Below, piece by piece: positions 1 through 64,000 of a DNA stretch of 64,000 nt. Both the position numbers and the translations under genes were made by a program. The stretch is from positions 196,692 to 260,691 of the forward strand of contig JAAFKE010000001.1 in the NCBI GenBank assembly GCA_013298215.1, in the 5' to 3' direction. Under the pieces are notes generated by a model. It was given only the letters and a program-made list of their open reading frames with translations, was not told where the DNA came from and made no database searches. The first letter of the stretch is position 1. Each line of letters begins with the position of its first letter. This DNA is from Cytophagales bacterium. Its GTDB lineage: Bacteria > Bacteroidota > Bacteroidia > Cytophagales > Spirosomataceae.

Positions 1-497
1 AGGTTTTCTAAATCTGAAAACAAAAACTCTTTTGGAAGCAAATCAAAGCCGATAGGCTGATAGGTTAATTTATTTTGAAGCCGAAGAAGTGCGGTATTCA
101 GTATGTCTTTGTGGTCAAAAGCAAGTGTAGGTAACTCTTTTATCGGAAACCATTTTGCATCTTCTGCATCGGTATCGGCCGTTAAAACAAGTTTGGTAGA
201 ATTTACTAATGCAAAGTAGGCAACTGAAATCACTCTAAATCGTGGATCTCTGTCGATGTTGTCGCCAAAAGTAAAAAGCTGTTCCAAATAATTCACTTTT
301 ATTCCTGCTTCTTCTTTCAGTTCTCGATTTACGGCATCGTTTAGGGTTTCATTGTCTTTTACAAAACCACCGACCAACGCCCATTGGTTTTTCAATTCGC
401 CAAATTTTTGTTTGATTAGCAATACACTCAAATGATTGTCTGCATAGCCAAAAACAATTGCGTCCACCGCTATTTTAATGTTCTGTTCAAGTTTCAT
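1..497 (-). CDS. NrtR-family Nudix regulator (3' end beyond window)
   Basis: At least 165 codons are visible; the carboxyl end lies off the left edge. The first ~130 residues form a Nudix fold, with a Nudix-like helix (GGFVKDNETLNDAVNRELKE) and a downstream EEAG. The last visible residues (YQPIGFDLLPKEF) match the start of the winged-helix domain that follows the Nudix domain in NrtR-type repressors. That family senses ADP-ribose or sugar-related ligands and controls NAD salvage or sugar genes; the Bacteroides AraR protein belongs to the same fold family. The start is the ATG at 497. A palindrome lies 4-30 bases upstream of it, which suggests autoregulation. The ligand and target genes cannot be told from this window. 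Confidence 0.85.
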   Translation of the reverse strand, partial: MKLEQNIKIAVDAIVFGYADNHLSVLLIKQKFGELKNQWALVGGFVKDNETLNDAVNRELKEEAGIKVNYLEQLFTFGDNIDRDPRFRVISVAYFALVNSTKLVLTADTDAEDAKWFPIKELPTLAFDHKDILNTALLRLQNKLTYQPIGFDLLPKEFLFSDLEN

Positions 498-500
498 TTT

Positions 501-527
501 ATATATGCGTAAATTATACGCAAATAT
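501..527. promoter_or_regulatory. Palindromic operator candidate for the NrtR-like gene
   Basis: TGCGTA (506-511) and TACGCA (517-522) form a perfect inverted repeat around a 5-base spacer. The symmetry extends outward to 11-base arms with one mismatch (501-511 against 517-527). It sits immediately upstream of the ATG at 497, where a bound repressor would block transcription. Size and symmetry suit a dimeric winged-helix regulator. That it is this protein's own site is inference. Confidence 0.55.
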
Positions 528-582
528 ACGAATCTTTCCTTAACTCGATGTGTCGGTTGAGGATTTCCCAAAATCGCCCACT

Positions 583-1092
583 TCACTCTTGCTTAGAAAG
601 CACCTTGTGAGCGCGGCGTTTGCGCGTGGATTTGTGCGTAAAATCGTGCGACAAAACGCTGATGTTGCCGTCTATTTCAAGAACGGCCAAATCTACCTCT
701 TCAATCGAATTAACGCCGTGTTCGCGCACGGCCGCTTCCAGCTCGGCGGTTGTAATTTGAGAATTGTCTAAATTTTGGCGTTGTATCTTGCCTTTATAAA
801 TCAGCGTAAGTGGCTCTCCTTCAATTATTTTACTCAGTTTTTCGCTCTTAAACAGAATCATTTTCAGCGCATAATTTACCACAAACAACGCCCCTGCCGA
901 AAGCAGCCCGCCAATAAAATCGTCCATACTGCCTACCATGGCGTTCTGAACGGCGTTGCTGATGAGCAAAATAAACACCAAGTCAATGACCGACAACTGC
1001 GCGAGTTCCTTTCGGCCAAAAAGCCGCAACGAAACCACCATGAGCAGGTAGATAGTAACGGTCTGGATAATAACGCTGACGTAGGGGTGCAT
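583..1092 (-). CDS. DUF421 (YetF/YcaP-like) membrane protein
   Basis: 169 residues. Hydrophobic segments lie at about residues 5-25, 35-52 and 58-75, followed by a soluble carboxyl domain rich in charged residues (about 80-169). This is the DUF421 layout of Bacillus YetF and E. coli YcaP. The segment GRKELAQLSVIDLVFILLIS is characteristic of the family's first half. Its function is not established. I place the start at the ATG at 1092; the frame stays open further upstream only because it runs into a stop-free repeat cluster (1131-1257) that encodes meaningless repetitive peptide. The gene stands alone; the GH97 gene upstream reads in the same direction but the repeats separate them. Confidence 0.85.
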   Translation of the reverse strand: MHPYVSVIIQTVTIYLLMVVSLRLFGRKELAQLSVIDLVFILLISNAVQNAMVGSMDDFIGGLLSAGALFVVNYALKMILFKSEKLSKIIEGEPLTLIYKGKIQRQNLDNSQITTAELEAAVREHGVNSIEEVDLAVLEIDGNISVLSHDFTHKSTRKRRAHKVLSKQE

Positions 1093-1130
1093 TTTTTTGT
1101 GGCTATTTTGTAAAAAAATTGCGAAAAAAA

Positions 1131-1257
1131 GCCGTGGTCTGTGTCCCCACAAACCATGACCATTGTAGTCTGTGGGGACACAGACCACGGCGGGGGTGTC
1201 CCCACAGACCACGGCGGGGGTGTCCCCACAGACCACGGCGGGGACACAGACCACGGC
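1131..1257. repeat. Intergenic inverted plus tandem repeat cluster A
   Basis: A perfect 21-base inverted repeat (1131-1151 with 1171-1191, 19-base loop) is followed by two identical 24-base tandem units (1192-1215 and 1216-1239) and a partial unit (1240-1257). All share the core ACAGACCACGGC. Each full tandem unit begins with GGGG-TGT-CCCC, itself able to fold. The outer arms contain CTGTG-TCCC-CAC, a short stem around a four-base loop. The cluster is GC-rich against AT-rich flanks and lies between the end of the GH97 gene and the DUF421 start. It could act as a terminator or be a miniature mobile repeat. There are no spacers, so it is not CRISPR. Confidence 0.9.
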
Positions 1258-1266
1258 GGCTCAATT

Positions 1267-3345
1267 TCAAAGTTTTATAAAACTAATTGCACAACCGCCA
1301 CCGTTGGCAAGTTGTAGGTTCAATGTGTCTTTGTTGGTAACTATTTTCTGCTCAATTACGTAGGCTTCAGGATTTGTTTTCCAATCGGCGGCGGCAGCGT
1401 CTTGGTAAACTGTGGCTTTATAGCTGGTGTTTTCGGTTAGAAAATCAAGTTTTACGGTGCTTTTTCGCGCATTTTCGTCGGTAATTGCGCCCAAAAACCA
1501 ATTTTCTTCGCCCTTTTGCTTGCGCACAATCGTAACGTAATCGCCAGGTTCGGCTTCCAAAACCTTGGTGTCGCTCCAATCTACTGGCACGTCTTTGATA
1601 AACTGAAAAGCATCGAGGTGTTTGTCAAAATTTTCGGGAAAATCGCCCGCCATTTGCAGCGGACTGTACATCGTTACGTACAAAGCCAATTGTTTGGCAA
1701 GCGTAGTTTTTACCCGCGTTTTGCGGGTAGCATCGTATTGGTTGAGCTGAAAACAAAAAAAGCCTGGCGTGTAGTCCATTGGGCCGCCCATCAACCTCGT
1801 AAATGGCAAAATGGTTTCGTGTTCGGGCACAAGCCCCAAATTTGGCGCGTTGTTAAATTCGTTGCCACGGGCGGCTTCGTTGGCCAGCCAGTTTGGGTAG
1901 GTGCGGTGCAAACCCGTTGGGTGCACGGGCTCGTGCGCCTCCACCATGATTTTGTACTCGGCGGCTTTTTCGGCTACTCTCTGGTAATGATTCACCATCC
2001 ACTGGCTGTCGTGGTGTTCGCCGCGCGGAATAATTCGGCCCACGTAACCCGTTTTTACGGTGTTCATTTCGTGGTCTTGCATAAATTGAAAAGCTTTGTC
2101 AAAACGCCGCTCGTAGTTCGTGGCCGACCCCGACGTTTCGTGGTGCATAATAATTTTTACCCCTTTGACTTTGGCATAGGCCGTTAGTTCATTGATGTCA
2201 TAATCGCTGTATGGCGTTATGAAATCAAAGACATTTTCTTTCCAATTGCCAAACCAATCTTCCCAACCTTCGTTCCAACCTTCCACCAAAACCCCGTCAA
2301 AACCGTGTTTGGCGGCGTAGTCAATATACGTTTTCACGTTGGCCGTGTTGGCACCGTGCTTGTTGCCTTCTTTGTACCAATTCGATTTTCCGACGTGCAT
2401 TTCCCACCACATTCCAATAAATTTCTGCGGTTTTATCCACGACACATCGGCAATTTTTGAGGGTTCGTTGAGGTTCAAAATTAGTTTCGACGAAAGAATT
2501 TCGGTGGCCTTGTCGCTCACCACAATCGTCCGCCACGGCGTTTGAAAAGGTGCTTGTAAATAGGCTTTGTTGCCAACGGCATCGGGTGTTAGGTGGGTGG
2601 TAAAAGTAAAAGTAGCCTTGTCGAGCGTGAGGTGCATGGCGGGATAATTGACCAAGGCCGCCTCGTGGATATTGAGATAAATCCCGTCGGCGGTTTTCAT
2701 CATCAAAGGCGTTTGCACGGTGTTTGGGCCAATGACCGCTTGCAGGGCAATATCCGTTTCTTTTTTTGCCGCTTTGGTGGCATCAATTTCACTCAGTTTG
2801 GTGGTATTATACAAGTATTCGTTGGTGTCATAATCGCCTGGCATCCAGAAAGTTTTGTGGTTTCCCGCCAAATTAAACTGCGTCAATTCGTCTTTGACAA
2901 TAAAATGCTTGATTGCGGTTTGTTGCGGAAAATCATAGCGAAAACCCACGCCATCGTCGAAAACTCGAAAAATAATGTTCAGTGTATTTTTAGCATTATT
3001 TTTATCTATCAGTCTAACGGTCAGTTGTTTGTAATTATTTCTGATCGTACTTACCTCACCCAAAACGGGTTTCCAGGTTTCATCAACGGCGGTCGAGTCA
3101 ATGCCAACAACTTCAAACTTATTAAGCGTTATTTCAGGTTTTTTGAGGGCAAAACCCAGCAACGAAGGCTCGATAATCGTTTTGTTTTTGTAGGAAATCT
3201 GGTAGCTAACGTTGCCACTTTGGGCAGCACCAACTTTGAGGACAATTGCCTGGTTTGGCGAAGAAATAACGGCTTTCGTTTGGGCAAAACAGGCCGAAAC
3301 GAAGCACAAAAAAAGGAGGTTCAGAAAAAATATTGTAGATTTCAT
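1267..3345 (-). CDS. Glycoside hydrolase family 97 protein
   Basis: 692 residues, normal for GH97 (alpha-glucosidase or alpha-galactosidase; SusB of Bacteroides is the type enzyme). A signal peptide covers about residues 1-21 and predicts periplasmic export. An amino-terminal beta-sandwich runs to about residue 290, then a TIM barrel begins with FIGMWWEMHVGKSNW. Conserved barrel motifs are EAHEPVHPTG, NEAARGNE and PEHETILPFTR, which carry the glutamates expected to bind calcium and catalyse; I cannot tell from sequence alone whether the enzyme inverts or retains. Its start overlaps the stop of the upstream oxidoreductase gene by four bases (ATGA), so the two are probably cotranslated. No SusC/SusD pair is nearby. 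Confidence 0.95.
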   Translation of the reverse strand: MKSTIFFLNLLFLCFVSACFAQTKAVISSPNQAIVLKVGAAQSGNVSYQISYKNKTIIEPSLLGFALKKPEITLNKFEVVGIDSTAVDETWKPVLGEVSTIRNNYKQLTVRLIDKNNAKNTLNIIFRVFDDGVGFRYDFPQQTAIKHFIVKDELTQFNLAGNHKTFWMPGDYDTNEYLYNTTKLSEIDATKAAKKETDIALQAVIGPNTVQTPLMMKTADGIYLNIHEAALVNYPAMHLTLDKATFTFTTHLTPDAVGNKAYLQAPFQTPWRTIVVSDKATEILSSKLILNLNEPSKIADVSWIKPQKFIGMWWEMHVGKSNWYKEGNKHGANTANVKTYIDYAAKHGFDGVLVEGWNEGWEDWFGNWKENVFDFITPYSDYDINELTAYAKVKGVKIIMHHETSGSATNYERRFDKAFQFMQDHEMNTVKTGYVGRIIPRGEHHDSQWMVNHYQRVAEKAAEYKIMVEAHEPVHPTGLHRTYPNWLANEAARGNEFNNAPNLGLVPEHETILPFTRLMGGPMDYTPGFFCFQLNQYDATRKTRVKTTLAKQLALYVTMYSPLQMAGDFPENFDKHLDAFQFIKDVPVDWSDTKVLEAEPGDYVTIVRKQKGEENWFLGAITDENARKSTVKLDFLTENTSYKATVYQDAAAADWKTNPEAYVIEQKIVTNKDTLNLQLANGGGCAISFIKL

Positions 3346-4454
3346 CGGGTAGGTTTAGGTGTTTTTACTTGCTCAAAATATACCACTTGCCCCGTGCGCA
3401 CCGACTCGTCGCAGGCGAAGGCAATTTTTAGGCTATTGACTGCGTCTTGCACGTGGTCGGTCAGGTCTACATCTTCGACGATGGCCTTCAAAAAATAGCG
3501 TTGCTCGCGGTTGCACAGCTCTTGGTGGTCGGGTTCGTCGGCGAGGTTTATCCAAGTGTCTTCGTGCAAAAACTGGTCGTTGGCACCGAGCGCGGCGTGG
3601 TGCACCCGCAACGACTCGGTTTTGGTGTGCGCGTCCACGTTGTCAGATTTGCCCGTACCGCCCGCCTCTTTGGCCACAATCGAAACGCACCCCTTGGGGC
3701 CGATCACGTCTTTCACAAAAAAAGCCGTTTCGCTCATCATTGGCCCCCAACCCGCTTCGTACCAACCCACCGAGCCGTCGTCAAACCTAATTTGCAACTG
3801 CCCATAGTTGTAGTTGTCGGCAGGAATATCGTCGGTCAGCCTCGCCCCTATCGCGCTCACTTGCAAGGGTTTAGCACGCGTCATTTGGCACATTACGTCA
3901 ATGTAATGCACCCCACAATCGACAATCGGGCTGAGGCTTTTCATTAAATTACGGTGCACCGTCCACATATTGCCGTGGCTTTGTTGGTTGAGGTTCATGC
4001 GCATCACGAGCGGTTTACCTAAGTTTTGTGCTTCGGCAATGAAGCGTTCCCACGACGGGTGGACGCGCAAAATGTACCCGATTACCAGTTTTTTGTTGGC
4101 TGCTTGGGCGGCAGCGGCCACGCGCTCGGCTCCCGCCACGGTGTCGGCGAGGGGTTTTTCGACAAACACGTGGCAGCCCTGCGCCAACGCCAGCAGCGCA
4201 AAGGCTTCGTGGGTGTCGGGGTAGGTCGAAATGCAAACGGCATCGGGTTGGGTGCTTTTGAGGGCTTCGGCGTAGTCGTCGAACAAGGCGTAGCCGCCGC
4301 CGAGGCGTTCGTTAAGCGTTATTTTGCTTTGGCCCGTCGAAACGATTCCGCAGATTTCAAAACCATCTAACAATTGGTAAGCCAGCGCGTGCGACGCGCC
4401 CATGTTGCCGCAACCAACCACCAAAACGCGCAAAGGAAAACTTAAAACAGCCAT
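3342..4454 (-). CDS. Gfo/Idh/MocA family oxidoreductase
   Basis: 370 residues from the preferred ATG at 4454; an ATG 45 bases upstream is also in frame but adds residues outside the family's usual length. An amino-terminal Rossmann motif (VLVVGCGNMGASHA) binds NAD(P). HVFVEKPLA carries the EKP catalytic signature (about residues 95-103), and the carboxyl half is the alpha/beta substrate domain. Family members oxidise or reduce sugars, inositols and related polyols; a few act as glycosidases through transient oxidation. It comes first in a two-gene unit with the GH97 glycosidase (ATGA overlap), suggesting that it processes a sugar that enzyme releases. The substrate is unknown. No signal peptide, so it is cytosolic. 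Confidence 0.92.
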   Translation of the reverse strand: MAVLSFPLRVLVVGCGNMGASHALAYQLLDGFEICGIVSTGQSKITLNERLGGGYALFDDYAEALKSTQPDAVCISTYPDTHEAFALLALAQGCHVFVEKPLADTVAGAERVAAAAQAANKKLVIGYILRVHPSWERFIAEAQNLGKPLVMRMNLNQQSHGNMWTVHRNLMKSLSPIVDCGVHYIDVMCQMTRAKPLQVSAIGARLTDDIPADNYNYGQLQIRFDDGSVGWYEAGWGPMMSETAFFVKDVIGPKGCVSIVAKEAGGTGKSDNVDAHTKTESLRVHHAALGANDQFLHEDTWINLADEPDHQELCNREQRYFLKAIVEDVDLTDHVQDAVNSLKIAFACDESVRTGQVVYFEQVKTPKPTR

Positions 4455-4597
4455 TTGAAACAATGGGAAATAATGATGTTGAATTTTAATTTTATCCAAT
4501 TAGGACGAAAATGTAAACCAAGTAATCATGTCGAATTTTGGCAGATTCGCCCGCGCGATTATCGAGTAAGTGACTATTTATTAAGTAGTTGCGAAAT

Positions 4598-4650
4598 AAA
4601 AAAAATGACGATTGTTTACTTACAATTCATTGGGTTAGTCATTTTTTTTT
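4598..4650 (-). terminator. Rho-independent terminator after GH16 gene
   Basis: On the minus strand an A-rich arm ending ATGAC (4649-4638) pairs with GTCATTTTTTTT (4609-4598), with a smaller ATTGT/ACAAT stem inside the loop. The U-run lies on the minus-strand 3' side, 30-85 bases after the GH16 stop. Confidence 0.7.
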
Positions 4651-4682
4651 GTTTGAGGTTGGTTTGGCAAAATTACCCGCAA

Positions 4683-5546
4683 TTACTTTTTAAGCGCGTA
4701 AACCCGAACGTAATCAACCTCCATGCGTTGCGGAAATATGGTGTTATCAACACCCTTTTGGCCGCCCCACTCACCTCCCACCGCAATGTTCATAATCAGG
4801 TAAAATGGCTTATCAAAGGGCCAAACCTGCCAGCCACCGTCGCGCTTAAAGGTAAAATAATCCTTGTCGTCCACCAAAATCTTAATGCTTTCGGGTGTCC
4901 ACTCGGTCGTATAAACGTGAAAATCAGTCAGCGCCGTTGGCACAATAACATTATTGCCCTTGTTGGTATTTATGCTATGATTGAAGGCCTTGGTGTGAAT
5001 ATTGCCGTGGACTCGGGTTGGGTCAAAGCCCACGTGTTCCATAATGTCTATCTCGCCGTTGTCGGGCCAATAACTGGTGCCATACGTCTGGTTGGTGGCA
5101 AGCATCCATACAGCGGGCCAAGTACCGATCCCCTGCGGTAGTTTGGCCCTGATCTCAAACTTACCATACGTCCAGTCACGTTTGTTTTTGGTTATAAGCC
5201 GCGCCGACGAATAATTGTTGCTGGCCGAATTTTCGTTGTGGGCTTCAATAATGAGTTTCCCGTTTTCGACGCGGGCATTTTTAGCGTTTCGGGTATAATT
5301 TTGCAACTCTTTGTTGCCCCAGCCGTTTCCACCCGTGTCATAATCCCAATTTTTAGGGTCGGGCGCACCCGCGTTGTCAAATTCGTCTTGCCAGAATGGC
5401 GTACTTTCAAAAGCATATACCACTGGTTGGGCCGCCGGGGCTGGAACAAAAGAGGGTGGCATCGCATTGTCATTGGCCTTTTGGCAAGCCATAAAAACAG
5501 TGAGTATTGCCGCAGAAAAAGTGGAGGTCAAAATGGTCTTGTTCAT
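4683..5546 (-). CDS. GH16 endo-beta-glucanase (laminarinase-like) lipoprotein
   Basis: 287 residues. A lipoprotein signal peptide ends VFMAC, with the lipid-carrying cysteine at residue 21, so the enzyme is probably membrane-anchored. After a proline-rich linker comes a GH16 jelly-roll. The catalytic motif GEIDIMEHVG gives nucleophile E165, D167 and acid/base E170. Tryptophan-rich substrate motifs (GTWPAVWML, WPDNGEID) suit a beta-1,3-glucanase. I start at the ATG at 5546 because it leads directly into the lipoprotein signal; an in-frame ATG 138 bases upstream would place an unrelated stretch before it. It is divergent from the BON-LysM gene and ends at a clear terminator. Substrate specificity is inferred from the family. 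Confidence 0.93.
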   Translation of the reverse strand: MNKTILTSTFSAAILTVFMACQKANDNAMPPSFVPAPAAQPVVYAFESTPFWQDEFDNAGAPDPKNWDYDTGGNGWGNKELQNYTRNAKNARVENGKLIIEAHNENSASNNYSSARLITKNKRDWTYGKFEIRAKLPQGIGTWPAVWMLATNQTYGTSYWPDNGEIDIMEHVGFDPTRVHGNIHTKAFNHSINTNKGNNVIVPTALTDFHVYTTEWTPESIKILVDDKDYFTFKRDGGWQVWPFDKPFYLIMNIAVGGEWGGQKGVDNTIFPQRMEVDYVRVYALKK

Positions 5547-5595
5547 ATTGCTTATTTTTTGGGTTAAATGTAAACATAATAAAGACAACAAATTG

Positions 5596-5625
5596 TTGCA
5601 ATCAATGTAAAAAATAGTAGTTTTG
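5596..5625 (+). promoter_or_regulatory. Bacteroidota promoter of the BON-LysM gene
   Basis: TTG (5596-5598), a 19-base spacer, then TAGTTTTG (5618-5625), matching TTG-N19-TAnnTTTG. The start codon is 44 bases downstream. Confidence 0.65.
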
Positions 5626-5668
5626 AGCGGGATTTTTAAATTAAATATCAAACAAAACTCCAAACACA

Positions 5669-6139
5669 ATGGGATTAATGTCATTTTTTAAGGGCGTGGG
5701 CGAAAAAGTCTTCGGAAAAGCTGAGGTAGCACCCACCCCCGAAAAAGCCGCTGAGGCCGAGCCGCTCCGCGCCAGCGCACTGCTCGCCCACGTGAAGCAA
5801 CTCGGACTGGCCTATAACAGCCTAACCGTAAGAACATCGGGCGACACCGTGACGCTCGAAGGCGAGGTTGCCACGCAAGCCGACTCGGAGAAAATTGCGC
5901 TCGCAGTTGGTAACGTGGAGGGCGTTGAGGTGGTAGACAACCGCCTGAATGTAGCCGAGCCCAAAGAGGAGGCACGCTACCACAGCGTAGAAAAAGGTGA
6001 TTCGCTTTCGAAAATTGCCAAAGAATACTACGGCGATGCCATGAAGTATCCCGTTATTTTTGAGGCCAACAAGCCAATGCTCAAAAGCCCAGAACTCATT
6101 TACCCAGGCCAAGTACTGAGAATACCAGCGTTGGACTAA
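5669..6139 (+). CDS. kbp: BON and LysM domain protein, Kbp/YgaU homologue
   Basis: 156 residues, against 149 in E. coli Kbp (YgaU), a cytoplasmic potassium-binding protein. The amino end (MGLMSFFKGVGEKVFGKA) matches the family. A BON domain spans about residues 35-100 and a LysM domain 104-153, ending in the family signature ANKPMLKSPELIYPGQVLRI. No signal peptide is visible, which agrees with a cytoplasmic protein despite the LysM domain. It has its own promoter and a strong terminator, so it is probably monocistronic. Orthology is well supported; potassium binding here is by homology only. Confidence 0.92.
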   Translation: MGLMSFFKGVGEKVFGKAEVAPTPEKAAEAEPLRASALLAHVKQLGLAYNSLTVRTSGDTVTLEGEVATQADSEKIALAVGNVEGVEVVDNRLNVAEPKEEARYHSVEKGDSLSKIAKEYYGDAMKYPVIFEANKPMLKSPELIYPGQVLRIPALD

Positions 6140-6170
6140 ATCCTGCTTTCTCAGGCAATGATTTACTTGT

Positions 6171-6207
6171 AAAAAAATGCAGTGCGACTTCGCACTGCAT
6201 TTTTTTA
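6171..6207. terminator. Bidirectional terminator between kbp and DUF58 gene
   Basis: An A-run then TGCAGTGCGA (6178-6187) pairs with TCGCACTGCA (6190-6199), followed by a T-run to 6207. It has U-tracts on both strands, suiting the two convergent genes; the DUF58 stop codon overlaps its edge. Confidence 0.9.
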
Positions 6208-7116
6208 TCTCATCTTGTTGCGCTTGGCCAGGTAGGCGGTCATAATTTGGTCGAAACCCTGCTCAATATCTGCCTCAATAAAATCGATGCGGTATTGGCC
6301 ACAGCGTAGTTTAAGGTCTTGGTAAAACTGTTTGATCGATGCCTGGTAGGTTTGCCGCACTTGGCTTGGCTGCACTTTTACGCGCTCACCAGTTTCCAAA
6401 TCAATAAACTCGTAGGGGCGTTCGTCGAAATCGAAATTTGCTTCCGTTCGTTGGTCGGTGACGTGAAACAGCAGTACTTCGTGCAGGTTGTGGCGCAAAT
6501 GTTGCAGCGCACCAAAAAGCTGCTCGGCGTTCTGAAAATCATCGAACATATCGCTAAAAATAATGACCAGCGAACGCTTATGGATTTTTTCGGCAATCTG
6601 GTGCAGCACCTCCGCCACCGACGTTTTGCGGAGCGGCTTCGGTTTTAGGAGCAGCTGGTCTAACTCACTAAATATTTTGTGTACGTGCGACGGCGTGGAT
6701 TTTACGGGCGTTTGTACCTCAATCTGGTCCGAAAACGTGCACAGGCTCACCGCGTCGCGCTGCCGTTGGAGCATATAAGCTACCGCCCCCGCCGCCATGG
6801 TACTGAAAGTTATTTTGCCGTAGTTTTTTTCGGGATAATACATCGACGACGACGTGTCGATGAGCAACTGGCAACGCAAGTTGGTTTCTTCTTCGTAGCG
6901 TTTTACAAACAGTTTTTCGGTTTTTCCGTACACCTTCCAATCGATGTGCCGCGTGCTTTCGCCAGTGTTGTAGAGGCGATGTTCGGCAAACTCCACGGAA
7001 AATCCGTGAAACGGCGACTTGTGCAGGCCAGTAATAAAGCCCTCCACGAGTTGTTTGGCCAAAAACTCCACGTTTCCGTACTGGCGCACCTTGGCTATGT
7101 CCAACTGGTTGTTCAT
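6205..7116 (-). CDS. DUF58 domain protein (VWA-like)
   Basis: 303 residues. The motif FAEHRLYNTGESTRHIDWKVYG is the DUF58 signature, shortened in this entry's key residues to Y-G-E-S-R-IDW-YG. It is followed by a von Willebrand A-like fold with a MIDAS-like DTSSSM (about residues 88-93). DUF58 proteins usually pair with a MoxR-type AAA+ ATPase and several VWA membrane proteins; none lies within this window, so the rest of that set would be elsewhere or absent. Its start overlaps the RlpA-like gene's stop by four bases (ATGA), so that gene is upstream and cotranscribed. No signal peptide or membrane segment is seen. Confidence 0.9.
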   Translation of the reverse strand: MNNQLDIAKVRQYGNVEFLAKQLVEGFITGLHKSPFHGFSVEFAEHRLYNTGESTRHIDWKVYGKTEKLFVKRYEEETNLRCQLLIDTSSSMYYPEKNYGKITFSTMAAGAVAYMLQRQRDAVSLCTFSDQIEVQTPVKSTPSHVHKIFSELDQLLLKPKPLRKTSVAEVLHQIAEKIHKRSLVIIFSDMFDDFQNAEQLFGALQHLRHNLHEVLLFHVTDQRTEANFDFDERPYEFIDLETGERVKVQPSQVRQTYQASIKQFYQDLKLRCGQYRIDFIEADIEQGFDQIMTAYLAKRNKMR

Positions 7117-7571
7117 TGGCGTTGAAGTGCAGGCTGCACGGTTGCTTCGATAATCTCTCCCACGTCGGTCATCAGGTCGTTTCGCCCCAAAAATATCATT
7201 CCTTGCATACCTACTACCCTAATTTTGACCTTGGTTTCGCCCCGATTTATAAAGTCTAACTGGTGGGCGGCCGCCCGCGACAAGTCCAACACCCGACCCT
7301 TCGCATAAGGACCACGGTCGGTTACGCGCACTACCACCGTTTTGTCATTGGCCAAATTTGTCACCTCGATCATGGTATTAAAAGGTAGTGTACGATGAGC
7401 GGCCGTCATGGCTTTGTTGCTAAAACGCTCGCCACAAGCCGTTTTTTTTCCTTTAAAAAATTTGGCGTAAAACGACGCTTTGCCAGCATGTTCGGCCCCC
7501 AGCTGGGCATTGACGTGGTTCGACTGGTTGATCCAAAACGAAAACAATAAAAACAATTTGAGTGCTTGCAT
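7113..7571 (-). CDS. RlpA-like septal ring/double-psi beta-barrel protein
   Basis: 152 residues. A signal peptide (about 1-22) predicts export. The mature part is a double-psi beta-barrel (about 30-125) with GKASFYAKFFKGKKTACGE and VVRVTDRGPYAKGRVLDLS, the RlpA signatures including the conserved Asp of the catalytic pocket. RlpA proteins cleave or bind denuded peptidoglycan glycans at the septum. This one lacks the SPOR domain found in longer homologues. Its stop overlaps the start of the DUF58 gene, so the two form an operon. Confidence 0.9.
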   Translation of the reverse strand: MQALKLFLLFSFWINQSNHVNAQLGAEHAGKASFYAKFFKGKKTACGERFSNKAMTAAHRTLPFNTMIEVTNLANDKTVVVRVTDRGPYAKGRVLDLSRAAAHQLDFINRGETKVKIRVVGMQGMIFLGRNDLMTDVGEIIEATVQPALQRQ

Positions 7572-7660
7572 AAATTCAGGTTCTTACGAAAAACAATACC
7601 TTGTATTTGTTACCTCAACCACTCACAAAAACTATGCCCCAAATTACCGACACCAAATTA

Positions 7661-8212
7661 CTACCCTTTCAGGTACTCCTTGCGTTTAAGGAGCATTTCG
7701 AAAAGTTTAATATCAGTTTCAGAATTGAAAATGGTGTAGGGCAGGTAAATAAACTGGCCTTTTGAGAGCGTCATCACGTAGGCTTCTTTGTTTTTTACGA
7801 CGGTTTTCACCTGCTCCCATTTCATTACGCCACCTTCTTTAGAATTGAGTTTCATCAATATCTGGCGGTTATCGATCTCATAGACGTACTTTTCAAAGAG
7901 TGGTTTGTACTGCGCCAACTGGGTGATCCCAGTGAACTGAATAGCCCAAAAAGCCACGTACAAGGCCACCCCAACGATGATCGTCACGTAGATCCAGATG
8001 TTTGGATACACGCCCGTGATCCCCAAAATGGCATTGACCAGCAACAAACCGACGGGCAATAGCACCCACATTTTTTGGTCTTCCCAAGTTTGTTTCATGC
8101 CCAATTTCACGTATGTATTGGTGCTTAGGGCGTATTTTTTTGTCTTGATGGCGTTTGGCGCAGACGGCATCTGATAAACGGGTTGGTGTTTGTTGGCGGG
8201 TACTTTGGCCAT
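7661..8212 (-). CDS. Hypothetical membrane protein, YcxB-like
   Basis: 183 residues. Two hydrophobic segments (about residues 50-68 and 74-92) follow a basic amino end. The soluble tail (about 110-180) contains MKWEQVKTVVKNKEAYVM and QFIYLPYTIF, which resemble the YcxB-like carboxyl domain (a conserved tryptophan, then a leucine-proline strand). Function is unknown. It lies downstream of the spermidine synthase terminator, so it is probably transcribed separately from the 8213-8259 gap. Confidence 0.75.
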   Translation of the reverse strand: MAKVPANKHQPVYQMPSAPNAIKTKKYALSTNTYVKLGMKQTWEDQKMWVLLPVGLLLVNAILGITGVYPNIWIYVTIIVGVALYVAFWAIQFTGITQLAQYKPLFEKYVYEIDNRQILMKLNSKEGGVMKWEQVKTVVKNKEAYVMTLSKGQFIYLPYTIFNSETDIKLFEMLLKRKEYLKG

Positions 8213-8250
8213 GTTGTTGGTTTTGTAGTTTATAAATTAGGTGGCAAATC

Positions 8251-8298
8251 TAATAAAAAACCGCCAAACCGCCTATATCACTTTGGCGGTTTGGCGGT
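8251..8298 (-). terminator. Terminator of the DUF350-spermidine synthase operon
   Basis: ACCGCCAAACCGCC (8260-8273) and GGCGGTTTGGCGGT (8285-8298) form a perfect 14-base stem with an 11-base loop. Read on the minus strand it ends in a U-run (8259-8254), four bases past the synthase stop. Confidence 0.9.
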
Positions 8299-8301
8299 CT
8301 A

Positions 8302-9837
8302 TTATTGCCAATTTTTCAGGCTCTTTTCGTACAGCTGCACCACTATTTGGTTGTCTAAACGATTCACTTCCGTGGGGCGGTCGGCCATGTCGGGGTCAAA
8401 ATCAAAAATATTTTCGTAAACCTTGGCGTTCAAATAGCGGAGTTCTAACCGCGCCGAAAACGCTGGAGCAACGCGCGGCCCTGGGTTTTTGCTGGCCATT
8501 ACAAAGCCCCACTGCCCAAACGATGGCACGTAGGTTGTGTAGGGAGTGGCACCACCAAAAGCCGATCTGACGGTGTGGGCAATGCACCAAAAAGTATCGG
8601 TGGCAAAGTACGGCGACGTGGCCTGGGTGGCCATGAGGCCGTCGGCGGTGAGGCGTTTTGCTACCAAATTATAAAACTCGCGGCTGTAGAGTTTGCCCAG
8701 CGTTGGGTCGTTGGGGTCGGGCAGGTCTATGATAACGACTGAGTACAAATCGGACGCGTTTTTAATGAAGTTGAACGCGTCTTGGTTGTAAATTTTTACC
8801 TTCGGGTTGTTGAACGAATTGTGGTTTAAATTTTTAAAAATGGGATTATTTTTTCCCAGATCGGTCACGGCGGCATCCAAATCAACCACGTCGAGGTGCG
8901 CTACATCGGTATATTTTAGAATTTCGCGGGCGGCCAGGCCGTCGCCCCCGCCCAAGAGCAGCACGCGCTCGTGGTTGCGCACCTGCTGCATCGGCACGTG
9001 CACGAGCGTTTCGTGGTAGCGGTGCTCATCTACCGTCGAAAACTGCAACGCGCCGTTGAGGTACAGCCTAAAATCGTTGTTCCAACGGGTAAGCACCACC
9101 CGCTGGTAGGCCGACTGGCGCGTGAGGATGATCTCGTCTTGGTAAACGAACTGCTCAAAAAAGGTAGTGATCTTGAACGAACACGCAAAGCCAACCGCCA
9201 AAACCGCCATCAGCACGATTGAAGCATTGCGCAATGGTACTGCATTTTTGAGAATATCTCTAAATACCTGCGCATTGAAAGCCGCCACCGACAGGTTTAG
9301 GATTCCGATCAAAAAGGCCGTGCGCATGGTGCCAAAGTAAGGCAAAAGCAAAAGCGGAAACACAATAGACGCAATGAGCGCACCGATATAATCGAAAGAA
9401 AGCACCTGCGCCAGGGTGTCTTTGAGGGTGGTATATTGGTTGATGATCCGCGCCACCAAGGGTATCTCTAAGCCAATAAAAGTGCCCAACGCGCTGATAA
9501 TCAAAAAAGCAACGAGGTGGTAGTTTTCGGTGAGCGAGTGCGAAAAGTAAAGCACCAACGCCGAGCACCCACCCACCACACCGAGCAATATCTCAATGAA
9601 AACGAACCGCTCCAGCAGGTGGTCGTTGATGAACTTTGAGAGGTACGAGCCCACCCCCATAAACGACATGAACAGGCCAATGGTGATGGAAAAGTGTAGG
9701 ACGCTACTGCCCAGAAAGTAGGTAGAAATGGTGCTAATGAGCAGCTCGTACAAAATTCCGCAGGTGGCAATTATAAAAACCGACACCAACAGCACCACCA
9801 AGCGCGCGCTGTCTTTTATACCCGTTTTAGCTGGCAA
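8302..9837 (-). CDS. Membrane-fused spermidine synthase-like protein
   Basis: 511 residues. The first ~215 residues are six or seven membrane helices; the rest is a polyamine aminopropyltransferase fold with the AdoMet-site motif LLLGGGDGLAAREIL (about 290-305), LDVVDLDAAV and IIDLPDPNDPTLGKLYS. Spermidine synthase moves an aminopropyl group from decarboxylated AdoMet to putrescine; membrane-fused forms are common but their substrate is often untested. No ATG is available at the amino end. The best start is the TTG at 9837, which overlaps the DUF350 gene by 11 bases and so suggests translational coupling. DUF350 plus such a synthase is a recurring gene pair. Confidence 0.9.
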   Translation of the reverse strand: MPAKTGIKDSARLVVLLVSVFIIATCGILYELLISTISTYFLGSSVLHFSITIGLFMSFMGVGSYLSKFINDHLLERFVFIEILLGVVGGCSALVLYFSHSLTENYHLVAFLIISALGTFIGLEIPLVARIINQYTTLKDTLAQVLSFDYIGALIASIVFPLLLLPYFGTMRTAFLIGILNLSVAAFNAQVFRDILKNAVPLRNASIVLMAVLAVGFACSFKITTFFEQFVYQDEIILTRQSAYQRVVLTRWNNDFRLYLNGALQFSTVDEHRYHETLVHVPMQQVRNHERVLLLGGGDGLAAREILKYTDVAHLDVVDLDAAVTDLGKNNPIFKNLNHNSFNNPKVKIYNQDAFNFIKNASDLYSVVIIDLPDPNDPTLGKLYSREFYNLVAKRLTADGLMATQATSPYFATDTFWCIAHTVRSAFGGATPYTTYVPSFGQWGFVMASKNPGPRVAPAFSARLELRYLNAKVYENIFDFDPDMADRPTEVNRLDNQIVVQLYEKSLKNWQ

Positions 9838-10066
9838 TGGAGGCGGCTATTATGATACAAATGCCCAAAATAAGTGCCGATGCCACCAGGGCAATGGCCA
9901 TATTTTTGCCCTCGCCGATTTGTTTGGCCAGGTTGCCAGGCGTAATCCAGTCCACAACTTTAAAACCGATAACGCTCATAATCAGGCCTACGGTGGCGTA
10001 AACGAGCGTTCCGACGATTCCTTTTTCGAGGTTGGGCACTTGGAGTAAAATAGTAAGTATCTGCAT
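9827..10066 (-). CDS. DUF350 small membrane protein
   Basis: 79 residues with two hydrophobic segments (about 16-40 and 54-78), matching one DUF350 repeat. The segment VDWITPGNLAKQIGEGKNMA is family-typical. The function is not known. It is the first gene of the pair with the membrane spermidine synthase and overlaps it by 11 bases; the two families are often adjacent in other genomes, which suggests a shared envelope-related role. Confidence 0.88.
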   Translation of the reverse strand: MQILTILLQVPNLEKGIVGTLVYATVGLIMSVIGFKVVDWITPGNLAKQIGEGKNMAIALVASALILGICIIIAASIAS

Positions 10067-10145
10067 AGCAATTGGGTTTTAGGAGAAGTCCGATTTTTCC
10101 GAAAAATACGAATTTTTTCAGCACCCACTATTTTTTTGTTGGTTA

Positions 10146-10581
10146 CTACCCATTTAAAATCTTCAAAATCTTTCGACAGATCACAATGATCCAGCCCCGC
10201 AGGCTCCCCAGTTTGTTGTGCCAAGGCTCTTGGTAGTAGGCATTGGGCTGTTTGAGGTAAAAGCGTGCTGGTTGGCCACTGGTGGCGGTAGCCACTAAAA
10301 TGAAAAAACAACAAAGGGGGCCTGTTCGTTTACCCAAAATACACTGTTGGTTCTGTAGTTCAAAAACTCGCGCAGGTGTGGGTAGTGGCGGTTTGGAGTA
10401 GTGCTGGTATTTGTTGGTCTGTAATTTCCTGAATTTCGTGCGGCGCAAAATCAGCCGCATCGATGTTCGCCAGCTTATCAACCAGGCAAATAATTACCTT
10501 GTAATCGAGACTGTACTTCACCAGGCTGTCGGCCATTACCTTGGCTTGCCCCAGGTGGCTGCAACGTACTTCTGGACTCAA
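10146..10581 (-). pseudogene. Remnant of a family-2-like glycosyltransferase gene
   Basis: No intact gene fills this 527-base gap, but coding traces remain in two frames. The first (10581 to 10360) has GQAKVMADSLVKYSLDYKVI followed by CLVDKLANIDAADFAP, resembling the amino end of Bacteroidota glycosyltransferases that begin with a cysteine-containing strand and a QAKVL(A/G)DSL helix. The frame then breaks; a shifted frame continues with RVFELQN and ends with QPNAYYQEPWHNKLGSL and a basic tail, as in the carboxyl ends of the same kind of protein. The middle of the enzyme is missing, so I read it as a frameshifted gene with a large internal deletion. No proper start codon is left. The family assignment is from memory. 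Confidence 0.55.
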
Positions 10582-10593
10582 AACGCACCCAAC

Positions 10594-11364
10594 TTATTGA
10601 AACAACAGGTGTTTTACCGAATCGCCCGATGAGGCCAATTCTTTGAGCGAGTCGATCCCGATTTGTAAGTGCCGGTCCACGAACAGGGTCGTCACTTTTT
10701 TGTCACTTTCCTCGGTTTTTACTCCCTCTGGTACGAGCGGGTTGTCAGACACCAGCAAGAGCGCACCGTGCGGAATTGAGTTGATAAAACCCACGCTAAA
10801 AATGGTGGCCGTTTCCATGTCAATAGCCATTGTTCGGATGTCGATGAGGTACTGCTTAAACTTCTCGTCGTGTTCCCAAATTCGGCGGTTGGTTGTGTAA
10901 ACGGTGCCAGTCCAATAGTCTAATTCTTGTTTTTTTATCATCGACGACACCGCCCGCTGCAACCGAAACGACGGCAGGGCGGGAATCTCGGGCGGCATAT
11001 AATCGTTGGACGTTCCCTCGCCGCGAATGGCGGCAATGGGCAAAATAAGATCGCCAATTTGGGTCTTTTTTAGGCCACCGCATTTGCCCAAAAACAACAC
11101 CGCTTTGGGGTTCACGGCCGTCAGTAAGTCCATCACGGTGGCGGCCATGGCACTGCCCATGCCGAAGTTCACAATCGTGATTCCCTCAAAAGTGGCTGTT
11201 TGCATGGCGCGGCTGCGCCCCAGCACCTCAACGCCAAACTTTTCGGCAAACATTTCAACGTAATTTATAAAATTGACCAACAGAATGTACTCGCCGAAAC
11301 CCTCCAAGGGCGTACCCGTATAGCGCGGCAACCAGTTTGTGACTATTTCTTCTTTTGTTTTCAT
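10594..11364 (-). CDS. amn: AMP nucleosidase
   Basis: 256 residues, the short Bacteroidota form that lacks the amino-terminal regulatory domain of E. coli Amn. It has the purine nucleoside phosphorylase fold: NFGMGSAMAATVMDLL, VLFLGKCGGLKKTQIGDL and the ribose-binding IDMETATIFSVGF. The enzyme hydrolyses AMP to adenine and ribose 5-phosphate. It begins after a gap that contains only the repeats described at 11518-11627. The next gene on the minus strand is the pseudogene, so it is probably monocistronic. Confidence 0.92.
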   Translation of the reverse strand: MKTKEEIVTNWLPRYTGTPLEGFGEYILLVNFINYVEMFAEKFGVEVLGRSRAMQTATFEGITIVNFGMGSAMAATVMDLLTAVNPKAVLFLGKCGGLKKTQIGDLILPIAAIRGEGTSNDYMPPEIPALPSFRLQRAVSSMIKKQELDYWTGTVYTTNRRIWEHDEKFKQYLIDIRTMAIDMETATIFSVGFINSIPHGALLLVSDNPLVPEGVKTEESDKKVTTLFVDRHLQIGIDSLKELASSGDSVKHLLFQ

Positions 11365-11474
11365 GAAATTGAGTTACATTTTTTTTGTTAAAAAACGATC
11401 ATTCGGCTTGGCTCACTTTCGTTTGCCATCGGCTGCTGCGAACCAGCCACTTGCTATTTTTGCTGCGTTTTAAG

Positions 11475-11510
11475 CTAATTTTGTCCAAAATCTACCGCAG
11501 AATGTCACTT
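11475..11510 (+). repeat. 36-bp direct repeat, upstream copy
   Basis: Identical over 36 bases to 11695-11730. It includes a TAATTTTG promoter-like element and ATGTCACTT, the first three codons of the HSDR_N gene. The upstream copy leads into a short dead-end frame. The two copies are 220 bases apart and bracket the repeat cluster at 11518-11627. Confidence 0.9.
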
Positions 11511-11517
11511 TCAAGGC

Positions 11518-11627
11518 CGTTGCCTGTGTCCTCACAGGCAACGATATACTCACATTTTACTTGCCAGTGAGGACACTTTTACTTAGCAGTGGAGACACTT
11601 TCACTTGTCAGTGAAGACACTGACAAG
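11518..11627. repeat. Intergenic hairpin repeat cluster B
   Basis: A perfect hairpin CGTTGCCTGTG-TCCT-CACAGGCAACG (11518-11543) is followed by three degenerate 22-base tandem units (11559-11580, 11581-11602, 11603-11624). Each carries CAGTG, a four-purine loop and CAC(T). The third still folds perfectly with 10-base arms (11604-11613 and 11618-11627, loop AAGA). The small-stem, four-base-loop plan is the same as in cluster A at 1131-1257 although the outer stem sequences differ. Function unknown. Confidence 0.85.
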
Positions 11628-11694
11628 GGCGGCGGGCGTTCGCTAACAAGGGCGTTTATCAAAAATAAATACAAAAAATTAAATTGTTAAAGTA

Positions 11695-11730
11695 CTAATT
11701 TTGTCCAAAATCTACCGCAGAATGTCACTT
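11695..11730 (+). repeat. 36-bp direct repeat, copy at the HSDR_N gene start
   Basis: Exact duplicate of 11475-11510. It contains TAATTTTG (11696-11703), which fits the -7 consensus TAnnTTTG, and the ATG at 11722. This is the copy joined to the intact gene, so the upstream copy is the derived or orphaned one. Confidence 0.9.
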
Positions 11731-12162
11731 AGTGTAGCACTTTCTTTGCCTACCTTTGCCCACAAAATTAAGCATATCGACGGTAAAGCCGCCATCTGGG
11801 ACGTAATTCGTCGAAAGTTCATCGTCCTCACACCCGAAGAATGGGTGCGCCAACACGTGGTTCACTTGCTGCTGGGCCAGTACCACTACCCAAAAAAACT
11901 GTTTCGGGTCGAGAGCGGCCTACGCTATAATAACCTCCAAAAACGGACTGATATTTTGGTGTTCGACCGCACCGCCGCGCCTTTTTTGTTGGTAGAGTGC
12001 AAAGCCCCCAACGTACCCATCAACGCCAACGTTTTGGCGCAAGCCGTTCGATACAACGCCTCACTGTTGGCACGCTACATACTCATAACCAACGGTTTAT
12101 CTCATTTTGTGTTCGATCAAAGTGGCAACCCGATGCCCAACATCCCCGCCTTCGAGGACTGA
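11722..12162 (+). CDS. Orphan HSDR_N-type restriction endonuclease-like protein
   Basis: 146 residues. It matches the HSDR_N domain (the nuclease part of type I restriction subunit R) found as a stand-alone protein across Bacteroidota. A RKFIVLTPEEWVRQH region is followed by a PD-(D/E)XK-like core: RTDILVFDRTAAPFLLVECK has the Asp and the ECK catalytic pair (about residues 80-99). No helicase, modification or specificity subunit is nearby, so it is not a working type I system. I start at the ATG at 11722 because homologous proteins begin just before LPTF. The first codons lie in the duplicated 36-bp repeat. It converges on the helicase gene, with one base between the stops. Confidence 0.85.
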   Translation: MSLSVALSLPTFAHKIKHIDGKAAIWDVIRRKFIVLTPEEWVRQHVVHLLLGQYHYPKKLFRVESGLRYNNLQKRTDILVFDRTAAPFLLVECKAPNVPINANVLAQAVRYNASLLARYILITNGLSHFVFDQSGNPMPNIPAFED

Positions 12163-12163
12163 T

Positions 12164-13657
12164 TTATTCAAAAAAATCGGCGTTGAAGTTCATCAAAAAA
12201 ACCTCTTCGGTGGCCCGCGTGATGCTCGTGTACAACCACCGCAAAAAATCTTGGTTAATCTGCTCGGCGGGCAAATAACCCTGGTCCACAAACACCGCCC
12301 CCCACTGCCCCCCCTGCGACTTGTGGCAGGTGAGCGCGTAGGCGTACTTTACTTGCAGCGCGTTCATGTAGGGGTCTTTTCGGATGGCATCGGCGCGGTC
12401 TTTTTTAGATTTCAAATGCACGTAGTCCTGAAAAACACTCTCGTAGAGCCGCTTGTTTTCTTCGGCCGACAGCGCTGGCGAAGCCGAGTGGAGGGTATCT
12501 AAAATAATTTTGGCATCGAACTGGGGCTGCCGGTCAAAATCTACCAGCCGCAGCGTAACGGTGGCAAACCGCAGGCCGTGCATTTCTTCCTGGTTTCTAA
12601 TTTTGAGCACCTCCACAAAATCGCCGTTGGCCAAAAAACCAGCGGGCGCCTCTTCGTCCAAAACCGTGTAATTGTTGCGGACTATCATCAGCAAATCGCT
12701 GGCATCGAGTTCTTCTTCGGCAAAATTGATGGTCTGCCTAATGTACTTGTTGTAGTTTACGGCAGTTTTGTTGGAGCGCGTCACCACGACTACGTTCTCG
12801 CGCCCATATTTGTTGTAGGCGTAGCGCAGGCCGTCTTCGAGGCGCTCGCCAGTCATTTTATAGATGTCTTTGAAACCCTTTGTGGTAAGTTTGATCGATA
12901 AATCGGAGGGCTTTTTGGCGGCAGGTTCTTTCAAATCGACCCCCGACCACTTAACGGCCTCGGGGTTTGGCGCGTCGAAACGGTTTTCGATCAGCACGTT
13001 GCGCAGGCTGGTGGCATTGTACAAAATACCCGACTGCTGTCCCTGCCGCATAACCTCCACAAGCTCTCGCTCCGAAACGCTCATCTTAAAATTGGCCTGC
13101 AAATAGCCCGCATCCAAAGCTGGGCTAATAACCTTGCCAATGGGTGGCAACTGGGCGGCGTCTCCGACCAACAGTAGTTTATTGCCCGCGCCCTCATACA
13201 CGTAAGACACCAAGTCGTTTAGCAGCCCGCGCGACCCAAAATCGGCATCGTCGCCAATCATTGAGGCTTCATCTACCACGTACAGGGTATAGTCGGTTTG
13301 GTTTCTTTGGCGTTCAAAAACCAAGCTACCCGTGTATGCGTCGGCAACTTGGCGGTATATTTTTTTGTGGATCGTTACCGCCAATTTCTTAGAATAGTTC
13401 GACATTACCTTGGCCGCCCGCCCCGTGGGAGCGAGCAAAACCGTTTTGTAGCCAAACTGTTTGGTGGTTTTTATGAGCGCACCAATGATGGTAGTTTTGC
13501 CCGTACCAGCGTAGCCTTTCAGCAAAAAGCAGTCGCGTGGTCGGTCATCGTTGGTCAAAAAATCGTCCATCAGTTCAAAGAATGCCAACTGACCAGAGGT
13601 GGGGGCAAACGGAAAATATTTTTGGAGCAACGCCGACGGCTTTATTTCTTCAATCAT
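12164..13657 (-). CDS. RecD-like superfamily 1 DNA helicase
   Basis: 497 residues. Walker A GYAGTGKT is at residues 48-55, Walker B VVDEASMIGD follows, then LLVGDAAQLPPIG (motif III). The carboxyl end has LTCHKSQGGQWGAVFVD (motif V/VI region, UvrD_C_2 domain). This is the short RecD-like helicase common in Bacteroidota, often annotated as an exonuclease V alpha-like or ATP-dependent RecD-like helicase. It lacks the amino-terminal RecB-binding domain, so it probably acts alone in DNA repair or recombination. It is preceded by a 145-base gap shared with the divergent CBS gene. Confidence 0.9.
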   Translation of the reverse strand: MIEEIKPSALLQKYFPFAPTSGQLAFFELMDDFLTNDDRPRDCFLLKGYAGTGKTTIIGALIKTTKQFGYKTVLLAPTGRAAKVMSNYSKKLAVTIHKKIYRQVADAYTGSLVFERQRNQTDYTLYVVDEASMIGDDADFGSRGLLNDLVSYVYEGAGNKLLLVGDAAQLPPIGKVISPALDAGYLQANFKMSVSERELVEVMRQGQQSGILYNATSLRNVLIENRFDAPNPEAVKWSGVDLKEPAAKKPSDLSIKLTTKGFKDIYKMTGERLEDGLRYAYNKYGRENVVVVTRSNKTAVNYNKYIRQTINFAEEELDASDLLMIVRNNYTVLDEEAPAGFLANGDFVEVLKIRNQEEMHGLRFATVTLRLVDFDRQPQFDAKIILDTLHSASPALSAEENKRLYESVFQDYVHLKSKKDRADAIRKDPYMNALQVKYAYALTCHKSQGGQWGAVFVDQGYLPAEQINQDFLRWLYTSITRATEEVFLMNFNADFFE

Positions 13658-13802
13658 GCTGGCAATTTAGCAATAGCGACCCAAAAAGTCTTTAAATCCA
13701 GTATAATTTCGAGAAAGATTTGGGGAAATCGTTTTTTCTACCTAAAATTGATTTCCCGAGTCACACAATTGTTCCTTTCCTCCATCTCAAAACTGCACGT
13801 AC

Positions 13803-14240
13803 ATGAAAATTAGTCAAATACTAAACTCTAAACCGATCAACGCCATATTCTCGGTCACGTCTGGTTCTACTGTCTATGACGCACTAATTCAAATGGCCGA
13901 GCGCAACATTGGGGCCGTTTTAGTGATCGACGACGGTGCGATGTCGGGTATTTTTTCGGAACGAGACTACGCCCGCAAGGGTATTTTGCAGGGGCGCAGC
14001 TCAAAAGAAACCCTTATCAGTGAGGTGATGACGGCGAAACTAATCACGATCGACCTCAAAGACAAACTCGAAGATGCCATGCTCATTATGTCAGAAAAAC
14101 ACATCAGGCACTTGCCCGTTATGGATGCGGGTACGCTGGTTGGCATCATCTCCATCAACGATGTGGTGACGACGATCATCCGCGAGCAAAAAAACCAGAT
14201 CGCCTCCCTCGAAAGTTATATATCGGGGTCTTATTCGTGA
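13803..14240 (+). CDS. CBS-pair domain protein
   Basis: 145 residues, essentially two CBS motifs in tandem (about 5-60 and 75-130), with GIFSERDYARKG and VGIISINDVV as the typical ends of each. CBS pairs bind adenosyl ligands such as AMP, ATP or NADH and usually regulate partner proteins. No catalytic domain is fused. The protein is cytoplasmic. It is followed after 46 bases by the Nudix gene, which has its own promoter-like element. Confidence 0.9.
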   Translation: MKISQILNSKPINAIFSVTSGSTVYDALIQMAERNIGAVLVIDDGAMSGIFSERDYARKGILQGRSSKETLISEVMTAKLITIDLKDKLEDAMLIMSEKHIRHLPVMDAGTLVGIISINDVVTTIIREQKNQIASLESYISGSYS

Positions 14241-14256
14241 GCAAAGAATAGAATTG

Positions 14257-14264
14257 TATCTTTG
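14257..14264 (+). promoter_or_regulatory. -7 element upstream of the Nudix-DUF3822 pair
   Basis: TATCTTTG matches TAnnTTTG and lies 22 bases before the Nudix ATG. No good TTG is seen at the expected distance upstream, so only half the promoter is supported. Confidence 0.4.
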
Positions 14265-14286
14265 CGGCGTTCTTTAAAACAGCAGA

Positions 14287-14778
14287 ATGGATCAAGTAAA
14301 AGAAGCGGTCGTCAAAATATACGGCAATCGCCTGCGCACCAGGGTATGTGGCCTGTGCATTATAAACGATAAAATACTGATGATTAACCACCGAGGCGTT
14401 GGCCAAACCGACACTTTCTGGTGTCCGCCAGGCGGCGAGGTTCAGTTTGGCGAAACCGTACCCAGTGCCTTAGTCCGAGAGTTTAGAGAAGAAACGGGGC
14501 TGGACGTTGCCGTAGGACGGCTGCTGTTCGTAAACGAGTTCATGCGGTTGCCGCTCCACGCGGTCGAGCTTTTTTTTGAAGTCTCCGTTGTGGGTGGCCA
14601 AATGGTGGTGGGCAGCGACCCCGAAATGAACGACAACGAGCAGGTTATCCAAGCCCTAAAACTAATGACCTTCGACGAGATAAAGCAGCAGCACACCCAC
14701 GAAGTACATACGCTCTTCGGGCTTTGCTCGTCCCAATCCGATGTCTTTTCATTATCAGGTTATTTGACCTCAAATTGA
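14287..14778 (+). CDS. Nudix hydrolase
   Basis: 163 residues with a complete Nudix box at residues 50-72 (G50, E56, R64-E65, E68-E69, G71). The strand ahead of it (TDTFWCPPGG) and the acid-rich helix indicate a functional Mg-dependent diphosphohydrolase. The substrate cannot be assigned; homologous proteins act on nucleotides, sugar nucleotides or dinucleoside polyphosphates. Its TGA overlaps the ATG of the DUF3822 gene (TGATG), so the two are translationally coupled. Confidence 0.92.
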   Translation: MDQVKEAVVKIYGNRLRTRVCGLCIINDKILMINHRGVGQTDTFWCPPGGEVQFGETVPSALVREFREETGLDVAVGRLLFVNEFMRLPLHAVELFFEVSVVGGQMVVGSDPEMNDNEQVIQALKLMTFDEIKQQHTHEVHTLFGLCSSQSDVFSLSGYLTSN

Positions 14779-15665
14779 TGATGGATCGCATCGATACCAG
14801 CCCCCCAAACGCGCCCGTCTTGCTAATAAAAGATGAGCTTTTTGGGGTTGAGCAAATCGCAAACGCCACGCTCAACATCGAACTGAGCGACGAGACACTC
14901 CGCTTTGGGGTATTTTGCAACAACGCCTGGGTGTGGGTCGAAGACTACTCGCTTTCGGTGGTCCTCAACGCCGAAACCCGCCTACAAACGCTTCAAAATA
15001 TTTACCAGCACCACTCTTTTTTGTCAGCTAACTTCTGGAAAGCAATAAACATCTCGTTCAGCTCGCCCCACTTTACGCTGCTTCCCACGGCTCTTTTTAG
15101 GAAAGAATACGCCGAAGAATACCTAAAATTGGTGGCGGGCAGGCTGGGAGACCAGGAGAAAACCTTCTATAGCCAAGCCGCCGACACTGACATGGTCAAT
15201 ATTTTTGGCATCGACGGTTCGTTGGCCGACTGGTTCAAGGGTGTTTATGCCTTGCAAGAACCCACGTTCTCGCACCAAACCTCCGCGCTCATCAAAGGAA
15301 CCCGTAGCGTTGCCATCGAAAACCAAGGCCAACCCACCGCAGTACTTTATTTCGAAGACGGCCTAATGAACGTGGTCGTTATGCGGCAGTCGGAGTTGCT
15401 CCTTTGCAACAAATTTAGTTTTAGAAATCCCTTCGACACAACCTACTGTATTTTGTTCATATTGGAGCAACTCGGCATTCAACCAGCTGACATCCAAGTG
15501 ATTTTGTACGGAGAGATTACGCCATATTCGGACAGTTTTGTGGAAATAACCAAGTTTTTGCCCGAGGTTTCGTTTGGGCAACGCCCAGCAACCATCGGCT
15601 ACACGGCCGCGCTCGACGACTTGCCCGAACACCGCTATTTTAGTCTCTACGCCTTGGCCAGTTAA
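14778..15665 (+). CDS. DUF3822 family protein
   Basis: 295 residues from the ATG at 14778, which overlaps the Nudix stop; the open frame begins earlier but inside the Nudix gene. The layout fits DUF3822: two ASKHA-like halves without signal peptide or membrane segments. The family is restricted to Bacteroidota and commonly sits next to coaD and an RsmD-like methyltransferase. Here coaD follows after 45 bases. Its role is unknown; the fold suggests an inactive sugar-kinase-like protein. Confidence 0.8.
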   Translation: MMDRIDTSPPNAPVLLIKDELFGVEQIANATLNIELSDETLRFGVFCNNAWVWVEDYSLSVVLNAETRLQTLQNIYQHHSFLSANFWKAINISFSSPHFTLLPTALFRKEYAEEYLKLVAGRLGDQEKTFYSQAADTDMVNIFGIDGSLADWFKGVYALQEPTFSHQTSALIKGTRSVAIENQGQPTAVLYFEDGLMNVVVMRQSELLLCNKFSFRNPFDTTYCILFILEQLGIQPADIQVILYGEITPYSDSFVEITKFLPEVSFGQRPATIGYTAALDDLPEHRYFSLYALAS

Positions 15666-15710
15666 TGTCTTTTTTGTCAAACCCATCCGCTATCTTTAAC
15701 AAGTTACAGC

Positions 15711-16175
15711 ATGAAACGAATCGCACTTTTTCCGGGCTCTTTCGATCCTTTCACAAAAGGTCATGAAGATATTGTGTTGCGCGGTCTGCAAATTTTCGAC
15801 GAGATCATTGTGGGTATCGGTACCAACATCAACAAAAAAAGGTACTTTCCGATCGAGGTCATGGAAAAAATGATCGTCAATACTTTCGCCGATTTGCCCG
15901 TTCGGGTGCTTGCTTACGAGGGCCTGACGGCAAACATTGCCCGCGAAAATGGCGCACGATACTTGCTTCGAGGGCTGAGAAACACCACCGATTTTGAGTA
16001 CGAGAACAGTATTTCTCAGGTGAACCGCTACATTTATGAAGACGTGGAGACCGTCTTTTTGATTACCGCCCCGCACCTGTCGCCGATAAGCTCGAGCATC
16101 ATCCGCGACCTGCACCGATACCACCAAAACATCGACGAGTTCCTTCCCTACCAACTTCCAGACACTGATTTTTAG
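15711..16175 (+). CDS. coaD: Pantetheine-phosphate adenylyltransferase
   Basis: 154 residues, normal for CoaD. The nucleotidyltransferase motif FDPFTKGHEDI has G17-H18 of the (H/T)xGH site, and ISSSIIRDLHRY near the end is the ISSxxIR motif. It makes dephospho-CoA from 4'-phosphopantetheine and ATP. It is the last gene of a probable Nudix-DUF3822-coaD unit. The other CoA genes in this window, coaBC, are 45 kb away. Confidence 0.97.
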   Translation: MKRIALFPGSFDPFTKGHEDIVLRGLQIFDEIIVGIGTNINKKRYFPIEVMEKMIVNTFADLPVRVLAYEGLTANIARENGARYLLRGLRNTTDFEYENSISQVNRYIYEDVETVFLITAPHLSPISSSIIRDLHRYHQNIDEFLPYQLPDTDF

Positions 16176-16177
16176 TG

Positions 16178-17452
16178 CTATTGTTGGTCAATGGCCGCCA
16201 ATCGCAGGCTTACGGCGCGTTTGTGGGCTTCTAATTGCTCGGCCTCGGCCATGACCTCCACGGCTGGCCCAAGTGCTTGTAGCCCAAGCGGACTGATGCG
16301 CTGGAAGGTTATTTTTTTTACAAAGCTGTCTAACGAAACCCCGCTGTATGCCCGCGCGTAGCCGTTGGTGGGCAAAGTGTGGTTGGTTCCCGAGGCGTAG
16401 TCGCCGCAAGATTCGGGGGTGTAATTTCCCAAAAAGATAGAACCCGCGTTCACTATTTGTTCGGCTACTTCGTCGGAGTTGTCTATGCTCAAAATTAGGT
16501 GCTCGGCGGCGTAATCGTTCAGCAAGTCAATGGCCTCTTGCTGGTTTTTTACCAAAATGGCCTTGCTATTTTGGAGAGCCTGGGCGGCAAACTCGCGGCG
16601 TGGTAGGCTGGCCAACTGGGTGTCGAGTTCGGTTTGTACGTCAGCAATCAGACGCTCCGACGTAGAAACCAGCACCACTTGGCTGTCGGCCCCGTGTTCG
16701 GCCTGCGACAGCAGATCGGCGGCTACAAATGCGGCCACAGCGGTGTCGTCGGCATATACGGCCACTTCGCTCGGGCCAGCGGGCATATCAATGGCCAGCC
16801 CTTCTTTGTTTGCGAGCATCTTGGCCGCCATAACGTACTGATTGCCAGGCCCAAATATTTTGTAAACCTGCGGCACGCTTTGGGTGCCATATGCCATTGC
16901 GGCCACGGCTTGCGCTCCGCCAATTCTAAATATTTTGGTAATGCCAACCAACTGAGCCGCGTAGTAGATGGCGGGGTGGTTGCTGGGCGTACACAAAACT
17001 ACTTGCTCGCAACCCGCTATTTGGGCTGGCACACCCAGCATGAGCACCGTGCTAAACAGCGGGGCTGTGCCGCCAGGAACGTATAAACCTACCTTTTGGA
17101 TGCCCACCGACTTGCGCCAGCATACCACGCCAGGCATGGTCTCGATGCGTTCGACGGGTTGCTTTTGGGCTTCGTGAAATTTTCTTATGTTGGTATATGC
17201 CTGCCGAATGGCCGCTTTTAGTTCTTCCGAAAGTTGCCCCTCGGCAGCGGCTATTTCGGCGGTGTCCACCTCAATTTTATCCAAAAAAAGGTTGTCAAAT
17301 TCGAGCGCGTAATGTCTCAATGCGGCATCGCCCTCGGCTTTTACGCGCGCCAAAATGGGGGCAACGCGCTGCTCAATAACGGCCATTTGCTGCACTGGGC
17401 GCGCCAGCAGCGTTGGCCAGGTAGATTTGGGGGGGTGTTGTATCGTAATCAT
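16178..17452 (-). CDS. hisD: Histidinol dehydrogenase
   Basis: 424 residues, full length. FGPGNQYVMAAK and SQAEHGADSQVVL carry the metal- and substrate-binding residues (Q/H of the zinc site in QAEHG), and RAYSGVSLDSFVKKITFQ is the conserved carboxyl motif. It catalyses the last two steps of histidine synthesis, histidinol to histidine, with NAD. No other his gene adjoins it, so the pathway is dispersed or the gene is separated from its operon. It converges on coaD with two bases between the stops. A terminator for the upstream GMC gene separates it from that gene. Confidence 0.97.
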   Translation of the reverse strand: MITIQHPPKSTWPTLLARPVQQMAVIEQRVAPILARVKAEGDAALRHYALEFDNLFLDKIEVDTAEIAAAEGQLSEELKAAIRQAYTNIRKFHEAQKQPVERIETMPGVVCWRKSVGIQKVGLYVPGGTAPLFSTVLMLGVPAQIAGCEQVVLCTPSNHPAIYYAAQLVGITKIFRIGGAQAVAAMAYGTQSVPQVYKIFGPGNQYVMAAKMLANKEGLAIDMPAGPSEVAVYADDTAVAAFVAADLLSQAEHGADSQVVLVSTSERLIADVQTELDTQLASLPRREFAAQALQNSKAILVKNQQEAIDLLNDYAAEHLILSIDNSDEVAEQIVNAGSIFLGNYTPESCGDYASGTNHTLPTNGYARAYSGVSLDSFVKKITFQRISPLGLQALGPAVEVMAEAEQLEAHKRAVSLRLAAIDQQ

Positions 17453-17492
17453 GCCGTGGTAGCGCGGGTTTTTGCTTTGACGTTTGGCAATA

Positions 17493-17540
17493 AAAATACC
17501 GAAGTGCCAAATTTATAGTTAGACTTGGCACTTCGGTATT
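17493..17540 (-). terminator. Terminator after the GMC oxidoreductase gene
   Basis: AATACCGAAGTGCCAA (17495-17510) pairs perfectly with TTGGCACTTCGGTATT (17525-17540). On the minus strand the stem ends in a short U-run, 17-65 bases past the GMC stop. Confidence 0.85.
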
Positions 17541-17556
17541 GCTATTGACTTGTAAA

Positions 17557-19275
17557 CTACAAATTGCCCTTTTTGAGTTCCCCGACGGCAAAATCAGCGG
17601 CACGGGCCGTGAGCGCCATGTAGGTGAGCGAGGGGTTCACGCACGACGCCGAGGTCATGCAAGCGCCATCGGTTACGAACACGTTTTCGGCACCCCACAC
17701 CTGGTTGTTGGCGTTTAGCACCGATGTTTTAGCTTCTTTACCCATGCGTGCCGTACCCATTTCGTGGATTCCTATGCCGAGGTGCTTGGTGTTGTCGTTG
17801 TAGGGGCGGACGTTTTTGAGACCCGCCGCTTCGAGCATTTCGGCGGCATCGTTCATCATGTCAATGCGCATTTTACGTTCGTTTTCGCCGTAGGCGGCAT
17901 CAAAAATAATGAGTGGAATCCCCCATTTGTCTTTCTGGTCGGTCGATAAAGTCATGCGGTTGTTGGGATCTGGTAGTACTTCGCCAAAACCCCCAATACC
18001 CATGTTCCAAGGACCAGGGGCCGACAGTGAGTCTTTGAAAGCAGCTCCGAAGCCCTCCATTCCGTTGCCTCGGCCCCATCCAGCGCGGCTTGCACCACCC
18101 TGGTAGCCAAATCCGCGCAGGTAGTCGCGCTTGTCGTTGCCCCAGTTTCGGTAGCGTGGAATGTACACGCCGTTGGCACGGCGACCGTAATAATACATAT
18201 CCTCCATGCCGTCATAATTGCCGCTTGCGCCCACGGCCAAGTGGTGGTCCATAATATTTCGGCCCAACATATCGCTTTCGTTGCCCAGCCCGTTGGGGTG
18301 CCGTGCCGATTTCGAGTTCATCAAAATAGAGGTACTGGCAAAGGCGGAGGCGTTCAAAAATATAATTTTGGCGTAGTATTCGCGCACCTCCATGGTATTT
18401 TGGTCAATGACGCGCACGCCTTTGGCCCGCCCTTTGGTTTCGTCATACAGTACCTCGGTCACGATCGAGTCGGGGCGCAGGGTAAGGTTGCCCGTTTTGA
18501 CGGCGGCTGGCAACGTGGCCGACTGCGTGCTGAAATAGCCGCCGTAAGGGCAGCCACGCATACACATATTGCGGTACTGGCAAGCAGCACGTCCCAGCTC
18601 GGTTTGCCAATCTTCTGGCTTAGTGAGGTGCGCCACCCGACCGATGGTCATTTTGCGGGCGGCAAACTTTTTTTCCATGCGGCTTTTCACTTCTTTTTCC
18701 ACGCAGTTCAACTCCATGGCTGGCTGAAACTCCCCGTCGGGCAGCACGTCCAAACCGTCTTTCGAACCGCTGATGCCCGCAAATTTCTCCACGTAGCTGT
18801 ACCAAGGAGCCAGGTCACTGTATCTGATGGGCCAGTCTATGGCAACGCCTTCTTTGCCATTGGCCAAAAAGTCTTCTTCGTTCCAACGGTAGCTTTGCCG
18901 CCCCCACAGCAGCGACCGCCCGCCCACGTGGTAGGCCCTGATCCAGTCGATGGGGCGTTTTTCGATGATGGGGTTTTGCTTGTCGTTTTCAAAGAGGTAG
19001 CGGTGTTCTTCGTTGGCGGTGTAGCCAGTGCGCATTCCGAGGTAGTATTCCTCGGCGGCCTGGGTGGTCACGCGGCCCCGGTGGGGGAGCTCCCACGGGT
19101 TTTTGTTGGCTGTTTCGTAGTCGGTTATGTGTTTTATGTCCCGTCCACGCTCAATCATAATGGTTTTTAGCCCTTTTTCGGTCAATTCTTTGGCAGCCCA
19201 GCCGCCCGATATTCCCGATCCGACCACGATTGCATCGTAGGTATTGGCTTCGGTTGCTTTCAAGTTTAAGTTCAT
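17557..19275 (-). CDS. GMC-family oxidoreductase (gluconate dehydrogenase-like large subunit)
   Basis: 572 residues. The FAD-binding Rossmann motif is VVGSGISGGWAAKEL at about residues 16-30. The carboxyl end has HEMGTARMG and NPSLTYMALTARAADF, the active-site His and the closing FAD motif of GMC enzymes. A four-cysteine-like stretch, CQYRNMCMRGCPYGG, appears mid-protein as in the gluconate 2-dehydrogenase and sorbitol dehydrogenase FAD subunits. It is likely to oxidise a sugar or polyol and pass electrons on. The Tat-exported subunit-3 gene lies just upstream (36 bases) in the same direction, so the two probably form a complex. No cytochrome subunit is adjacent. Confidence 0.92.
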   Translation of the reverse strand: MNLNLKATEANTYDAIVVGSGISGGWAAKELTEKGLKTIMIERGRDIKHITDYETANKNPWELPHRGRVTTQAAEEYYLGMRTGYTANEEHRYLFENDKQNPIIEKRPIDWIRAYHVGGRSLLWGRQSYRWNEEDFLANGKEGVAIDWPIRYSDLAPWYSYVEKFAGISGSKDGLDVLPDGEFQPAMELNCVEKEVKSRMEKKFAARKMTIGRVAHLTKPEDWQTELGRAACQYRNMCMRGCPYGGYFSTQSATLPAAVKTGNLTLRPDSIVTEVLYDETKGRAKGVRVIDQNTMEVREYYAKIIFLNASAFASTSILMNSKSARHPNGLGNESDMLGRNIMDHHLAVGASGNYDGMEDMYYYGRRANGVYIPRYRNWGNDKRDYLRGFGYQGGASRAGWGRGNGMEGFGAAFKDSLSAPGPWNMGIGGFGEVLPDPNNRMTLSTDQKDKWGIPLIIFDAAYGENERKMRIDMMNDAAEMLEAAGLKNVRPYNDNTKHLGIGIHEMGTARMGKEAKTSVLNANNQVWGAENVFVTDGACMTSASCVNPSLTYMALTARAADFAVGELKKGNL

Positions 19276-19311
19276 TGGGTGTAGTAAAATGTATGGAAAC
19301 TATATCTAAAA

Positions 19312-19854
19312 TTACATAGCCCACGCCTTTTGGCCTGGCTTCAGTTTGGTGGATCCTTCGTAGCGTCCTGGCACAGCCACGTAGGCCAGTGCTTTGGTGG
19401 CACCTGGTTCGGACGTAAAATACCCGAGCAGTGTTAGCTCCTTGGCCATGCGCCAAAACTGGCCTTTTTCTTTGTCCAATTTAGTAAGCAACTCGGTGCG
19501 TTGAACGGGAGTGGCCAACACAAAAGTTTTTTTGTAGGCGGCCTTGCTGTCGTCGTTGAGCTTTGTTAGTCCGTCCATAAATGCCTTTTGAGCGTCTTCT
19601 TTGTAGCAATCTTTGAGCATAAGTTGCACAAAAGCGGGCACTTTGGCATCTTTTGCGCCAGGCGTTTTGGTACGCGGAATAATCATTTCGGTAACTTCGG
19701 CCACCAATTTCATCTGGTTGGCATCGAACGCAAACGTGCCCGCCGCAGGGGCGCTGGCATTCGCTAAATTATCGGACATGGCCATCAGCGTGGGTGCCGA
19801 CAGCGTGCCGCCCATCAACAACGCCACGCGGGCAAGTGCATCTCTCCTGTTCAT
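19312..19854 (-). CDS. Gluconate 2-dehydrogenase subunit 3-like protein (Tat signal)
   Basis: 180 residues. The amino end (MNRRDALARVALLMGG) looks like a Tat signal with twin arginines. The mature part contains EVTEMIIPRTKTPGAKDAKVP, typical of the gluconate 2-dehydrogenase subunit 3 family. In related complexes this small subunit accompanies the GMC flavoprotein through the Tat system, which fits the large subunit having no signal of its own. It lies 36 bases upstream of that gene. Confidence 0.9.
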   Translation of the reverse strand: MNRRDALARVALLMGGTLSAPTLMAMSDNLANASAPAAGTFAFDANQMKLVAEVTEMIIPRTKTPGAKDAKVPAFVQLMLKDCYKEDAQKAFMDGLTKLNDDSKAAYKKTFVLATPVQRTELLTKLDKEKGQFWRMAKELTLLGYFTSEPGATKALAYVAVPGRYEGSTKLKPGQKAWAM

Positions 19855-20043
19855 TATTGGTTAAGTTTTTGTTTAAACTAAATTCTTACAAAAATACTAA
19901 AATTTACGGCTTTATAAACACAAAAAGCAGCCAACGGCTTTTTTTACTACCAACAGCCCAAAATAATTGCAACCGTGCTTTTGGCTGTTTACGACTCTTT
20001 GCCTAATATTGGAACCGTAATCTCAAAAAAAATATTGACGACC

Positions 20044-21309
20044 ATGAAAAAAATCGCCCTGCTCTTTATTTTTATCGTTCAGTTTGCCAGTGCGCAGCTA
20101 CTACTGCCCGCCAAAACCCCCGAGAGCGTAGGGTTTAGCACCGATCGGCTCAAACAGATCGACCGTGTTTTTCAAGAATACATCGACAAAAAATACCAAG
20201 CGGGGATTATGGCGATGGTTGTGCGCGACGGCCAAATTGTGTATTACAAAGCCCTCGGCTACGACGATTTTGAGACCAAAACCCCACTACAACGCGACGG
20301 AATAATCAGGATTGCTTCGCAGACCAAGGCCATCACCAGCACCGCCGTTATGATGCTTTACGAAGAAGGGCGTTTTTTGTTAGACGATCCCATCTCTAAG
20401 TACATCCCAAGTTTCAAAGATCCAAAAGTGATTGACAAGTTCAACGAAAAGGATACCACTTTCACGTCGGTGGCCGCCAAGCGCGAGATCACCATCCGCG
20501 ACCTGCTCACCCACACATCGGGCATTGGCTACCCAGGCATCGGCTCGGCCGAAGCAAAGGCTCTGTACGCTAAATACAAAATCCCGAGTGGCATTGGTAC
20601 GCCCAACGATAAACTAAGCGATGTCATCAACGCCCTTGCCGCCCTGCCGCTCATGCACAGCCCCGGCGAAAAATGGACATACGGACTCAACATTGATGTG
20701 CTGGGTTATTTGGTAGAGGTAGTTTCTGGCAAGACCCTGGCCGACTTTTTGCAGCAACGCATCTTCGAGCCATTGGGAATGAAAGACACCTATTTTTACC
20801 TGCCAGCCGCCAAACACAACCGCCTGACAACCCTCTACGCCGAGTTCAATAAGATCACAATAAAAATGCCCAAAAGTATTCCTTCCGTCGATTTTCCGAA
20901 AATGAGCGGCTCGTTTTATTCGGGTGGGGCGGGTTTGGTTTCGACGGCCTACGACTACGCCATTTTTTTGCAGATGTTTCTCAACGGTGGCCGCTACAAC
21001 GGCAAAATGCTGCTGAGTCCCACTACCATTGCCACCATGACCAACAACCAGATCGGCGACCTGAACCTGGGCGCTCGCAAATTTGGGTTGGGTTTTGCGG
21101 TAGGCACAGCGCGTGAGGCCGCCCGCCTGCCGCCGTCGGCGCGGATGTTTGAGTGGGGCGGTATTTTTGGCACAACCTACTGGGTAGATCCTCAGCAAAA
21201 CCTCACTGCCATACTCATAACCCAAAAGTATCCAAATTCCTACGGCGATTTAAACGACAAATTTAAGGTGCTGGTCTACCAGGCCATCGAGCGAATGAAC
21301 CCAAATTAA
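20044..21309 (+). CDS. Secreted serine hydrolase (beta-lactamase class C/esterase family)
   Basis: 421 residues from the ATG at 20044, chosen because it begins a signal peptide (about 1-19, ending ASA). The fold is class C beta-lactamase/D-Ala-D-Ala peptidase: the nucleophile motif ASQTKAITSTAV is SxxK (about residues 80-90), the Tyr motif is WTYGLNIDVLGYL, and the third motif is EWGGIFGTTYW (H/K-x-G replaced by W-G-G, as in many esterase-type members). It may be an esterase, transacylase or peptidase rather than a beta-lactamase. It is convergent with the T9SS cargo gene, one base between stops. Confidence 0.9.
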   Translation: MKKIALLFIFIVQFASAQLLLPAKTPESVGFSTDRLKQIDRVFQEYIDKKYQAGIMAMVVRDGQIVYYKALGYDDFETKTPLQRDGIIRIASQTKAITSTAVMMLYEEGRFLLDDPISKYIPSFKDPKVIDKFNEKDTTFTSVAAKREITIRDLLTHTSGIGYPGIGSAEAKALYAKYKIPSGIGTPNDKLSDVINALAALPLMHSPGEKWTYGLNIDVLGYLVEVVSGKTLADFLQQRIFEPLGMKDTYFYLPAAKHNRLTTLYAEFNKITIKMPKSIPSVDFPKMSGSFYSGGAGLVSTAYDYAIFLQMFLNGGRYNGKMLLSPTTIATMTNNQIGDLNLGARKFGLGFAVGTAREAARLPPSARMFEWGGIFGTTYWVDPQQNLTAILITQKYPNSYGDLNDKFKVLVYQAIERMNPN

Positions 21310-21310
21310 A

Positions 21311-22735
21311 CTATCGAATCAAAATAAAATAACCGTTTTTTCGGAATGCCTGCCCAGTTTGGTTTTGCGCCTCAATGGTGTAAGAATACGTACCAACTGG
21401 CGCGGGTTGGCCCTCCAAGCGGCCGTCCCAGACCTGCGCCCGCAATGTGGTGCTGAACACTGGCACACCCCACGAATTGAAAATAGACATTTTGAAGGTT
21501 TTGTTGAGCCCCGTCCCCATAATCAGTAAGACATCGTTCGTGCCGTCGCCGTTGGGCGAAAAAACCGTTGGCACGTACATACTGCCGAGCGTGTTGCACA
21601 ACAGCGGAGGCGGCAGCACGCAAACCTCGTTGCTCACCACCGTGCCCGTGGGGGTTTCGATTCGCACGCGGTAGCAGCTGCCCAAGCCGCAGGATGGGTC
21701 TTGGTCGGTGGCCGTTGTTTGGTTTTGTTCGGCCACAACCAGCCAGTCGTTTTGGTTTAAAAGAACAGTAGTTTTGGTTGGAACCATTTCGGGTGCCGTG
21801 GCCCATACCAAGTCGTTGGTTGTTTCGCGCTGATCGACCGACAGGACTGCGTTGCAGATGACGTTCGACTCGAAGCCGACCACGCAACTGTCGGTGGGTT
21901 GAACCTTAAAACAAGCAAAATCGGTGCTGTCGATTAGTACCCTAATCCTCCGATTTTCGATTCGGGTAACGCTCCCGGTGGATTCAAAAACGCCCGCACC
22001 CACTTTACGCAGCAACAGCAACTCGATTTCGTCGGGGTTGTCGATCACGATCTCGGCGGTGAGGCCACTGATGGTTGTTATTTGTTCTAAGCGCGGTTTT
22101 TGTGTCACTATTTTTGGCACAACAACCCTTCGGGCTCGCCCGCCGCACTGCCCGATGCGGTATATTCCTTGCACCTCCACCACTTTGGGCACCGCGTTTT
22201 GGTAGGTGTACGTCTGAGAAAAGGGGGCAATTTTAGAGATGACCTCCACGTTTTCGGCCCCTCCGAAGTTCCAATTTACACCGTAGGTATCATACGTATT
22301 ATTGGCCGATCTGGGTACGGTGAGTTTCACCGAGCCGTTGCCACAGGTACTGAGCGAAAAAACGGGGGGGAGCGTGTCGCGCACGGTTATGGTGCGGCAC
22401 TCGCGGAGCTTTTTGCCGTCTCTTTCGGCCAATTGTAGCACCACGTAGCTACCTGCTTTGAGATACTTGAAAGCCGCCGAAGAGTCGGTAACGGGCGTGT
22501 AGGCACTCGGGCTGCCCCCTTTGTAGTCGAACACGTACCGCACGTTGGTGGCACCCTGGGCGGTATTGGCCACGTTGAGCGTGAGCGGCACGCAACCAGC
22601 GGTGATGGGCGCAAAAAAACCGCCCAAACCATAGGTGTTGTCGGTACAAACGTTGGTGTTTTGAGCAATCAAATAGCGCTGGCCCAACAGCAGAAGTACC
22701 CAGAATAGAGGAACAGTGTGCTTCAACCAATACAT
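21311..22735 (-). CDS. T9SS type B sorting domain (gliding motility-associated C-terminal) protein
   Basis: 474 residues from the ATG at 22735, which begins a signal peptide (about 1-25). An amino part shows PKD-like beta-sandwich features (PLTLNVANTAQGATNVRYVF) and several paired cysteines. The last ~90 residues are a CHU_C-type domain: VPTVFSPNGDGTNDVLLI, FNSWGVPVF and VGTYSYTIEA. That domain sends proteins through the type IX secretion system to the cell surface or medium. The ligand or function of the mature part is not recognisable. It is divergently transcribed from ctlX. Confidence 0.9.
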   Translation of the reverse strand: MYWLKHTVPLFWVLLLLGQRYLIAQNTNVCTDNTYGLGGFFAPITAGCVPLTLNVANTAQGATNVRYVFDYKGGSPSAYTPVTDSSAAFKYLKAGSYVVLQLAERDGKKLRECRTITVRDTLPPVFSLSTCGNGSVKLTVPRSANNTYDTYGVNWNFGGAENVEVISKIAPFSQTYTYQNAVPKVVEVQGIYRIGQCGGRARRVVVPKIVTQKPRLEQITTISGLTAEIVIDNPDEIELLLLRKVGAGVFESTGSVTRIENRRIRVLIDSTDFACFKVQPTDSCVVGFESNVICNAVLSVDQRETTNDLVWATAPEMVPTKTTVLLNQNDWLVVAEQNQTTATDQDPSCGLGSCYRVRIETPTGTVVSNEVCVLPPPLLCNTLGSMYVPTVFSPNGDGTNDVLLIMGTGLNKTFKMSIFNSWGVPVFSTTLRAQVWDGRLEGQPAPVGTYSYTIEAQNQTGQAFRKNGYFILIR

Positions 22736-22906
22736 TTGGGGAACGGGTAGGGTGTGCATTGGCCTGTGGGCAATGTGAACAACTTTGTAAAGTTGGTGAA
22801 TTACCGCTTTACAACGCCAAATGCACCCGCAAATTGTTTTTTTGTTCGACCCACAACGCAAAAAATCAATTCGTCGCCGATTCTTTTATCTGACCAAAGA
22901 CATTTG

Positions 22907-22914
22907 TACTTTTG
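22907..22914 (+). promoter_or_regulatory. -7 element upstream of ctlX
   Basis: TACTTTTG fits TAnnTTTG and lies 30 bases before the GTG start. The upstream -33 position shows TTC rather than TTG, so this is a partial match. Confidence 0.4.
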
Positions 22915-22944
22915 TGATCTAACCGTAATTCAACGACAACCACC

Positions 22945-23895
22945 GTGCAGAACTCATTCTACAAAACTCAGCCCCAAAGCACATCGCACATCCTGATGGT
23001 TCGCCCGGTGCGGTTTGGTTTTAACGAACAAACTGCCGACAGCAACGCTTTTCAGGACGTAAAGTTGGCCGCCCAAACTAAAGACGTGGCCCAAGACGAT
23101 GCCCGCCGCGAGTTCGACGACATGGTGGCCCAACTTCGGGTTGCTGGCGTGAACGTGACCGTGGTCGAGGACACGCCCGAGCCTTTTACGCCCGATTCTA
23201 TTTTTCCCAACAACTGGGTGTCGTTTCACCAGAGCGGAAAAATAGTTTTGTACCCCATGCAGGCCCAAAACCGCCGCTTAGAACGTCGAATGGACTTGAT
23301 AGAAAGCCTCAAAGACAAATTTCAGGTCGAACAAATCATTGACCTTACGTACTTTGAAGAGCAGGGTAAGTTTTTGGAGGGAACCGGCAGCATGGTGCTG
23401 GACAGACGCTACAAAACGGCCTACGCGTGCGTGTCGCCCCGCACCCACCCAGAGGTACTGGCCGCTTTTGCCAACGCCATGGGTTATCAGGTTGTTCAAT
23501 TTGAAGCTGCCGACCAAAATGGCAAGGCCGTTTACCACACCAATGTATTGATGTGCATCGGCGACAACTTTGCAGTGGTTTGCCTAACGGCCATTACGGA
23601 CCCCGACCAGCGGCAGCAGGTGCGCAATTCGCTGATTAATTCGGGCAAAAATGTGGTTGAAATATCCCACCAGCAAATGAATAACTTTGCGGGCAATATG
23701 CTGATGGTCAGCACGAAGCGAGATGAGAAACTGCTCGTTATGTCTACGACGGCCTACCAATCTCTGACCGCCAAACAGCGCGACGAGTTGAACGACTACG
23801 CCCAGCTGACTCATTTCGACCTGTCGATGATTGAGGGCAACGGCGGCGGATCGGCGCGGTGCATGATGGCCGAGGTGCATTTGCCGCCCAGGTAG
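22945..23895 (+). CDS. ctlX: Citrulline utilization hydrolase CtlX
   Basis: 316 residues. It belongs to the amidinotransferase/arginine deiminase superfamily. PDSIFPNNWVSFH carries the substrate-binding Asp, HTNVLMCIGD the His, and GGGSARCMMAEV the nucleophilic Cys near the end. CtlX acts on citrulline in gut and environmental Bacteroidota. The start codon is GTG at 22945: a stop precedes it in frame and a promoter-like element sits 30 bases before. It stands alone here, without other arginine or citrulline genes next to it. Confidence 0.9.
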   Translation: MQNSFYKTQPQSTSHILMVRPVRFGFNEQTADSNAFQDVKLAAQTKDVAQDDARREFDDMVAQLRVAGVNVTVVEDTPEPFTPDSIFPNNWVSFHQSGKIVLYPMQAQNRRLERRMDLIESLKDKFQVEQIIDLTYFEEQGKFLEGTGSMVLDRRYKTAYACVSPRTHPEVLAAFANAMGYQVVQFEAADQNGKAVYHTNVLMCIGDNFAVVCLTAITDPDQRQQVRNSLINSGKNVVEISHQQMNNFAGNMLMVSTKRDEKLLVMSTTAYQSLTAKQRDELNDYAQLTHFDLSMIEGNGGGSARCMMAEVHLPPR

Positions 23896-24013
23896 CGGCC
23901 ATTGATAAGACGACCGTTTTGATTGGCGAATTTGTCCTAACCGATTGTATAAGATGTCTTTACTTATGATCCATTTATTGCGATACAGTAACAAAAAACA
24001 TAATCAAACCATC

Positions 24014-24499
24014 ATGAAAATCACTTTTTTAGTCGCCCTTCTCTATTTCATTAATATCCAAAGCAACCAAGCGCAAACACTCAGGTACTTTGAGTTTAGT
24101 ACCCGGTGTGGACACAACGAGTGGAGAGATACGTCGTTTGTGGTTGCTACCAACAACCCTGCCGTAATTACCTTAGTCGAAAGTGAGTTGCAAAAAATAC
24201 CAGCAAATAGGGGACTGTTTATAAACGGTGCATTGGCAATGGGTAGCAACGGGTATAACAAAAATGCCTCTTATGAATTCCCCTGGCACATTGTTGAAAA
24301 CGATTGGACATTGGTAGAAGTTGCAATAGAACTATGCGATGGCTGCCCTTATACTGATGTTTCGCTCAACCTTAACTATTGGGTCAATACCGTGAAACGA
24401 TACTGTGGCTGGAGTACAAGAATAAAACGAGAAGTGTTTCCATGCAAACAGATTTGTATTCCAGCCGTCACCAAAAAACTTACCGCAAATACCAATTAA
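24014..24499 (+). CDS. Small secreted protein, BP74-like
   Basis: 161 residues from the ATG at 24014, which begins a signal peptide (about 1-19, ending QA). The mature part begins RYFEF and contains ATNNPAVITLVESEL, FPWHIVENDWTLVEVAIELCDG and a closing YCGWSTRIKREV. This order of motifs resembles the BP74 amino-terminal domain, known from Dictyostelium adhesion modulators and found in scattered bacteria as secreted proteins. Six cysteines in the mature part suggest disulphides. Function in bacteria is not established. No partner gene is apparent on either side. Confidence 0.7.
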   Translation: MKITFLVALLYFINIQSNQAQTLRYFEFSTRCGHNEWRDTSFVVATNNPAVITLVESELQKIPANRGLFINGALAMGSNGYNKNASYEFPWHIVENDWTLVEVAIELCDGCPYTDVSLNLNYWVNTVKRYCGWSTRIKREVFPCKQICIPAVTKKLTANTN

Positions 24500-24737
24500 T
24501 ACTACCCCGTGACCACCTCGTTGAAGTGCCGCTCCAGGTATACTTATACCAAATGCTTGATTTTGGTAGGTATTTTAGTGCTTAAAAAAATATAAATTGC
24601 TCCTGTTTTCGGGCAAGTATAAAACACCCTACCTTTACTTTTCAAAACTGATAAGCTATCGTACTCTGTTTAAGCAGGCGAAAACACCGCGTTTATCTTT
24701 AAAGCTAAAATACTCTATTATAAAAACAACACCTACA

Positions 24738-27700
24738 ATGAACGCAAGAACCCAAAAAAATGGTCTCCTGATGGGACTACTTCTGATCAGTGCGGCAGTG
24801 CTGGGCGTGTTCTGGACCGACAACCCAGGCATGGCAACGGAGCAAGAATTGGACAGTCTGTACGCCAAGCTGCCAGATGCCGCCAAACGAGACCCAAAAT
24901 ACGCCGTAGGTGCGCTGTCGGTGGCCGAAGGTTTACAAGCAACCCTGTTTGCCTCCGAACCAATGATCTGGAACCCCACCGATATTGACGTGGACGCGCG
25001 CGGACGGGTGTGGGTTTGCGAAGCCTACAACTACCGCCCCGCCATTACGGGCAATAAAACAAAAGCCGAGGGAGACCGAATTATGATTTTGGAAGACACC
25101 AACGGCGACGGGAAAGCCGATGTGAGCAAGGTTTTTTACCAAGATAAAGACCTTAACGCACCGCTCGGTATTTGTATTTTGGGCAACCGCGTCATCGTTT
25201 CGCAGAGTCCAGGCGTTTTTGTTTTAACGGACGAAAACGGAGACGACAAAGCCGATAAAAAAGAGATCATCTTTACGGGGGTCAGCGGGGTGCAACACGA
25301 CCACGGAATGCACGCCTTTGTGTTTGGCCCCGACGGCAAGCTGTATTTTAACTACGGCAACGACGGCAAACAGTTGTTGGACCGAAACGGAAACCCCGTC
25401 TATGACAAAATAACTAAAAAAGCCATTAACCCCGAAAACTTCAAGCAGGGCGTGGTATTTAGGTGCGACCCCGATTTTACGAACGTGGAGGTGCTGGGGC
25501 AAAACTTTAGAAATAACTACGAAGTGGCCGTCGATAGCTACGGCACGCTGTGGCAGTCGGACAACGACGACGACGGCAACAAGGGCGTTCGGATTAATTA
25601 TGTGATGGAATACGGCAACTATGGCTACACCGACGAGCTGACGGGCGCGGGCTGGGCAGCCAACCGCACGAACCTCGAAACAGAAATTCCGCACCGCCAT
25701 TGGCACCTAAACGACCCTGGCGTGGTGCCAAACCTGCTACAAACGGGGGCAGGATCACCGACGGGAATTTTGGTTTATGAAGGCAATATGCTCCCGCAAG
25801 TGTTTCAAAATCAGATTATTCACTGCGACGCTGGCCCCAACGTGGTGCGCTCCTACCCTACTCAAAAAGACGGCGCGGGCTACACCGCGCGGATTGAAAA
25901 TATTTTGTACGGCAAGCGCGACCAGTGGTTTAGACCGTCGGACGTGTGCGTGGCGCCCGATGGTTCGCTGATTGTAGCCGACTGGTATGACCCCGGCGTG
26001 GGTGGCCACCAGGCTGGAGATCTGGCGCGTGGACGGGTGTTTCGGGTTGCGCCTCCGTCGAGCCGGTACGTTGTGGCCAAGCCCGATTTTTCTTCGACAG
26101 CTGGCGCGGTGGCCGCCCTCGAAAGCCCCAATATGTCGGCGCGTTATCTGGCCTGGACCGCCCTCCAACAAAAAGGAATACTTGCCGAACCCGCACTGGT
26201 AAGAATGTACCGGAACAACCCAAACCCACGAATGAGGGCGCGGGCGTTGTTTTTGTTGTCTAAAATAGAGGGAGCAAACAAAGAAACCCTGGCCAACGCC
26301 CTGCAAGATGCCAACCCCGACCTTCGGATTGCGGCACTGCGGGCGGTGCGCCAGTGGAACTCCGACGCAACACCCTACATCAAAAAATTGGTAAACGACC
26401 CCAATCCCGCCGTCAGGCGCGAATGCGCCATTGCACTGCGCCGCAACGCTACCTTCGACGCACCCGACTTGTGGGCGCAGCTGGCCATGCAACACGACGG
26501 CAAAGACCGCTGGTATTTGGAGGCCCTCGGCATTGGAGCGGCTGGACAGTGGGATACGTTTTTTGCGGCCTGGCAAAAAAGGGCGGGGGCTGCCGCCATA
26601 AACAATCTGGGCGGAAAAGACATCGTTTGGCGGGCACGCACCAAAGCGTCGGTGCCGATGCTGGCGCAATTGGCCGCCGACGCGTCGCTGGGGCTCAAAG
26701 ACCGACTACGCTATTTTAGGGCTTTCGATTTCAACCCAGGGGGCACCGAAAAATCGGAGGCTTTGCTCAATATCATTAAACAAAACCAAAACGACAACGA
26801 AGTGCGGTCGCTGGCACTGCGCCACCTCGACCCCGCCTTCGTGCGGCAGTCGGGCGAGGCAATGGGTGCGTTGCAAAACCTGTTAGACACGTCTTTTGGA
26901 ACGCAAGAATATTTAGAACTGGTTGCCAAATACGAACTGACCGCCGAAAACAACCGGCTGTTGGACATTGCCATCAAAAACCCCAACAACTTAGCTCAAA
27001 CTGCCGTGGGCCAATTGCTCAAACAAAAGGGTGCGCCGCTGGTCTGGGGAGTGATAAACGGCCAAAACACCGACGCCAGCATTGCCATCATGGCCGCCAT
27101 GAAGGGTGTAGGAAGCCGAGAGTCAGTAGAGATGCTTAAATCGGTGGCCACCGACTCCAAACGTAGCCTCAACGTGCGGCGCGAGGCCATGCGGAGCGTA
27201 GGCGGCAGTTGGGGCGGCGAAGACGCAGTTGTTAGTATGCTCAGAGCCAAGCAAATACCCGCCAATCTGATTGCCTCGGCCGTGGATGGACTTACTTACG
27301 CTTGGCGCACCAGTATCCGCACCGAGGCCGCTTCGTATTTACCAAATGCCAAAGCTGGCTCGGCCAAAAAAATGCCCGTCATCACCGACCTGCTGGCCAT
27401 GAAAGGCAACGTAGAAAGCGGGCAAACTGTGTTTAAAAACCAATGTGCGGTGTGCCATAAAGTTGGCAACGACGGTGCGGACTTTGGCCCGCAGCTCACC
27501 GAAATTGGCAGCAAGCTCCCCAAAGAGGCGCAATACACCTCTATTTTGTACCCAAGTGGGGGCATAAGTTTTGGCTACGAAGGCCACGAGGTGAGACTAA
27601 AAGACGGGGCGGTGATTTCGGGCATTGTGGCCAGCAAAACCGAGACCGACCTCAAAATGAAGTTTCCGGGCGGCACAACAATGGACTATAAAATGAAAGA

Positions 27701-27818
27701 TGTTGTGTCGATCAAAAAGATGGACGAGTCGATGATGTCTGCCAACCTCCACGAAAACATGAAAACGAAAGAGCTCGTCGATTTGGTGGAATACTTGATG
27801 ACTTTGAAGAAAAAGTAA
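24738..27818 (+). CDS. PVC-type heme-binding protein with HEAT repeats and cytochrome c
   Basis: 1026 residues from the ATG at 24738; the longer open frame upstream adds non-homologous sequence. After a signal or anchor (about 9-27) comes a beta-propeller of the putative membrane-bound dehydrogenase type (NPTDIDVDARGRVWVCEAYN, VAPDGSLIVADWYDPGVGGH). A HEAT-like helical stretch follows (about 430-880). The last ~130 residues are a cytochrome c domain with heme motif CAVCHKVG (CxxCH). This architecture is common in Planctomycetes and Bacteroidota and is believed to oxidise sugars or other substrates at the cell envelope. Its substrate is unknown. It is monocistronic and ends at a strong terminator. 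Confidence 0.9.
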   Translation: MNARTQKNGLLMGLLLISAAVLGVFWTDNPGMATEQELDSLYAKLPDAAKRDPKYAVGALSVAEGLQATLFASEPMIWNPTDIDVDARGRVWVCEAYNYRPAITGNKTKAEGDRIMILEDTNGDGKADVSKVFYQDKDLNAPLGICILGNRVIVSQSPGVFVLTDENGDDKADKKEIIFTGVSGVQHDHGMHAFVFGPDGKLYFNYGNDGKQLLDRNGNPVYDKITKKAINPENFKQGVVFRCDPDFTNVEVLGQNFRNNYEVAVDSYGTLWQSDNDDDGNKGVRINYVMEYGNYGYTDELTGAGWAANRTNLETEIPHRHWHLNDPGVVPNLLQTGAGSPTGILVYEGNMLPQVFQNQIIHCDAGPNVVRSYPTQKDGAGYTARIENILYGKRDQWFRPSDVCVAPDGSLIVADWYDPGVGGHQAGDLARGRVFRVAPPSSRYVVAKPDFSSTAGAVAALESPNMSARYLAWTALQQKGILAEPALVRMYRNNPNPRMRARALFLLSKIEGANKETLANALQDANPDLRIAALRAVRQWNSDATPYIKKLVNDPNPAVRRECAIALRRNATFDAPDLWAQLAMQHDGKDRWYLEALGIGAAGQWDTFFAAWQKRAGAAAINNLGGKDIVWRARTKASVPMLAQLAADASLGLKDRLRYFRAFDFNPGGTEKSEALLNIIKQNQNDNEVRSLALRHLDPAFVRQSGEAMGALQNLLDTSFGTQEYLELVAKYELTAENNRLLDIAIKNPNNLAQTAVGQLLKQKGAPLVWGVINGQNTDASIAIMAAMKGVGSRESVEMLKSVATDSKRSLNVRREAMRSVGGSWGGEDAVVSMLRAKQIPANLIASAVDGLTYAWRTSIRTEAASYLPNAKAGSAKKMPVITDLLAMKGNVESGQTVFKNQCAVCHKVGNDGADFGPQLTEIGSKLPKEAQYTSILYPSGGISFGYEGHEVRLKDGAVISGIVASKTETDLKMKFPGGTTMDYKMKDVVSIKKMDESMMSANLHENMKTKELVDLVEYLMTLKKK

Positions 27819-27840
27819 GGTTTTACAACACATTCCGCAC

Positions 27841-27880
27841 AAAAAAGTCCGTCAGACTCTCGTAGCTGACGGACTTTTTT
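27841..27880. terminator. Bidirectional terminator after the PVC cytochrome gene
   Basis: AAAAAAGTCCGTCAG (27841-27855) pairs perfectly with CTGACGGACTTTTTT (27866-27880). U-tracts on both strands serve the convergent cytochrome and permease genes. Confidence 0.92.
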
Positions 27881-27927
27881 GTGCAGTTTATTTACGCCTT
27901 CGCAGCATAAACCGACGGTCTCGGTTG

Positions 27928-29430
27928 TTATTTTTCGAGTTTATTGAGGTTGCTATTTGGGCGGCCGTAGGCAAAGTAAACCACCATGCCCAACGCCAAC
28001 CAGCCCACGGCGCAGTACTTGGCCAAGTCGCTGAGGCTAACGATCAAAATGGTGTTTACGATAATGCCAAGGGGGGCAATAACAAACAGAATCGGTGCTT
28101 TGAAGGGACGCTCGCGCTCGGGTTCGCGGATGCGGAGCAGCAGCACGGCCAAGCAAACCATGGCAAAGGCAAAGAGCGTTCCGAAACTGGTCATGTCGCC
28201 CAGAATACCGATCGGCGTGAAGGCCGCCACCATCGACACCGCCAGGCCAACCAACACAGTGCTTTTCCAGGGCGTTTTGAATGTGGGGTGAATTTCTTTA
28301 AAAAATTTGGGCAACAGGCCGTCTTTGGCCATTCCCAAAAACACCCGCGTTTGGCCGAGCATCATCACCAGCATAACCGAAATGAGCCCCGTGGTGGCGG
28401 CGGCGGTTACGATAAACACCGCCCAGTTTTGTCCCACACTCTCGAACGCGTAAGCTACTGGCGCTTTGAGGGCGTCGCCCACGATGGCGTTGTAGTCGAT
28501 CATGCCCGTGAGCACCAGCGACACCAGAATGTACAAAACCGTGCACACCAACAGCGACGTGATAATGGCAAACGGCATATCTTTGCGAGGATTAATGGCC
28601 TCGCCAGCCTGCGTAGAAACGGCATCGAAACCAATGTAGGCAAAGAAAATTGCCGACGCGCCGCTGATTACGCCCTGAAAACCGTAGGCTTCTACCAAGA
28701 TAGGCTTGTTGTTGGCATCGAGCATTTCGCCAGGAATCATCCGCGCCTCGGGGATGAACGGTATCCAGTTTTGGGTTTTAATGAAAAACGCACCGGCAAT
28801 AATCACAAAAATAACGGCCACTACTTTTATAATTACAATGATGTTGTTGGCACTGGCGGCCTCTTTGATTCCTTTTACTAATATGTACGTAACCAACCAA
28901 ACGATGATAAACGCGGGCAGATTGACGGCAAACGAAGGGCGGTCCAGGCCGTTATCAACGGCAAATTTGGCGGCGGAGACGGGGTCGTTTCGGAGCCAAA
29001 ACGGAATATCTATCCCGAAAAGGTGCATCAGTTTATTGAAATACCCCGACCAACTCACGGCTACCGTCATGGCACCCATGGCATACTCGAGGATGAGCCC
29101 CCAACCAATGGCCCACGCAAAAAGCTCCCCGATGGTGCCGTAGGCGTAGGCGTAGGCCGAGCCTTCGACGGGTAGCATGGCGGCAAATTCGGCGTAGCAA
29201 AGGGCGGCAAAAATACAGCCGATTCCTGCCACCACAAACGACAGTGCCAGCGCGGGGCCAGCGTGGTAGTGGGCGGCCGTGCCCGTGAGCACAAAAATAC
29301 CGCCACCAATAATAGCACCGATACCAATGGCGGTCAAACTCCATTTTCCCAGAACCCGCTTCAGTTCGCTTTTCTGAATATCTTGTTCAAAAAGGTACGT
29401 TGGCTTCTTTCGCCAGATCGAATAACTCAT
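27928..29430 (-). CDS. APC-superfamily amino acid permease
   Basis: 500 residues with about 12-13 hydrophobic segments. The first helix carries the unwound substrate motif GIGAIIGGGIFVLTG, and the amino end (about 1-30) is a typical cytosolic APC tail. Sequence features are closest to the cationic amino acid transporter (CAT) branch, but the substrate cannot be fixed. It is an inner-membrane protein. It lies between a terminator and its own 122-base upstream gap. Confidence 0.92.
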   Translation of the reverse strand: MSYSIWRKKPTYLFEQDIQKSELKRVLGKWSLTAIGIGAIIGGGIFVLTGTAAHYHAGPALALSFVVAGIGCIFAALCYAEFAAMLPVEGSAYAYAYGTIGELFAWAIGWGLILEYAMGAMTVAVSWSGYFNKLMHLFGIDIPFWLRNDPVSAAKFAVDNGLDRPSFAVNLPAFIIVWLVTYILVKGIKEAASANNIIVIIKVVAVIFVIIAGAFFIKTQNWIPFIPEARMIPGEMLDANNKPILVEAYGFQGVISGASAIFFAYIGFDAVSTQAGEAINPRKDMPFAIITSLLVCTVLYILVSLVLTGMIDYNAIVGDALKAPVAYAFESVGQNWAVFIVTAAATTGLISVMLVMMLGQTRVFLGMAKDGLLPKFFKEIHPTFKTPWKSTVLVGLAVSMVAAFTPIGILGDMTSFGTLFAFAMVCLAVLLLRIREPERERPFKAPILFVIAPLGIIVNTILIVSLSDLAKYCAVGWLALGMVVYFAYGRPNSNLNKLEK

Positions 29431-29552
29431 TGTGTTGTGTTGAGATTAATTGGTTAAGTTTTGATTTAGAGTTGAAAAGTACGCCCAAAGCAAACATTAA
29501 CCAAATTTTATGCCGACAAACCTTGATTTGCCCGAAAATTACCGTTCGCTTT

Positions 29553-32384
29553 TTACCTAAAACCAGCCGTATCGTAGAACGACCGGCGCCGGCTCAGTTT
29601 CAAGTCGCGCAGCAGCGTGGACTTGGCACGGAGCGTGAAACTGTAATTTCCTTGTCGCTGGCCGTTGCCCGAGTAGGGTGTCCATTCAAAAAACATCTCC
29701 CAGCAGTGCAAATCGCGGATCACGCTCACCGTCGTGAACGCCACCGACTTGGCCTGCACGTCGTAACCCGTTTGGTAAGTAAATTTCCACTTGGGCGTGA
29801 GGCTAAAATCGCCCGTCATACTGATGGTCTGCACGGTTATGCCTTTTTGCAGGCCGTTTCGCTGGTAGCTAAAATTGTAGTTTAGGTTCACACTCCACGG
29901 CACGTTGAAATCGACGTACAAATCGGGATTGTTTTTGATGAACTCTTTTTGGGTCTCGGAGGCCTCGCTGGCAGGCTTGTTGCTGGTTTTATCAGCTTCT
30001 TTTTTTTTGGTGGCTGGTCTAAAATTTTTAGAAAAACCAAATTGCGCCCCACTAAGCCGCGCCAAACCCTGGCCCTGCGACAGCGCGAAACGGTTGATGC
30101 GCGCGCCCACCTCGCCGTAGCCAGGCGCTTTCACGTAGGCGTAGGGGTCAAAAACGGTCGAAACGTTGAAGTTGATGTCTTTTAATATTCGGGCGTTGGT
30201 GCCGATCAGTATCGTAGAAAGCCCCAGCGAGTCGGCCATGAGGTCGTAGCTACCGCCAATGCCGAGGTTGTCTAACAACGACATTTTCTCGAACTGAACC
30301 GAGGCCGTATCGCTCTTGGAACGTAGTTTCATCTCGAAACTGTTGTTCAAACTGAACGACACCGCCGCCGATGACCGCGACCCAAATCCACCCCGCTGGA
30401 TGGTGCCAAAGCGGCTGTATTTTTCAAACCGCTTTTCAATGTCGGCTCCGTCGTTGATCTGGACGTTCTGGAATTTTTGCCCCGAAAGATCTGGCGTATA
30501 ACTAATGCTGGCCGACGGAATGAGCGTGTGCCGAATGGCCTCCACGCGCCTACCCCGCACAAAAACGGTGCCGTAAACGCGCGTATTCACGCTCATACCA
30601 AACGAATAACTGTTCACAAACGACACGCTGTTGAGTGTATCCACGCGCACTTTGTTGTTGCCCGCGTAGGTGTATTGAAACTCCCGAGTGAACAGTTCGC
30701 CTTGGAGCGAAATGGTGGGCGTAAAGTTAAAATATTTGGCAATCTTGAAGTTAGGCAACGCAATTGGCAACGAGTAGCGGCCCGAAACTTGGGCGTTTTT
30801 CATAAAAATGGGCAAGTTGGCCAAGTTAAAATTGAGCGGATTCGACCGCCGCCCCGACGCATCTACCACGTTGGTATCTAAGGCATTGGCAAACTTAAAA
30901 CCCAAGCGCACAAACGAGGTGTCGATCGACTGGCGGGAGTTATTGATCGAATACCCCCCCTGAAAATCGACCCCGAGCCTAAAACTCTCGTACCAACGCC
31001 CCGTGCCGCCTTTGAGGGCAAAGGGGGCAATCTGGTTTAGGCCGAAACTAAGATCAAGGCCAATGTCGGTCTCGCCAGGGTCGGTGCGGCCCGTGAGCTG
31101 ATTGAATTGCCCGAACTTTTGGTTCACCCTTGCACTGGAACTCATGCGGCCGTATTGCCCAAATTGGCGGCTGTATTGCACCGACGACCCCGCCACGTTC
31201 GACGAATACCGCTGGGTGTTTTGCTCATTAAATTGATTGAAACTATTGCTCGACACATTGACCGACGCGCCAAAACTCGAATTGCCGTGCGGCACGGGCG
31301 CGTGCGACCACCGAACGCTGAAATCGTTGCGGGGGTCGGTCACGCCCAGCCGCCGCGACACCTCGTCGGGCGTGTTGTTGCGGTTGAAACTGAGCGCGAA
31401 GGCCCCGTTGTAGCGGTATTTTTTGGTATAAGTAGATTGCATTCCAATTCCCCAACTGCCTTTTGAGTAGATCTGCCCCGTGAAAACGGCGTTGAAATAC
31501 TGACTGGCGGCCCAGTAATACCCAAAATCGCGCAGAAAAAAACCGCGTCCGTTCGGTTCTTCGCCGTAGTTACCAAAAATAATGCCCGATGTTCCAGCTT
31601 CTTTTTTTTGCGGGATCGGAAAAAAACCGAAGGGCAAACCAATGGGCAAAGGAATCTCTCCCAAGTAAAAATTGAAGCGCCCCGAAACCACCTGTTTGTT
31701 GGGAATAACCTTGAGCCGGCGCGAGTAAATATGGAAGTGCGGCGTGGCCAAGTTGCAGGTCGTATAAACCGACCCCCTAATGTACAGGTTGTCTTCATCG
31801 TCTTTTTTCACCTTCTCGCCCCTGATGTTGCCTTCGCCCTGCTGGGTAATTACGCCCTGGATAAGCCCCTTTTTGGTCTTGAAATTGTAGCGCATTTCTT
31901 TGGCGTCGTACTTTTCGGAACCGTCCTGAAAGACGGGTTTACCCCTTATTTTTCGGGTCGTCGAGTCGTAGGTGCCTCTGGCGTAGAGTTCGTTGGTTTG
32001 GTAGTTGATTCTGATGTAGTCGGCGGTGAGTTTTATGGTGCCGTAATCGACCTTGGCATCTCCGTACAAATCTACGATTCGCCCCGTCACGTCCATTTCG
32101 GTCGAATCTTTGGCATCGTATTTGACGGTTGTTTTTAGGTCAGAGTCGTCTTGAAGTGTATCTTTGCGGACTGAATCGGCCGCGAATTTTTTATTGAGCG
32201 TGTCGGCAAGTATTTGAACAAGCGTATCTTTGCGGCCGTCGGTGGCCGTTTTGATGGCCGCACCAATTGCTTTAGTCTTGGCACGGCGGCCAAACTGGCT
32301 TCGTGCGGTGGGTGTCATCAACCAAAAAATAGCCAACAGGCAGGCACACCGAATAATAAATTTGTATTTTAGTTGTTTTATCAA
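29553..32384 (-). CDS. lptD: LptD-like outer-membrane LPS assembly protein
   Basis: 943 residues. A signal peptide (about 1-29) is followed by an OstA-like periplasmic domain (about 90-230: VTGRIVDLYGDAKVDYGTI) and a long beta-barrel with many alternating aromatic strands. In Bacteroidota this family inserts lipopolysaccharide into the outer leaflet. No ATG is available: the best start is the TTG at 32384, the only one giving the signal peptide. The gene is divergent from the amidase gene; a LptA-like partner is encoded at 57469-59202. Length matches homologues. Confidence 0.88.
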   Translation of the reverse strand: MIKQLKYKFIIRCACLLAIFWLMTPTARSQFGRRAKTKAIGAAIKTATDGRKDTLVQILADTLNKKFAADSVRKDTLQDDSDLKTTVKYDAKDSTEMDVTGRIVDLYGDAKVDYGTIKLTADYIRINYQTNELYARGTYDSTTRKIRGKPVFQDGSEKYDAKEMRYNFKTKKGLIQGVITQQGEGNIRGEKVKKDDEDNLYIRGSVYTTCNLATPHFHIYSRRLKVIPNKQVVSGRFNFYLGEIPLPIGLPFGFFPIPQKKEAGTSGIIFGNYGEEPNGRGFFLRDFGYYWAASQYFNAVFTGQIYSKGSWGIGMQSTYTKKYRYNGAFALSFNRNNTPDEVSRRLGVTDPRNDFSVRWSHAPVPHGNSSFGASVNVSSNSFNQFNEQNTQRYSSNVAGSSVQYSRQFGQYGRMSSSARVNQKFGQFNQLTGRTDPGETDIGLDLSFGLNQIAPFALKGGTGRWYESFRLGVDFQGGYSINNSRQSIDTSFVRLGFKFANALDTNVVDASGRRSNPLNFNLANLPIFMKNAQVSGRYSLPIALPNFKIAKYFNFTPTISLQGELFTREFQYTYAGNNKVRVDTLNSVSFVNSYSFGMSVNTRVYGTVFVRGRRVEAIRHTLIPSASISYTPDLSGQKFQNVQINDGADIEKRFEKYSRFGTIQRGGFGSRSSAAVSFSLNNSFEMKLRSKSDTASVQFEKMSLLDNLGIGGSYDLMADSLGLSTILIGTNARILKDINFNVSTVFDPYAYVKAPGYGEVGARINRFALSQGQGLARLSGAQFGFSKNFRPATKKKEADKTSNKPASEASETQKEFIKNNPDLYVDFNVPWSVNLNYNFSYQRNGLQKGITVQTISMTGDFSLTPKWKFTYQTGYDVQAKSVAFTTVSVIRDLHCWEMFFEWTPYSGNGQRQGNYSFTLRAKSTLLRDLKLSRRRSFYDTAGFR

Positions 32385-32460
32385 TTGTTATATTTTTTGT
32401 AACCTTACTGACAAAATTAGCGCATCGACCATTGAGAATGATCCTTTTCCCCTAAAAATA

Positions 32461-33258
32461 ATGTTAAAGATTCTTAAATACCTGTTTTTGATGGTTGCCA
32501 TTTCGTGCGTGGGCTTCGTGGCCAAACCACCAAATACTGGGGGTAGTCTCAGGAGATTTACGCTCGTTATTGATGCTGGCCACGGTGGCAAAGACCCTGG
32601 CGCGCGCGGAAAATACGCCTCCGAAAAAGACATCGTTCTCAAATTGGCCCTGCAACTGGCAAGCAAAGTAAAAAAAGACTCGCCCAACGTTAAAGTCATT
32701 TTAACCCGCGCCAGCGATGAGTTCATCGAACTCAACGAACGGTCGGAAATTGCCAACCGCAAAAAAGCTGATCTCTTTGTGTCGCTCCACTGCAACGCTG
32801 TGCCCAAAAATAGCGTCGTGCACGGCACCGAAACTTTTGCGATGGGTTTGCATAAATCGAACGAAAACTTGGAAGTTGCCAAACGCGAAAACGCCGTTAT
32901 CTTGCAAGAAGAAAACTACCAACAAACCTACAAAGGCTACAACCCAAAGTCTCCGTTGGCGCACATTATGTTGTCTAACTTTCAGAACGCCTACCTCACC
33001 AATAGCCTGGTTTTGGCCGACAAGATCGAGAAACAGTTCAAGAAGTCGGGGCGCAGCAGCCGGGGCGTAAAACAAGCGGGTTTTATTGTGCTCTGGAAAG
33101 CAGCCATGCCAGCCGTGCTGGTCGAAGCTGGATTTTTGTCTAACCGCACCGAGGAAGAATATTTAGACTCCGACAAAGGCCAAGACGAGATAACCGACTC
33201 CATACTTAATGCCATAAAAGCCTACCGCGAGGACATAGAGAGCAACGAAGATCAATAG
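32461..33258 (+). CDS. N-acetylmuramoyl-L-alanine amidase (Amidase_3)
   Basis: 265 residues from the ATG at 32461, giving a signal peptide (about 1-20); an upstream extension would overlap the lptD gene. The catalytic domain contains VIDAGHGGKDPGARG (zinc His in AGHGG), FVSLHCNA (second His) and AVLVEAGFLSNRTEE (catalytic Glu). It cleaves the amide bond between MurNAc and the peptide stem and acts in cell separation. The stop is 21 bases from the MCE gene, so the two are probably cotranscribed. Confidence 0.93.
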   Translation: MLKILKYLFLMVAISCVGFVAKPPNTGGSLRRFTLVIDAGHGGKDPGARGKYASEKDIVLKLALQLASKVKKDSPNVKVILTRASDEFIELNERSEIANRKKADLFVSLHCNAVPKNSVVHGTETFAMGLHKSNENLEVAKRENAVILQEENYQQTYKGYNPKSPLAHIMLSNFQNAYLTNSLVLADKIEKQFKKSGRSSRGVKQAGFIVLWKAAMPAVLVEAGFLSNRTEEEYLDSDKGQDEITDSILNAIKAYREDIESNEDQ

Positions 33259-33279
33259 TTTTTAAATCACAAAGCAGCC

Positions 33280-34239
33280 ATGAAATTTTCAAGTGAAGCA
33301 AGAGTTGGGGTACTGGCCATTGTGGCAATAGCCATATTTTATTTTGGATTTAACTTTTTAAAAGGCACCGATTTCTTCTCGAAAACAGCGGTTTACTACG
33401 CCATTTTCGACAACGTGGGCGCACTCGTGCCGTCGAGCCCCGTTAAGATCAACGGGGTGGTAGTGGGCCGAGTAAAGGAAACTGAAATTTTGCAGAACCT
33501 GGACAATAAAGTCGCCGTAACCCTCGAAATAAAACGCAGCGTGAGCATCCCACGCGACAGCCGCGCCATTTTAACGACCGAACTTTTGGGCGGGGCACTC
33601 ATTCAACTCGAAATGAGCAAAAATACTGCCATGTTTGCCAGCGGCGACACCATTACGGCCATGGTCGAGAAAGGAATAAAAGAGGTAGCACAGGAAAGAA
33701 TTGTGCCAGTACTCCATACCGCCGACTCTCTGATGAAAGGATTGAATAAAGTGGTTGGAAAATTTGAAGGAACGGCTGCCTATCTTAATCAATTGCTGCA
33801 GTCGAGCGACCGAATGGTGGTGGGCGTGAACACCCTGGTGAACGCAAATACCAAAAGTCTGGCGGGCGTATTGGCCAACATGAACGCCCTGACGGCCTCG
33901 CTCGTAGAAACCGAAAAGGCACTCAAACCCATTCTACTCAAAACCAACACCCTCGCCGACTCGCTGGCCTCCATTCGCATCGGCGAAACCCTCAACCGCA
34001 CCAACGCGGCGGTGGCATCGCTCCAAAACATTTTGACCAACCTGCAAAAAGGCCAAGGAACGGCTGGCAAGTTATTGAAAAGCGACGCGCTCTATAATAA
34101 CCTCAATTACAGCATAGTGAGCCTCAACAACCTACTCACCAACTTCAGGGAGCACCCAAAAAGATACGTCAATCTGTCGATTTTTGGCAAAAAGGAAACA
34201 GGCCCCGCCAAGTCGGTTATTCAGCAAGACAGTTTGTAG
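33280..34239 (+). CDS. MlaD/MCE-domain lipid transport protein
   Basis: 319 residues. One membrane segment (about 8-26) anchors an MCE domain (about 35-115: GALVPSSPVKINGVVVGRV). The rest is helical and coiled-coil-like with many Asn, Ser and Leu (about 150-290). MCE proteins carry phospholipids between the membranes, usually with MlaE and MlaF; neither gene is in this window. The gene is transcribed after the amidase gene, and its end overlaps the convergent MobA-like gene by 19 bases. Confidence 0.9.
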   Translation: MKFSSEARVGVLAIVAIAIFYFGFNFLKGTDFFSKTAVYYAIFDNVGALVPSSPVKINGVVVGRVKETEILQNLDNKVAVTLEIKRSVSIPRDSRAILTTELLGGALIQLEMSKNTAMFASGDTITAMVEKGIKEVAQERIVPVLHTADSLMKGLNKVVGKFEGTAAYLNQLLQSSDRMVVGVNTLVNANTKSLAGVLANMNALTASLVETEKALKPILLKTNTLADSLASIRIGETLNRTNAAVASLQNILTNLQKGQGTAGKLLKSDALYNNLNYSIVSLNNLLTNFREHPKRYVNLSIFGKKETGPAKSVIQQDSL

Positions 34240-34811
34240 GTTTGGTAGTCTTGGGGGGTGTCTAAGTCTATATTTCCCAGGTCGAAGCGCACCCGTGCGG
34301 TCTGCTCTGGGAACTTATGCAGCAAGAAACGCGCACCTTTGTCGCCCTGTAAGTCAAGCAATTCAGTGAACATTTCGCGCTCAAAAAGCACCGGAACACC
34401 CAATTGGTCTTCGTACTGGCAAGCCACTATTTTTTTGCTGGTGAGCGCTTGAACTTTGGCCATGGATGTGAGCAGCTGAACCGAAATATGGGGCTGGTCG
34501 CAGACCAACATCATGGCAGCGTCGAGTTTTTTTTCGGTCATGTACAGGCCCACCAAACCCATTTTCACCGACGTGGACATTCCCTCTTCCCACTTGGGGT
34601 TCTCGATAATGGTCACGGGGAGGTCTGCAAGTTGGGGGGCAATTTGGGTTTTGTTGGCTCCCAAAACCACCACCACGGGTCTAAATTTGGTAGCCAAAGC
34701 CACCTCCACGGTGCGCCTCAGCAGGGTTGTTCCGCCCAAGTCTAAGAGTTGCTTGGGTGTTCCCATGCGCTTCGATGCCCCCGCCGCCAAAATCACAATT
34801 CCGATGTTCAT
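34221..34811 (-). CDS. MobA-like nucleotidyltransferase
   Basis: 196 residues starting at the ATG at 34811 (a TTG two codons upstream is less likely). The nucleotidyltransferase motif LAAGASKRMGTPKQLL is at residues 6-21, and MMLVCDQPHIS is the metal-binding Asp motif. It resembles MocA/MobA-type enzymes that transfer CMP or GMP to molybdopterin. No other molybdenum-cofactor gene is nearby, so the role is by similarity only. Its end overlaps that of the MCE gene by 19 bases. Confidence 0.85.
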   Translation of the reverse strand: MNIGIVILAAGASKRMGTPKQLLDLGGTTLLRRTVEVALATKFRPVVVVLGANKTQIAPQLADLPVTIIENPKWEEGMSTSVKMGLVGLYMTEKKLDAAMMLVCDQPHISVQLLTSMAKVQALTSKKIVACQYEDQLGVPVLFEREMFTELLDLQGDKGARFLLHKFPEQTARVRFDLGNIDLDTPQDYQTYKLSC

Positions 34812-34820
34812 ACCCAAAAA

Positions 34821-36473
34821 CTACTTATTTTTCTTTAAGATAGACTGGTACTTAGGCATATCTTTGAAAAGTTCGAGGGCGGCCTTTACTTCATTATCAG
34901 ACGCGAAAGATGCCTCCTTTGCTCCCTTTTGAAGGTAATAATGGGTCACGATCTCTTGTTGAAGGAGTTCTTTTATCTCTTTTTTAAAATTCAACAAATC
35001 GGCTTCTTTGCTGTGCGACAGCTTCACGCGCAGGGCTTTTAGCTGATCTCCGATGGCGTCGATATACTTCTCGCGCTTGGCCGAGGCTTCGAGTGCATTG
35101 AGGTCTTTTTCGACCTGGGTTACGTAGTCATACTCTTTGTCTTTTGCCCAATTTGCAAAATCTTGGTAGTCTGCATCCGAAAGCGCAAAATCGCGGGCGG
35201 GCTTTATGGTTGGGTGTTCGCTGCGATACTTTACGCCATAATCAAATAGTAAATATTTGGTAACCAGTGCTTTAGTAACCTGAGACGGCATTTGCACGTC
35301 GGTAACAATGTCGGGATCTACCCCACCTCCGTCGTAAACAGTGCGCCCGTTTTTGGTTTTAAAGGCTGTTTTCAACGAATCAGCAATTTTGCCTACACTC
35401 CCGTCGAGGTTGCGGTGGCTGTAGTCAATGGCCTGAATGCAGCGCCCACTGGGAATGTAATATTTGGCCACGGTAATTTTTAGTTTGGTTCCATACGACA
35501 AGTCGCGGGTGGTTTGCACCAGCCCCTTGCCGTAAGTCCGTTGGCCGATCAACACGCCCCGGTCGTAGTCTTGGATCACGCCCGACACAATCTCGGCCGC
35601 CGATGCGCTGTTGCTGCTCGTCAGCACGGCAATTGGCATTTCGGTGTCTAAGGCGGGGTTGAGGGCATTATAAGTTTTGTTCCAATCGGCAATTTTCCCT
35701 TTCGTCGATACAATCTCGGCATCCTTGGCAATAAACACATTAGAAATGTCGATGGCCATATTCAACAAACCGCCTGGATTGTCGCGCACGTCCAAGATTA
35801 ATTTTTTCATGCCCTTGGTTTTGAGTTCGTTGTAGGCGTTTTTCACCTCGCGGGAGGCAGTGGCCGTAAAATCTTTCAGGTCAATGTATCCGACTTCGTC
35901 GGTTATCATTCCAAAATATGGCACGTTAGTCGATTTCACCACATCGCGTGCAATCACAAGTTCAATGGGTTCTTTTGTGCCAAAACGCTTAATGGTAAGT
36001 TTGGCGTTGGTGTTGTTTTGCCCTTTGAGCAACTTGCCTGGGTCGGTATCTTTGCGAACGGCAACGGCAATGCCATCTATTTTCACAATTTCATCGCCCA
36101 GTCTTAGCCCTGCCTTTTCGGCGGGTGTGCCTTCATAGACCATAAAAACGGTAAATTTTCCGTCGCGCGGCCCCACCAGCGCCCCAATGCCGTTGTAAGT
36201 GCCAGTGGTCATGGTTCGGTAATCTTCAACGTCGTCTTCGGCATAGAAATTTGTGAACGGATCCAAGTTTTTGAGGGTGGCCTCAATACTTTTTTTGATG
36301 AGCCGGTTGGGATTTATCTCGTCCACGTAGTAGGAGTTCAGTTCCTTGAACATGGTGGTATAAATATCCAGATTTTTGGCAATTTCAAAAAAGCGGTCGT
36401 CGTTTTGGAACGACACAAAGGCCAACGAGGCGGTCAGCAAAACGCCCAAAAGAATGTTTCTTGATTTTTTCAT
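34821..36473 (-). CDS. ctpA: Carboxyl-terminal processing protease (S41 family)
   Basis: 550 residues from the ATG at 36473, preferred because it starts a clean signal peptide (MKKSRNILLGVLLTASLAFV); an ATG six codons earlier is possible. A PDZ domain (about 80-165, GIGALVGPRDGK and AGLRLGDEIVKIDG) precedes the protease core. The catalytic Ser is in SSNSASAAEIV and the Lys in RTYGKGLVQ. It is periplasmic and trims or degrades proteins from the carboxyl end. It lies 55 bases downstream of rnpA and could be cotranscribed. Confidence 0.92.
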   Translation of the reverse strand: MKKSRNILLGVLLTASLAFVSFQNDDRFFEIAKNLDIYTTMFKELNSYYVDEINPNRLIKKSIEATLKNLDPFTNFYAEDDVEDYRTMTTGTYNGIGALVGPRDGKFTVFMVYEGTPAEKAGLRLGDEIVKIDGIAVAVRKDTDPGKLLKGQNNTNAKLTIKRFGTKEPIELVIARDVVKSTNVPYFGMITDEVGYIDLKDFTATASREVKNAYNELKTKGMKKLILDVRDNPGGLLNMAIDISNVFIAKDAEIVSTKGKIADWNKTYNALNPALDTEMPIAVLTSSNSASAAEIVSGVIQDYDRGVLIGQRTYGKGLVQTTRDLSYGTKLKITVAKYYIPSGRCIQAIDYSHRNLDGSVGKIADSLKTAFKTKNGRTVYDGGGVDPDIVTDVQMPSQVTKALVTKYLLFDYGVKYRSEHPTIKPARDFALSDADYQDFANWAKDKEYDYVTQVEKDLNALEASAKREKYIDAIGDQLKALRVKLSHSKEADLLNFKKEIKELLQQEIVTHYYLQKGAKEASFASDNEVKAALELFKDMPKYQSILKKNK

Positions 36474-36528
36474 GAATGGAGAACGGTACATTTTAGGGAT
36501 AATTTCATTGGCGCAACTGGCCTGTGCG

Positions 36529-36918
36529 TCAAAAAACCAGTAATTTTTTCATGGCCTTTTCGATAACGCTATAATCGGCCTTTTCTTTTGCAATATACAC
36601 AAAAGCTATGTACGACGGCGTTTGCGCGGCGTGATTTGCCCCCAAAATTGACTTGTGTAGTCGGTAGGCTTCGCGGCAGCGTCTTTTAAGGAGGTTGCGA
36701 TCTACGGCGCGTTTGAAGCTGCGCTTAGACACCGAAAACAGCACTTGGGGCAGTTTGGCCGCAGCTGTGGGGTCGCAGATGTAGAATATCTTAAACGGAA
36801 AAAGGTAGCGGGATTGTACCTCCTCACTACCTCTTTCGAACAAGCGGTCTATAATAACCTTGCTACAAAGCCGCTCGTTTTTAGAAAAATGTTGGTTTGT
36901 CAGAGCGTTGCTCTCCAA
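36529..36918 (-). CDS. rnpA: Ribonuclease P protein component
   Basis: 129 residues. The RNR motif region KRAVDRNLLKRRCREAYRLH (about 66-85) and SVSKRSFKRA identify RnpA, the protein subunit that helps RNase P RNA cleave tRNA precursors. The RNA subunit rnpB is encoded 5 kb away at 41874-42253. No ATG fits; the start is TTG at 36918, five bases after the rpmH stop, which indicates translational coupling. Confidence 0.95.
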   Translation of the reverse strand: MESNALTNQHFSKNERLCSKVIIDRLFERGSEEVQSRYLFPFKIFYICDPTAAAKLPQVLFSVSKRSFKRAVDRNLLKRRCREAYRLHKSILGANHAAQTPSYIAFVYIAKEKADYSVIEKAMKKLLVF

Positions 36919-36923
36919 TTGAA

Positions 36924-37082
36924 TTACTGCTTATGACGCTTTTCGCTCGACACCGTCAGCTTGGCGCGGCCACGGCGGCGGCGGGCAGCTAATACTCTAC
37001 GGCCATTGGCGGTTGCCATGCGCTCACGGAATCCGTGCTTGTTTCTTCTTTTTCGGTTCGACGGTTGAAAAGTACGTTTCAT
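36924..37082 (-). CDS. rpmH: 50S ribosomal protein L34
   Basis: 52 residues, starting at the ATG at 37082. It begins [18 protein letters not shown] and is rich in Arg and Lys, as is L34 everywhere. It is first in the rpmH-rnpA pair found in nearly all bacteria, with its promoter at 37132-37163. Confidence 0.98.
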
Positions 37083-37131
37083 TTCGGTAAACTTATAGTG
37101 TCTGTGTGCTTGATTTTCAAAAATTAGAGTG

Positions 37132-37163
37132 CAAAAGTACAAGTATCGGGCGCGTCATCCAAA
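37132..37163 (-). promoter_or_regulatory. Promoter of rpmH-rnpA
   Basis: On the minus strand TTTG (37163-37160), a 20-base spacer, then TACTTTTG (37139-37132), a full match to the Bacteroidota consensus, 50 bases before the rpmH ATG. Confidence 0.75.
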
Positions 37164-37383
37164 TTATTATTAAGTTTTGTTTGATGTTTCGGCACATTAG
37201 TACGCCACAAATACATATTTTTGAACATCTGCAAAAAGGCAAACATCCCCAAACAGATTAAATAGTTGTTTTGGTGGGCGTTTTGAGCCGTTTATCAAAA
37301 AAAATGCTGACACCGTCGCAAAGGTTCGTAAAATTGAGCTTTCAAATACTTAAACCGCCTTTTGGCTCAATCACCAGTACGCC
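37164..37383. other. Gap between rpmH promoter and TolC gene
   Basis: The rpmH-TolC gap is about 300 bases and contains no supported gene. It is AT-rich. TATTTTTG (37216-37223) fits a plus-strand -7 element but lacks a matching -33 and lies 161 bases before the TolC start. I see no hairpin or repeat of note. Confidence 0.5.
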
Positions 37384-38838
37384 ATGCGAAAGATTCTAAC
37401 AGCCATTCTTACAATTCTGATTGTTCAGTACAACTCATTTGCCCAGACCGAAAAACTCACGCTCCAACAGTGCGTGGACGTGGCACTGAAAAACAACCCG
37501 CAAGTCAAGCAAAGTGGTTTGCAGGTCGAGTTCAACCAAAATACGTTGGAGCAGTCGCGGTTTCAAAAATACCCCAATGCCAACTTTTCGGCTGGCCAGG
37601 GCCTTAACTCGGGGCGGAGCGTGGATCCATTCACCAACGCTTTCGTCGAAAAGGCGGTTACGTTCAGTAACTTCGGACTCAACTCGGGCGTGACGCTTTT
37701 TAATGGTTTTCAGCTCAAAAACACCATTGTCCAAAACCAAACCAACGTGCAGGCAGCCCAAAAAGACTTCGAGGCTACCAAAAACAACATCTCGCTGAAC
37801 GTGGCCCTATCTTACCTCAATATTCTGAATACGCAAGACCTATTGGAGGTTGCCCGCAAGCAGGTCGAGATAAGCAACCAGCAGCTGTCGCGCACCGACA
37901 AGCTGGTGAGTGCTGGTACGCTACCCGCCACCAACTCGTTTGATCTGAAAGCGCAGGTTGCCAACGATGAATTGAGCGTGGTGAACGCCCAAGTGAACGT
38001 AGACGTGGCCAAACTGACGCTCAAACAACTCATGAACGTACCCGCCAGCCAAGACATAGACGTGGTGCGCATTGCCGTAGCCGACCCCTCCCTGCAACCC
38101 TACGATGCCACCTTAGACCAAATTTACGAAACTTCCCTCAAATACCTCCCCGAGGTGCAGGCGGCTAAGTTCAGGATTGAAAGTACCAAAACGGGTATTG
38201 ACATTGCCAAAGGACTGAAAATGCCCACCATCAGTTTTAATGCGGGCATTAATTCGGCGTTTTCGAGCGCGGCACCATCCCAACGCTTCGTAACCGACGG
38301 CGGGCAGGCCCGAACGCTCGATGTCCCATCTACCACCAAGTTTGTGCAAGTAGGCACTACCAGCGTGCCGCTCATCGAACGAGTGAGCATACCGAGCGGC
38401 TCACTGCAAAATTTTGGGTATTTCGACCAATTGGATTTCAACCGCAACGTTCAGATTGGGCTCAACCTGCGGATGCCCATCTTCAACGGCTACCAAGTGC
38501 GCTACCGAGTGGCCAACGCCCAGATTCAACAAAAAAACGTTGAGTACCAGGCCGAAATAGTTAGAAATCAGCTCCGCCAAAACATCGAACAGGCTTTTAA
38601 TAACATGACCAACGCCGCCAAACGCTACCAAGCCACCACCCGCCAAGTTGAGGCACTCGAACAAGCATTTAGGGCCTCGGAGGTTCGTTTCAACGTGGGT
38701 GCGCTCAACTCGGTCGATTATAACTTGGCAAAAACCAACCTCGACCGCGCCCGCATCAACCAAATATTGTTCAAGTACGAATACATATTCAGAACCAAGG
38801 TGCTCGACTTTTACCAAAACCGACCGTTGTCTTTCTAA
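37384..38838 (+). CDS. TolC-family outer membrane efflux protein
   Basis: 484 residues. A signal peptide (about 1-20) precedes two outer membrane efflux domains, each with the long coiled-coil helices of TolC (about 60-220 and 270-470). LTLQQCVDVALKNNPQVKQS at the amino end and NVGALNSVDYNLAKTNLDRA at the carboxyl end are family motifs. It would form the outer channel of an efflux or secretion machine. The adaptor gene follows after 77 bases, but no inner-membrane pump follows that. Confidence 0.92.
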   Translation: MRKILTAILTILIVQYNSFAQTEKLTLQQCVDVALKNNPQVKQSGLQVEFNQNTLEQSRFQKYPNANFSAGQGLNSGRSVDPFTNAFVEKAVTFSNFGLNSGVTLFNGFQLKNTIVQNQTNVQAAQKDFEATKNNISLNVALSYLNILNTQDLLEVARKQVEISNQQLSRTDKLVSAGTLPATNSFDLKAQVANDELSVVNAQVNVDVAKLTLKQLMNVPASQDIDVVRIAVADPSLQPYDATLDQIYETSLKYLPEVQAAKFRIESTKTGIDIAKGLKMPTISFNAGINSAFSSAAPSQRFVTDGGQARTLDVPSTTKFVQVGTTSVPLIERVSIPSGSLQNFGYFDQLDFNRNVQIGLNLRMPIFNGYQVRYRVANAQIQQKNVEYQAEIVRNQLRQNIEQAFNNMTNAAKRYQATTRQVEALEQAFRASEVRFNVGALNSVDYNLAKTNLDRARINQILFKYEYIFRTKVLDFYQNRPLSF

Positions 38839-38915
38839 AACCAACCTTTTTTTTATTCCAACATTTAAGTACCACTCAATACGATCATTTAAGCAACATT
38901 ACATCCAAAAAAAAT

Positions 38916-40307
38916 ATGAAAAAAAAATCCTCTTCCCGCATTTGGTGGATACTCGCTGGCGTGATTGTGTTGATAGGTGCAGGTCTTTTTGGGGCCAAAC
39001 AAGCTGGCTACATTGGCAAAGAGCCAGAAACCGAAGTTGATTTTGCCAAGGTCAAAAAAGTGGATATTGTCGAGCGCGTCAGCGCGTCGGGGCGCGTGCA
39101 GCCCGAAGTAGAGGTAAAAATTAGTCCCGACGTACCCGGCGAAATCATCGGTTTGTACGTAGCCGAGGGCGACTCAGTGGTACAGGGGCAAATTTTGGTG
39201 CGTATTCGCCCCGACAACTTCGATGCCCTCCGCGCCCGCGCCCAGGCAGCCGTCAATTCGAGCAAGGCCGACGTAGAGCGTACCAAAGCGAGCATTGCCC
39301 AGGGGCAGGCTCAGTTGGTGCGGTCTAAAACAGACTACGAACGCAACAAGAAACTCCACGCCGACCAAGTTATTTCTGACGCTGATTTTGAGCGAATTGA
39401 AGCTGATTTCAACGTAGCAAAACAAAACGTTGAAGCCGCCAAAGCCACCTTCGAGGCATCGAAATACAACGTTCAAAGTGCCGAAGCTGCCCTGCGCGAT
39501 GCCAACGAAAACCTCCGCAAAACCACCATCTACGCCCCCGTAAGCGGCATCATATCGAAATTAAACGTGGAACTGGGCGACCGCGTGGTGGGAACGTCGC
39601 AGATGGCAGGCACCGAGCTTATGCGCTTGGCCAACCTCAACAACATGGAGGTGCGGGTGGATGTGAACGAAAACGACATTGTGCGCGTAAAATTGGGCGA
39701 CACCACCGACATTGAGGTAGATTCGTACACCGACCGCAAGTTTAAAGGCGTTGTGACGGAGGTGGCCAACACGGCTAATGGCATTGGGAGCGGCGGCGCG
39801 GCGGCAGCCGTGTCGAACGACGCAGTGACGGAGTTCGAGGTCAAAATCAAGATTCTAAACTCGTCCTACCGCGACCTGATTAAAGCAAAAACCAAACGCT
39901 CTTATCCTTTCAAGCCTGGCATGACCGCCGCCGTGGAGGTTATCACCAGCCGCAAAGTGGGCGTAGTATCGATCCCGATTGCCGCTGTGACCACCCGCGA
40001 CGGAAACACCGAATCTAAACCCAACGAAGGCGACAGTAAGGTTGAGACTGATACAAAAGCTGATAAAAAAGCCAAGATAAAAGAGGTCGTTTTTGTGAGC
40101 GAAAACGGCAAAGCCAAAATGCGCGAGGTGAAAACGGGCATCTCTGACTTTGAAAACATAGAGATACTGTCGGGATTGAAAGAGGGCGACGAGATTATTT
40201 CGGGGCCGTTTATTGCCGTATCCAAACGCCTCAAAGATGGCGAGGTGGTGGTGAAACGGAATCCAAACAAAGACAAAAAAGAAGCCAAAGCCACCGATAA
40301 AGAGTAA
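38916..40307 (+). CDS. Periplasmic adaptor (HlyD/MacA-type membrane fusion protein)
   Basis: 463 residues. One amino-terminal membrane segment (about 10-30) anchors the protein. A lipoyl-like half motif (PDVPGEIIGLYVAEGDSVVQ) and its partner (IYAPVSGIISKLNVELGDRV) flank a coiled-coil hairpin (about 100-185). The carboxyl end is Lys/Glu/Asp-rich. This is the MacA-like class that links a TolC channel to an ABC or RND pump. The pump is not encoded next to it; the next gene is a DUF4403 lipoprotein. Confidence 0.92.
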   Translation: MKKKSSSRIWWILAGVIVLIGAGLFGAKQAGYIGKEPETEVDFAKVKKVDIVERVSASGRVQPEVEVKISPDVPGEIIGLYVAEGDSVVQGQILVRIRPDNFDALRARAQAAVNSSKADVERTKASIAQGQAQLVRSKTDYERNKKLHADQVISDADFERIEADFNVAKQNVEAAKATFEASKYNVQSAEAALRDANENLRKTTIYAPVSGIISKLNVELGDRVVGTSQMAGTELMRLANLNNMEVRVDVNENDIVRVKLGDTTDIEVDSYTDRKFKGVVTEVANTANGIGSGGAAAAVSNDAVTEFEVKIKILNSSYRDLIKAKTKRSYPFKPGMTAAVEVITSRKVGVVSIPIAAVTTRDGNTESKPNEGDSKVETDTKADKKAKIKEVVFVSENGKAKMREVKTGISDFENIEILSGLKEGDEIISGPFIAVSKRLKDGEVVVKRNPNKDKKEAKATDKE

Positions 40308-40328
40308 AAAGGAGCAAACAAAACGCGC

Positions 40329-41777
40329 ATGGTTATGCCAAAGAACAGTTTTTTGAATAAGTACAGTGCCGTTGTTTTGTTCTGTTCGTCGATGACGGTG
40401 GGTTGCTCGCCGTCATCGACCGTTATGACAAACCCCAAAGCCCCAGCCGAAAAATACAACACCCTAAGTACGATGCAGTTGCAAAAAGAACAGTATATTT
40501 CAGTGGTGAACGTGCCGATTGAAATTGGACTGCTGGACGTTGAAAAACAAATAAACGCGCAGCTCCAAGGGCTTTTGTTCGAGGATGCGAGCTACGAAAA
40601 CGACAACAACGACAACGTCAAATCGAAGGTGTGGAAACGCGCACCGATTACTGTGAGCGCAAAAGACTCGTTGCTGCAATACAACGTGCCGCTGCGAATT
40701 TGGGTGAGCGTGGGGTATAAAATTGCGCCGTTGGGTTTTGAAATATCGGGCTTTAAAGAGTCAGAATTTGAATTAGACCTCAAATTTATAACCCGTTTCG
40801 GCATATCGCCCGATTGGCAGGTAGATGCTAAAACTGTCTCGGCGGGGTTCGACTGGATCAAAAAACCGATCATTCGGGTGGCGGGTATCGAGATTCCAGT
40901 GGCTGGGGTGGTAGGACGGGTTCTGAACAACAATTTGCCCAAATACGCAGGACTGATCGACGCAAATTTGAGAAAAAACATCGACATCAAAAAGTACGTG
41001 TCGCAGGCGTGGAACCTACTCCACGAACCCAATTTACTGTCGGAAGAATTTAGAACTTGGCTGGTGGTATTGCCCACAGATGTACTAATGACCCCTTTTT
41101 ATATTCAGAACAACGTCGTAAAGGCCAGTTTGGGAATCAGAGGCTACACCCAAACGCTCACGGGTGTGCGCCCAGCCAACGCCCCAAGTGCATTACCCAA
41201 CCTCAAAATTGCGGGCAACATTCCGCAAGATTTTCAGATTGGGGTGCGCTCCGAAATATCCCACGACGAGGTTACGAAGCTGGCAAAGCAATATTTTTTG
41301 GGCCAAAAATTTGATTTCAAAGACGGAGCCTATCAAGTAGAAGTAACTGACCTGTCGGTTTACGGTCAGAACGACAAATTGGTCATTAAATCTGGGCTCA
41401 AGGGCAGCATAGAAGGCAATGTTTATTTTAAGGGAGTGCCAACCTTCGACCCCGCCACCAATACTATTTACTTGAAAGACTTTGATTACGACCTCGAAAC
41501 CAAAAACGTGTTGATAAAAACCGCAAACTGGCTTTTGCAAGGGCGATTCAAAAATCAGATGCAAACACAATTTAGGTTTCCGATTGGCCAGCAACTGAGC
41601 GACATCCGAAAAAACATCGAAAGTACAATTGGCAACCGAGTTATCGGGCGGGGTATTAAGCTCAAAGGCAAATTAGAAAATATGCAACCCGACCAGGTGT
41701 ATCTAACGCCCAATTCGCTGGTTTCGGTTTTGTACATAAAAGGCAAATTAGAACTAAAAATAGACGGACTACTTTAA
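40329..41777 (+). CDS. DUF4403 family lipoprotein
   Basis: 482 residues. A lipoprotein signal ends SMTVGC with the lipid-carrying Cys at residue 26. The whole mature part matches DUF4403: VNVPIEIGLLDVEKQINAQL near the start, then two repeats rich in beta strands, as in lipid-binding tubular (BPI/SMP-like) proteins. It is probably anchored in the outer membrane. Function unknown. It lies 21 bases after the adaptor gene and may be cotranscribed with TolC and the adaptor. Confidence 0.85.
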   Translation: MVMPKNSFLNKYSAVVLFCSSMTVGCSPSSTVMTNPKAPAEKYNTLSTMQLQKEQYISVVNVPIEIGLLDVEKQINAQLQGLLFEDASYENDNNDNVKSKVWKRAPITVSAKDSLLQYNVPLRIWVSVGYKIAPLGFEISGFKESEFELDLKFITRFGISPDWQVDAKTVSAGFDWIKKPIIRVAGIEIPVAGVVGRVLNNNLPKYAGLIDANLRKNIDIKKYVSQAWNLLHEPNLLSEEFRTWLVVLPTDVLMTPFYIQNNVVKASLGIRGYTQTLTGVRPANAPSALPNLKIAGNIPQDFQIGVRSEISHDEVTKLAKQYFLGQKFDFKDGAYQVEVTDLSVYGQNDKLVIKSGLKGSIEGNVYFKGVPTFDPATNTIYLKDFDYDLETKNVLIKTANWLLQGRFKNQMQTQFRFPIGQQLSDIRKNIESTIGNRVIGRGIKLKGKLENMQPDQVYLTPNSLVSVLYIKGKLELKIDGLL

Positions 41778-41823
41778 TAAATTGTGGCAGTTGGCTTTTC
41801 GTTTTGCAGAAAAATGTTTTACT

Positions 41824-41857
41824 TTTGCTTTTAAACCGCTATGAATTGTTAGATTTG
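41824..41857 (+). promoter_or_regulatory. Promoter of rnpB
   Basis: TTTG (41824-41827), a 22-base spacer and TAGATTTG (41850-41857). The spacing is slightly long. Transcription would begin near 41865, just before the RNA's first helix. Confidence 0.5.
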
Positions 41858-41873
41858 CAACGGATACGCTGAT

Positions 41874-42253
41874 GTAAATTGTCTTATCGTTTTTTTGGTT
41901 CGGGTATTTTGAGCCAAAAAAGAGGAAAGTCCGGACAGCATAGAGTGCCGTACTTCCTAACGGGAAGGTGCTGGGGCAACCCAGTAACAGCAAGTGCAAC
42001 AGAAAACAAACCGCCGCGCTTCGGCGAGGTAAGGGTGAAACGGCGGGGTAAGAGCCCACCGCTCAACTGGCAACAGGCGAGGCAAGGTAAACCTTACGGG
42101 CTGAAAGACCAAATAGGCTGGCGCACGTAGAGCTACTCGCTCGATGCCAGCGGGTAGGTCGTTAGAGATTGTCGGCGACGGCAATTGGAGATAAATGATA
42201 AGAGTTTGTGCGGGCCAAGCCCAATGAATACAGAATCCGGCTTATAGATTTAT
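41874..42253 (+). ncRNA. rnpB: RNase P RNA
   Basis: The universal conserved segments occur in order: GAGGAAAGTCCGGAC (41922-41936), GCAACAGAAA after the P7-P10 region, GGTAAGGGTGAAAcGG, GTAAGAGCCCACCG, AGACCAAATAGG, and ACAGAATCCGGCTTAT (42230-42245). Outer helix P1 can form from GTAAATT (41874-41880) and GATTTAT (42247-42253). The total length, about 380 bases, fits a bacterial type A RNA. It is the catalytic subunit that trims tRNA 5' ends, with RnpA. Exact ends are uncertain by a few bases. Confidence 0.95.
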
Positions 42254-42307
42254 TTCAGAGTATCCATTTATTTGAATTAAAATAACAGCAAGTAAACCTT
42301 CAATCAG

Positions 42308-43828
42308 ATGAAGCAAAAATCGTTTTACATTTCCCTACTTAATTTGTCTTTGCTGGTGCATTTGACAATGGCACAAGAGGTAGCCCCAAAGAAGGCTGGC
42401 TACGAAGGCCCCTACAAGCTAAACACTTGGTCGCTCACGCTCACACCCATGCGCACCGCGTTTTTTGGCGATCTGAGAGAGTACGACTTCAAACGAGGTC
42501 CCGAAGAGATGGCATCTTTTGGACTTGGCATCGGCATCCACAAGCAAATATCACCCATTTTTGGTGCCCAAATAGACTTTTCTACGGGAAATCTAAACGG
42601 TTCGAAAGCCCGAATCTACAATGCCTACTTCCAGTCGAAGGGTTTCTTGCAAACAAGCATCCAGGGTACGATGAACCTCAAAACGCTTCTTTTTGGTTAC
42701 AACAAACTCAAACGTTGGAAAGTCGATGCCCACGCAGGCTACGGCTACATGTGGTTTAATACATCGGTTTTCGAGCTCGGAACAGGGAAAATGCTAAGAA
42801 ACAGTAACAACACACCTGGTAGCTCGCGCACGGCGGGTGCTTGGGATCGCACTGGCTCTACCTACACCCGCGAGATCGTGATCCCGACGGGCGTGGCAAT
42901 TCACTACGAAGCAACCCCACGTTTGGACATTGGCCTTGATTTTACGATAAACCACGTGAACACCGAAAAACTCGATATGACCGTTGGGGGTGTAGATAAT
43001 AGCTTACCTACTAACGTTTTTACGTTTAAGTTTGGTAATTCTAAGAATGACAAGTGGGGCTACGTTGGTATTGCGCTGACCTACAAACTGGGGAAAAACG
43101 CCGTCATGTCAAAGAAAAACCCAGTAACTGGCAAGTACGACATGGATCCCAAAGCTGGTCGGTATAGTTTGAGATACACAAATCCAATGGATCTGGTACC
43201 ACCGCCATACAACCCAACCATGAAAGACGCAGATTCGATTGCAAAGGCCATAATGCCAAAACCAGTCGATCCGCGTATGTATACCGACACTGACAAAGAC
43301 GGCGTTTCTGATCTGTTCGACAAAGAAGCGAACACACCCGAAAACAGCATCGTGTCGGGTGGAGGGGTAGCCATCGACTTCGATAAGTATTTTGATGCAC
43401 TAAAAAATCGCCCAGTTGCCAAAGAAGAGTGCGAAGCCATGTTTAGCAATTTAGAATTTGACACCGACAAGGCAACTCTGCGCCCTAACTCACAAGAAAC
43501 ACTGCGCAAAGTAATAGACTTGCTGAACTTAAGACCAAACTGTCGGATTGTGATTGTGGGCCACACCGATGCCCGCGCTTCCTACGGCTACAATATGCAA
43601 CTGGCCAAGCGCAGAGTGGAGTCAGCCAAGCGCTTTGTGATCCGCAATGGCCTGCAAGACCCAAGCAGAGTGGTTATTGAGTACTTTGGCGAGTACCGCC
43701 CAATTGCACCGAACACCAACGACCCAGGTTTGCAAACCAACCGCCGCGTCGAGATTATGATATTGCCACAAAACTCACTGCGTTCTAACTATCCAGCTGG
43801 TTTCAGATACCCTGGTTACAAAAACTAA
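42308..43828 (+). CDS. OmpA-family outer membrane protein
   Basis: 506 residues. A signal peptide (about 1-22) precedes an outer-membrane beta-barrel (about 35-265), a calcium-binding thrombospondin-3-like turn TDTDKDGVSDLFDKE (about 322-336), and an OmpA carboxyl domain (about 380-495) with NLEFDTDKATLRPNSQETL and GHTDARASYGYN that binds peptidoglycan. The role is to tether the outer membrane to the wall. It follows rnpB after about 55 bases and ends at a strong terminator. Confidence 0.92.
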   Translation: MKQKSFYISLLNLSLLVHLTMAQEVAPKKAGYEGPYKLNTWSLTLTPMRTAFFGDLREYDFKRGPEEMASFGLGIGIHKQISPIFGAQIDFSTGNLNGSKARIYNAYFQSKGFLQTSIQGTMNLKTLLFGYNKLKRWKVDAHAGYGYMWFNTSVFELGTGKMLRNSNNTPGSSRTAGAWDRTGSTYTREIVIPTGVAIHYEATPRLDIGLDFTINHVNTEKLDMTVGGVDNSLPTNVFTFKFGNSKNDKWGYVGIALTYKLGKNAVMSKKNPVTGKYDMDPKAGRYSLRYTNPMDLVPPPYNPTMKDADSIAKAIMPKPVDPRMYTDTDKDGVSDLFDKEANTPENSIVSGGGVAIDFDKYFDALKNRPVAKEECEAMFSNLEFDTDKATLRPNSQETLRKVIDLLNLRPNCRIVIVGHTDARASYGYNMQLAKRRVESAKRFVIRNGLQDPSRVVIEYFGEYRPIAPNTNDPGLQTNRRVEIMILPQNSLRSNYPAGFRYPGYKN

Positions 43829-43847
43829 GTCTAATTGAAAAAACTGT

Positions 43848-43891
43848 ACCAACAAGGCCACGTCTAAACAGACGTGGCCTTGTTGGTTTTT
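43848..43891 (+). terminator. Terminator of the OmpA-family gene
   Basis: ACCAACAAGGCCACGTCT (43848-43865) and AGACGTGGCCTTGTTGGT (43870-43887) form a perfect 18-base stem with a four-base loop, followed by a T-run. Confidence 0.95.
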
Positions 43892-44067
43892 CGGGCCAAG
43901 TAAAACCCAGGGCTTGGCGCATAATACCTCACGCTACCCCCTGTTACTCGAATAATTATATTTTAACCCAAAATTGTGGATAGTTTAGTACAAAAATAAC
44001 GGCTAAATTTGCAACGTATTCACAATCCAACCTAATCATTCTTCAAACGCCAATACACCCCCAAGGC

Positions 44068-45033
44068 ATGATTATAGTGACGGGAGCCGCTGGTTTCATT
44101 GGGAGTTGCTTGATAAGCAAACTCAACCAAGACAATTTTAACTTCATAATTGCCGTTGATGATTTTTCTCAGACCGAAAAAAAAGGCAACCTTGTAGGTA
44201 AAAAAATACAAGAATTTGTAGAAAGAGATCACTTTTTTGAATGGCTCGACGAAAACTACCAGGAAGTAGAATTTCTGTTTCATATTGGAGCGAGAACGGA
44301 TACAACTGAGTTTGACTCGTCGATTTTTGACCGATTGAATGTAGAATATTCCAAAAATATTTGGAAAAAGTGTATTGACTACCAAATTCCGCTGGTATAC
44401 GCGTCGTCGGCGGCAACGTATGGCCTGGGCGAGTTTGGCTACGACGACAACGAAGCAACCATACCGCAGTTGAAGCCGCTCAATCCGTATGGCGAATCGA
44501 AAAACGACTTTGATATTTGGGCACTGAAACAAGAAACGAAGCCTTTCTTCTGGGCGGGTCTCAAGTTTTTCAACGTTTTTGGCCCCAACGAATACCACAA
44601 AGGCCGCATGGCATCGGTTATTTTTCATGCCCACAACCAAATCAAGCAAACGCAAGCCATGCGCCTGTTCAAATCTCACCACGCAGACTACCAAGATGGC
44701 GAGCAAATGCGCGACTTCGTGTACGTAAAAGACGTAGTTGAGGTTTGTACCTTTTTGATGCACCACCGGCGCAACTCGGGCATTTATAACTTGGGCAGCG
44801 GCGTGGCACGAACCTTCAAAGACCTGGCCACCAATACTTTCAAGGCCATGGGCTTGGAGCCAAGCATCAGTTTTATTGATACACCCGCCGACATTAGAGA
44901 CAAATACCAGTATTTTACGCAGGCAAACATGGCCAAATTGCGGTCTATTGGCTACTCAAAGGCGTTTCACAGCCTCGAAGAAGGCATTGAAGATTACGTA
45001 AAAAACTACCTGGCTGCCGCAAAATATTATTAG
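44068..45033 (+). CDS. hldD: ADP-L-glycero-D-manno-heptose 6-epimerase
   Basis: 321 residues. Rossmann motif VTGAAGFIGSCLISKL at residues 4-19, and the signature HIGARTDTTE, which distinguishes HldD from other sugar epimerases. The extended SDR Y-x3-K is YGESK; the usual Ser/Thr is in ASSAATYG. HldD inverts the 6-position of the ADP-heptose used for the LPS inner core. TAAATTTG (44004-44011) is a -7 candidate without a clear -33. The 3' end overlaps the convergent regulator gene by four bases. Confidence 0.93.
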   Translation: MIIVTGAAGFIGSCLISKLNQDNFNFIIAVDDFSQTEKKGNLVGKKIQEFVERDHFFEWLDENYQEVEFLFHIGARTDTTEFDSSIFDRLNVEYSKNIWKKCIDYQIPLVYASSAATYGLGEFGYDDNEATIPQLKPLNPYGESKNDFDIWALKQETKPFFWAGLKFFNVFGPNEYHKGRMASVIFHAHNQIKQTQAMRLFKSHHADYQDGEQMRDFVYVKDVVEVCTFLMHHRRNSGIYNLGSGVARTFKDLATNTFKAMGLEPSISFIDTPADIRDKYQYFTQANMAKLRSIGYSKAFHSLEEGIEDYVKNYLAAAKYY

Positions 45034-46547
45034 GAAAACCTAAGTACTTCGACGGTTTTCTTCACGTTTGAGCGCCTTTGGTTGCGTTCAAAAATAACTG
45101 GCTTGGCCGCCCGAACCTCACAGCCCACGATCGAACACCGCTGACACGTTTCGTTTACCTCACGTTTTAGGAGGTTTGGGTCACGCAAAAACTTAAAAGT
45201 ATTCCTTAGTTTTGGGTTGATTAAAAAACCTAAACTCACGCTGCTATTTTGGTCGTGGGGCGGCGACGACTTAGCCAGCGACACCACAAAATACTGCTCG
45301 TTAGAATCAGCATAGGTAGAAATCTGGGCGCGGCAAAGGGGCTCACCGTCCCAACTTTTATCGTTTTGAAGTTGCTCAAGCTCCTTTAAGATTGTTAGCG
45401 ACACCCATCGGCGGCAATAGTGTTCGTCGAGGGCAGACGCGGGCGGGCCGTGGCGTTTGCTGAGGTACAACTCCTTGGTAAGCAAAAACCGATTGGCCGC
45501 CACGAGGTGGTTGAAACGCAAAAAGAACAGTTGTTTTACCTCAAAATGGCTGGCCATAATGTTGGTAATGCGCTGAAAAAACACCTCCGACGTAACGGCA
45601 TACTGCCGCATAACTTCGATGAGCCGCTGCTGCTGCCAATCAGTCTGGTCGAACAAGTGCGTGAGTTGTGCAATCAGGTTTTGGCGCGGAATTAAGATCG
45701 CCCCCGCAAAATACGACGCTCGGACGTTGTTCAAGACCTCCTCAAAAGACTCCGACTCGAGCGCCGACGACACCAAGCCGCGCTGGGTGATTTTTAGCTG
45801 CTGATAGCCCACCTCGCGGGCCAAAGTAAACGCCCGCTGTACGTCCGACAAACGACTGTTGAGGTTCAGTGTTCGCTTTTCTGGAATAAATACCGACCGC
45901 AGTTGGGCAAGTTCGGGCTGGAGGGTTTCGTCAAAATCGAGGATTATGTACTTGCAGTGCTCTGTTAAATAGGTACTTAGTTGCGTTATGCAGACACTTG
46001 GCACGCTGGAGAGGCTATTTTGATCCAAAAAAACGTTGGCTGCCAGTTCCAGGTCTTCAAAATAATTTTCCTGCATTTCTTGGTAAGTCCGAACCGCCGA
46101 AAAATAAAACTCTTGCACCCGCAGGTCATAACTACGCCCGATCTGAATAATTGTGTTCACAAACGCGCTCAGTTTGGCGGGCGCACTCGACATGAGTTCG
46201 AGAAAATTGGCGGGTTCGATCCCAAACATTTCGAGAGGGAGTTCTGACAAAATATTTGAGTTGAGCAACTCGGCGATTGGCTCCAATTTTTTACTCAATT
46301 TGAGCGACACCAGCGAGTCGTAATCGGTTTGGAGTGCTTTCGCAATCAGAAATATCTTTTCGGTTTTGGGGTATTTTTTGCCTTTCTCAATTTCGTTCAA
46401 GTACGAAGGCGAGAGCCCAGTTCTGTTTGCTAACTCGTGGGTCGATATTGCACGGTCGAGGCGTAGCTGCTTGACTTTGAGCCCAAAAATAAGTCGTACT
46501 TTATCGGTGTCGGCTGCCATAGAAAGATTTTTTCGTTTGTTGGTCAT
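45030..46547 (-). CDS. XRE-family regulator of the ScfR/RamB type
   Basis: 505 residues. A helix-turn-helix of the XRE family is at about residues 18-72 (HELANRTGLSPSYLNEIEKG). A long middle domain has an IrrE/ImmA-like fold, and the carboxyl end has the cysteine cluster CQRCSIVGCEVRAAKP typical of short-chain fatty-acid (ScfR) and RamB regulators of acetate and propionate metabolism. The site where a HExxH zinc motif is normally found reads AREVGY, so metalloprotease chemistry is unlikely. It is 47 bases downstream of fbp in the same direction, so it is probably the third gene of a pckA-fbp-regulator operon. Start is the ATG at 46547; a second ATG lies nine codons in. Confidence 0.88.
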   Translation of the reverse strand: MTNKRKNLSMAADTDKVRLIFGLKVKQLRLDRAISTHELANRTGLSPSYLNEIEKGKKYPKTEKIFLIAKALQTDYDSLVSLKLSKKLEPIAELLNSNILSELPLEMFGIEPANFLELMSSAPAKLSAFVNTIIQIGRSYDLRVQEFYFSAVRTYQEMQENYFEDLELAANVFLDQNSLSSVPSVCITQLSTYLTEHCKYIILDFDETLQPELAQLRSVFIPEKRTLNLNSRLSDVQRAFTLAREVGYQQLKITQRGLVSSALESESFEEVLNNVRASYFAGAILIPRQNLIAQLTHLFDQTDWQQQRLIEVMRQYAVTSEVFFQRITNIMASHFEVKQLFFLRFNHLVAANRFLLTKELYLSKRHGPPASALDEHYCRRWVSLTILKELEQLQNDKSWDGEPLCRAQISTYADSNEQYFVVSLAKSSPPHDQNSSVSLGFLINPKLRNTFKFLRDPNLLKREVNETCQRCSIVGCEVRAAKPVIFERNQRRSNVKKTVEVLRFS

Positions 46548-46594
46548 GTAAAGTACGGAAAGCTACCAAAAAAACACTGGAATAAACCAACAAT

Positions 46595-47590
46595 TTAGGG
46601 CATCACACTTTTTATCATCCTGGGCGACCCCGCATAAAAAACGCTGCGCTGGTGGAGTTCGCGGGGCACAATATCCAAAATGGCCTCCTCGCCGTTGGTG
46701 GCCATACCGCCTGCCTGCTCAACAATCAAGGCAATCGGAAAGCACTCATACAGCAGGCGCAGTTTTCCTTTGGGTGCGGCAGAGGTGGGCGGGTATAAAT
46801 AAATGCCTCCCTTTATGAGGTTTCGGTGGAAGTCTGCCACCAGCGAACCAATGTAACGGCCCATTAGCCTACGGCTTTTGCAAGTCTCAATGTAGGTTTT
46901 TATGTGGGGCGGGTAATCGTTGAAGTAACCTTCGTTGCACGAAAAAATACCGCCATCGTCGGGCGTATTGATCTGCGTTTGGGAAAGAATAAACTCACCC
47001 AGAGAGTTATCGTAGGTAAAGGCGTTCACGCCCTGGCCAGTGGTATAGACCAAAATGGTAGACGAACCGTAGAGAATGTAGCCCGCCGCTATTTGCTGCC
47101 GCCCGCCCTGCAAAAAATCGGCGGTGGTTGGCAGCGTTCCAACGGGCGACACGCGCCGATAAATGGAAAAAATAGTGCCAATCGACACGTTTACGTCGAT
47201 GTTCGACGAGCCATCGAGCGGATCGATAGCCACCACGTACTTGCCGCTGGTATTGCCAGTTTGCACCATTTCATCGTCTTCCTCCGACGTAATGGCGCAG
47301 ACCTCTCCCCCATTTCTGAGGGCGCGAATGAACCTTATATTGGCAACAACATCTAATTTTTGTTGCTGTTCTCCCTGAATATTGCCGCTACCTGCCGCCC
47401 CAGTGATGTCGATCAGGCCCGCGCGATTTACCTCCCGGTTTACTATTTTGCCCGCCAGTGCAATGTCTCGCAGCAGCTGCGAGAGTCCGCCCGTTGCCCC
47501 CTTGAAGGCGTTTTGTCTTTGTAATAAATGCCGATCCAGCGTGGTTCCCACTGGCAAACCAAGTAGCGCATTTGTACCGAGAGCGGCCAT
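46595..47590 (-). CDS. fbp: Fructose-1,6-bisphosphatase, class 1
   Basis: 331 residues, normal for the class. The metal and catalytic motif [19 protein letters not shown] is present, with SEEDDE ahead of it; GGIYLYPPT is the substrate loop. It hydrolyses fructose 1,6-bisphosphate in gluconeogenesis. Its ATG overlaps the pckA stop by one base (TAATG), so translation is coupled to pckA. The regulator gene follows. Confidence 0.96.
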
Positions 47591-49167
47591 TATTTGGCGG
47601 CGATTTTTGACAAATTACTCTCAAACCAGTGCATAAGTTGTTGGGCATTGCGGTCGTACATGGCTCCATCTTGCCAAGTTTGGCGCGGGTCGAGGAGCTG
47701 TTCTGGTACGCCTGGGCACTGCGTGGGCATTTGCAACTTGAATATGGGGTGCTCGCGGTAGGCAACATCGTTTAGATGACCACCCATGGCGGCATTAATC
47801 ATGTTGCGGGTCAGACTCAATTTCATGCGCGTGCCCGAGCCAAAACTACCGCCCGTCCAGCCCGTATTAATGAGCCATACCTGCACTTGGTGCTGCTTTA
47901 TTTTTTCGCCGAGCATATCGGCGTATTGGTGGGGTTTCAGGGGCAGAAACGCCGCTCCAAAGCAAGCCGAAAACGTTGCCTGTGGCTCGCTCACCCCCAT
48001 TTCGGTACCCGCAACTTTGGCGGTATATCCCAGCACAAAGTAGTCCATGGCTTGCGCCACGCTCAACTTCGAGACGGGCGGCAACACCCCGAAGGCATCG
48101 CAGGTCAAAAAGAAAATGTGTTTGGGAATACCCCCCACGGAGGGCTGCACCGCATTATCAATGAAATGTATGGGGTAGGCCGTGCGGGTATTTTGGGTAA
48201 GGGTGGTATCGGTGTAATCGACCTGGCGGGTATTTTTTTTGAAGCGGGTGTTTTCTACAATGGCACCAAATCGGATGGCATCAAAAATTTGGGGTTCGTT
48301 CTGGCGGGTCAGGTCTATGGCCTTGGCGTAGCAACCACCCTCAAAATTGAAAACGCCCGTTTCGCTCCAGCCGTGCTCGTCGTCGCCAATGAGGCCGCGC
48401 TCAGGGTCGGCCGAGAGCGTGGTTTTTCCAGTTCCCGACAAACCAAAAAACACGGCCACGTCGCCGTCTTTACCCACGTTGGCCGAGCAGTGCATGGGCA
48501 GCACGTTTTGTTGGGGCAGCAAAAAATTGAGTGCCGAAAACACCCCTTTTTTTATCTCGCCCGCGTAGCCCGTGCCACCAATGAGCAGGATTCTTTTGGT
48601 AAGATTTAACACCGCAAAATTCTCGCCGCGCGTGCCGTCTTCGGTGGGGTTGGCCTTGAACTCAGGCACGGCTATGACCGTGAAATCTGGTTCAAACTCG
48701 CTTACTTCGTCGTCGGTGGGGCGCAAGAACATATTGTTGCAAAACAGATTTTGCCACGCCGAGGTAGTCAGTATGCACAGATTTAGGCGGTGGTGCGGGT
48801 CGGCACTGGCGTTTGCATAGCGTACATAGGCAGTTTGGTATTCTAAAAAATAGCGCATCTTGCGGTGCAAACGCTCAAACTGTTCTTCGTCGAACATCAA
48901 ATTGACACTGCCCCAATCTACGGTGCTGCACGTTGTTTTGTCGAACACAATGAAACGATCTTTGGGCGACCGCCCCGTAAAATGCCCCGTTGAGCAAGCC
49001 AGCGCACCCGTTTCGGTCAGTTGGCCTTCTCCGTTTTTGAGCGCGTGTTCAATTAATTCGGAGGGGCTCAACTGAAAATGAAGGTCTTTCACATCATTGA
49101 GTTGTAGGAAATCGAGTGCCCGATCGGCGGCGGTCATTACAGGTTCGTTTGGGGCGAGTGCAGACAT
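47590..49167 (-). CDS. pckA: Phosphoenolpyruvate carboxykinase (ATP)
   Basis: 525 residues from the ATG at 49167; the frame is open 11 codons further but this start fits the family. The P-loop [20 protein letters not shown] and the Asp-rich metal site are intact, along with [15 protein letters not shown]. It makes phosphoenolpyruvate from oxaloacetate and ATP, the first committed step of gluconeogenesis. It is first in the pckA-fbp-regulator set. The promoter at 49198-49227 carries a perfect palindrome at its -33 element. Confidence 0.97.
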
Positions 49168-49197
49168 TTTTAATGTTGATGAAGTGTAATTGTGGCA

Positions 49198-49227
49198 CAA
49201 ATGTAGTTAGCGACTTTTATAAAACAA
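49198..49227 (-). promoter_or_regulatory. pckA: Promoter of pckA-fbp
   Basis: On the minus strand TTG (49227-49225), a 19-base spacer and TACATTTG (49205-49198), an exact fit to TTG-N19-TAnnTTTG. The ATG is 31 bases downstream. Confidence 0.75.
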
Positions 49228-49240
49228 GCGAATATTCGCT
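49227..49240. promoter_or_regulatory. Perfect 14-bp palindrome touching the pckA -33
   Basis: AGCGAATATTCGCT is its own reverse complement and touches the first base of the pckA -33 TTG. Its position suits a repressor or activator of the gluconeogenic operon. The XRE regulator encoded two genes downstream is the obvious candidate; this is inference. Confidence 0.6.
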
Positions 49241-49607
49241 AATATTAAAAATATTTCTGGCACGCAATTGGTTTGGTGTGCCGCCAGATTTTAGACCATG
49301 TCTTTTTGGGGGGGGTAATCTGCCGAAATATTTGAATAGGAATATTTCGGCGGTGGGCGTTCGGTTGCCACAAACGAAAAAGTCAGAGAGGAACCCTCTC
49401 TGACTTTCTGATTTACTCAACGTTATGAAAAACTTTCTTTTTTGACTGACAGATTAAAGCCAAGTCACAATATATTTAGTATAAAAATACTAACATATTT
49501 TAACTATTTGATTATTAGAGTGTTATAAATATTTTATATTCTAAATACTTGAAAAACAACCAACGCAGAACGATACCTCCGCCACTTATCACCAGCTTAC
49601 AAGTTCT
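49241..49607. other. Intergenic region between pckA promoter and LolD-like gene
   Basis: No gene is supported. It holds a perfect 11-base inverted repeat, GCCGAAATATT (49322-49332) with AATATTTCGGC (49341-49351), the terminator at 49376-49405, and AT-rich sequence to 49607. The inverted repeat and the pckA palindrome share a CGAA(A)TATT core. Confidence 0.6.
49376..49405 (-). terminator. Terminator-like hairpin downstream of the ABC ATPase gene
   Basis: AGTCAGAGAGG (49381-49391) pairs with CCTCTCTGACT (49395-49405). On the minus strand a U-run follows. It is 200 bases past the ATPase stop, so the transcript would carry a long 3' end. Confidence 0.7.
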
Positions 49608-50258
49608 TTACTGTTTCAAATAACCATCCTGCATCACTATTTTTCGGTCTGCCATGGCGGCCAGGGTCTCGTCGTGGGTCACAATCACAAAGGTTTGGCC
49701 CAACCGCTCTCGGAGGTCAAGAAAAAGTTCGTGCAGCTCCCGGGCGTTGGTCGAATCTAAATTACCACTGGGCTCGTCGGCAAAAACAATGGCTGGCTCG
49801 TTTATTAAGGCGCGCGCCACGGCCACCCGCTGCTGCTCTCCTCCCGACAGCTGCGACGGCAGGTGGTGCGCCCGCTTGGCCAGTCCCAGCATTTGGAGTA
49901 GCTCTTGTCCACGGACTTTGGCTTGTTGGCCCCGCCCCGCAATAAAAGCGGGCATGCACACATTTTCGAGGGCAGTAAACTCGGCCATTAGGTTATGAAA
50001 CTGAAAAATAAATCCGATTTGTTGGTTTCTGAACTCGGCCAACTTTGCCTCCGAAAGACCGTAAACATCTACCCCGTTCAACCAAACTGATCCTTTATCG
50101 GGGCGGTCGAGGGTACCTAAAATGTGTAGCAACGTGCTTTTTCCCGCGCCCGAGGGCCCAACTATTACCACAATTTCTTTTTTTTGAATCTGTAGGTCAA
50201 TCCCTTTCAGAATTTTTAATGACTGGTACGAACGCTCAATCTGACTTGCAATCAGCAT
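49608..50258 (-). CDS. ABC transporter ATPase (LolD/MacB-type)
   Basis: 216 residues. Walker [10 protein letters not shown] is at 34-42, the signature [15 protein letters not shown] about 135-150, Walker [12 protein letters not shown] follows. It is closest to LolD, which powers release of lipoproteins from the inner membrane, but LolD and MacB ATPases are hard to tell apart. The permease subunit is not adjacent. It is divergent from sucC. Confidence 0.88.
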
Positions 50259-50401
50259 AATAAGTTACGGATAAAAAAAGTGACTGGATTTAGAGAACTG
50301 TGGATGTTGGTAAATAAAAAAGATAACGGAGCCGCGCACAGATTCGATTATTGCGTAATTTGCCCCAAAATTAGTACATTCTTCATTCCATATCCAATTA
50401 T

Positions 50402-51619
50402 ATGAACATTCACGAATACCAAGGCAAGGAGATTCTGAGCAAGTACGGGGTCAGAATTCAACGCGGAATAGTGGCCGAAACCCCCGCCCAAGCCGTTGAG
50501 GCTGCTCAACAAATGATGACCCTGACAAACTCTAAGTTTGTGGTCGTCAAATCTCAGATACACGCAGGCGGTCGCGGCAAAGGCAAGATCGTGGGCAGCG
50601 AGCAGCGCGGCGTTCAACTGGCGAAGTCGGTTGAGGATGTGGAAAAAATTGCCACGAATCTTCTCGGCAACGTTTTGGTAACGATCCAGACTGGCGAAGA
50701 GGGCAAGCGGGTAAACAAAATCCTGGTGGCCGAAGATGTGTACTACCCAGGCGCGAGCGAGCCAAAAGAATATTATGTTTCGATACTCTTAGACCGCGCC
50801 AAGGCTTGCAACGTAATTATGGCCAGCACCGAGGGCGGCATGGATATTGAAGAGGTGGCCGAGCACACCCCCGAAAAAATAGTGAAAGAATGGATAGACC
50901 CCGCCGTGGGTTTGCAGGGTTTTCAGGCCCGCAAACTGGCCTTTGCGTTGGGTTTGGAGGGCGAGGCGTTCAAAGAAATGGTCAAATTTCTTACCAGCCT
51001 TTATAAAGCATACACCGACACCGACTCGTCGATGTTTGAGATCAATCCCGTTCTCAAAACATCGGACAACAAAATAATGGCAGTCGATGCCAAAGTGAAC
51101 ATTGACGACAACGCGTTGTTTAGGCACGCCGACATTGCCGCCCTCCGCGACAAAGCCGAGGAAGACCCCTTGGAGGTGGAGGCATCGGAAAATGACCTCA
51201 ATTACGTAAAGCTCGACGGCAACGTGGGCTGCATGGTAAACGGCGCGGGCTTGGCCATGGGAACGATGGACTTGATTAAATTGTCGGGCGGAGAGCCAGC
51301 CAACTTCTTGGACGTGGGCGGCAGTGCCAACGCCAAAACGGTGGAGGCTGGTTTCAGGATTATTTTGAAAGACCCCAACGTGAAGGCAATTCTTATCAAT
51401 ATTTTTGGGGGAATTGTTCGTTGCGACCGCGTGGCAACGGGCGTAGTTGAGGCCTACAAGGCAATCGGCGAAATTCCAGTGCCGATCATCGTGCGTTTGC
51501 AAGGCACAAACGCCGCCGAAGGGGCAAAAATAATTAACGAGTCGGGGCTTAAAGTACTGTCGGCCATCGAATTTAAAGAAGCCGCCGCCAAAGTAACCCA
51601 GGTGTTGCAAGAAATGTAG
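50402..51619 (+). CDS. sucC: Succinyl-CoA synthetase beta subunit
   Basis: 405 residues. An ATP-grasp domain (residues 1-235) begins MNIHEYQGKEILSKYGV and has the HAGGRGKGK nucleotide loop. The carboxyl flavodoxin-like domain contains NGAGLAMGTMDLIKL and INIFGGIVRCDRVATGV. With SucD it interconverts succinyl-CoA and succinate with ATP formation in the citric acid cycle. sucD is not next to it. Confidence 0.97.
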   Translation: MNIHEYQGKEILSKYGVRIQRGIVAETPAQAVEAAQQMMTLTNSKFVVVKSQIHAGGRGKGKIVGSEQRGVQLAKSVEDVEKIATNLLGNVLVTIQTGEEGKRVNKILVAEDVYYPGASEPKEYYVSILLDRAKACNVIMASTEGGMDIEEVAEHTPEKIVKEWIDPAVGLQGFQARKLAFALGLEGEAFKEMVKFLTSLYKAYTDTDSSMFEINPVLKTSDNKIMAVDAKVNIDDNALFRHADIAALRDKAEEDPLEVEASENDLNYVKLDGNVGCMVNGAGLAMGTMDLIKLSGGEPANFLDVGGSANAKTVEAGFRIILKDPNVKAILINIFGGIVRCDRVATGVVEAYKAIGEIPVPIIVRLQGTNAAEGAKIINESGLKVLSAIEFKEAAAKVTQVLQEM

Positions 51620-51791
51620 GAGGTTCGTTGAACCCAACGACGAGGTAAGCCCCGCCAATTTGTCCTGTAAAGACGGTTGGCGGGGCTTATTTTATTGGTC
51701 GAGATCAACTTGTTGCGGTAATATTGAACGAAATTATGTCCACAAAAACACAATTTTTTTTCTATATTGTTGCCCAAAACTCCGTAAACCC

Positions 51792-52652
51792 ATGACGATC
51801 AACATCGAAATTATTTTGTGGGGCGTGGCGGCTTACTTGGTGCTTTGCTTGTTGGCCTACTACATCCAAGAACGCTTCATATTTAAGCCCGAAAAACTGT
51901 CTGCCGACTTTGTTTATAAATACGATTCTCCGTTCAAAGAACTCAAATTCGACCTCCAAGACGGTGCGCACCTCAACGGCCTGCTGATTTTTACGGAAGA
52001 AAAAACCAAACGCGGGCTGGTGGTGTACTTCCACGGCAACACGCGAAGCATAAAGGGTTGGTCGAAGTACGCCCGCGATTTTACCCGCCACGGCTACGAC
52101 GTGGTGATGATCGACTACCGAGGATACGGCAAAAGCCTCGGTAAACGCACCGAAGACAGCCTCAAAACCGACGCGAAGTTTGTCTATAACCGAATGCGGT
52201 TGGATTATAACTACCAAGAAAACCAAATTGTGATCTACGGGCGCTCGCTGGGGTCGGGGTTTGCGGCCAAACTGGCCTCTACCACCAAGCCAAAGATGCT
52301 CATTCTCGACGCGCCCTACTACAGTTTTTCGCACCTTACGAGTCGATATTTGCCATTTTTGCCCGTTTCGATGATCCTGCGTTTCAAGATCAGAACCGAT
52401 ATTTGGCTCAAGTACGTGCCTTGCCCCATTTATATTATTCACGGCACCAAAGATTTGCTCATCCCACTTAGTTCGAGCGTGCGTCTGTCCAAAGTGGTGC
52501 CGCTCAACACCCATCTGATCCCGATCTACGGCGGCGGGCACAATAACTTGCCCTCGTTCGATGAGTATCACCGCGTTTTGGGCGATATTCTGGCCGACCG
52601 CTACACCGACGTTGAAAACCAAATGATGGGCGACATCGGCTTCAATGCCTAA
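51792..52652 (+). CDS. Alpha/beta hydrolase (membrane-anchored), copy 1
   Basis: 286 residues from the ATG at 51792. One hydrophobic helix (about 7-24) anchors a hydrolase domain. The oxyanion and nucleophile motifs are VVYFHGN and YGRSLGSG (Ser as nucleophile, about residue 154); HGTKDLLIP carries the Asp and GGGHNNL the His. It resembles BEM46/ABHD13-like serine hydrolases. Substrate unknown. A homologous gene starts 19 bases after its stop in the same direction. Confidence 0.88.
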   Translation: MTINIEIILWGVAAYLVLCLLAYYIQERFIFKPEKLSADFVYKYDSPFKELKFDLQDGAHLNGLLIFTEEKTKRGLVVYFHGNTRSIKGWSKYARDFTRHGYDVVMIDYRGYGKSLGKRTEDSLKTDAKFVYNRMRLDYNYQENQIVIYGRSLGSGFAAKLASTTKPKMLILDAPYYSFSHLTSRYLPFLPVSMILRFKIRTDIWLKYVPCPIYIIHGTKDLLIPLSSSVRLSKVVPLNTHLIPIYGGGHNNLPSFDEYHRVLGDILADRYTDVENQMMGDIGFNA

Positions 52653-52670
52653 CGATTTGTGAGTATATCT

Positions 52671-53474
52671 ATGAAAAAAATACGCATCTTGCTGGCATTC
52701 ATCGTGGTTTTGTACCTGCTGGGCTATCCGTTTATCTATTTTTTGCAGGAATTGTTTTTATTCCGCCCCGTGGCGTTGCCAGCCGATTTTAAGTACCACT
52801 TCGACGAACCCTTTGAGGAGTTCGACTTGCGCCCGCAAGCTGGTGTTCGGTTGAACGGCCTGGTTTTTAGAACCAATGCCAAGCACCGTGGGGTTGTGGT
52901 TTATTTTCATGGCAACGCCGACAACCTCGTCCGCTGGGGCAAAAACGCGGCGCGGTTCACCCAAAACGGCTATGACGTTTGGATGTACGACTACCGGCGC
53001 TTTGGCAAAAGCACGGGCACGTGGAGCGAGCAGGGTTTTTATGACGACGCAGAGCACGTCTATCAGCAGGTTCTCAAACAATACCCCGAAAGCCAGGTGG
53101 TGCTCTACGGGTTTTCGTTGGGCACGGGTTTGGCCACCAAACTGGCCGCCGACCACCAGCCGCGCCTGCTGCTTTTGGAGGCTCCGTACTACAGTTTCGC
53201 GTCGCTTTGTTGGATGCAAGCTCCGATCTACCCCTACGAAGCAATGCTCAGTTACCAGTTTAAGACCAACGAGCGAATTGCGCGGGTGCAGTGTCCGGTC
53301 CAGCTGTTTCATGGCACCGCCGACGGAGTCGTAAAATACCGTTCGAGCCTGATGCTGGCCGACGTGCTGCAAAAAACACCCGCCCAAATCCTGACTACCG
53401 TACCTGGGGGCAAACACAAAAACCTGGCTGACTTTGAATTGTACCACACCGAGTTGGACAAATTTCTGAAATAA
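52671..53474 (+). CDS. Alpha/beta hydrolase (membrane-anchored), copy 2
   Basis: 267 residues from the ATG at 52671; a GTG four codons earlier is possible. Same plan as the neighbour: a membrane helix (about 4-22), VVYFHGN, YGFSLGTG as the nucleophile motif, HGTADGVVKYRSS and GGKHKNL. The two proteins share length, motif order and flanking positions, so they are tandem duplicates that have since diverged. Function unknown. Confidence 0.88.
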   Translation: MKKIRILLAFIVVLYLLGYPFIYFLQELFLFRPVALPADFKYHFDEPFEEFDLRPQAGVRLNGLVFRTNAKHRGVVVYFHGNADNLVRWGKNAARFTQNGYDVWMYDYRRFGKSTGTWSEQGFYDDAEHVYQQVLKQYPESQVVLYGFSLGTGLATKLAADHQPRLLLLEAPYYSFASLCWMQAPIYPYEAMLSYQFKTNERIARVQCPVQLFHGTADGVVKYRSSLMLADVLQKTPAQILTTVPGGKHKNLADFELYHTELDKFLK

Positions 53475-53512
53475 CGGCTTTGGGGTTTCGTTCAAAAACA
53501 CTTTTTAAAACA

Positions 53513-53566
53513 AAAATCGGTTGGGATGAAGGCACCGAATTGTGCCTCCATCCCAACCGATTTTTT
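53513..53566. terminator. Bidirectional terminator between hydrolase 2 and the PorE-like gene
   Basis: AAAAATCGGTTGGGATG (53513-53529) pairs with CATCCCAACCGATTTTTT (53549-53566), with a further GGCAC/GTGCC inner stem. Both strands end in U-runs, suiting the convergent genes. Confidence 0.92.
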
Positions 53567-53606
53567 GATAGTTCCAACAAAAGAGTCGTTTCGTAGTTAG
53601 TCTACC

Positions 53607-55925
53607 CTACTGAACCGATTTTGACCCACTCACCGACGTGATCTTAAATTCAGTTCGGCGATTAAGTTGGTGTTCGTCGTCGTTGCACTTCGCACCGTTG
53701 CCACAGTCATTGACCAACTCGTTTTCGCCGTAGCCGTTCGATGTCAAGCGGTCGGGTTCAACTCCCTTTCTAACAATGTAGTCGTAGGCCGCGCGGGCAC
53801 GGCGCTCAGACAGCCGTTGGTTGTACGTATCGTTTGAGCGGCTGTCGGTAAAAGACCGCAGCTCGATGCTCATGGTTGGGTATTTTTTCAGCAGCGACAC
53901 CACCTTGTCCAGCTCCGAGGCGGCATCGGCCCGAATAAAAAACTTGTCGGTGTCGTAATAAATCTCTTCCAGCCTGAAAACGTCACCTTCGCCATACATA
54001 CTAAAATCGTTCTCGATGGTCTTGCCTTTGCTCTTCTTTTGTTTGCCCAATTGGCTTTTGTTGGGAGCCATTTTATTTTTTTCGGCTTTGATGGTATAGT
54101 CTCCCTTCGGATCAACCTCAAACTCGTAGCCACCGTCCGACCCAGTGAGAGTAGAACGCTCACTTTTCGATTTTTCGTCTCTAATCGTCACCTTCACGCC
54201 CGCTTCGGGTTGTTGGGTGGCTTCGCGCTTCACAGTACCCCTGATGATTGTATTTTCGGTCTTTTCCAAATAAATCGAGACGCTCATGTTGGGCTTGGCC
54301 GACTGCGTGAGCGTGCTAAAGCGGACGCTATTGGTGGCATAACCCTCTTTGAGTGCCTTGAACTCGTAGTCGGCGTTGGGACTTATGCAAAGTTTCACGT
54401 TGCCGTCTAAACCCGTTTGTTGCAGGTCTTGGTTGGCACTGTTTTTGAGCACCCGCACGTCTGCGCCCTCGATGGGTGTGTTGGTTTTGGCATCAAAAAC
54501 GAAGATATTCATCTGGCGGCAAATGCGCCGAAAGCTGTAAATGTTGTCGTCGCTGCCCGAAGTGCGGCTGCGGTTCGAGCTAAAATACCCGTTCAACCGC
54601 TGGGCATCAGTAATGAGTCCAAAATCGTCTTTTTCAGAATTCACTGGCGCACCCAAGTTCTCAACTCCTTTGTAGGCAATACCGTCTTTGAGCTCGGCAA
54701 AGAAAACATCGAGGCCACCCAGACCTTCGTGGCCGTCGGAGGCAAAATAAATGTTCCCGCCTCCGTCAATGTAGGGAAACATTTCGTTGCCCTCCGTGTT
54801 GATCTCTTTGCCCAAGTTTACGGGTGTTCCCCACTGGCCACCGTTGTATTCTACCACGTAGATGTCCGTTCCGCCGTAGCCGCCTGGCATATCAGACACG
54901 AAATAAAGTTTAGAATCGTCGGCCGACAGTGCCGGATGCCCGCAAGAATAATCGTTCGAATTAAAGGGCAGTTCTTTCACGTTTCCCCAGTCTTTGCCCT
55001 TTTGGTCGGCAAGGTACAATTTCAGTTTAACGATCTTATCGCTTCCTTTGCCAGTCTTTCCTTTGTTGTGGTTGTTGCGCGTAAAAACAATTTTAGAATA
55101 ATCTTTAAAAAAACTCGCTGGCCCTTCGTGGTACTTGGTGTTGATGGTCTTGCTAAAAATCTCGGCCTTGGTGAGCGGCTGCACGTAAGTATCGGCGCTT
55201 TCGACCGACGGCAAGCCCGAAGGCGTAGAATTTTGGTTGGCACCAAGCGTGGCAGTCCCAGACTGTGTTGTGGCCACGACGCGCCCACCTTTGAGTGCCG
55301 ATGTATCTGGTGCGAGGTACAAATCTAAGAACGGAGTTTGGTTCCACTGAAAAACGCGTTTAACAATGCCAGACTCGTCTCTTGCCGAAACGAAAACGAT
55401 TCCACTTTTATAATACATCGGGCTAAAATCTGCCTGGCGAGAATTGATCGGCAAATAATCTACCTTGTACGAGGACGAATCTTTGTAGAAACGATTCATG
55501 TCCATGTAGGCAACCGTGTACTTCCGTCCGCGCAAGTCCGACGATTGCATTTCGGCATATTTACTAAACATTTTTTGAGCGTCTTTGTACTTTGCGTTTG
55601 CACTCAGCGCCTGGGCGTAGTACAAAACGTTCTTGCTTTCAACGTCCGAAAATTGCTCGATCAACTGACCATAAATACGTTCAGCATTTCGGGTGTCCTG
55701 CAGTTTTCGGTAGCTGTAGGCCAATTTCTCTAACGCTTCTTTGGTCTCGACGGGATCTTTTTTCTTGTCCAGACGCAAAAAATCTTCGTAGATGCGTGCG
55801 GCATCCATGTAGGCTAAGTTCTCGAATTGCTTATTAGCAGACCTAAGTTTGGCGGTTTGGGCCACCACCCCCGAACCCAGAGTGGCGAAGAAAAACCCAA
55901 GCATTATTTTTCTAAAAGTTTTCAT
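53607..55925 (-). CDS. PorE-like OmpA-family protein (TPR, PD40, CarboxypepD-reg, OmpA)
   Basis: 772 residues. Domain order: signal peptide (1-22), TPR-like helices (about 25-140), a WD40/PD40 propeller (about 165-465: DDSKLYFVSDMPGGYGGTDI), a carboxypeptidase-regulatory-like sandwich (about 480-640), and OmpA carboxyl domain (about 645-765: YYDTDKFFIRADAASELDKV). This is the architecture of PorE, the T9SS protein that anchors the machine to peptidoglycan in Porphyromonas, although some relatives are not part of T9SS. The window also encodes two T9SS cargo proteins. It is preceded by a 143-base AT-rich gap shared with tilS. Confidence 0.85.
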   Translation of the reverse strand: MKTFRKIMLGFFFATLGSGVVAQTAKLRSANKQFENLAYMDAARIYEDFLRLDKKKDPVETKEALEKLAYSYRKLQDTRNAERIYGQLIEQFSDVESKNVLYYAQALSANAKYKDAQKMFSKYAEMQSSDLRGRKYTVAYMDMNRFYKDSSSYKVDYLPINSRQADFSPMYYKSGIVFVSARDESGIVKRVFQWNQTPFLDLYLAPDTSALKGGRVVATTQSGTATLGANQNSTPSGLPSVESADTYVQPLTKAEIFSKTINTKYHEGPASFFKDYSKIVFTRNNHNKGKTGKGSDKIVKLKLYLADQKGKDWGNVKELPFNSNDYSCGHPALSADDSKLYFVSDMPGGYGGTDIYVVEYNGGQWGTPVNLGKEINTEGNEMFPYIDGGGNIYFASDGHEGLGGLDVFFAELKDGIAYKGVENLGAPVNSEKDDFGLITDAQRLNGYFSSNRSRTSGSDDNIYSFRRICRQMNIFVFDAKTNTPIEGADVRVLKNSANQDLQQTGLDGNVKLCISPNADYEFKALKEGYATNSVRFSTLTQSAKPNMSVSIYLEKTENTIIRGTVKREATQQPEAGVKVTIRDEKSKSERSTLTGSDGGYEFEVDPKGDYTIKAEKNKMAPNKSQLGKQKKSKGKTIENDFSMYGEGDVFRLEEIYYDTDKFFIRADAASELDKVVSLLKKYPTMSIELRSFTDSRSNDTYNQRLSERRARAAYDYIVRKGVEPDRLTSNGYGENELVNDCGNGAKCNDDEHQLNRRTEFKITSVSGSKSVQ

Positions 55926-56068
55926 AGTGACGAAAATTTCAGACGTGGAGTTATAGGATAAAATTGTCTATCATGTTCTACATCAAAAAGAATGCCAAAA
56001 ACTTTTATTAGTTTCGTTTAATTGTTAAATATTTTTTATCGTATCTTAAACTTCTCACAATCAAGTAA

Positions 56069-57403
56069 TTACAATATCGAAACTTTGAATAAATTGCAAG
56101 TTTCGGAACTTACCTTGAAGCGTTCATCGGCGCGGAAGCCCACCAGCCAAACGACCACATTGTTGGAAAGTAGCACCCTGACTTCGTTTTTTTGAGAGAC
56201 AGGATATTTGCAGTCGATCAAAAAGTCGCTCACTTTCTTGCGTTTTCCGCTCATGCCAAACGGACAAAACCAATCGCCAGCCTCCCATTTTCTGAGCACC
56301 AACGGAAATTCGAGCAAGTCTAAATCCGCAAATAATTCGTTTTTATCACCAAATTTTATTTGCCCAATCGGCAACTCGTCGGTAGTAAAACTATTTACAG
56401 TCAGGCCTTCGATCTTGGAATGAGGCCAAACGAGCGTCGGTTCGTCGCTGATATTTGCATCGACAAGGCTCCGCTCACGAATCACAAACGATGCCCGCTC
56501 TTTAAATAAAACATGGCTTTCGGACATAAAACGTTTGGATAAATTTGAATCTACCGAAGCCCAAACTTTCTTAGACCATTGATAATCAAAGCCATAAGAT
56601 TTCAAAATGGCAAATAAAACAATTACTGGTTCGGGCTGAAGGCGAAGTGCCTGAAACAAAATTTCGGTAGAATGTTCTCTTTCTACCACCGCCTCTTTGC
56701 AAATTTCGGCTACTTTTTGGTTGAACATCCGCTCTACCGCCGACAGCTGCTCAATGGTGGATGCAACGCTGGTTTCGAACTGAGGGTTGAGTTCTTTGAG
56801 GAGCGGAGTGACTCGATGCCGAATAAAATTTCGCTGGTATTTTATCGATTTATTAGAAGCATCCTCCCGCCAAACCAACTTCTCGGCGTGGGCATAAGCC
56901 CCAATACTGGCCTTGGTGGCAAAAAGAAGCGGCCTAATTAAGTTGTTTTTTTTTGGCAAAATTGCGTGAAACCCCGCAATTCCCGTACCCCTCGCCAGGT
57001 TGAGCAGTAGCGTTTCTGCGTTGTCGTTTTGGTGGTGCGCCGTTGCAATGTAATCGAAACCATGGGTAGCTCTGGTCTCTTCAAACCACTCGTAGCGCAG
57101 TTTTCGAGCGGCCATTTGGACAGAAACCCCGTTTTGCTGGCAATACGCAGGAACATCGAACGACCTTTCAAAAAATTCAACGTGGTACTGTAACGCCAAA
57201 TTTCTGACCAGTTCGGCGTCGGATTCCGACGCTTCGGCCCGCAGTTTGAAGTTGCAGTGCGCGATTGAAAAAGGAAACTTGGCCTCAAAAAACAAGTTTG
57301 CCAACACCACCGAATCCACGCCGCCGCTCACGGCCAATAGTACGCGTTCGTGGGGTTTGAAAAGTTGGCGTGCATTAATATATGTTAAAAATTGATTTAG
57401 CAT
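56069..57403 (-). CDS. tilS: tRNA(Ile)-lysidine synthetase
   Basis: 444 residues. The PP-loop SGGVDS is at residues 26-31. The two tRNA-binding domains occupy the carboxyl half, ending WKAGDWFCPFGMSGKRKKVS-like substrate motifs (here KWEAGDWFCPFGMSGKRKK). TilS converts cytidine 34 of tRNA-Ile to lysidine, which is essential for decoding AUA. The gene is divergent from the LptA-like gene. Confidence 0.95.
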   Translation of the reverse strand: MLNQFLTYINARQLFKPHERVLLAVSGGVDSVVLANLFFEAKFPFSIAHCNFKLRAEASESDAELVRNLALQYHVEFFERSFDVPAYCQQNGVSVQMAARKLRYEWFEETRATHGFDYIATAHHQNDNAETLLLNLARGTGIAGFHAILPKKNNLIRPLLFATKASIGAYAHAEKLVWREDASNKSIKYQRNFIRHRVTPLLKELNPQFETSVASTIEQLSAVERMFNQKVAEICKEAVVEREHSTEILFQALRLQPEPVIVLFAILKSYGFDYQWSKKVWASVDSNLSKRFMSESHVLFKERASFVIRERSLVDANISDEPTLVWPHSKIEGLTVNSFTTDELPIGQIKFGDKNELFADLDLLEFPLVLRKWEAGDWFCPFGMSGKRKKVSDFLIDCKYPVSQKNEVRVLLSNNVVVWLVGFRADERFKVSSETCNLFKVSIL

Positions 57404-57468
57404 ACGACCAAGCCGCTGTTTGTTGCGTAATTTTGTGTGAACTTACAACGAAAATTACTGACAATCGG

Positions 57469-59202
57469 ATGCCAACTTTTAATAAAAACATTATTTTTAT
57501 TTGGGGTCTGTTGCAGTGCGCCACTTTTGGGAGCTACTCTCAGGGGTTTGGAGCGGCAGCGGGCGGCAGCAAAATTGAAATTATGCACGGCGACAGCGGC
57601 GTTTTTTCGCAGGTGAACAACGTTGATATTAGAAAGGTGGTTGGCAACGTAAAGATGCGACACCAAGGCGCAATCATGTACTGTGACCTGGCCGTTTTGA
57701 ACGTGAACACAAACGTGATTGAGGCTTTTGGGCGCGTCAAAATAATTCAGAACGATACCATTACTGTTACTGGCGACACGCTGTACTACTACGGGGAGTC
57801 GCGCCTGGCAATTATGAGCGGAAAGTCGGTGGTGTTGCGCGACAAAAAACGGACGCTGACCACTACAAAAATGGAGTACGATATGCTAAGTGGCGTGGCG
57901 TATTACCCAAACAAGGGCAAAACCGTTGATAAAGACAACGTACTGACCAGCAAGCAAGGCTACTACAACACCCAGACAAAGGTTTTTAGGTATTATCAGA
58001 ATGTAAAATTAATTAGCCCAAAGTATACCCTCACCAACGACACGCTGGTGTATAATGCCCTGGCCAAAGTAGCTGATTTTGAGGGGCCTACCAAACTTGT
58101 TGGCAAAGATGGCACCATAAATACCCGCCGAGGTTCATACAACACCGAAACTGGCGTGTCCATTTTTAGGTCGCGCACGCCAGTGGAGGGCGAAACCTAT
58201 ACCCTCGTGGGCGACTCGCTCTACTACGACAACACCACCAAAAAAGGATTTGCCAGGGGCAACGTAGAAATAAAATCGAAGGCCGACAACGGCGTTTTGA
58301 ACGGGGAGTTTGGCCAATACGACGGCGAGGTCGGCTACTCAAAAGTGTGGGGAAACCCCACTGCCAAGTCGATCTCGAAGACCAAAGACACCCTATTTAT
58401 GACCGCCGACACCCTGTACTCGATTGACATAAAGGATGCAGTGAGAGATTCGTTGGCAGCAAAAAAGCGGATAAGGCGTGATGTAAAGAATGAGAATGCG
58501 TCAAAAAATGGATCTAAACAAACGGGAGACAACCAAGACGACAACAACAAACCGCGTAAAATGATCGGCTACAAAAACGTTGTTGTTTACCGAAAAGATT
58601 TTCAAAATCGCTGCGATTCGATGGTTTATAATACGCAGGATTCTACCATTCGTTTCTTCAAAAAACCCATTATTTGGAGTACCGCCTACCAAATGGAGGC
58701 CGACAGCATCGTGGCACAATTGGCCTACAACAAAATAAAAACAATGTATTTGAGCACAAAAGCTTTTATTATTTCGGAAGACAGCCTCAAACAATTTAAC
58801 CAAGTGAAAGGGAGAAAAGTAACCGCTTTTTTTGATGACAGCACCCAAATACAACGCGTTTTTGTGGACGGAAACGGCCAAAGTATCTATTTTATCGTGG
58901 ACGAAAAACGTACAACGGTGGGAATGAACCAGGTGGAATGCGCCAAAATGACACTGTTTTTTGAGAAGGCGCTCATGAAGCGCATCAAGTTTGTGGGTCA
59001 GCCAGACGGGTCACTCGTTCCGCCAAAAGAAATCAAGGCCGACCAGCGGCAGTTGGACGGTTTTAATTGGCGCGAGGCCGAAAAGCCAACTAAAAAACAC
59101 GCCTTACGCCAAGAAAAGTATCAACCAGCGGCTCCGTCCAAGCGCCCGACTGAAAAAGTTGTGTCTCCCACGGCAAAAAAGAACAAAATTGGTGTCAAAT
59201 GA
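57469..59202 (+). CDS. OstA/LptA-like LPS transport protein
   Basis: 577 residues from the ATG at 57469. A signal peptide (about 1-25) is followed by a repeating OstA-like jelly-roll (residues 30-470: VGNVKMRHQGAIMYCDLAVL, then several VTGDTLYYYGE-like repeats). It would bridge the periplasm and hand LPS to LptD; lptD is at 29553-32384. The carboxyl end is basic (Lys/Arg/Pro-rich). TAATTTTG (57428-57435) is a -7 candidate 34 bases before the start. Confidence 0.85.
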   Translation: MPTFNKNIIFIWGLLQCATFGSYSQGFGAAAGGSKIEIMHGDSGVFSQVNNVDIRKVVGNVKMRHQGAIMYCDLAVLNVNTNVIEAFGRVKIIQNDTITVTGDTLYYYGESRLAIMSGKSVVLRDKKRTLTTTKMEYDMLSGVAYYPNKGKTVDKDNVLTSKQGYYNTQTKVFRYYQNVKLISPKYTLTNDTLVYNALAKVADFEGPTKLVGKDGTINTRRGSYNTETGVSIFRSRTPVEGETYTLVGDSLYYDNTTKKGFARGNVEIKSKADNGVLNGEFGQYDGEVGYSKVWGNPTAKSISKTKDTLFMTADTLYSIDIKDAVRDSLAAKKRIRRDVKNENASKNGSKQTGDNQDDNNKPRKMIGYKNVVVYRKDFQNRCDSMVYNTQDSTIRFFKKPIIWSTAYQMEADSIVAQLAYNKIKTMYLSTKAFIISEDSLKQFNQVKGRKVTAFFDDSTQIQRVFVDGNGQSIYFIVDEKRTTVGMNQVECAKMTLFFEKALMKRIKFVGQPDGSLVPPKEIKADQRQLDGFNWREAEKPTKKHALRQEKYQPAAPSKRPTEKVVSPTAKKNKIGVK

Positions 59203-59320
59203 AGGCTGTCATCCATTTAACGGCATTCTTTGGCCTAATTTTTGCTCCATTTGGGTATAACAGAAAACTATATCACCACTTTTGACGTAACTGCCTAAAA
59301 ATTAAATTTCGCTTAAAATC

Positions 59321-59351
59321 TTGATTATCAGTTGTGTATTGTATATTTTTG
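59321..59351 (+). promoter_or_regulatory. Promoter of the T9SS type A cargo gene
   Basis: TTG (59321-59323), a 20-base spacer, TATTTTTG (59344-59351). The ATG is 38 bases downstream. Confidence 0.65.
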
Positions 59352-59388
59352 TTGCGCCATTACTACAGCCACTCATAACAAAATAAAA

Positions 59389-60018
59389 ATGAAAAAAAAT
59401 TTACTTAGCTATGTACTGTCAATCGTTCTAATTGCCGTTGGCTTTGGGGGTTTAGCCCAGAGCGATGGCAACAAAAGTCGTTTGAACGTGGGTAAGAAAA
59501 AAGACCCCCTCACGCGCACCATCGGCAACAGCCGAATAGGAATCATGCGCCAAAATGGCTTGGATCGCGGCCTCACCGTGAAACAGAGCACCGCAATTAG
59601 TAACTTTTATAAGTCCTTGCTGACATCGTCGGGTGCAGGCGCACCCGTGCAGAGCGCCCGCACGAAAGCCGCCGAAGCTCCCACGCCAGTACTGAACGAT
59701 GGTAAGTTGGGAGCGGATGAACTCCTAAGAATCGAGGACCGCCTGTTTGCAAACGACAAAATAACGGTGTCGAACATATATCCCAACCCTTCGACCGAAT
59801 ATGCCGAGATCGACTATAACGTATCTGGCAATTTTACCGAGGCCAAGATAGTTATCTATAATATGCTTGGGTCGATCGTAAACGAACACGAACTGGATAG
59901 GTCGGAGCGTCAAATCAAGATTTCTACGCGCGACATGGCCAATGGGATTTACTTTTACCAGTTGTCGCTGGACGGCAAAAAAGTGGCGACCAAAAAATTG
60001 CTCGTTAGACATCAGTAA
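59389..60018 (+). CDS. T9SS type A sorting domain protein
   Basis: 209 residues from the ATG at 59389. A signal peptide (about 1-23, ending LAQ) is followed by a low-complexity, charged stretch and then a type A T9SS carboxyl sorting domain (about 130-209: VSNIYPNPSTEYAEIDYNV, IYNMLGSIV, NGIYFYQLSLDGKKVATKKL). The amino portion is short and unrecognised, so it may be a small surface structural protein. It has a promoter and terminator of its own. Confidence 0.9.
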   Translation: MKKNLLSYVLSIVLIAVGFGGLAQSDGNKSRLNVGKKKDPLTRTIGNSRIGIMRQNGLDRGLTVKQSTAISNFYKSLLTSSGAGAPVQSARTKAAEAPTPVLNDGKLGADELLRIEDRLFANDKITVSNIYPNPSTEYAEIDYNVSGNFTEAKIVIYNMLGSIVNEHELDRSERQIKISTRDMANGIYFYQLSLDGKKVATKKLLVRHQ

Positions 60019-60037
60019 TTTTCAAGCCAAGAAATAT

Positions 60038-60075
60038 AAAAGCTACTCGTTCGTTCAAGAAAGAGTAGCTTTTTT
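60038..60075 (+). terminator. Terminator of the T9SS type A cargo gene
   Basis: AAAAGCTACTC (60038-60048) pairs with GAGTAGCTTTT (60063-60073), followed by a T-run. It ends just before the bamD -7 element. Confidence 0.85.
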
Positions 60076-60077
60076 CG

Positions 60078-60085
60078 TAGATTTG
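60078..60085 (+). promoter_or_regulatory. -7 element immediately before bamD
   Basis: TAGATTTG matches TAnnTTTG. Only five bases separate it from the ATG at 60091, so a transcript from here would be nearly leaderless. No good TTG is found at the -33 spacing. Confidence 0.4.
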
Positions 60086-60090
60086 CGACC

Positions 60091-60984
60091 ATGTCTATAA
60101 AAATAAAAAAATATTCCGTTCTGGTATCAATCCTGTTGATTCTCGGGTCGTGCGGCAAATTCTCTAAACTCCAAAAGACGGGTACTACCGAGCAAAAGCT
60201 GGAGGCTGCGATGAACTACTACAGAAAAGCTGACTACTACAAAGCTGGGTTGCTCTTTGAAGAAATATTGCCGCTTCTCAACGGCAAACCCGAGGCCGAA
60301 ACTGCCACCTTTTATAACGCCTACTGCCAGTATCACCAGGGATTATACAGCATGTCGCAGTATATGTTCAAAAATTTTTATGACACCTACGCCCGAAGCG
60401 ACTATGCCCAAGAAGCACTGTATATGTATACTTACTCTTTGTACAAAGACTCGCCCATTTCGAGTTTAGATCAGTCGAGTACGTTGTCGGCCATTGGGGC
60501 CATGCAAGATTTTGTGAATACCTACCCCGAGAGTCTTTTTAGTGCCGAGGCAACCAAACTGATCTTAGAGCTTCGCGAAAAACTCGAAAAGAAAGCCTAC
60601 GAAAAAGTGATACTGTACTACAAAACCAGTGAGGGCGACATCAGAAACTTCAAGTCGTCGGTGGTGGCTATTTCAAATTTCCAGCGCGAGTTTCCTGATT
60701 CTAAGTACAACGAAGAGCTTTTGTACCTCAAAGTAGATGCCGAGTACAAGTACGGGATGAACAGCTTTTTTGAAAAACAGAAAGACCGTTTTCAAGAAGC
60801 AGTAACTTTTTACCAAGAATTTGTGGACAAATACCCAACGAGTAAATTTATAAAGAACGCCGAGAAGATATACGACGAAAGCGTGAAAGAACTGGCGCGG
60901 ATCAACAAAGTCGAAAAAGAAATTGAAGTAGCCAAAGCCGCCGATAAAGCCGCTAAACTGACCACGCCCACAGGAAACAATTAG
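60091..60984 (+). CDS. bamD: Outer membrane assembly lipoprotein BamD
   Basis: 297 residues. The lipoprotein signal ends LILGSC, lipid-carrying Cys at residue 21. The mature part is a row of TPR repeats (about 30-270: TATFYNAYCQYHQGLYSMSQ), the BamD (YfiO) plan. BamD belongs to the BAM complex that folds beta-barrel proteins. It leads the bamD-rpoZ-coaBC-DUF4835 set. The last residues are rich in Ala and Lys. Confidence 0.92.
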   Translation: MSIKIKKYSVLVSILLILGSCGKFSKLQKTGTTEQKLEAAMNYYRKADYYKAGLLFEEILPLLNGKPEAETATFYNAYCQYHQGLYSMSQYMFKNFYDTYARSDYAQEALYMYTYSLYKDSPISSLDQSSTLSAIGAMQDFVNTYPESLFSAEATKLILELREKLEKKAYEKVILYYKTSEGDIRNFKSSVVAISNFQREFPDSKYNEELLYLKVDAEYKYGMNSFFEKQKDRFQEAVTFYQEFVDKYPTSKFIKNAEKIYDESVKELARINKVEKEIEVAKAADKAAKLTTPTGNN

Positions 60985-61017
60985 ATTTATACATTTTACT
61001 ACTATAAATATTTAAAA

Positions 61018-61329
61018 ATGGCTATCAACCCATCAATCGTAACCCGCGACACCGACATTATGGCCGTCAGAACGGGAAACCTATACGAAGCAGTTTCGAT
61101 TGTTTCGACGCGCGCCCGCCAGCTGGCCACCAAAACAAAGGAGGAACTCAATAATAAACTGGCTGAGTTTGCTTCGGGAGTAGACAACTTAGAAGAAGTT
61201 TTTGAAAACCGCGAGCAGATCGAAATCTCTAAATACTACGAGCGCCAGCCCAAACCAGCGTCGGTGGCGTTAGACGAGTTTTTTGAAGACAAGCTATTCT
61301 ACCACTACCCAGTAGAAGAACCGCAGTAG
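61018..61329 (+). CDS. rpoZ: RNA polymerase omega subunit (Bacteroidota type)
   Basis: 103 residues. It matches the Bacteroidota omega family (NLYEAVSIVSTRARQLATKT), which stabilises beta-prime during RNA polymerase assembly. It lies between bamD (33 bases upstream) and coaBC, a well-conserved order. The sequence is too diverged from E. coli RpoZ for close comparison, but the context supports the call. Confidence 0.9.
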   Translation: MAINPSIVTRDTDIMAVRTGNLYEAVSIVSTRARQLATKTKEELNNKLAEFASGVDNLEEVFENREQIEISKYYERQPKPASVALDEFFEDKLFYHYPVEEPQ

Positions 61330-61357
61330 ATCGGTAGCAACACGACCCAAATGTAGG

Positions 61358-61412
61358 CCATGACCAGTACTTTCGTTTATTTAGCGACGAATACTGGTCA
61401 TGGTGCTTTTTA
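61358..61412 (+). terminator. Hairpin with T-run between rpoZ and coaBC
   Basis: CCATGACCAGTA (61358-61369) pairs with TACTGGTCATGG (61392-61403), with an inner TTCGT/ACGAA stem, then GCTTTTTATTT. It may end or attenuate the bamD-rpoZ transcript ahead of coaBC. Confidence 0.7.
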
Positions 61413-61424
61413 TTTATACCCAAA

Positions 61425-62624
61425 ATGCTGGTAAATAAAAAAATAATCGTCGGAGTGTCGGGCAGTATTGCGGCCTACAAGTCCGCGCTGCTGGTTCGTT
61501 TGCTCATAAAAGCAGGGGCTGAGGTGCAAGTTGTGATGACAGACGCCGCCCGAAACTTTATTACTCCGCTCACGCTGGCTACCCTTTCTAAACGCCCCGC
61601 CGTTTGGGAGTTCGTGAAAAACCAAGCGGGCGAATGGAACAACCACGTGGAACTGGGCCTCTGGGCGGATGCCATTGTGGTGGCCCCCGCCACCGCGCAC
61701 ACGCTCTCGAAATGCGCCAACGGTACTTGCGACGACCTGCTAACGGCCACGTATCTGTCGGCGCGGTGCCCCGTTTTTTTTGCGCCAGCCATGGACCTCG
61801 ATATGTACTGCCACGGCTCAACGTTGGAGAACCTCGATAAACTTCAACGATTTGGTAATCAGATCATTAAACCAAACTTTGGCGAGTTGGCCAGCGGCTT
61901 GGTGGGCGATGGCCGCATGGCAGAACCCGACGAAATAGTTGCGCAATTAGACCTGTATTTTGCCCCCACTCCCACGCTGATCGGAACGAACGTGCTCATT
62001 ACTGCTGGGCCAACGCAGGAATCGATCGACCCAGTGCGCTACGTTAGCAACCATTCGTCGGGCAAGATGGGCTACGCCATTGCGGAGGCATTTGCCGCAG
62101 CGGGGGCGCACGTAACGCTGGTGAGCGGGCCAACGGCACTGCCCAAACCAGCGCAAAACGTTGCATTTATTGGGGTTACGACGGCGCAGGAAATGTTTGA
62201 GGCCACCGCCGCGCACTTCGAAAACGCCCACGTGGTTATATTTGCCGCCGCCGTGGCCGACTATACCCCGAGGGTGGTGGCAACCCAAAAAATCAAGAAA
62301 AAAGAGGGCAGTTTCAGCGTGGAGCTCGTAAAAACCATTGACATAGCCGCCACGCTCGGAGCCAAAAAGAAAGCGGGGCAGCTGCTGGTTGGATTCGCGT
62401 TAGAGACTGATAACGAGCTCATTAACGCCAAAGATAAACTCCTCCGAAAACACTTTGATCTAATCGTACTGAACTCGATGCAAGACAAAGGTGCGGGCTT
62501 TGCACACGATACCAACAAAATTACCGTTATTGATCGTGCTGGCAATACGAAAACATTTGCCCTCAAAACCAAAGCCGAAGTGGCAAAGGATATTCTGGAA
62601 CTGGTGGTTCAAAAAATAATGTAG
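61425..62624 (+). CDS. coaBC: Phosphopantothenoylcysteine decarboxylase/phosphopantothenate-cysteine ligase
   Basis: 399 residues, bifunctional. The decarboxylase half (1-180) has SGSIAAYKSALLVRLLIKAG and the FMN/active-site ATAHTLSKCANGTCDDLL; the ligase half (about 190-399) has TAGPTQESIDPVRYVSNHSS and KKKEGSFSVELVKT. Together they make 4'-phosphopantetheine for CoA; coaD in this window takes the next step. It is one base upstream of the DUF4835 gene. Confidence 0.96.
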   Translation: MLVNKKIIVGVSGSIAAYKSALLVRLLIKAGAEVQVVMTDAARNFITPLTLATLSKRPAVWEFVKNQAGEWNNHVELGLWADAIVVAPATAHTLSKCANGTCDDLLTATYLSARCPVFFAPAMDLDMYCHGSTLENLDKLQRFGNQIIKPNFGELASGLVGDGRMAEPDEIVAQLDLYFAPTPTLIGTNVLITAGPTQESIDPVRYVSNHSSGKMGYAIAEAFAAAGAHVTLVSGPTALPKPAQNVAFIGVTTAQEMFEATAAHFENAHVVIFAAAVADYTPRVVATQKIKKKEGSFSVELVKTIDIAATLGAKKKAGQLLVGFALETDNELINAKDKLLRKHFDLIVLNSMQDKGAGFAHDTNKITVIDRAGNTKTFALKTKAEVAKDILELVVQKIM

Positions 62625-62625
62625 C

Positions 62626-63531
62626 ATGAAAGGGATTCTGATTTTATTGACCGTAGTTGGCCTGCTTCAAAGCGTGTACGCGCAAGAACTAAACTGCACG
62701 GTGACGCTCAACACAGAGCAGCTTTTTTCGCAGCAAACCACCGATCAGCAAAATTTGAGCCAGCTAAAAACCGCTATCAACGATTTTATAAACAACAAAC
62801 GCTGGACGAACGACCAGTATAGCACCGAGGAACGCATTAATTGCAAACTGACAATAAACCTGCTGCGGTCGGTGGCGCAGGGGGTATACGAGGGCAACGC
62901 CCAGCTGATTGTGACGCGCCCCGTTTTTGGCTCAACCTACGAGACAATTTCTTTCAGTTTTGTGGACCGCAACTTTAATTTTACCTACCTGCCGAGCAAC
63001 CCAATGTACTTCAACGAGAACAACTTCACCGACGAGCTCACGTCTATGTTGGCTTTTTATGCGTACATCGTTCTGGCGGTAGATTACGATACTTTCAGCA
63101 AACAAGGGGGAAATAATTACGTGCAGCGGGCGTTTAACTTGGCCAATTTAGCCCAAAATGGCTCGGGGTCAATTGGTTGGCGCAACGGTACGGACATCAG
63201 AAACCGCTACTGGCTCGTCGAAAACCTGATGAATACCCAACTCCTACCCTTCCGCGACGGGATGTATACCTACCACCGTCTGGCCTTAGACAACATCGGC
63301 GAAAACCCCGCGCAGTCGCGCAAACAAATTATGGATGTGCTCAAAATGGTTCAGCAGGTGAGCATTTTGAGGCCAAACGCGGTGCTGGTCAATTCGTTTT
63401 TTGATGCCAAAGGCGAAGAACTTTTCAAGATACTGTCGGAGGCCACCCGCGAAGAAAAAACCCGCGCTTTTGCCATACTGTCGCAGTTAGACCCCACCCA
63501 AACTGAGCTCTACCGAAAGTTAGTTCGTTGA
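62626..63531 (+). CDS. DUF4835 family protein (PorD in some T9SS annotations)
   Basis: 301 residues from the ATG at 62626, one base after the coaBC stop. A signal peptide (about 1-20) is followed by the DUF4835 pattern: ELNCTVTLNTEQL, LLRSVAQGVYEGNAQLIVTR and GWRNGTDIRNRYWLVENLM. The family is restricted to Bacteroidota and commonly follows coaBC, usually before recN. I recall that some recent annotations name it PorD, a T9SS component, but I hold that loosely. It converges on the helicase-nuclease gene. Confidence 0.88.
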   Translation: MKGILILLTVVGLLQSVYAQELNCTVTLNTEQLFSQQTTDQQNLSQLKTAINDFINNKRWTNDQYSTEERINCKLTINLLRSVAQGVYEGNAQLIVTRPVFGSTYETISFSFVDRNFNFTYLPSNPMYFNENNFTDELTSMLAFYAYIVLAVDYDTFSKQGGNNYVQRAFNLANLAQNGSGSIGWRNGTDIRNRYWLVENLMNTQLLPFRDGMYTYHRLALDNIGENPAQSRKQIMDVLKMVQQVSILRPNAVLVNSFFDAKGEELFKILSEATREEKTRAFAILSQLDPTQTELYRKLVR

Positions 63532-63534
63532 TTA

Positions 63535-64000
63535 TCAGGCCTTCTCAACCCTGTTTTCTTCCAAATATACCAACATAGCTTCTACGTTTTGGTAGCCCAT
63601 TTGGCGGTATAGATTGGCGTAGCGTCTGATCTGCCGCTTGTGGTCGTCTTTGGGTGCACCCGTTTTGTAGTCTAATATCACCACGCGGTCGTGGGCAACA
63701 ACCACGCGGTCGGCCCTAAAAATTTCGATTTCGGGGTCAGAAACAAGGATATCTTTTTCGTTGTACACCGTCACGTCTTCGTCGAAAAGCCCCCGCAATT
63801 CGGGCATCCGGATCACGCCTTCGATGCTTTCGCGGAGCGATTCTCGTTCGTTGGCCTCAATAATGCCGTCGCTCAGAAGTTTGGTGAGTGCCTTATCTAC
63901 GTCTTTGTACGATTTTATTTCGGCAAAGGCGTAGTGAACTTTGTTGCCCAAATCTTTCTTTTGCTCAAACGTTTCCACGTCAAAAACCCGCTCTGCCAAC
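63535..64000 (-). CDS. Carboxyl end of an AddA-like UvrD helicase-nuclease (partial)
   Basis: The last ~155 codons are present; the amino part lies beyond the right edge. LGNKVHYAFAEI is the GxxxH motif of AddA/RecB nucleases. ADRVVVAHDRVVILDYKTG holds the D and D-Y-K residues of the PD-(D/E)XK nuclease, and RQIRRYANLYRQMGYQNVEA is the closing QxxxY helix. It is the exonuclease tail of a double-strand break repair enzyme. The ATG/TTG-like start at the edge is an artefact of truncation. Confidence 0.85.
   Translation of the reverse strand, partial: LAERVFDVETFEQKKDLGNKVHYAFAEIKSYKDVDKALTKLLSDGIIEANERESLRESIEGVIRMPELRGLFDEDVTVYNEKDILVSDPEIEIFRADRVVVAHDRVVILDYKTGAPKDDHKRQIRRYANLYRQMGYQNVEAMLVYLEENRVEKA

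Follow-up and report, generated by a model that had tools for sequence, protein, structure and literature searches.

We describe an apparent gluconeogenic operon of a Cytophagales bacterium in which the genes pckA and fbp are followed by the gene for an XRE-type regulator, and we propose that the three are most likely part of an acyl-CoA-responsive, autoregulated switch on pckA-fbp. The operon lies on the minus strand of the window, by which we mean the whole 64,000-nucleotide stretch of DNA that was analysed, and is preceded by a palindrome, AGCGAATATTCGCT (49227..49240), a candidate operator core that is kept as AGCGAANNTTCGCT in relatives. Many other Bacteroidota retain this site next to the regulator, and the palindrome is for this reason very probably the regulator's binding site. 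The regulator is probably a repressor, although RamB of Paracoccus both activates and represses.

pckA (47590..49167) encodes an ATP-type phosphoenolpyruvate carboxykinase of 525 amino acids (TIGR00224, 686 bits with a cut-off of 590; NF006820, 807 bits with a cut-off of 636; PEPCK_ATP also matched), and fbp (46595..47590) encodes a class 1 fructose-bisphosphatase of 331 amino acids (NF006778, 468 bits with a cut-off of 368; FBPase N and C domains matched). The stop codon of pckA and the start codon of fbp share one base, in TAATG. An earlier, sequence-only reading had taken the three genes for one operon, and they do form one apparent operon. It had also placed the regulator 47 bases after fbp, which holds for the open reading frame as called (46547-45030, 505 amino acids) but not for the likely gene (45030..46520, minus strand, 496 amino acids). 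In alignment A1, the position of residue 10 of the window protein is where 13 of the other 21 regulators start, the remainder having longer predicted N termini, so that the start is likely at 46520 and the gap is then 74 bases. On the 5′ side of the operon, after a minus-strand ABC-transporter ATPase gene, lies a terminator-like hairpin (49385..49399, minus strand), identified by consensus match only, in a region with nine such sites where shuffled sequences gave 7.1.

The pckA promoter fitted as had been suggested, with TTG at 49227-49225 and TACATTTG at 49205-49198, spaced by 19 bases, which correspond to the −33 and −7 elements of the Bacteroidota promoter consensus. The palindrome does touch the −33 element, overlapping it by one base. 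By itself the −7 match is weak evidence, because TANNTTTG is common in the window (101 occurrences versus 51 expected); relatives keep its position with respect to the operator. Nor did we accept the palindrome as proof in itself, as the window contains four perfect 14-bp palindromes. When three mismatches are allowed, the window has 27 matches to AGCGAANNTTCGCT versus 31 expected, and the one exact copy of AGCGAATATTCGCT in the 3.55-Mb genome is the pckA site. What raises the palindrome above chance is its conservation in relatives.

That conservation follows the regulator. Our search gave 50 regulator matches, from relatives and including a paralogue, for which 43 loci were fetched (the omitted ones are from G058, G034, G027, G008 (two), G009 and G013). 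Among the relatives, every one of the 14 loci that have the regulator close to pckA or to aceBA, the glyoxylate genes, contains AGCGAANNTTCGCT with at most one mismatch, as do 2 of the 29 other loci; the compared loci share ancestry, and neither these counts nor those below are independent trials. A scan of named loci, covering 80 of at least 566 relatives, yielded 59 sites versus none for the reversed pattern. Where the regulator lies near pckA or aceB, the operator was found in 43 of 44 named loci, 41 by the strict interval and two (L247 and L251) as sites inside an over-extended aceB open reading frame. Of the 36 named loci without aceB or pckA beside the regulator, six still have a site upstream of the regulator gene. 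Across 60 genomes, our own included, exact sites numbered 64 versus 10 reversed. At order level, aceB keeps the site in G039 (L178) and G049 (L141) though the regulator is on another contig. At one locus (L262) the regulator adjoins pckA and there is no site, and G058 has aceA and the regulator and lacks the exact site.

The palindrome appears to be the core of a larger operator. At pckA and aceB, the core is flanked by a symmetric array of half-sites in a near-fixed register to the promoter. We assembled 42 operators, from the window and 41 of the 44 named aceB/pckA loci (the other three either lacked an exact inner core within the interval or duplicated a sequence). The left outer half-site, with at least four of five consensus bases at two neighbouring registers, was found in 34 of them, and the right one, also at two neighbouring registers, in 27; CAAANNTA starts at −37 or −36 from the operator centre in 25. 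A one-per-genus set of 22 gave 16 left and 14 right half-sites, with background means of 0.4 (maximum 2) and 0.9 (maximum 6), respectively. In the window, the outer half-site on the pckA side, GCGAC (49210..49214, −24 to −20 from the centre; consensus GCGAA), lies between −33 and −7 and keeps four of the five consensus bases, and the mirror place on the far side holds a decayed ATTTC (49253..49257; consensus TTCGC). In divergent relatives, it is on this far side that the regulator has its own promoter. The array is the one hint that the regulator may act as a homotetramer, and full tetramer occupancy is doubtful at the window operator, given its decayed right outer half-site and the four of five bases in the left one.

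Clade A of the regulator tree (12 rows, SH-aLRT 97) consists of exactly those family copies that lie near pckA or aceBA. The order pckA-fbp-regulator on one strand is confined to this genome among the 12 rows, the regulator being divergent elsewhere, and only here among the clade rows has the regulator moved into the operon. The sequence-only reading would have been abandoned had the palindrome been absent from relatives' pckA promoters. It is present there: in the genomes of this clade that show no aceA, three of which are only 78-90% complete, the core with at most one mismatch precedes pckA in 7 of 7, G032 included. Among the other family genomes with pckA it does so in 1 of 8; for the pckA count the unorientable locus L318 was scanned whole and gave no site, and a second, partial pckA in G028 was left out. 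Five clade genomes keep aceA, and in these no such site lies within 600 bp of pckA; the site stands before aceB, and pckA lies downstream in the cluster. The ancestral target in Bacteroidota was probably aceBA, and the regulator looks to have been passed from a lost pathway, the glyoxylate shunt, to the pathway downstream of the lost one.

Exact AGCGAANNTTCGCT sites in this genome stand only before pckA, ilvD and leuA. In the family, the core precedes ilvD in 29 of 32 genomes with the regulator and in 0 of 3 without (Fisher p 0.003), in classes set by hand: the partial copies of G008, G009 and G013 count as regulators, G009 is placed outside clade A though its partial copy is 52% identical, and G006, whose exact site lies about 840 bp before ilvD, counts as lacking the ilvD site. 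Outside the family, none of 14 ilvD loci has the site, and neither does the second ilvD copy in G015. The outer half-sites, kept in 34 and 27 of the 42 aceB/pckA operators, are nearly absent at ilvD (at two registers, left in at most 3 and right in at most 1 of 31 sites; L192 and L195 have sites and were skipped in this set, their start motif being unmatched). CAAANNTA occurs 27 or 28 bases beyond the centre in 8 of the 31 ilvD sites.

Several other candidate targets were set aside. leuA is not a general target, as only 11 of the 36 family genomes with leuA have a site with at most one mismatch (reversed control, 2; the unorientable loci L360 and L364 were scanned whole and gave none). Among the ten one-mismatch sites in our genome, nine or more lie inside an open reading frame. 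Genes for GAPDH, glutamate dehydrogenase, glutamate synthase and an SCP2 protein have the site in one or two genomes each, and we do not count them in the regulon; where a genome lacks a regulator match, as do for example G019 (two of its three sites) and G051, the sites fall within open reading frames or at a distance from gene starts and seem fortuitous. The site on contig C7, with a divergent fadE-like gene 201 bp away, is better read as an ilvD operator, because ilvD starts 54 bp away in the opposite direction and is cut off by the contig end.

Which protein serves the ilvD and leuA sites is a separate matter, as the genome encodes a paralogue of the regulator (contig C63, clade B, 47% identical) that may bind the same core. 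We give somewhat less than an even chance to the paralogue being the main binder of these sites, with a shared core and cross-talk. The recognition-helix residues are similar between the clades and clade-B-only genomes carry ilvD sites (for example G004, G015, G016, G031 and G033), but so do clade-A-only genomes (G001, G005, G035 and G036), so that clade A must be able to serve ilvD; moreover, only one of 25 clade-B loci (L068, with one mismatch) has the core within the fetched stretch.

The regulator itself has the PrpR/RamB-type layout, with an N-terminal XRE helix-turn-helix (HTH_3, 41.7 bits) and an IrrE-like DUF955/M78 domain (Peptidase_M78, 33.8 bits), both above the Pfam cut-off, and a C-terminal cysteine region. 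Its structure model (pLDDT 86.7) matched the MtPrpR fold, including the C-terminal region (Foldseek E 2.5e-11; VIA Z 25.1 over 299 of 329 residues, model residues 146-501; next group Z 13.8). In the PDB, a single-sequence search found only helix-turn-helix proteins and an IrrE; a profile search found PrpR. C378, C468, C471 and C476, a C-X2-C-X4-C motif with a fourth cysteine, are invariant in 49 of 49 aligned sequences, and a [4Fe-4S] cluster is predicted from their positions with the MtPrpR ligands (PMC6765138) as reference. In the putative CoA cavity, F240 and R344 are likewise invariant (49 of 49), and the column at Gln325 holds Q, H, L or Y. The label ScfR/RamB-like suits the fold and the cluster ligands but not the family models: Pfam PF09856 (ScfRs) was absent from the Pfam scan, and a search of the complete genome up to E ≤ 10 gave nothing where three of 14 control genomes, C. 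glutamicum among them, did match; the RamB equivalog NF038139 scored 55.1 bits (residues 22-294) versus a cut-off of 700.

We therefore envisage, with fair assurance for the proposal as a whole, the following circuit. The regulator would bind AGCGAANNTTCGCT, at the pckA promoter as a tetramer on the core and outer half-sites, and would cover the −33 element and the spacer towards −7, keeping RNA polymerase off and holding down pckA, fbp and its own gene. Acyl-CoA accumulating on acetate, fatty acids or amino acids would enter a CoA cavity beneath a lid that a [4Fe-4S] cluster stiffens, and change the geometry or oligomer state of the regulator, upon which the operon would be transcribed. With the regulator gene in last place in the apparent operon, the loop would be autoregulatory. 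In the ancestral circuit the same protein would have faced aceBA; it would have been carried to pckA-fbp where aceA is missing, and would also act on ilvD and leuA. An oligomer readout, in which the tetramer occupies the four-half-site arrays of aceBA and pckA-fbp and an acyl-CoA-bound dimer the lone 14-bp cores of ilvD and leuA, is an unlikely extension, though the ilvD sites do largely want the outer half-sites; if true, carbon would be shifted between gluconeogenesis and branched-chain amino acid synthesis by a single signal.

An opposite sign is possible but rather unlikely; the regulator would then act chiefly by activation, touching RNA polymerase from the −33 region and turning pckA-fbp on when acyl-CoA is bound. 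Activation of the glyoxylate operon on acetate by Paracoccus denitrificans RamB (PMC10370305) and of prpC and prpD by MtPrpR (PMC6765138) would fit such a role; the operator, however, overlaps −33, its outer half-site lies between −33 and −7, and some ilvD genes (8 of 31 sites) have a −7-like element upstream of the core, which puts the core in a blocking position. We give little credence to a separate promoter for the regulator, in the 74-base gap or inside fbp, with neither cotranscription nor a feedback loop: elsewhere in the clade the regulator is divergent and must be served by a promoter of its own, but the fbp-regulator gap contains neither TANNTTTG nor a terminator-like site. LacI-family operators are typically even palindromes with a CG centre. 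That the palindrome belongs to another transcription factor, for example of LacI/Cra type, the regulator being a mere neighbour by shared pathway, is very improbable: a CG centre does occur in 8 of the 42 operators and the clade-A loci L041-L044 share a 139-amino-acid neighbour (HTH_50, 25.9 bits; cut-off 27), but the centre varies freely (TA 12, TT 9, CG 8, AA 7, AT 6), the neighbour is missing from the remaining loci, we recognised no second regulator next to the site (many neighbouring open reading frames being unlabelled), the three family genomes that have ilvD but no regulator match all lack the ilvD site, and the site recurs upstream of the regulator gene in those 6 of 36 named loci without aceB or pckA beside it.

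Binding and repression by the regulator thus remain our preferred account. The sequence-only reading knew of no described version in Bacteroidota, and in the literature searched (titles and abstract openings, among the matches listed) we found none, nor any Bacteroidota regulator of the glyoxylate shunt or gluconeogenesis; the string 'bacteroid' is absent from the main text of the Paracoccus RamB paper (PMC10370305). The present data point to a single protein family with a single operator and a set of targets, found from Cytophagales to Flavobacteriales. PrpR/RamB-type acyl-CoA sensing is familiar from Actinobacteria and Proteobacteria, and the circuit would extend it to another phylum.

Among known systems, IrrE/PprI of Deinococcus, a DNA-damage regulator, shares the fold of the middle domain (VIA Z 12-14; Pfam M78), but its alignment ends at residue 445, before the cysteine region. 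The C. glutamicum-type RamB model (NF038139) is the best NCBIfam match, yet far below its cut-off. MtPrpR (PDB 6CYJ, 6CYY, 6CZ6 and 6D2S), a CoA-binding tetramer (PMC6765138), has the same fold at about 19% identity. Its [4Fe-4S] ligands, Cys363 and 447-C-X2-C-X4-C-455, correspond to Cys378 and 468-C-X2-C-X4-C-476, and, in numbering derived from the alignment, its Phe240 and Arg338 to Phe240 and Arg344; its Phe155 corresponds to Phe149, two alignments agreeing on an offset of 6, whereas its adenine-stacking His319 is Gln325 in our regulator. The apparent target differs, gluconeogenesis here and the methylcitrate cycle in MtPrpR, as does the site, the candidate AGCGAANNTTCGCT versus TTTGCAAA/TTTGCgAA. 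RamB of Paracoccus denitrificans (PMC10370305) is a class 2 ScfR with reported CoA-ester binding and a [4Fe-4S] cluster; CoA esters turn its tetramer into dimers, and the operon it activates on acetate is seemingly repressed on succinate. It binds two near-identical boxes with an 18-bp spacer, in contrast to the symmetric half-site array here, and, unlike in that system, sites here also stand before pckA, ilvD and leuA. Its gene is divergent from aceB-icl, just as the regulator gene is in the aceBA-bearing loci of Bacteroidota.

The sequence-only reading had pckA and fbp overlapping by TAATG and a palindrome touching the pckA promoter. Both hold: pckA (49167-47590, minus strand) and fbp (47590-46595, minus strand) have one base in common, and the palindrome AGCGAATATTCGCT, at 49227-49240, touches the -33 TTG. 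The regulator ORF (505 codons; 46547-45030, minus strand) does follow fbp on the same strand, but the claimed spacing of 47 bases probably needs correcting. Since 13 of the 21 other regulators in our alignment start at the place that aligns with residue 10 of the window's regulator, the start is likely 46520 and the gap 74 bases. Neither TANNTTTG nor a terminator-like site was found in the fbp-regulator gap; the window as a whole has 101 copies of TANNTTTG, where shuffles predict 51. The regulator runs up against an epimerase gene in convergent orientation (44068-45033). The interval between an ABC-transporter ATPase gene and pckA holds two inverted repeats, at 49322-49351 (11 bp, perfect, 8-bp loop) and 49372-49414 (20 bp at 85%), the latter being the terminator-like one.

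In 64 kb a perfect palindrome of 14 bp is no rarity: the window has four. AGCGAATATTCGCT itself, however, occurs once in the 3.55-Mb genome, and its generalised form AGCGAANNTTCGCT three times (reversed control, 0), each time preceding a gene: pckA, leuA (45 bp before the gene) or ilvD (54 bp before). This ilvD is split across two draft contigs, with its start on C7 and its body on C60, and an acyl-CoA dehydrogenase gene (NF058590, 795 bits) is divergent from it.

The palindrome is also kept in relatives. Among 59 genomes, 41 had a regulator match at E<=1e-20, and 43 loci, drawn from these and the window genome's own paralogue, were compared. Allowing up to one mismatch, the core was present at 14/14 loci with pckA or aceB nearby versus 2/29 others. 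A wider scan gave 80 named loci out of at least 566 relatives, spanning Spirosoma, Rudanella, Arcicella, Pontibacter, Hymenobacter, Marivirga, Tenacibaculum, Algibacter, Polaribacter, Saprospiraceae and others, with 59 core sites versus none for the reversed pattern. Where aceB or pckA lies beside the regulator, the core falls in the strict interval at 41 of 44 loci; at two more it lies inside an over-extended aceB ORF (L247, L251), and one interval has none (L262). Loci lacking these neighbours have it in 6/36 cases, upstream of the regulator itself. The loci of both sets are of common ancestry and do not count as independent trials. At five loci (L268, L274, L279, L283 and L290; four Saprospiraceae and one Chitinophagales MAG, aceB not adjoining), TGCGAA or AGCGAANNTTCGCT stands 34-51 bp before the regulator's own ORF start, and these regulators are probably autoregulated.

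Two family clades emerged from a tree of 44 regulator copies: clade A (SH-aLRT 97), whose 12 rows include the window, and clade B (SH-aLRT 96), whose 25 rows include the own genome's paralogue (47% identical). Family copies near pckA or aceBA are exactly clade A. In the five clade-A genomes with aceA, the regulator is divergent from aceB, with aceA and pckA downstream in the fuller loci, and no site was found within 600 bp of pckA. In the seven without visible aceA (three of them only 78-90% complete), the site precedes pckA; neither aceA nor aceB was found in the window's own genome (99.97% complete). The window alone, 1 of 12 clade-A rows, carries the regulator gene behind fbp in the same orientation. 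Outside the family, three regulators face aceB-aceA with the core present (L076, L095, L096). In two order-level genomes aceB retains the site although the regulator is on a different contig (L178, L141), and one genome with aceA and the regulator has no exact site (G058). An Arcicella locus (L221) has the core before both aceB and pckA. On the simplest reading, aceBA was the ancestral target, and control passed to pckA-fbp upon loss of the glyoxylate shunt.

We oriented 42 operators alike and scored half-sites as 4/5 bases at two neighbouring registers. On the pckA/aceB side, 34 operators have an outer half-site, GCGAA, placed 18 bp further out; 27 have its mirror TTCGC on the regulator side, and 23 have both. 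With one operator per genus, the two sides score 16/22 and 14/22, against background means of 0.4 (maximum 2) and 0.9 (maximum 6). The regulator side also shows a further, weaker rank at 36-38 bases from the centre, another step of about 18 bp (3, 5 and 7 of 42). In 25/42 operators the promoter's -7 element (CAAANNTA on the opposite strand) begins 37 or 36 bases to the left of the centre, and in 10/42 a regulator-facing -7 begins 32 or 33 bases to the right of it; this places the array across the aceB/pckA promoter and, where the genes diverge, in the space between two promoters. The window keeps the pckA-side half-site (GCGAC) and has a decayed one on the other side (ATTTC), which would follow if the operator is no longer faced by the regulator's own promoter.

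The regulon may extend further. The core (up to one mismatch) lies upstream of ilvD in 29 of 35 family genomes having the gene, namely in 29/32 with a regulator match versus 0/3 without (G011, G019, G029; Fisher p 0.003), and is absent at 14/14 ilvD loci outside the family. Because it occurs in A-only and in B-only genomes, both paralogues may serve this site. The ilvD sites are without outer half-sites. The leuA site is present in 11/36 family genomes. Two exact cores precede ilvD 241-242 bp apart in four genomes (L142, L151, L153, L160), and in a fifth (L206, G005) two cores, one exact and one with a mismatch, are separated by 241 bp; such spacings are nearly an integral number of helical turns, which would suit DNA looping. 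Exact cores also lie upstream of genes for a 483-aa protein (L152, L155; GAPDH by Pfam in L152) and a 93-aa protein (L150, L154; SCP2 by Pfam in L150) in G036 and G001, 44 bp upstream of a glutamate dehydrogenase family gene (L138, G053) and 280 bp upstream of a glutamate synthase gene (L147, G026); these sites, each seen in one or two genomes, are not counted in the regulon.

The regulator had been called ScfR/RamB-like. It falls outside PF09856, and its score against the RamB equivalog model is well under the cut-off, so we assign it neither to RamB nor to the Pfam ScfRs. Its structure, predicted from a 49-row alignment (pLDDT 86.7), aligns with MtPrpR across residues 146-501 at Z 25.1 (Foldseek E 2.5e-11), with IrrE/PprI and CapP next (Z 13.8 and below). 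The [4Fe-4S] ligands described for MtPrpR, Cys363 and 447-C-X2-C-X4-C-455 (PMC6765138), are matched by Cys378, 468, 471 and 476, invariant in 49/49. We place the protein only as a Bacteroidota branch having the same predicted fold and Cys ligands. Phe240 and Arg344 (MtPrpR Arg338) are likewise invariant (49/49), whereas His319 of MtPrpR is Gln325 here, so that the grip on adenine may differ. MtPrpR Phe155, described as bearing on the choice of acyl-CoA, falls on Phe149 if the offset shared by two alignments is applied (Phe in 37/49), tentatively suggesting a PrpR-like rather than a RamB-like (His) pocket.

In the titles and abstract starts of the papers listed, no regulator of PrpR/RamB type was named for aceBA or pckA in Bacteroidota, though one may be mentioned elsewhere. 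MtPrpR is described as a CoA-binding tetramer (PMC6765138), and Paracoccus RamB as a tetramer that CoA esters convert to dimers, its authors proposing that the tetramer blocks the promoter and the dimer activates (PMC10370305). Given this analogy, and because the operator overlaps the -33 and the spacer, the putative regulator, bound at the operator, would most likely repress pckA-fbp and its own gene, and an acyl-CoA would relieve this repression; the sign of regulation is the weakest step. The Paracoccus ramB gene is reported to be divergent from aceB-icl (PMC10370305), as the regulator gene is from aceB in the aceBA loci described here.
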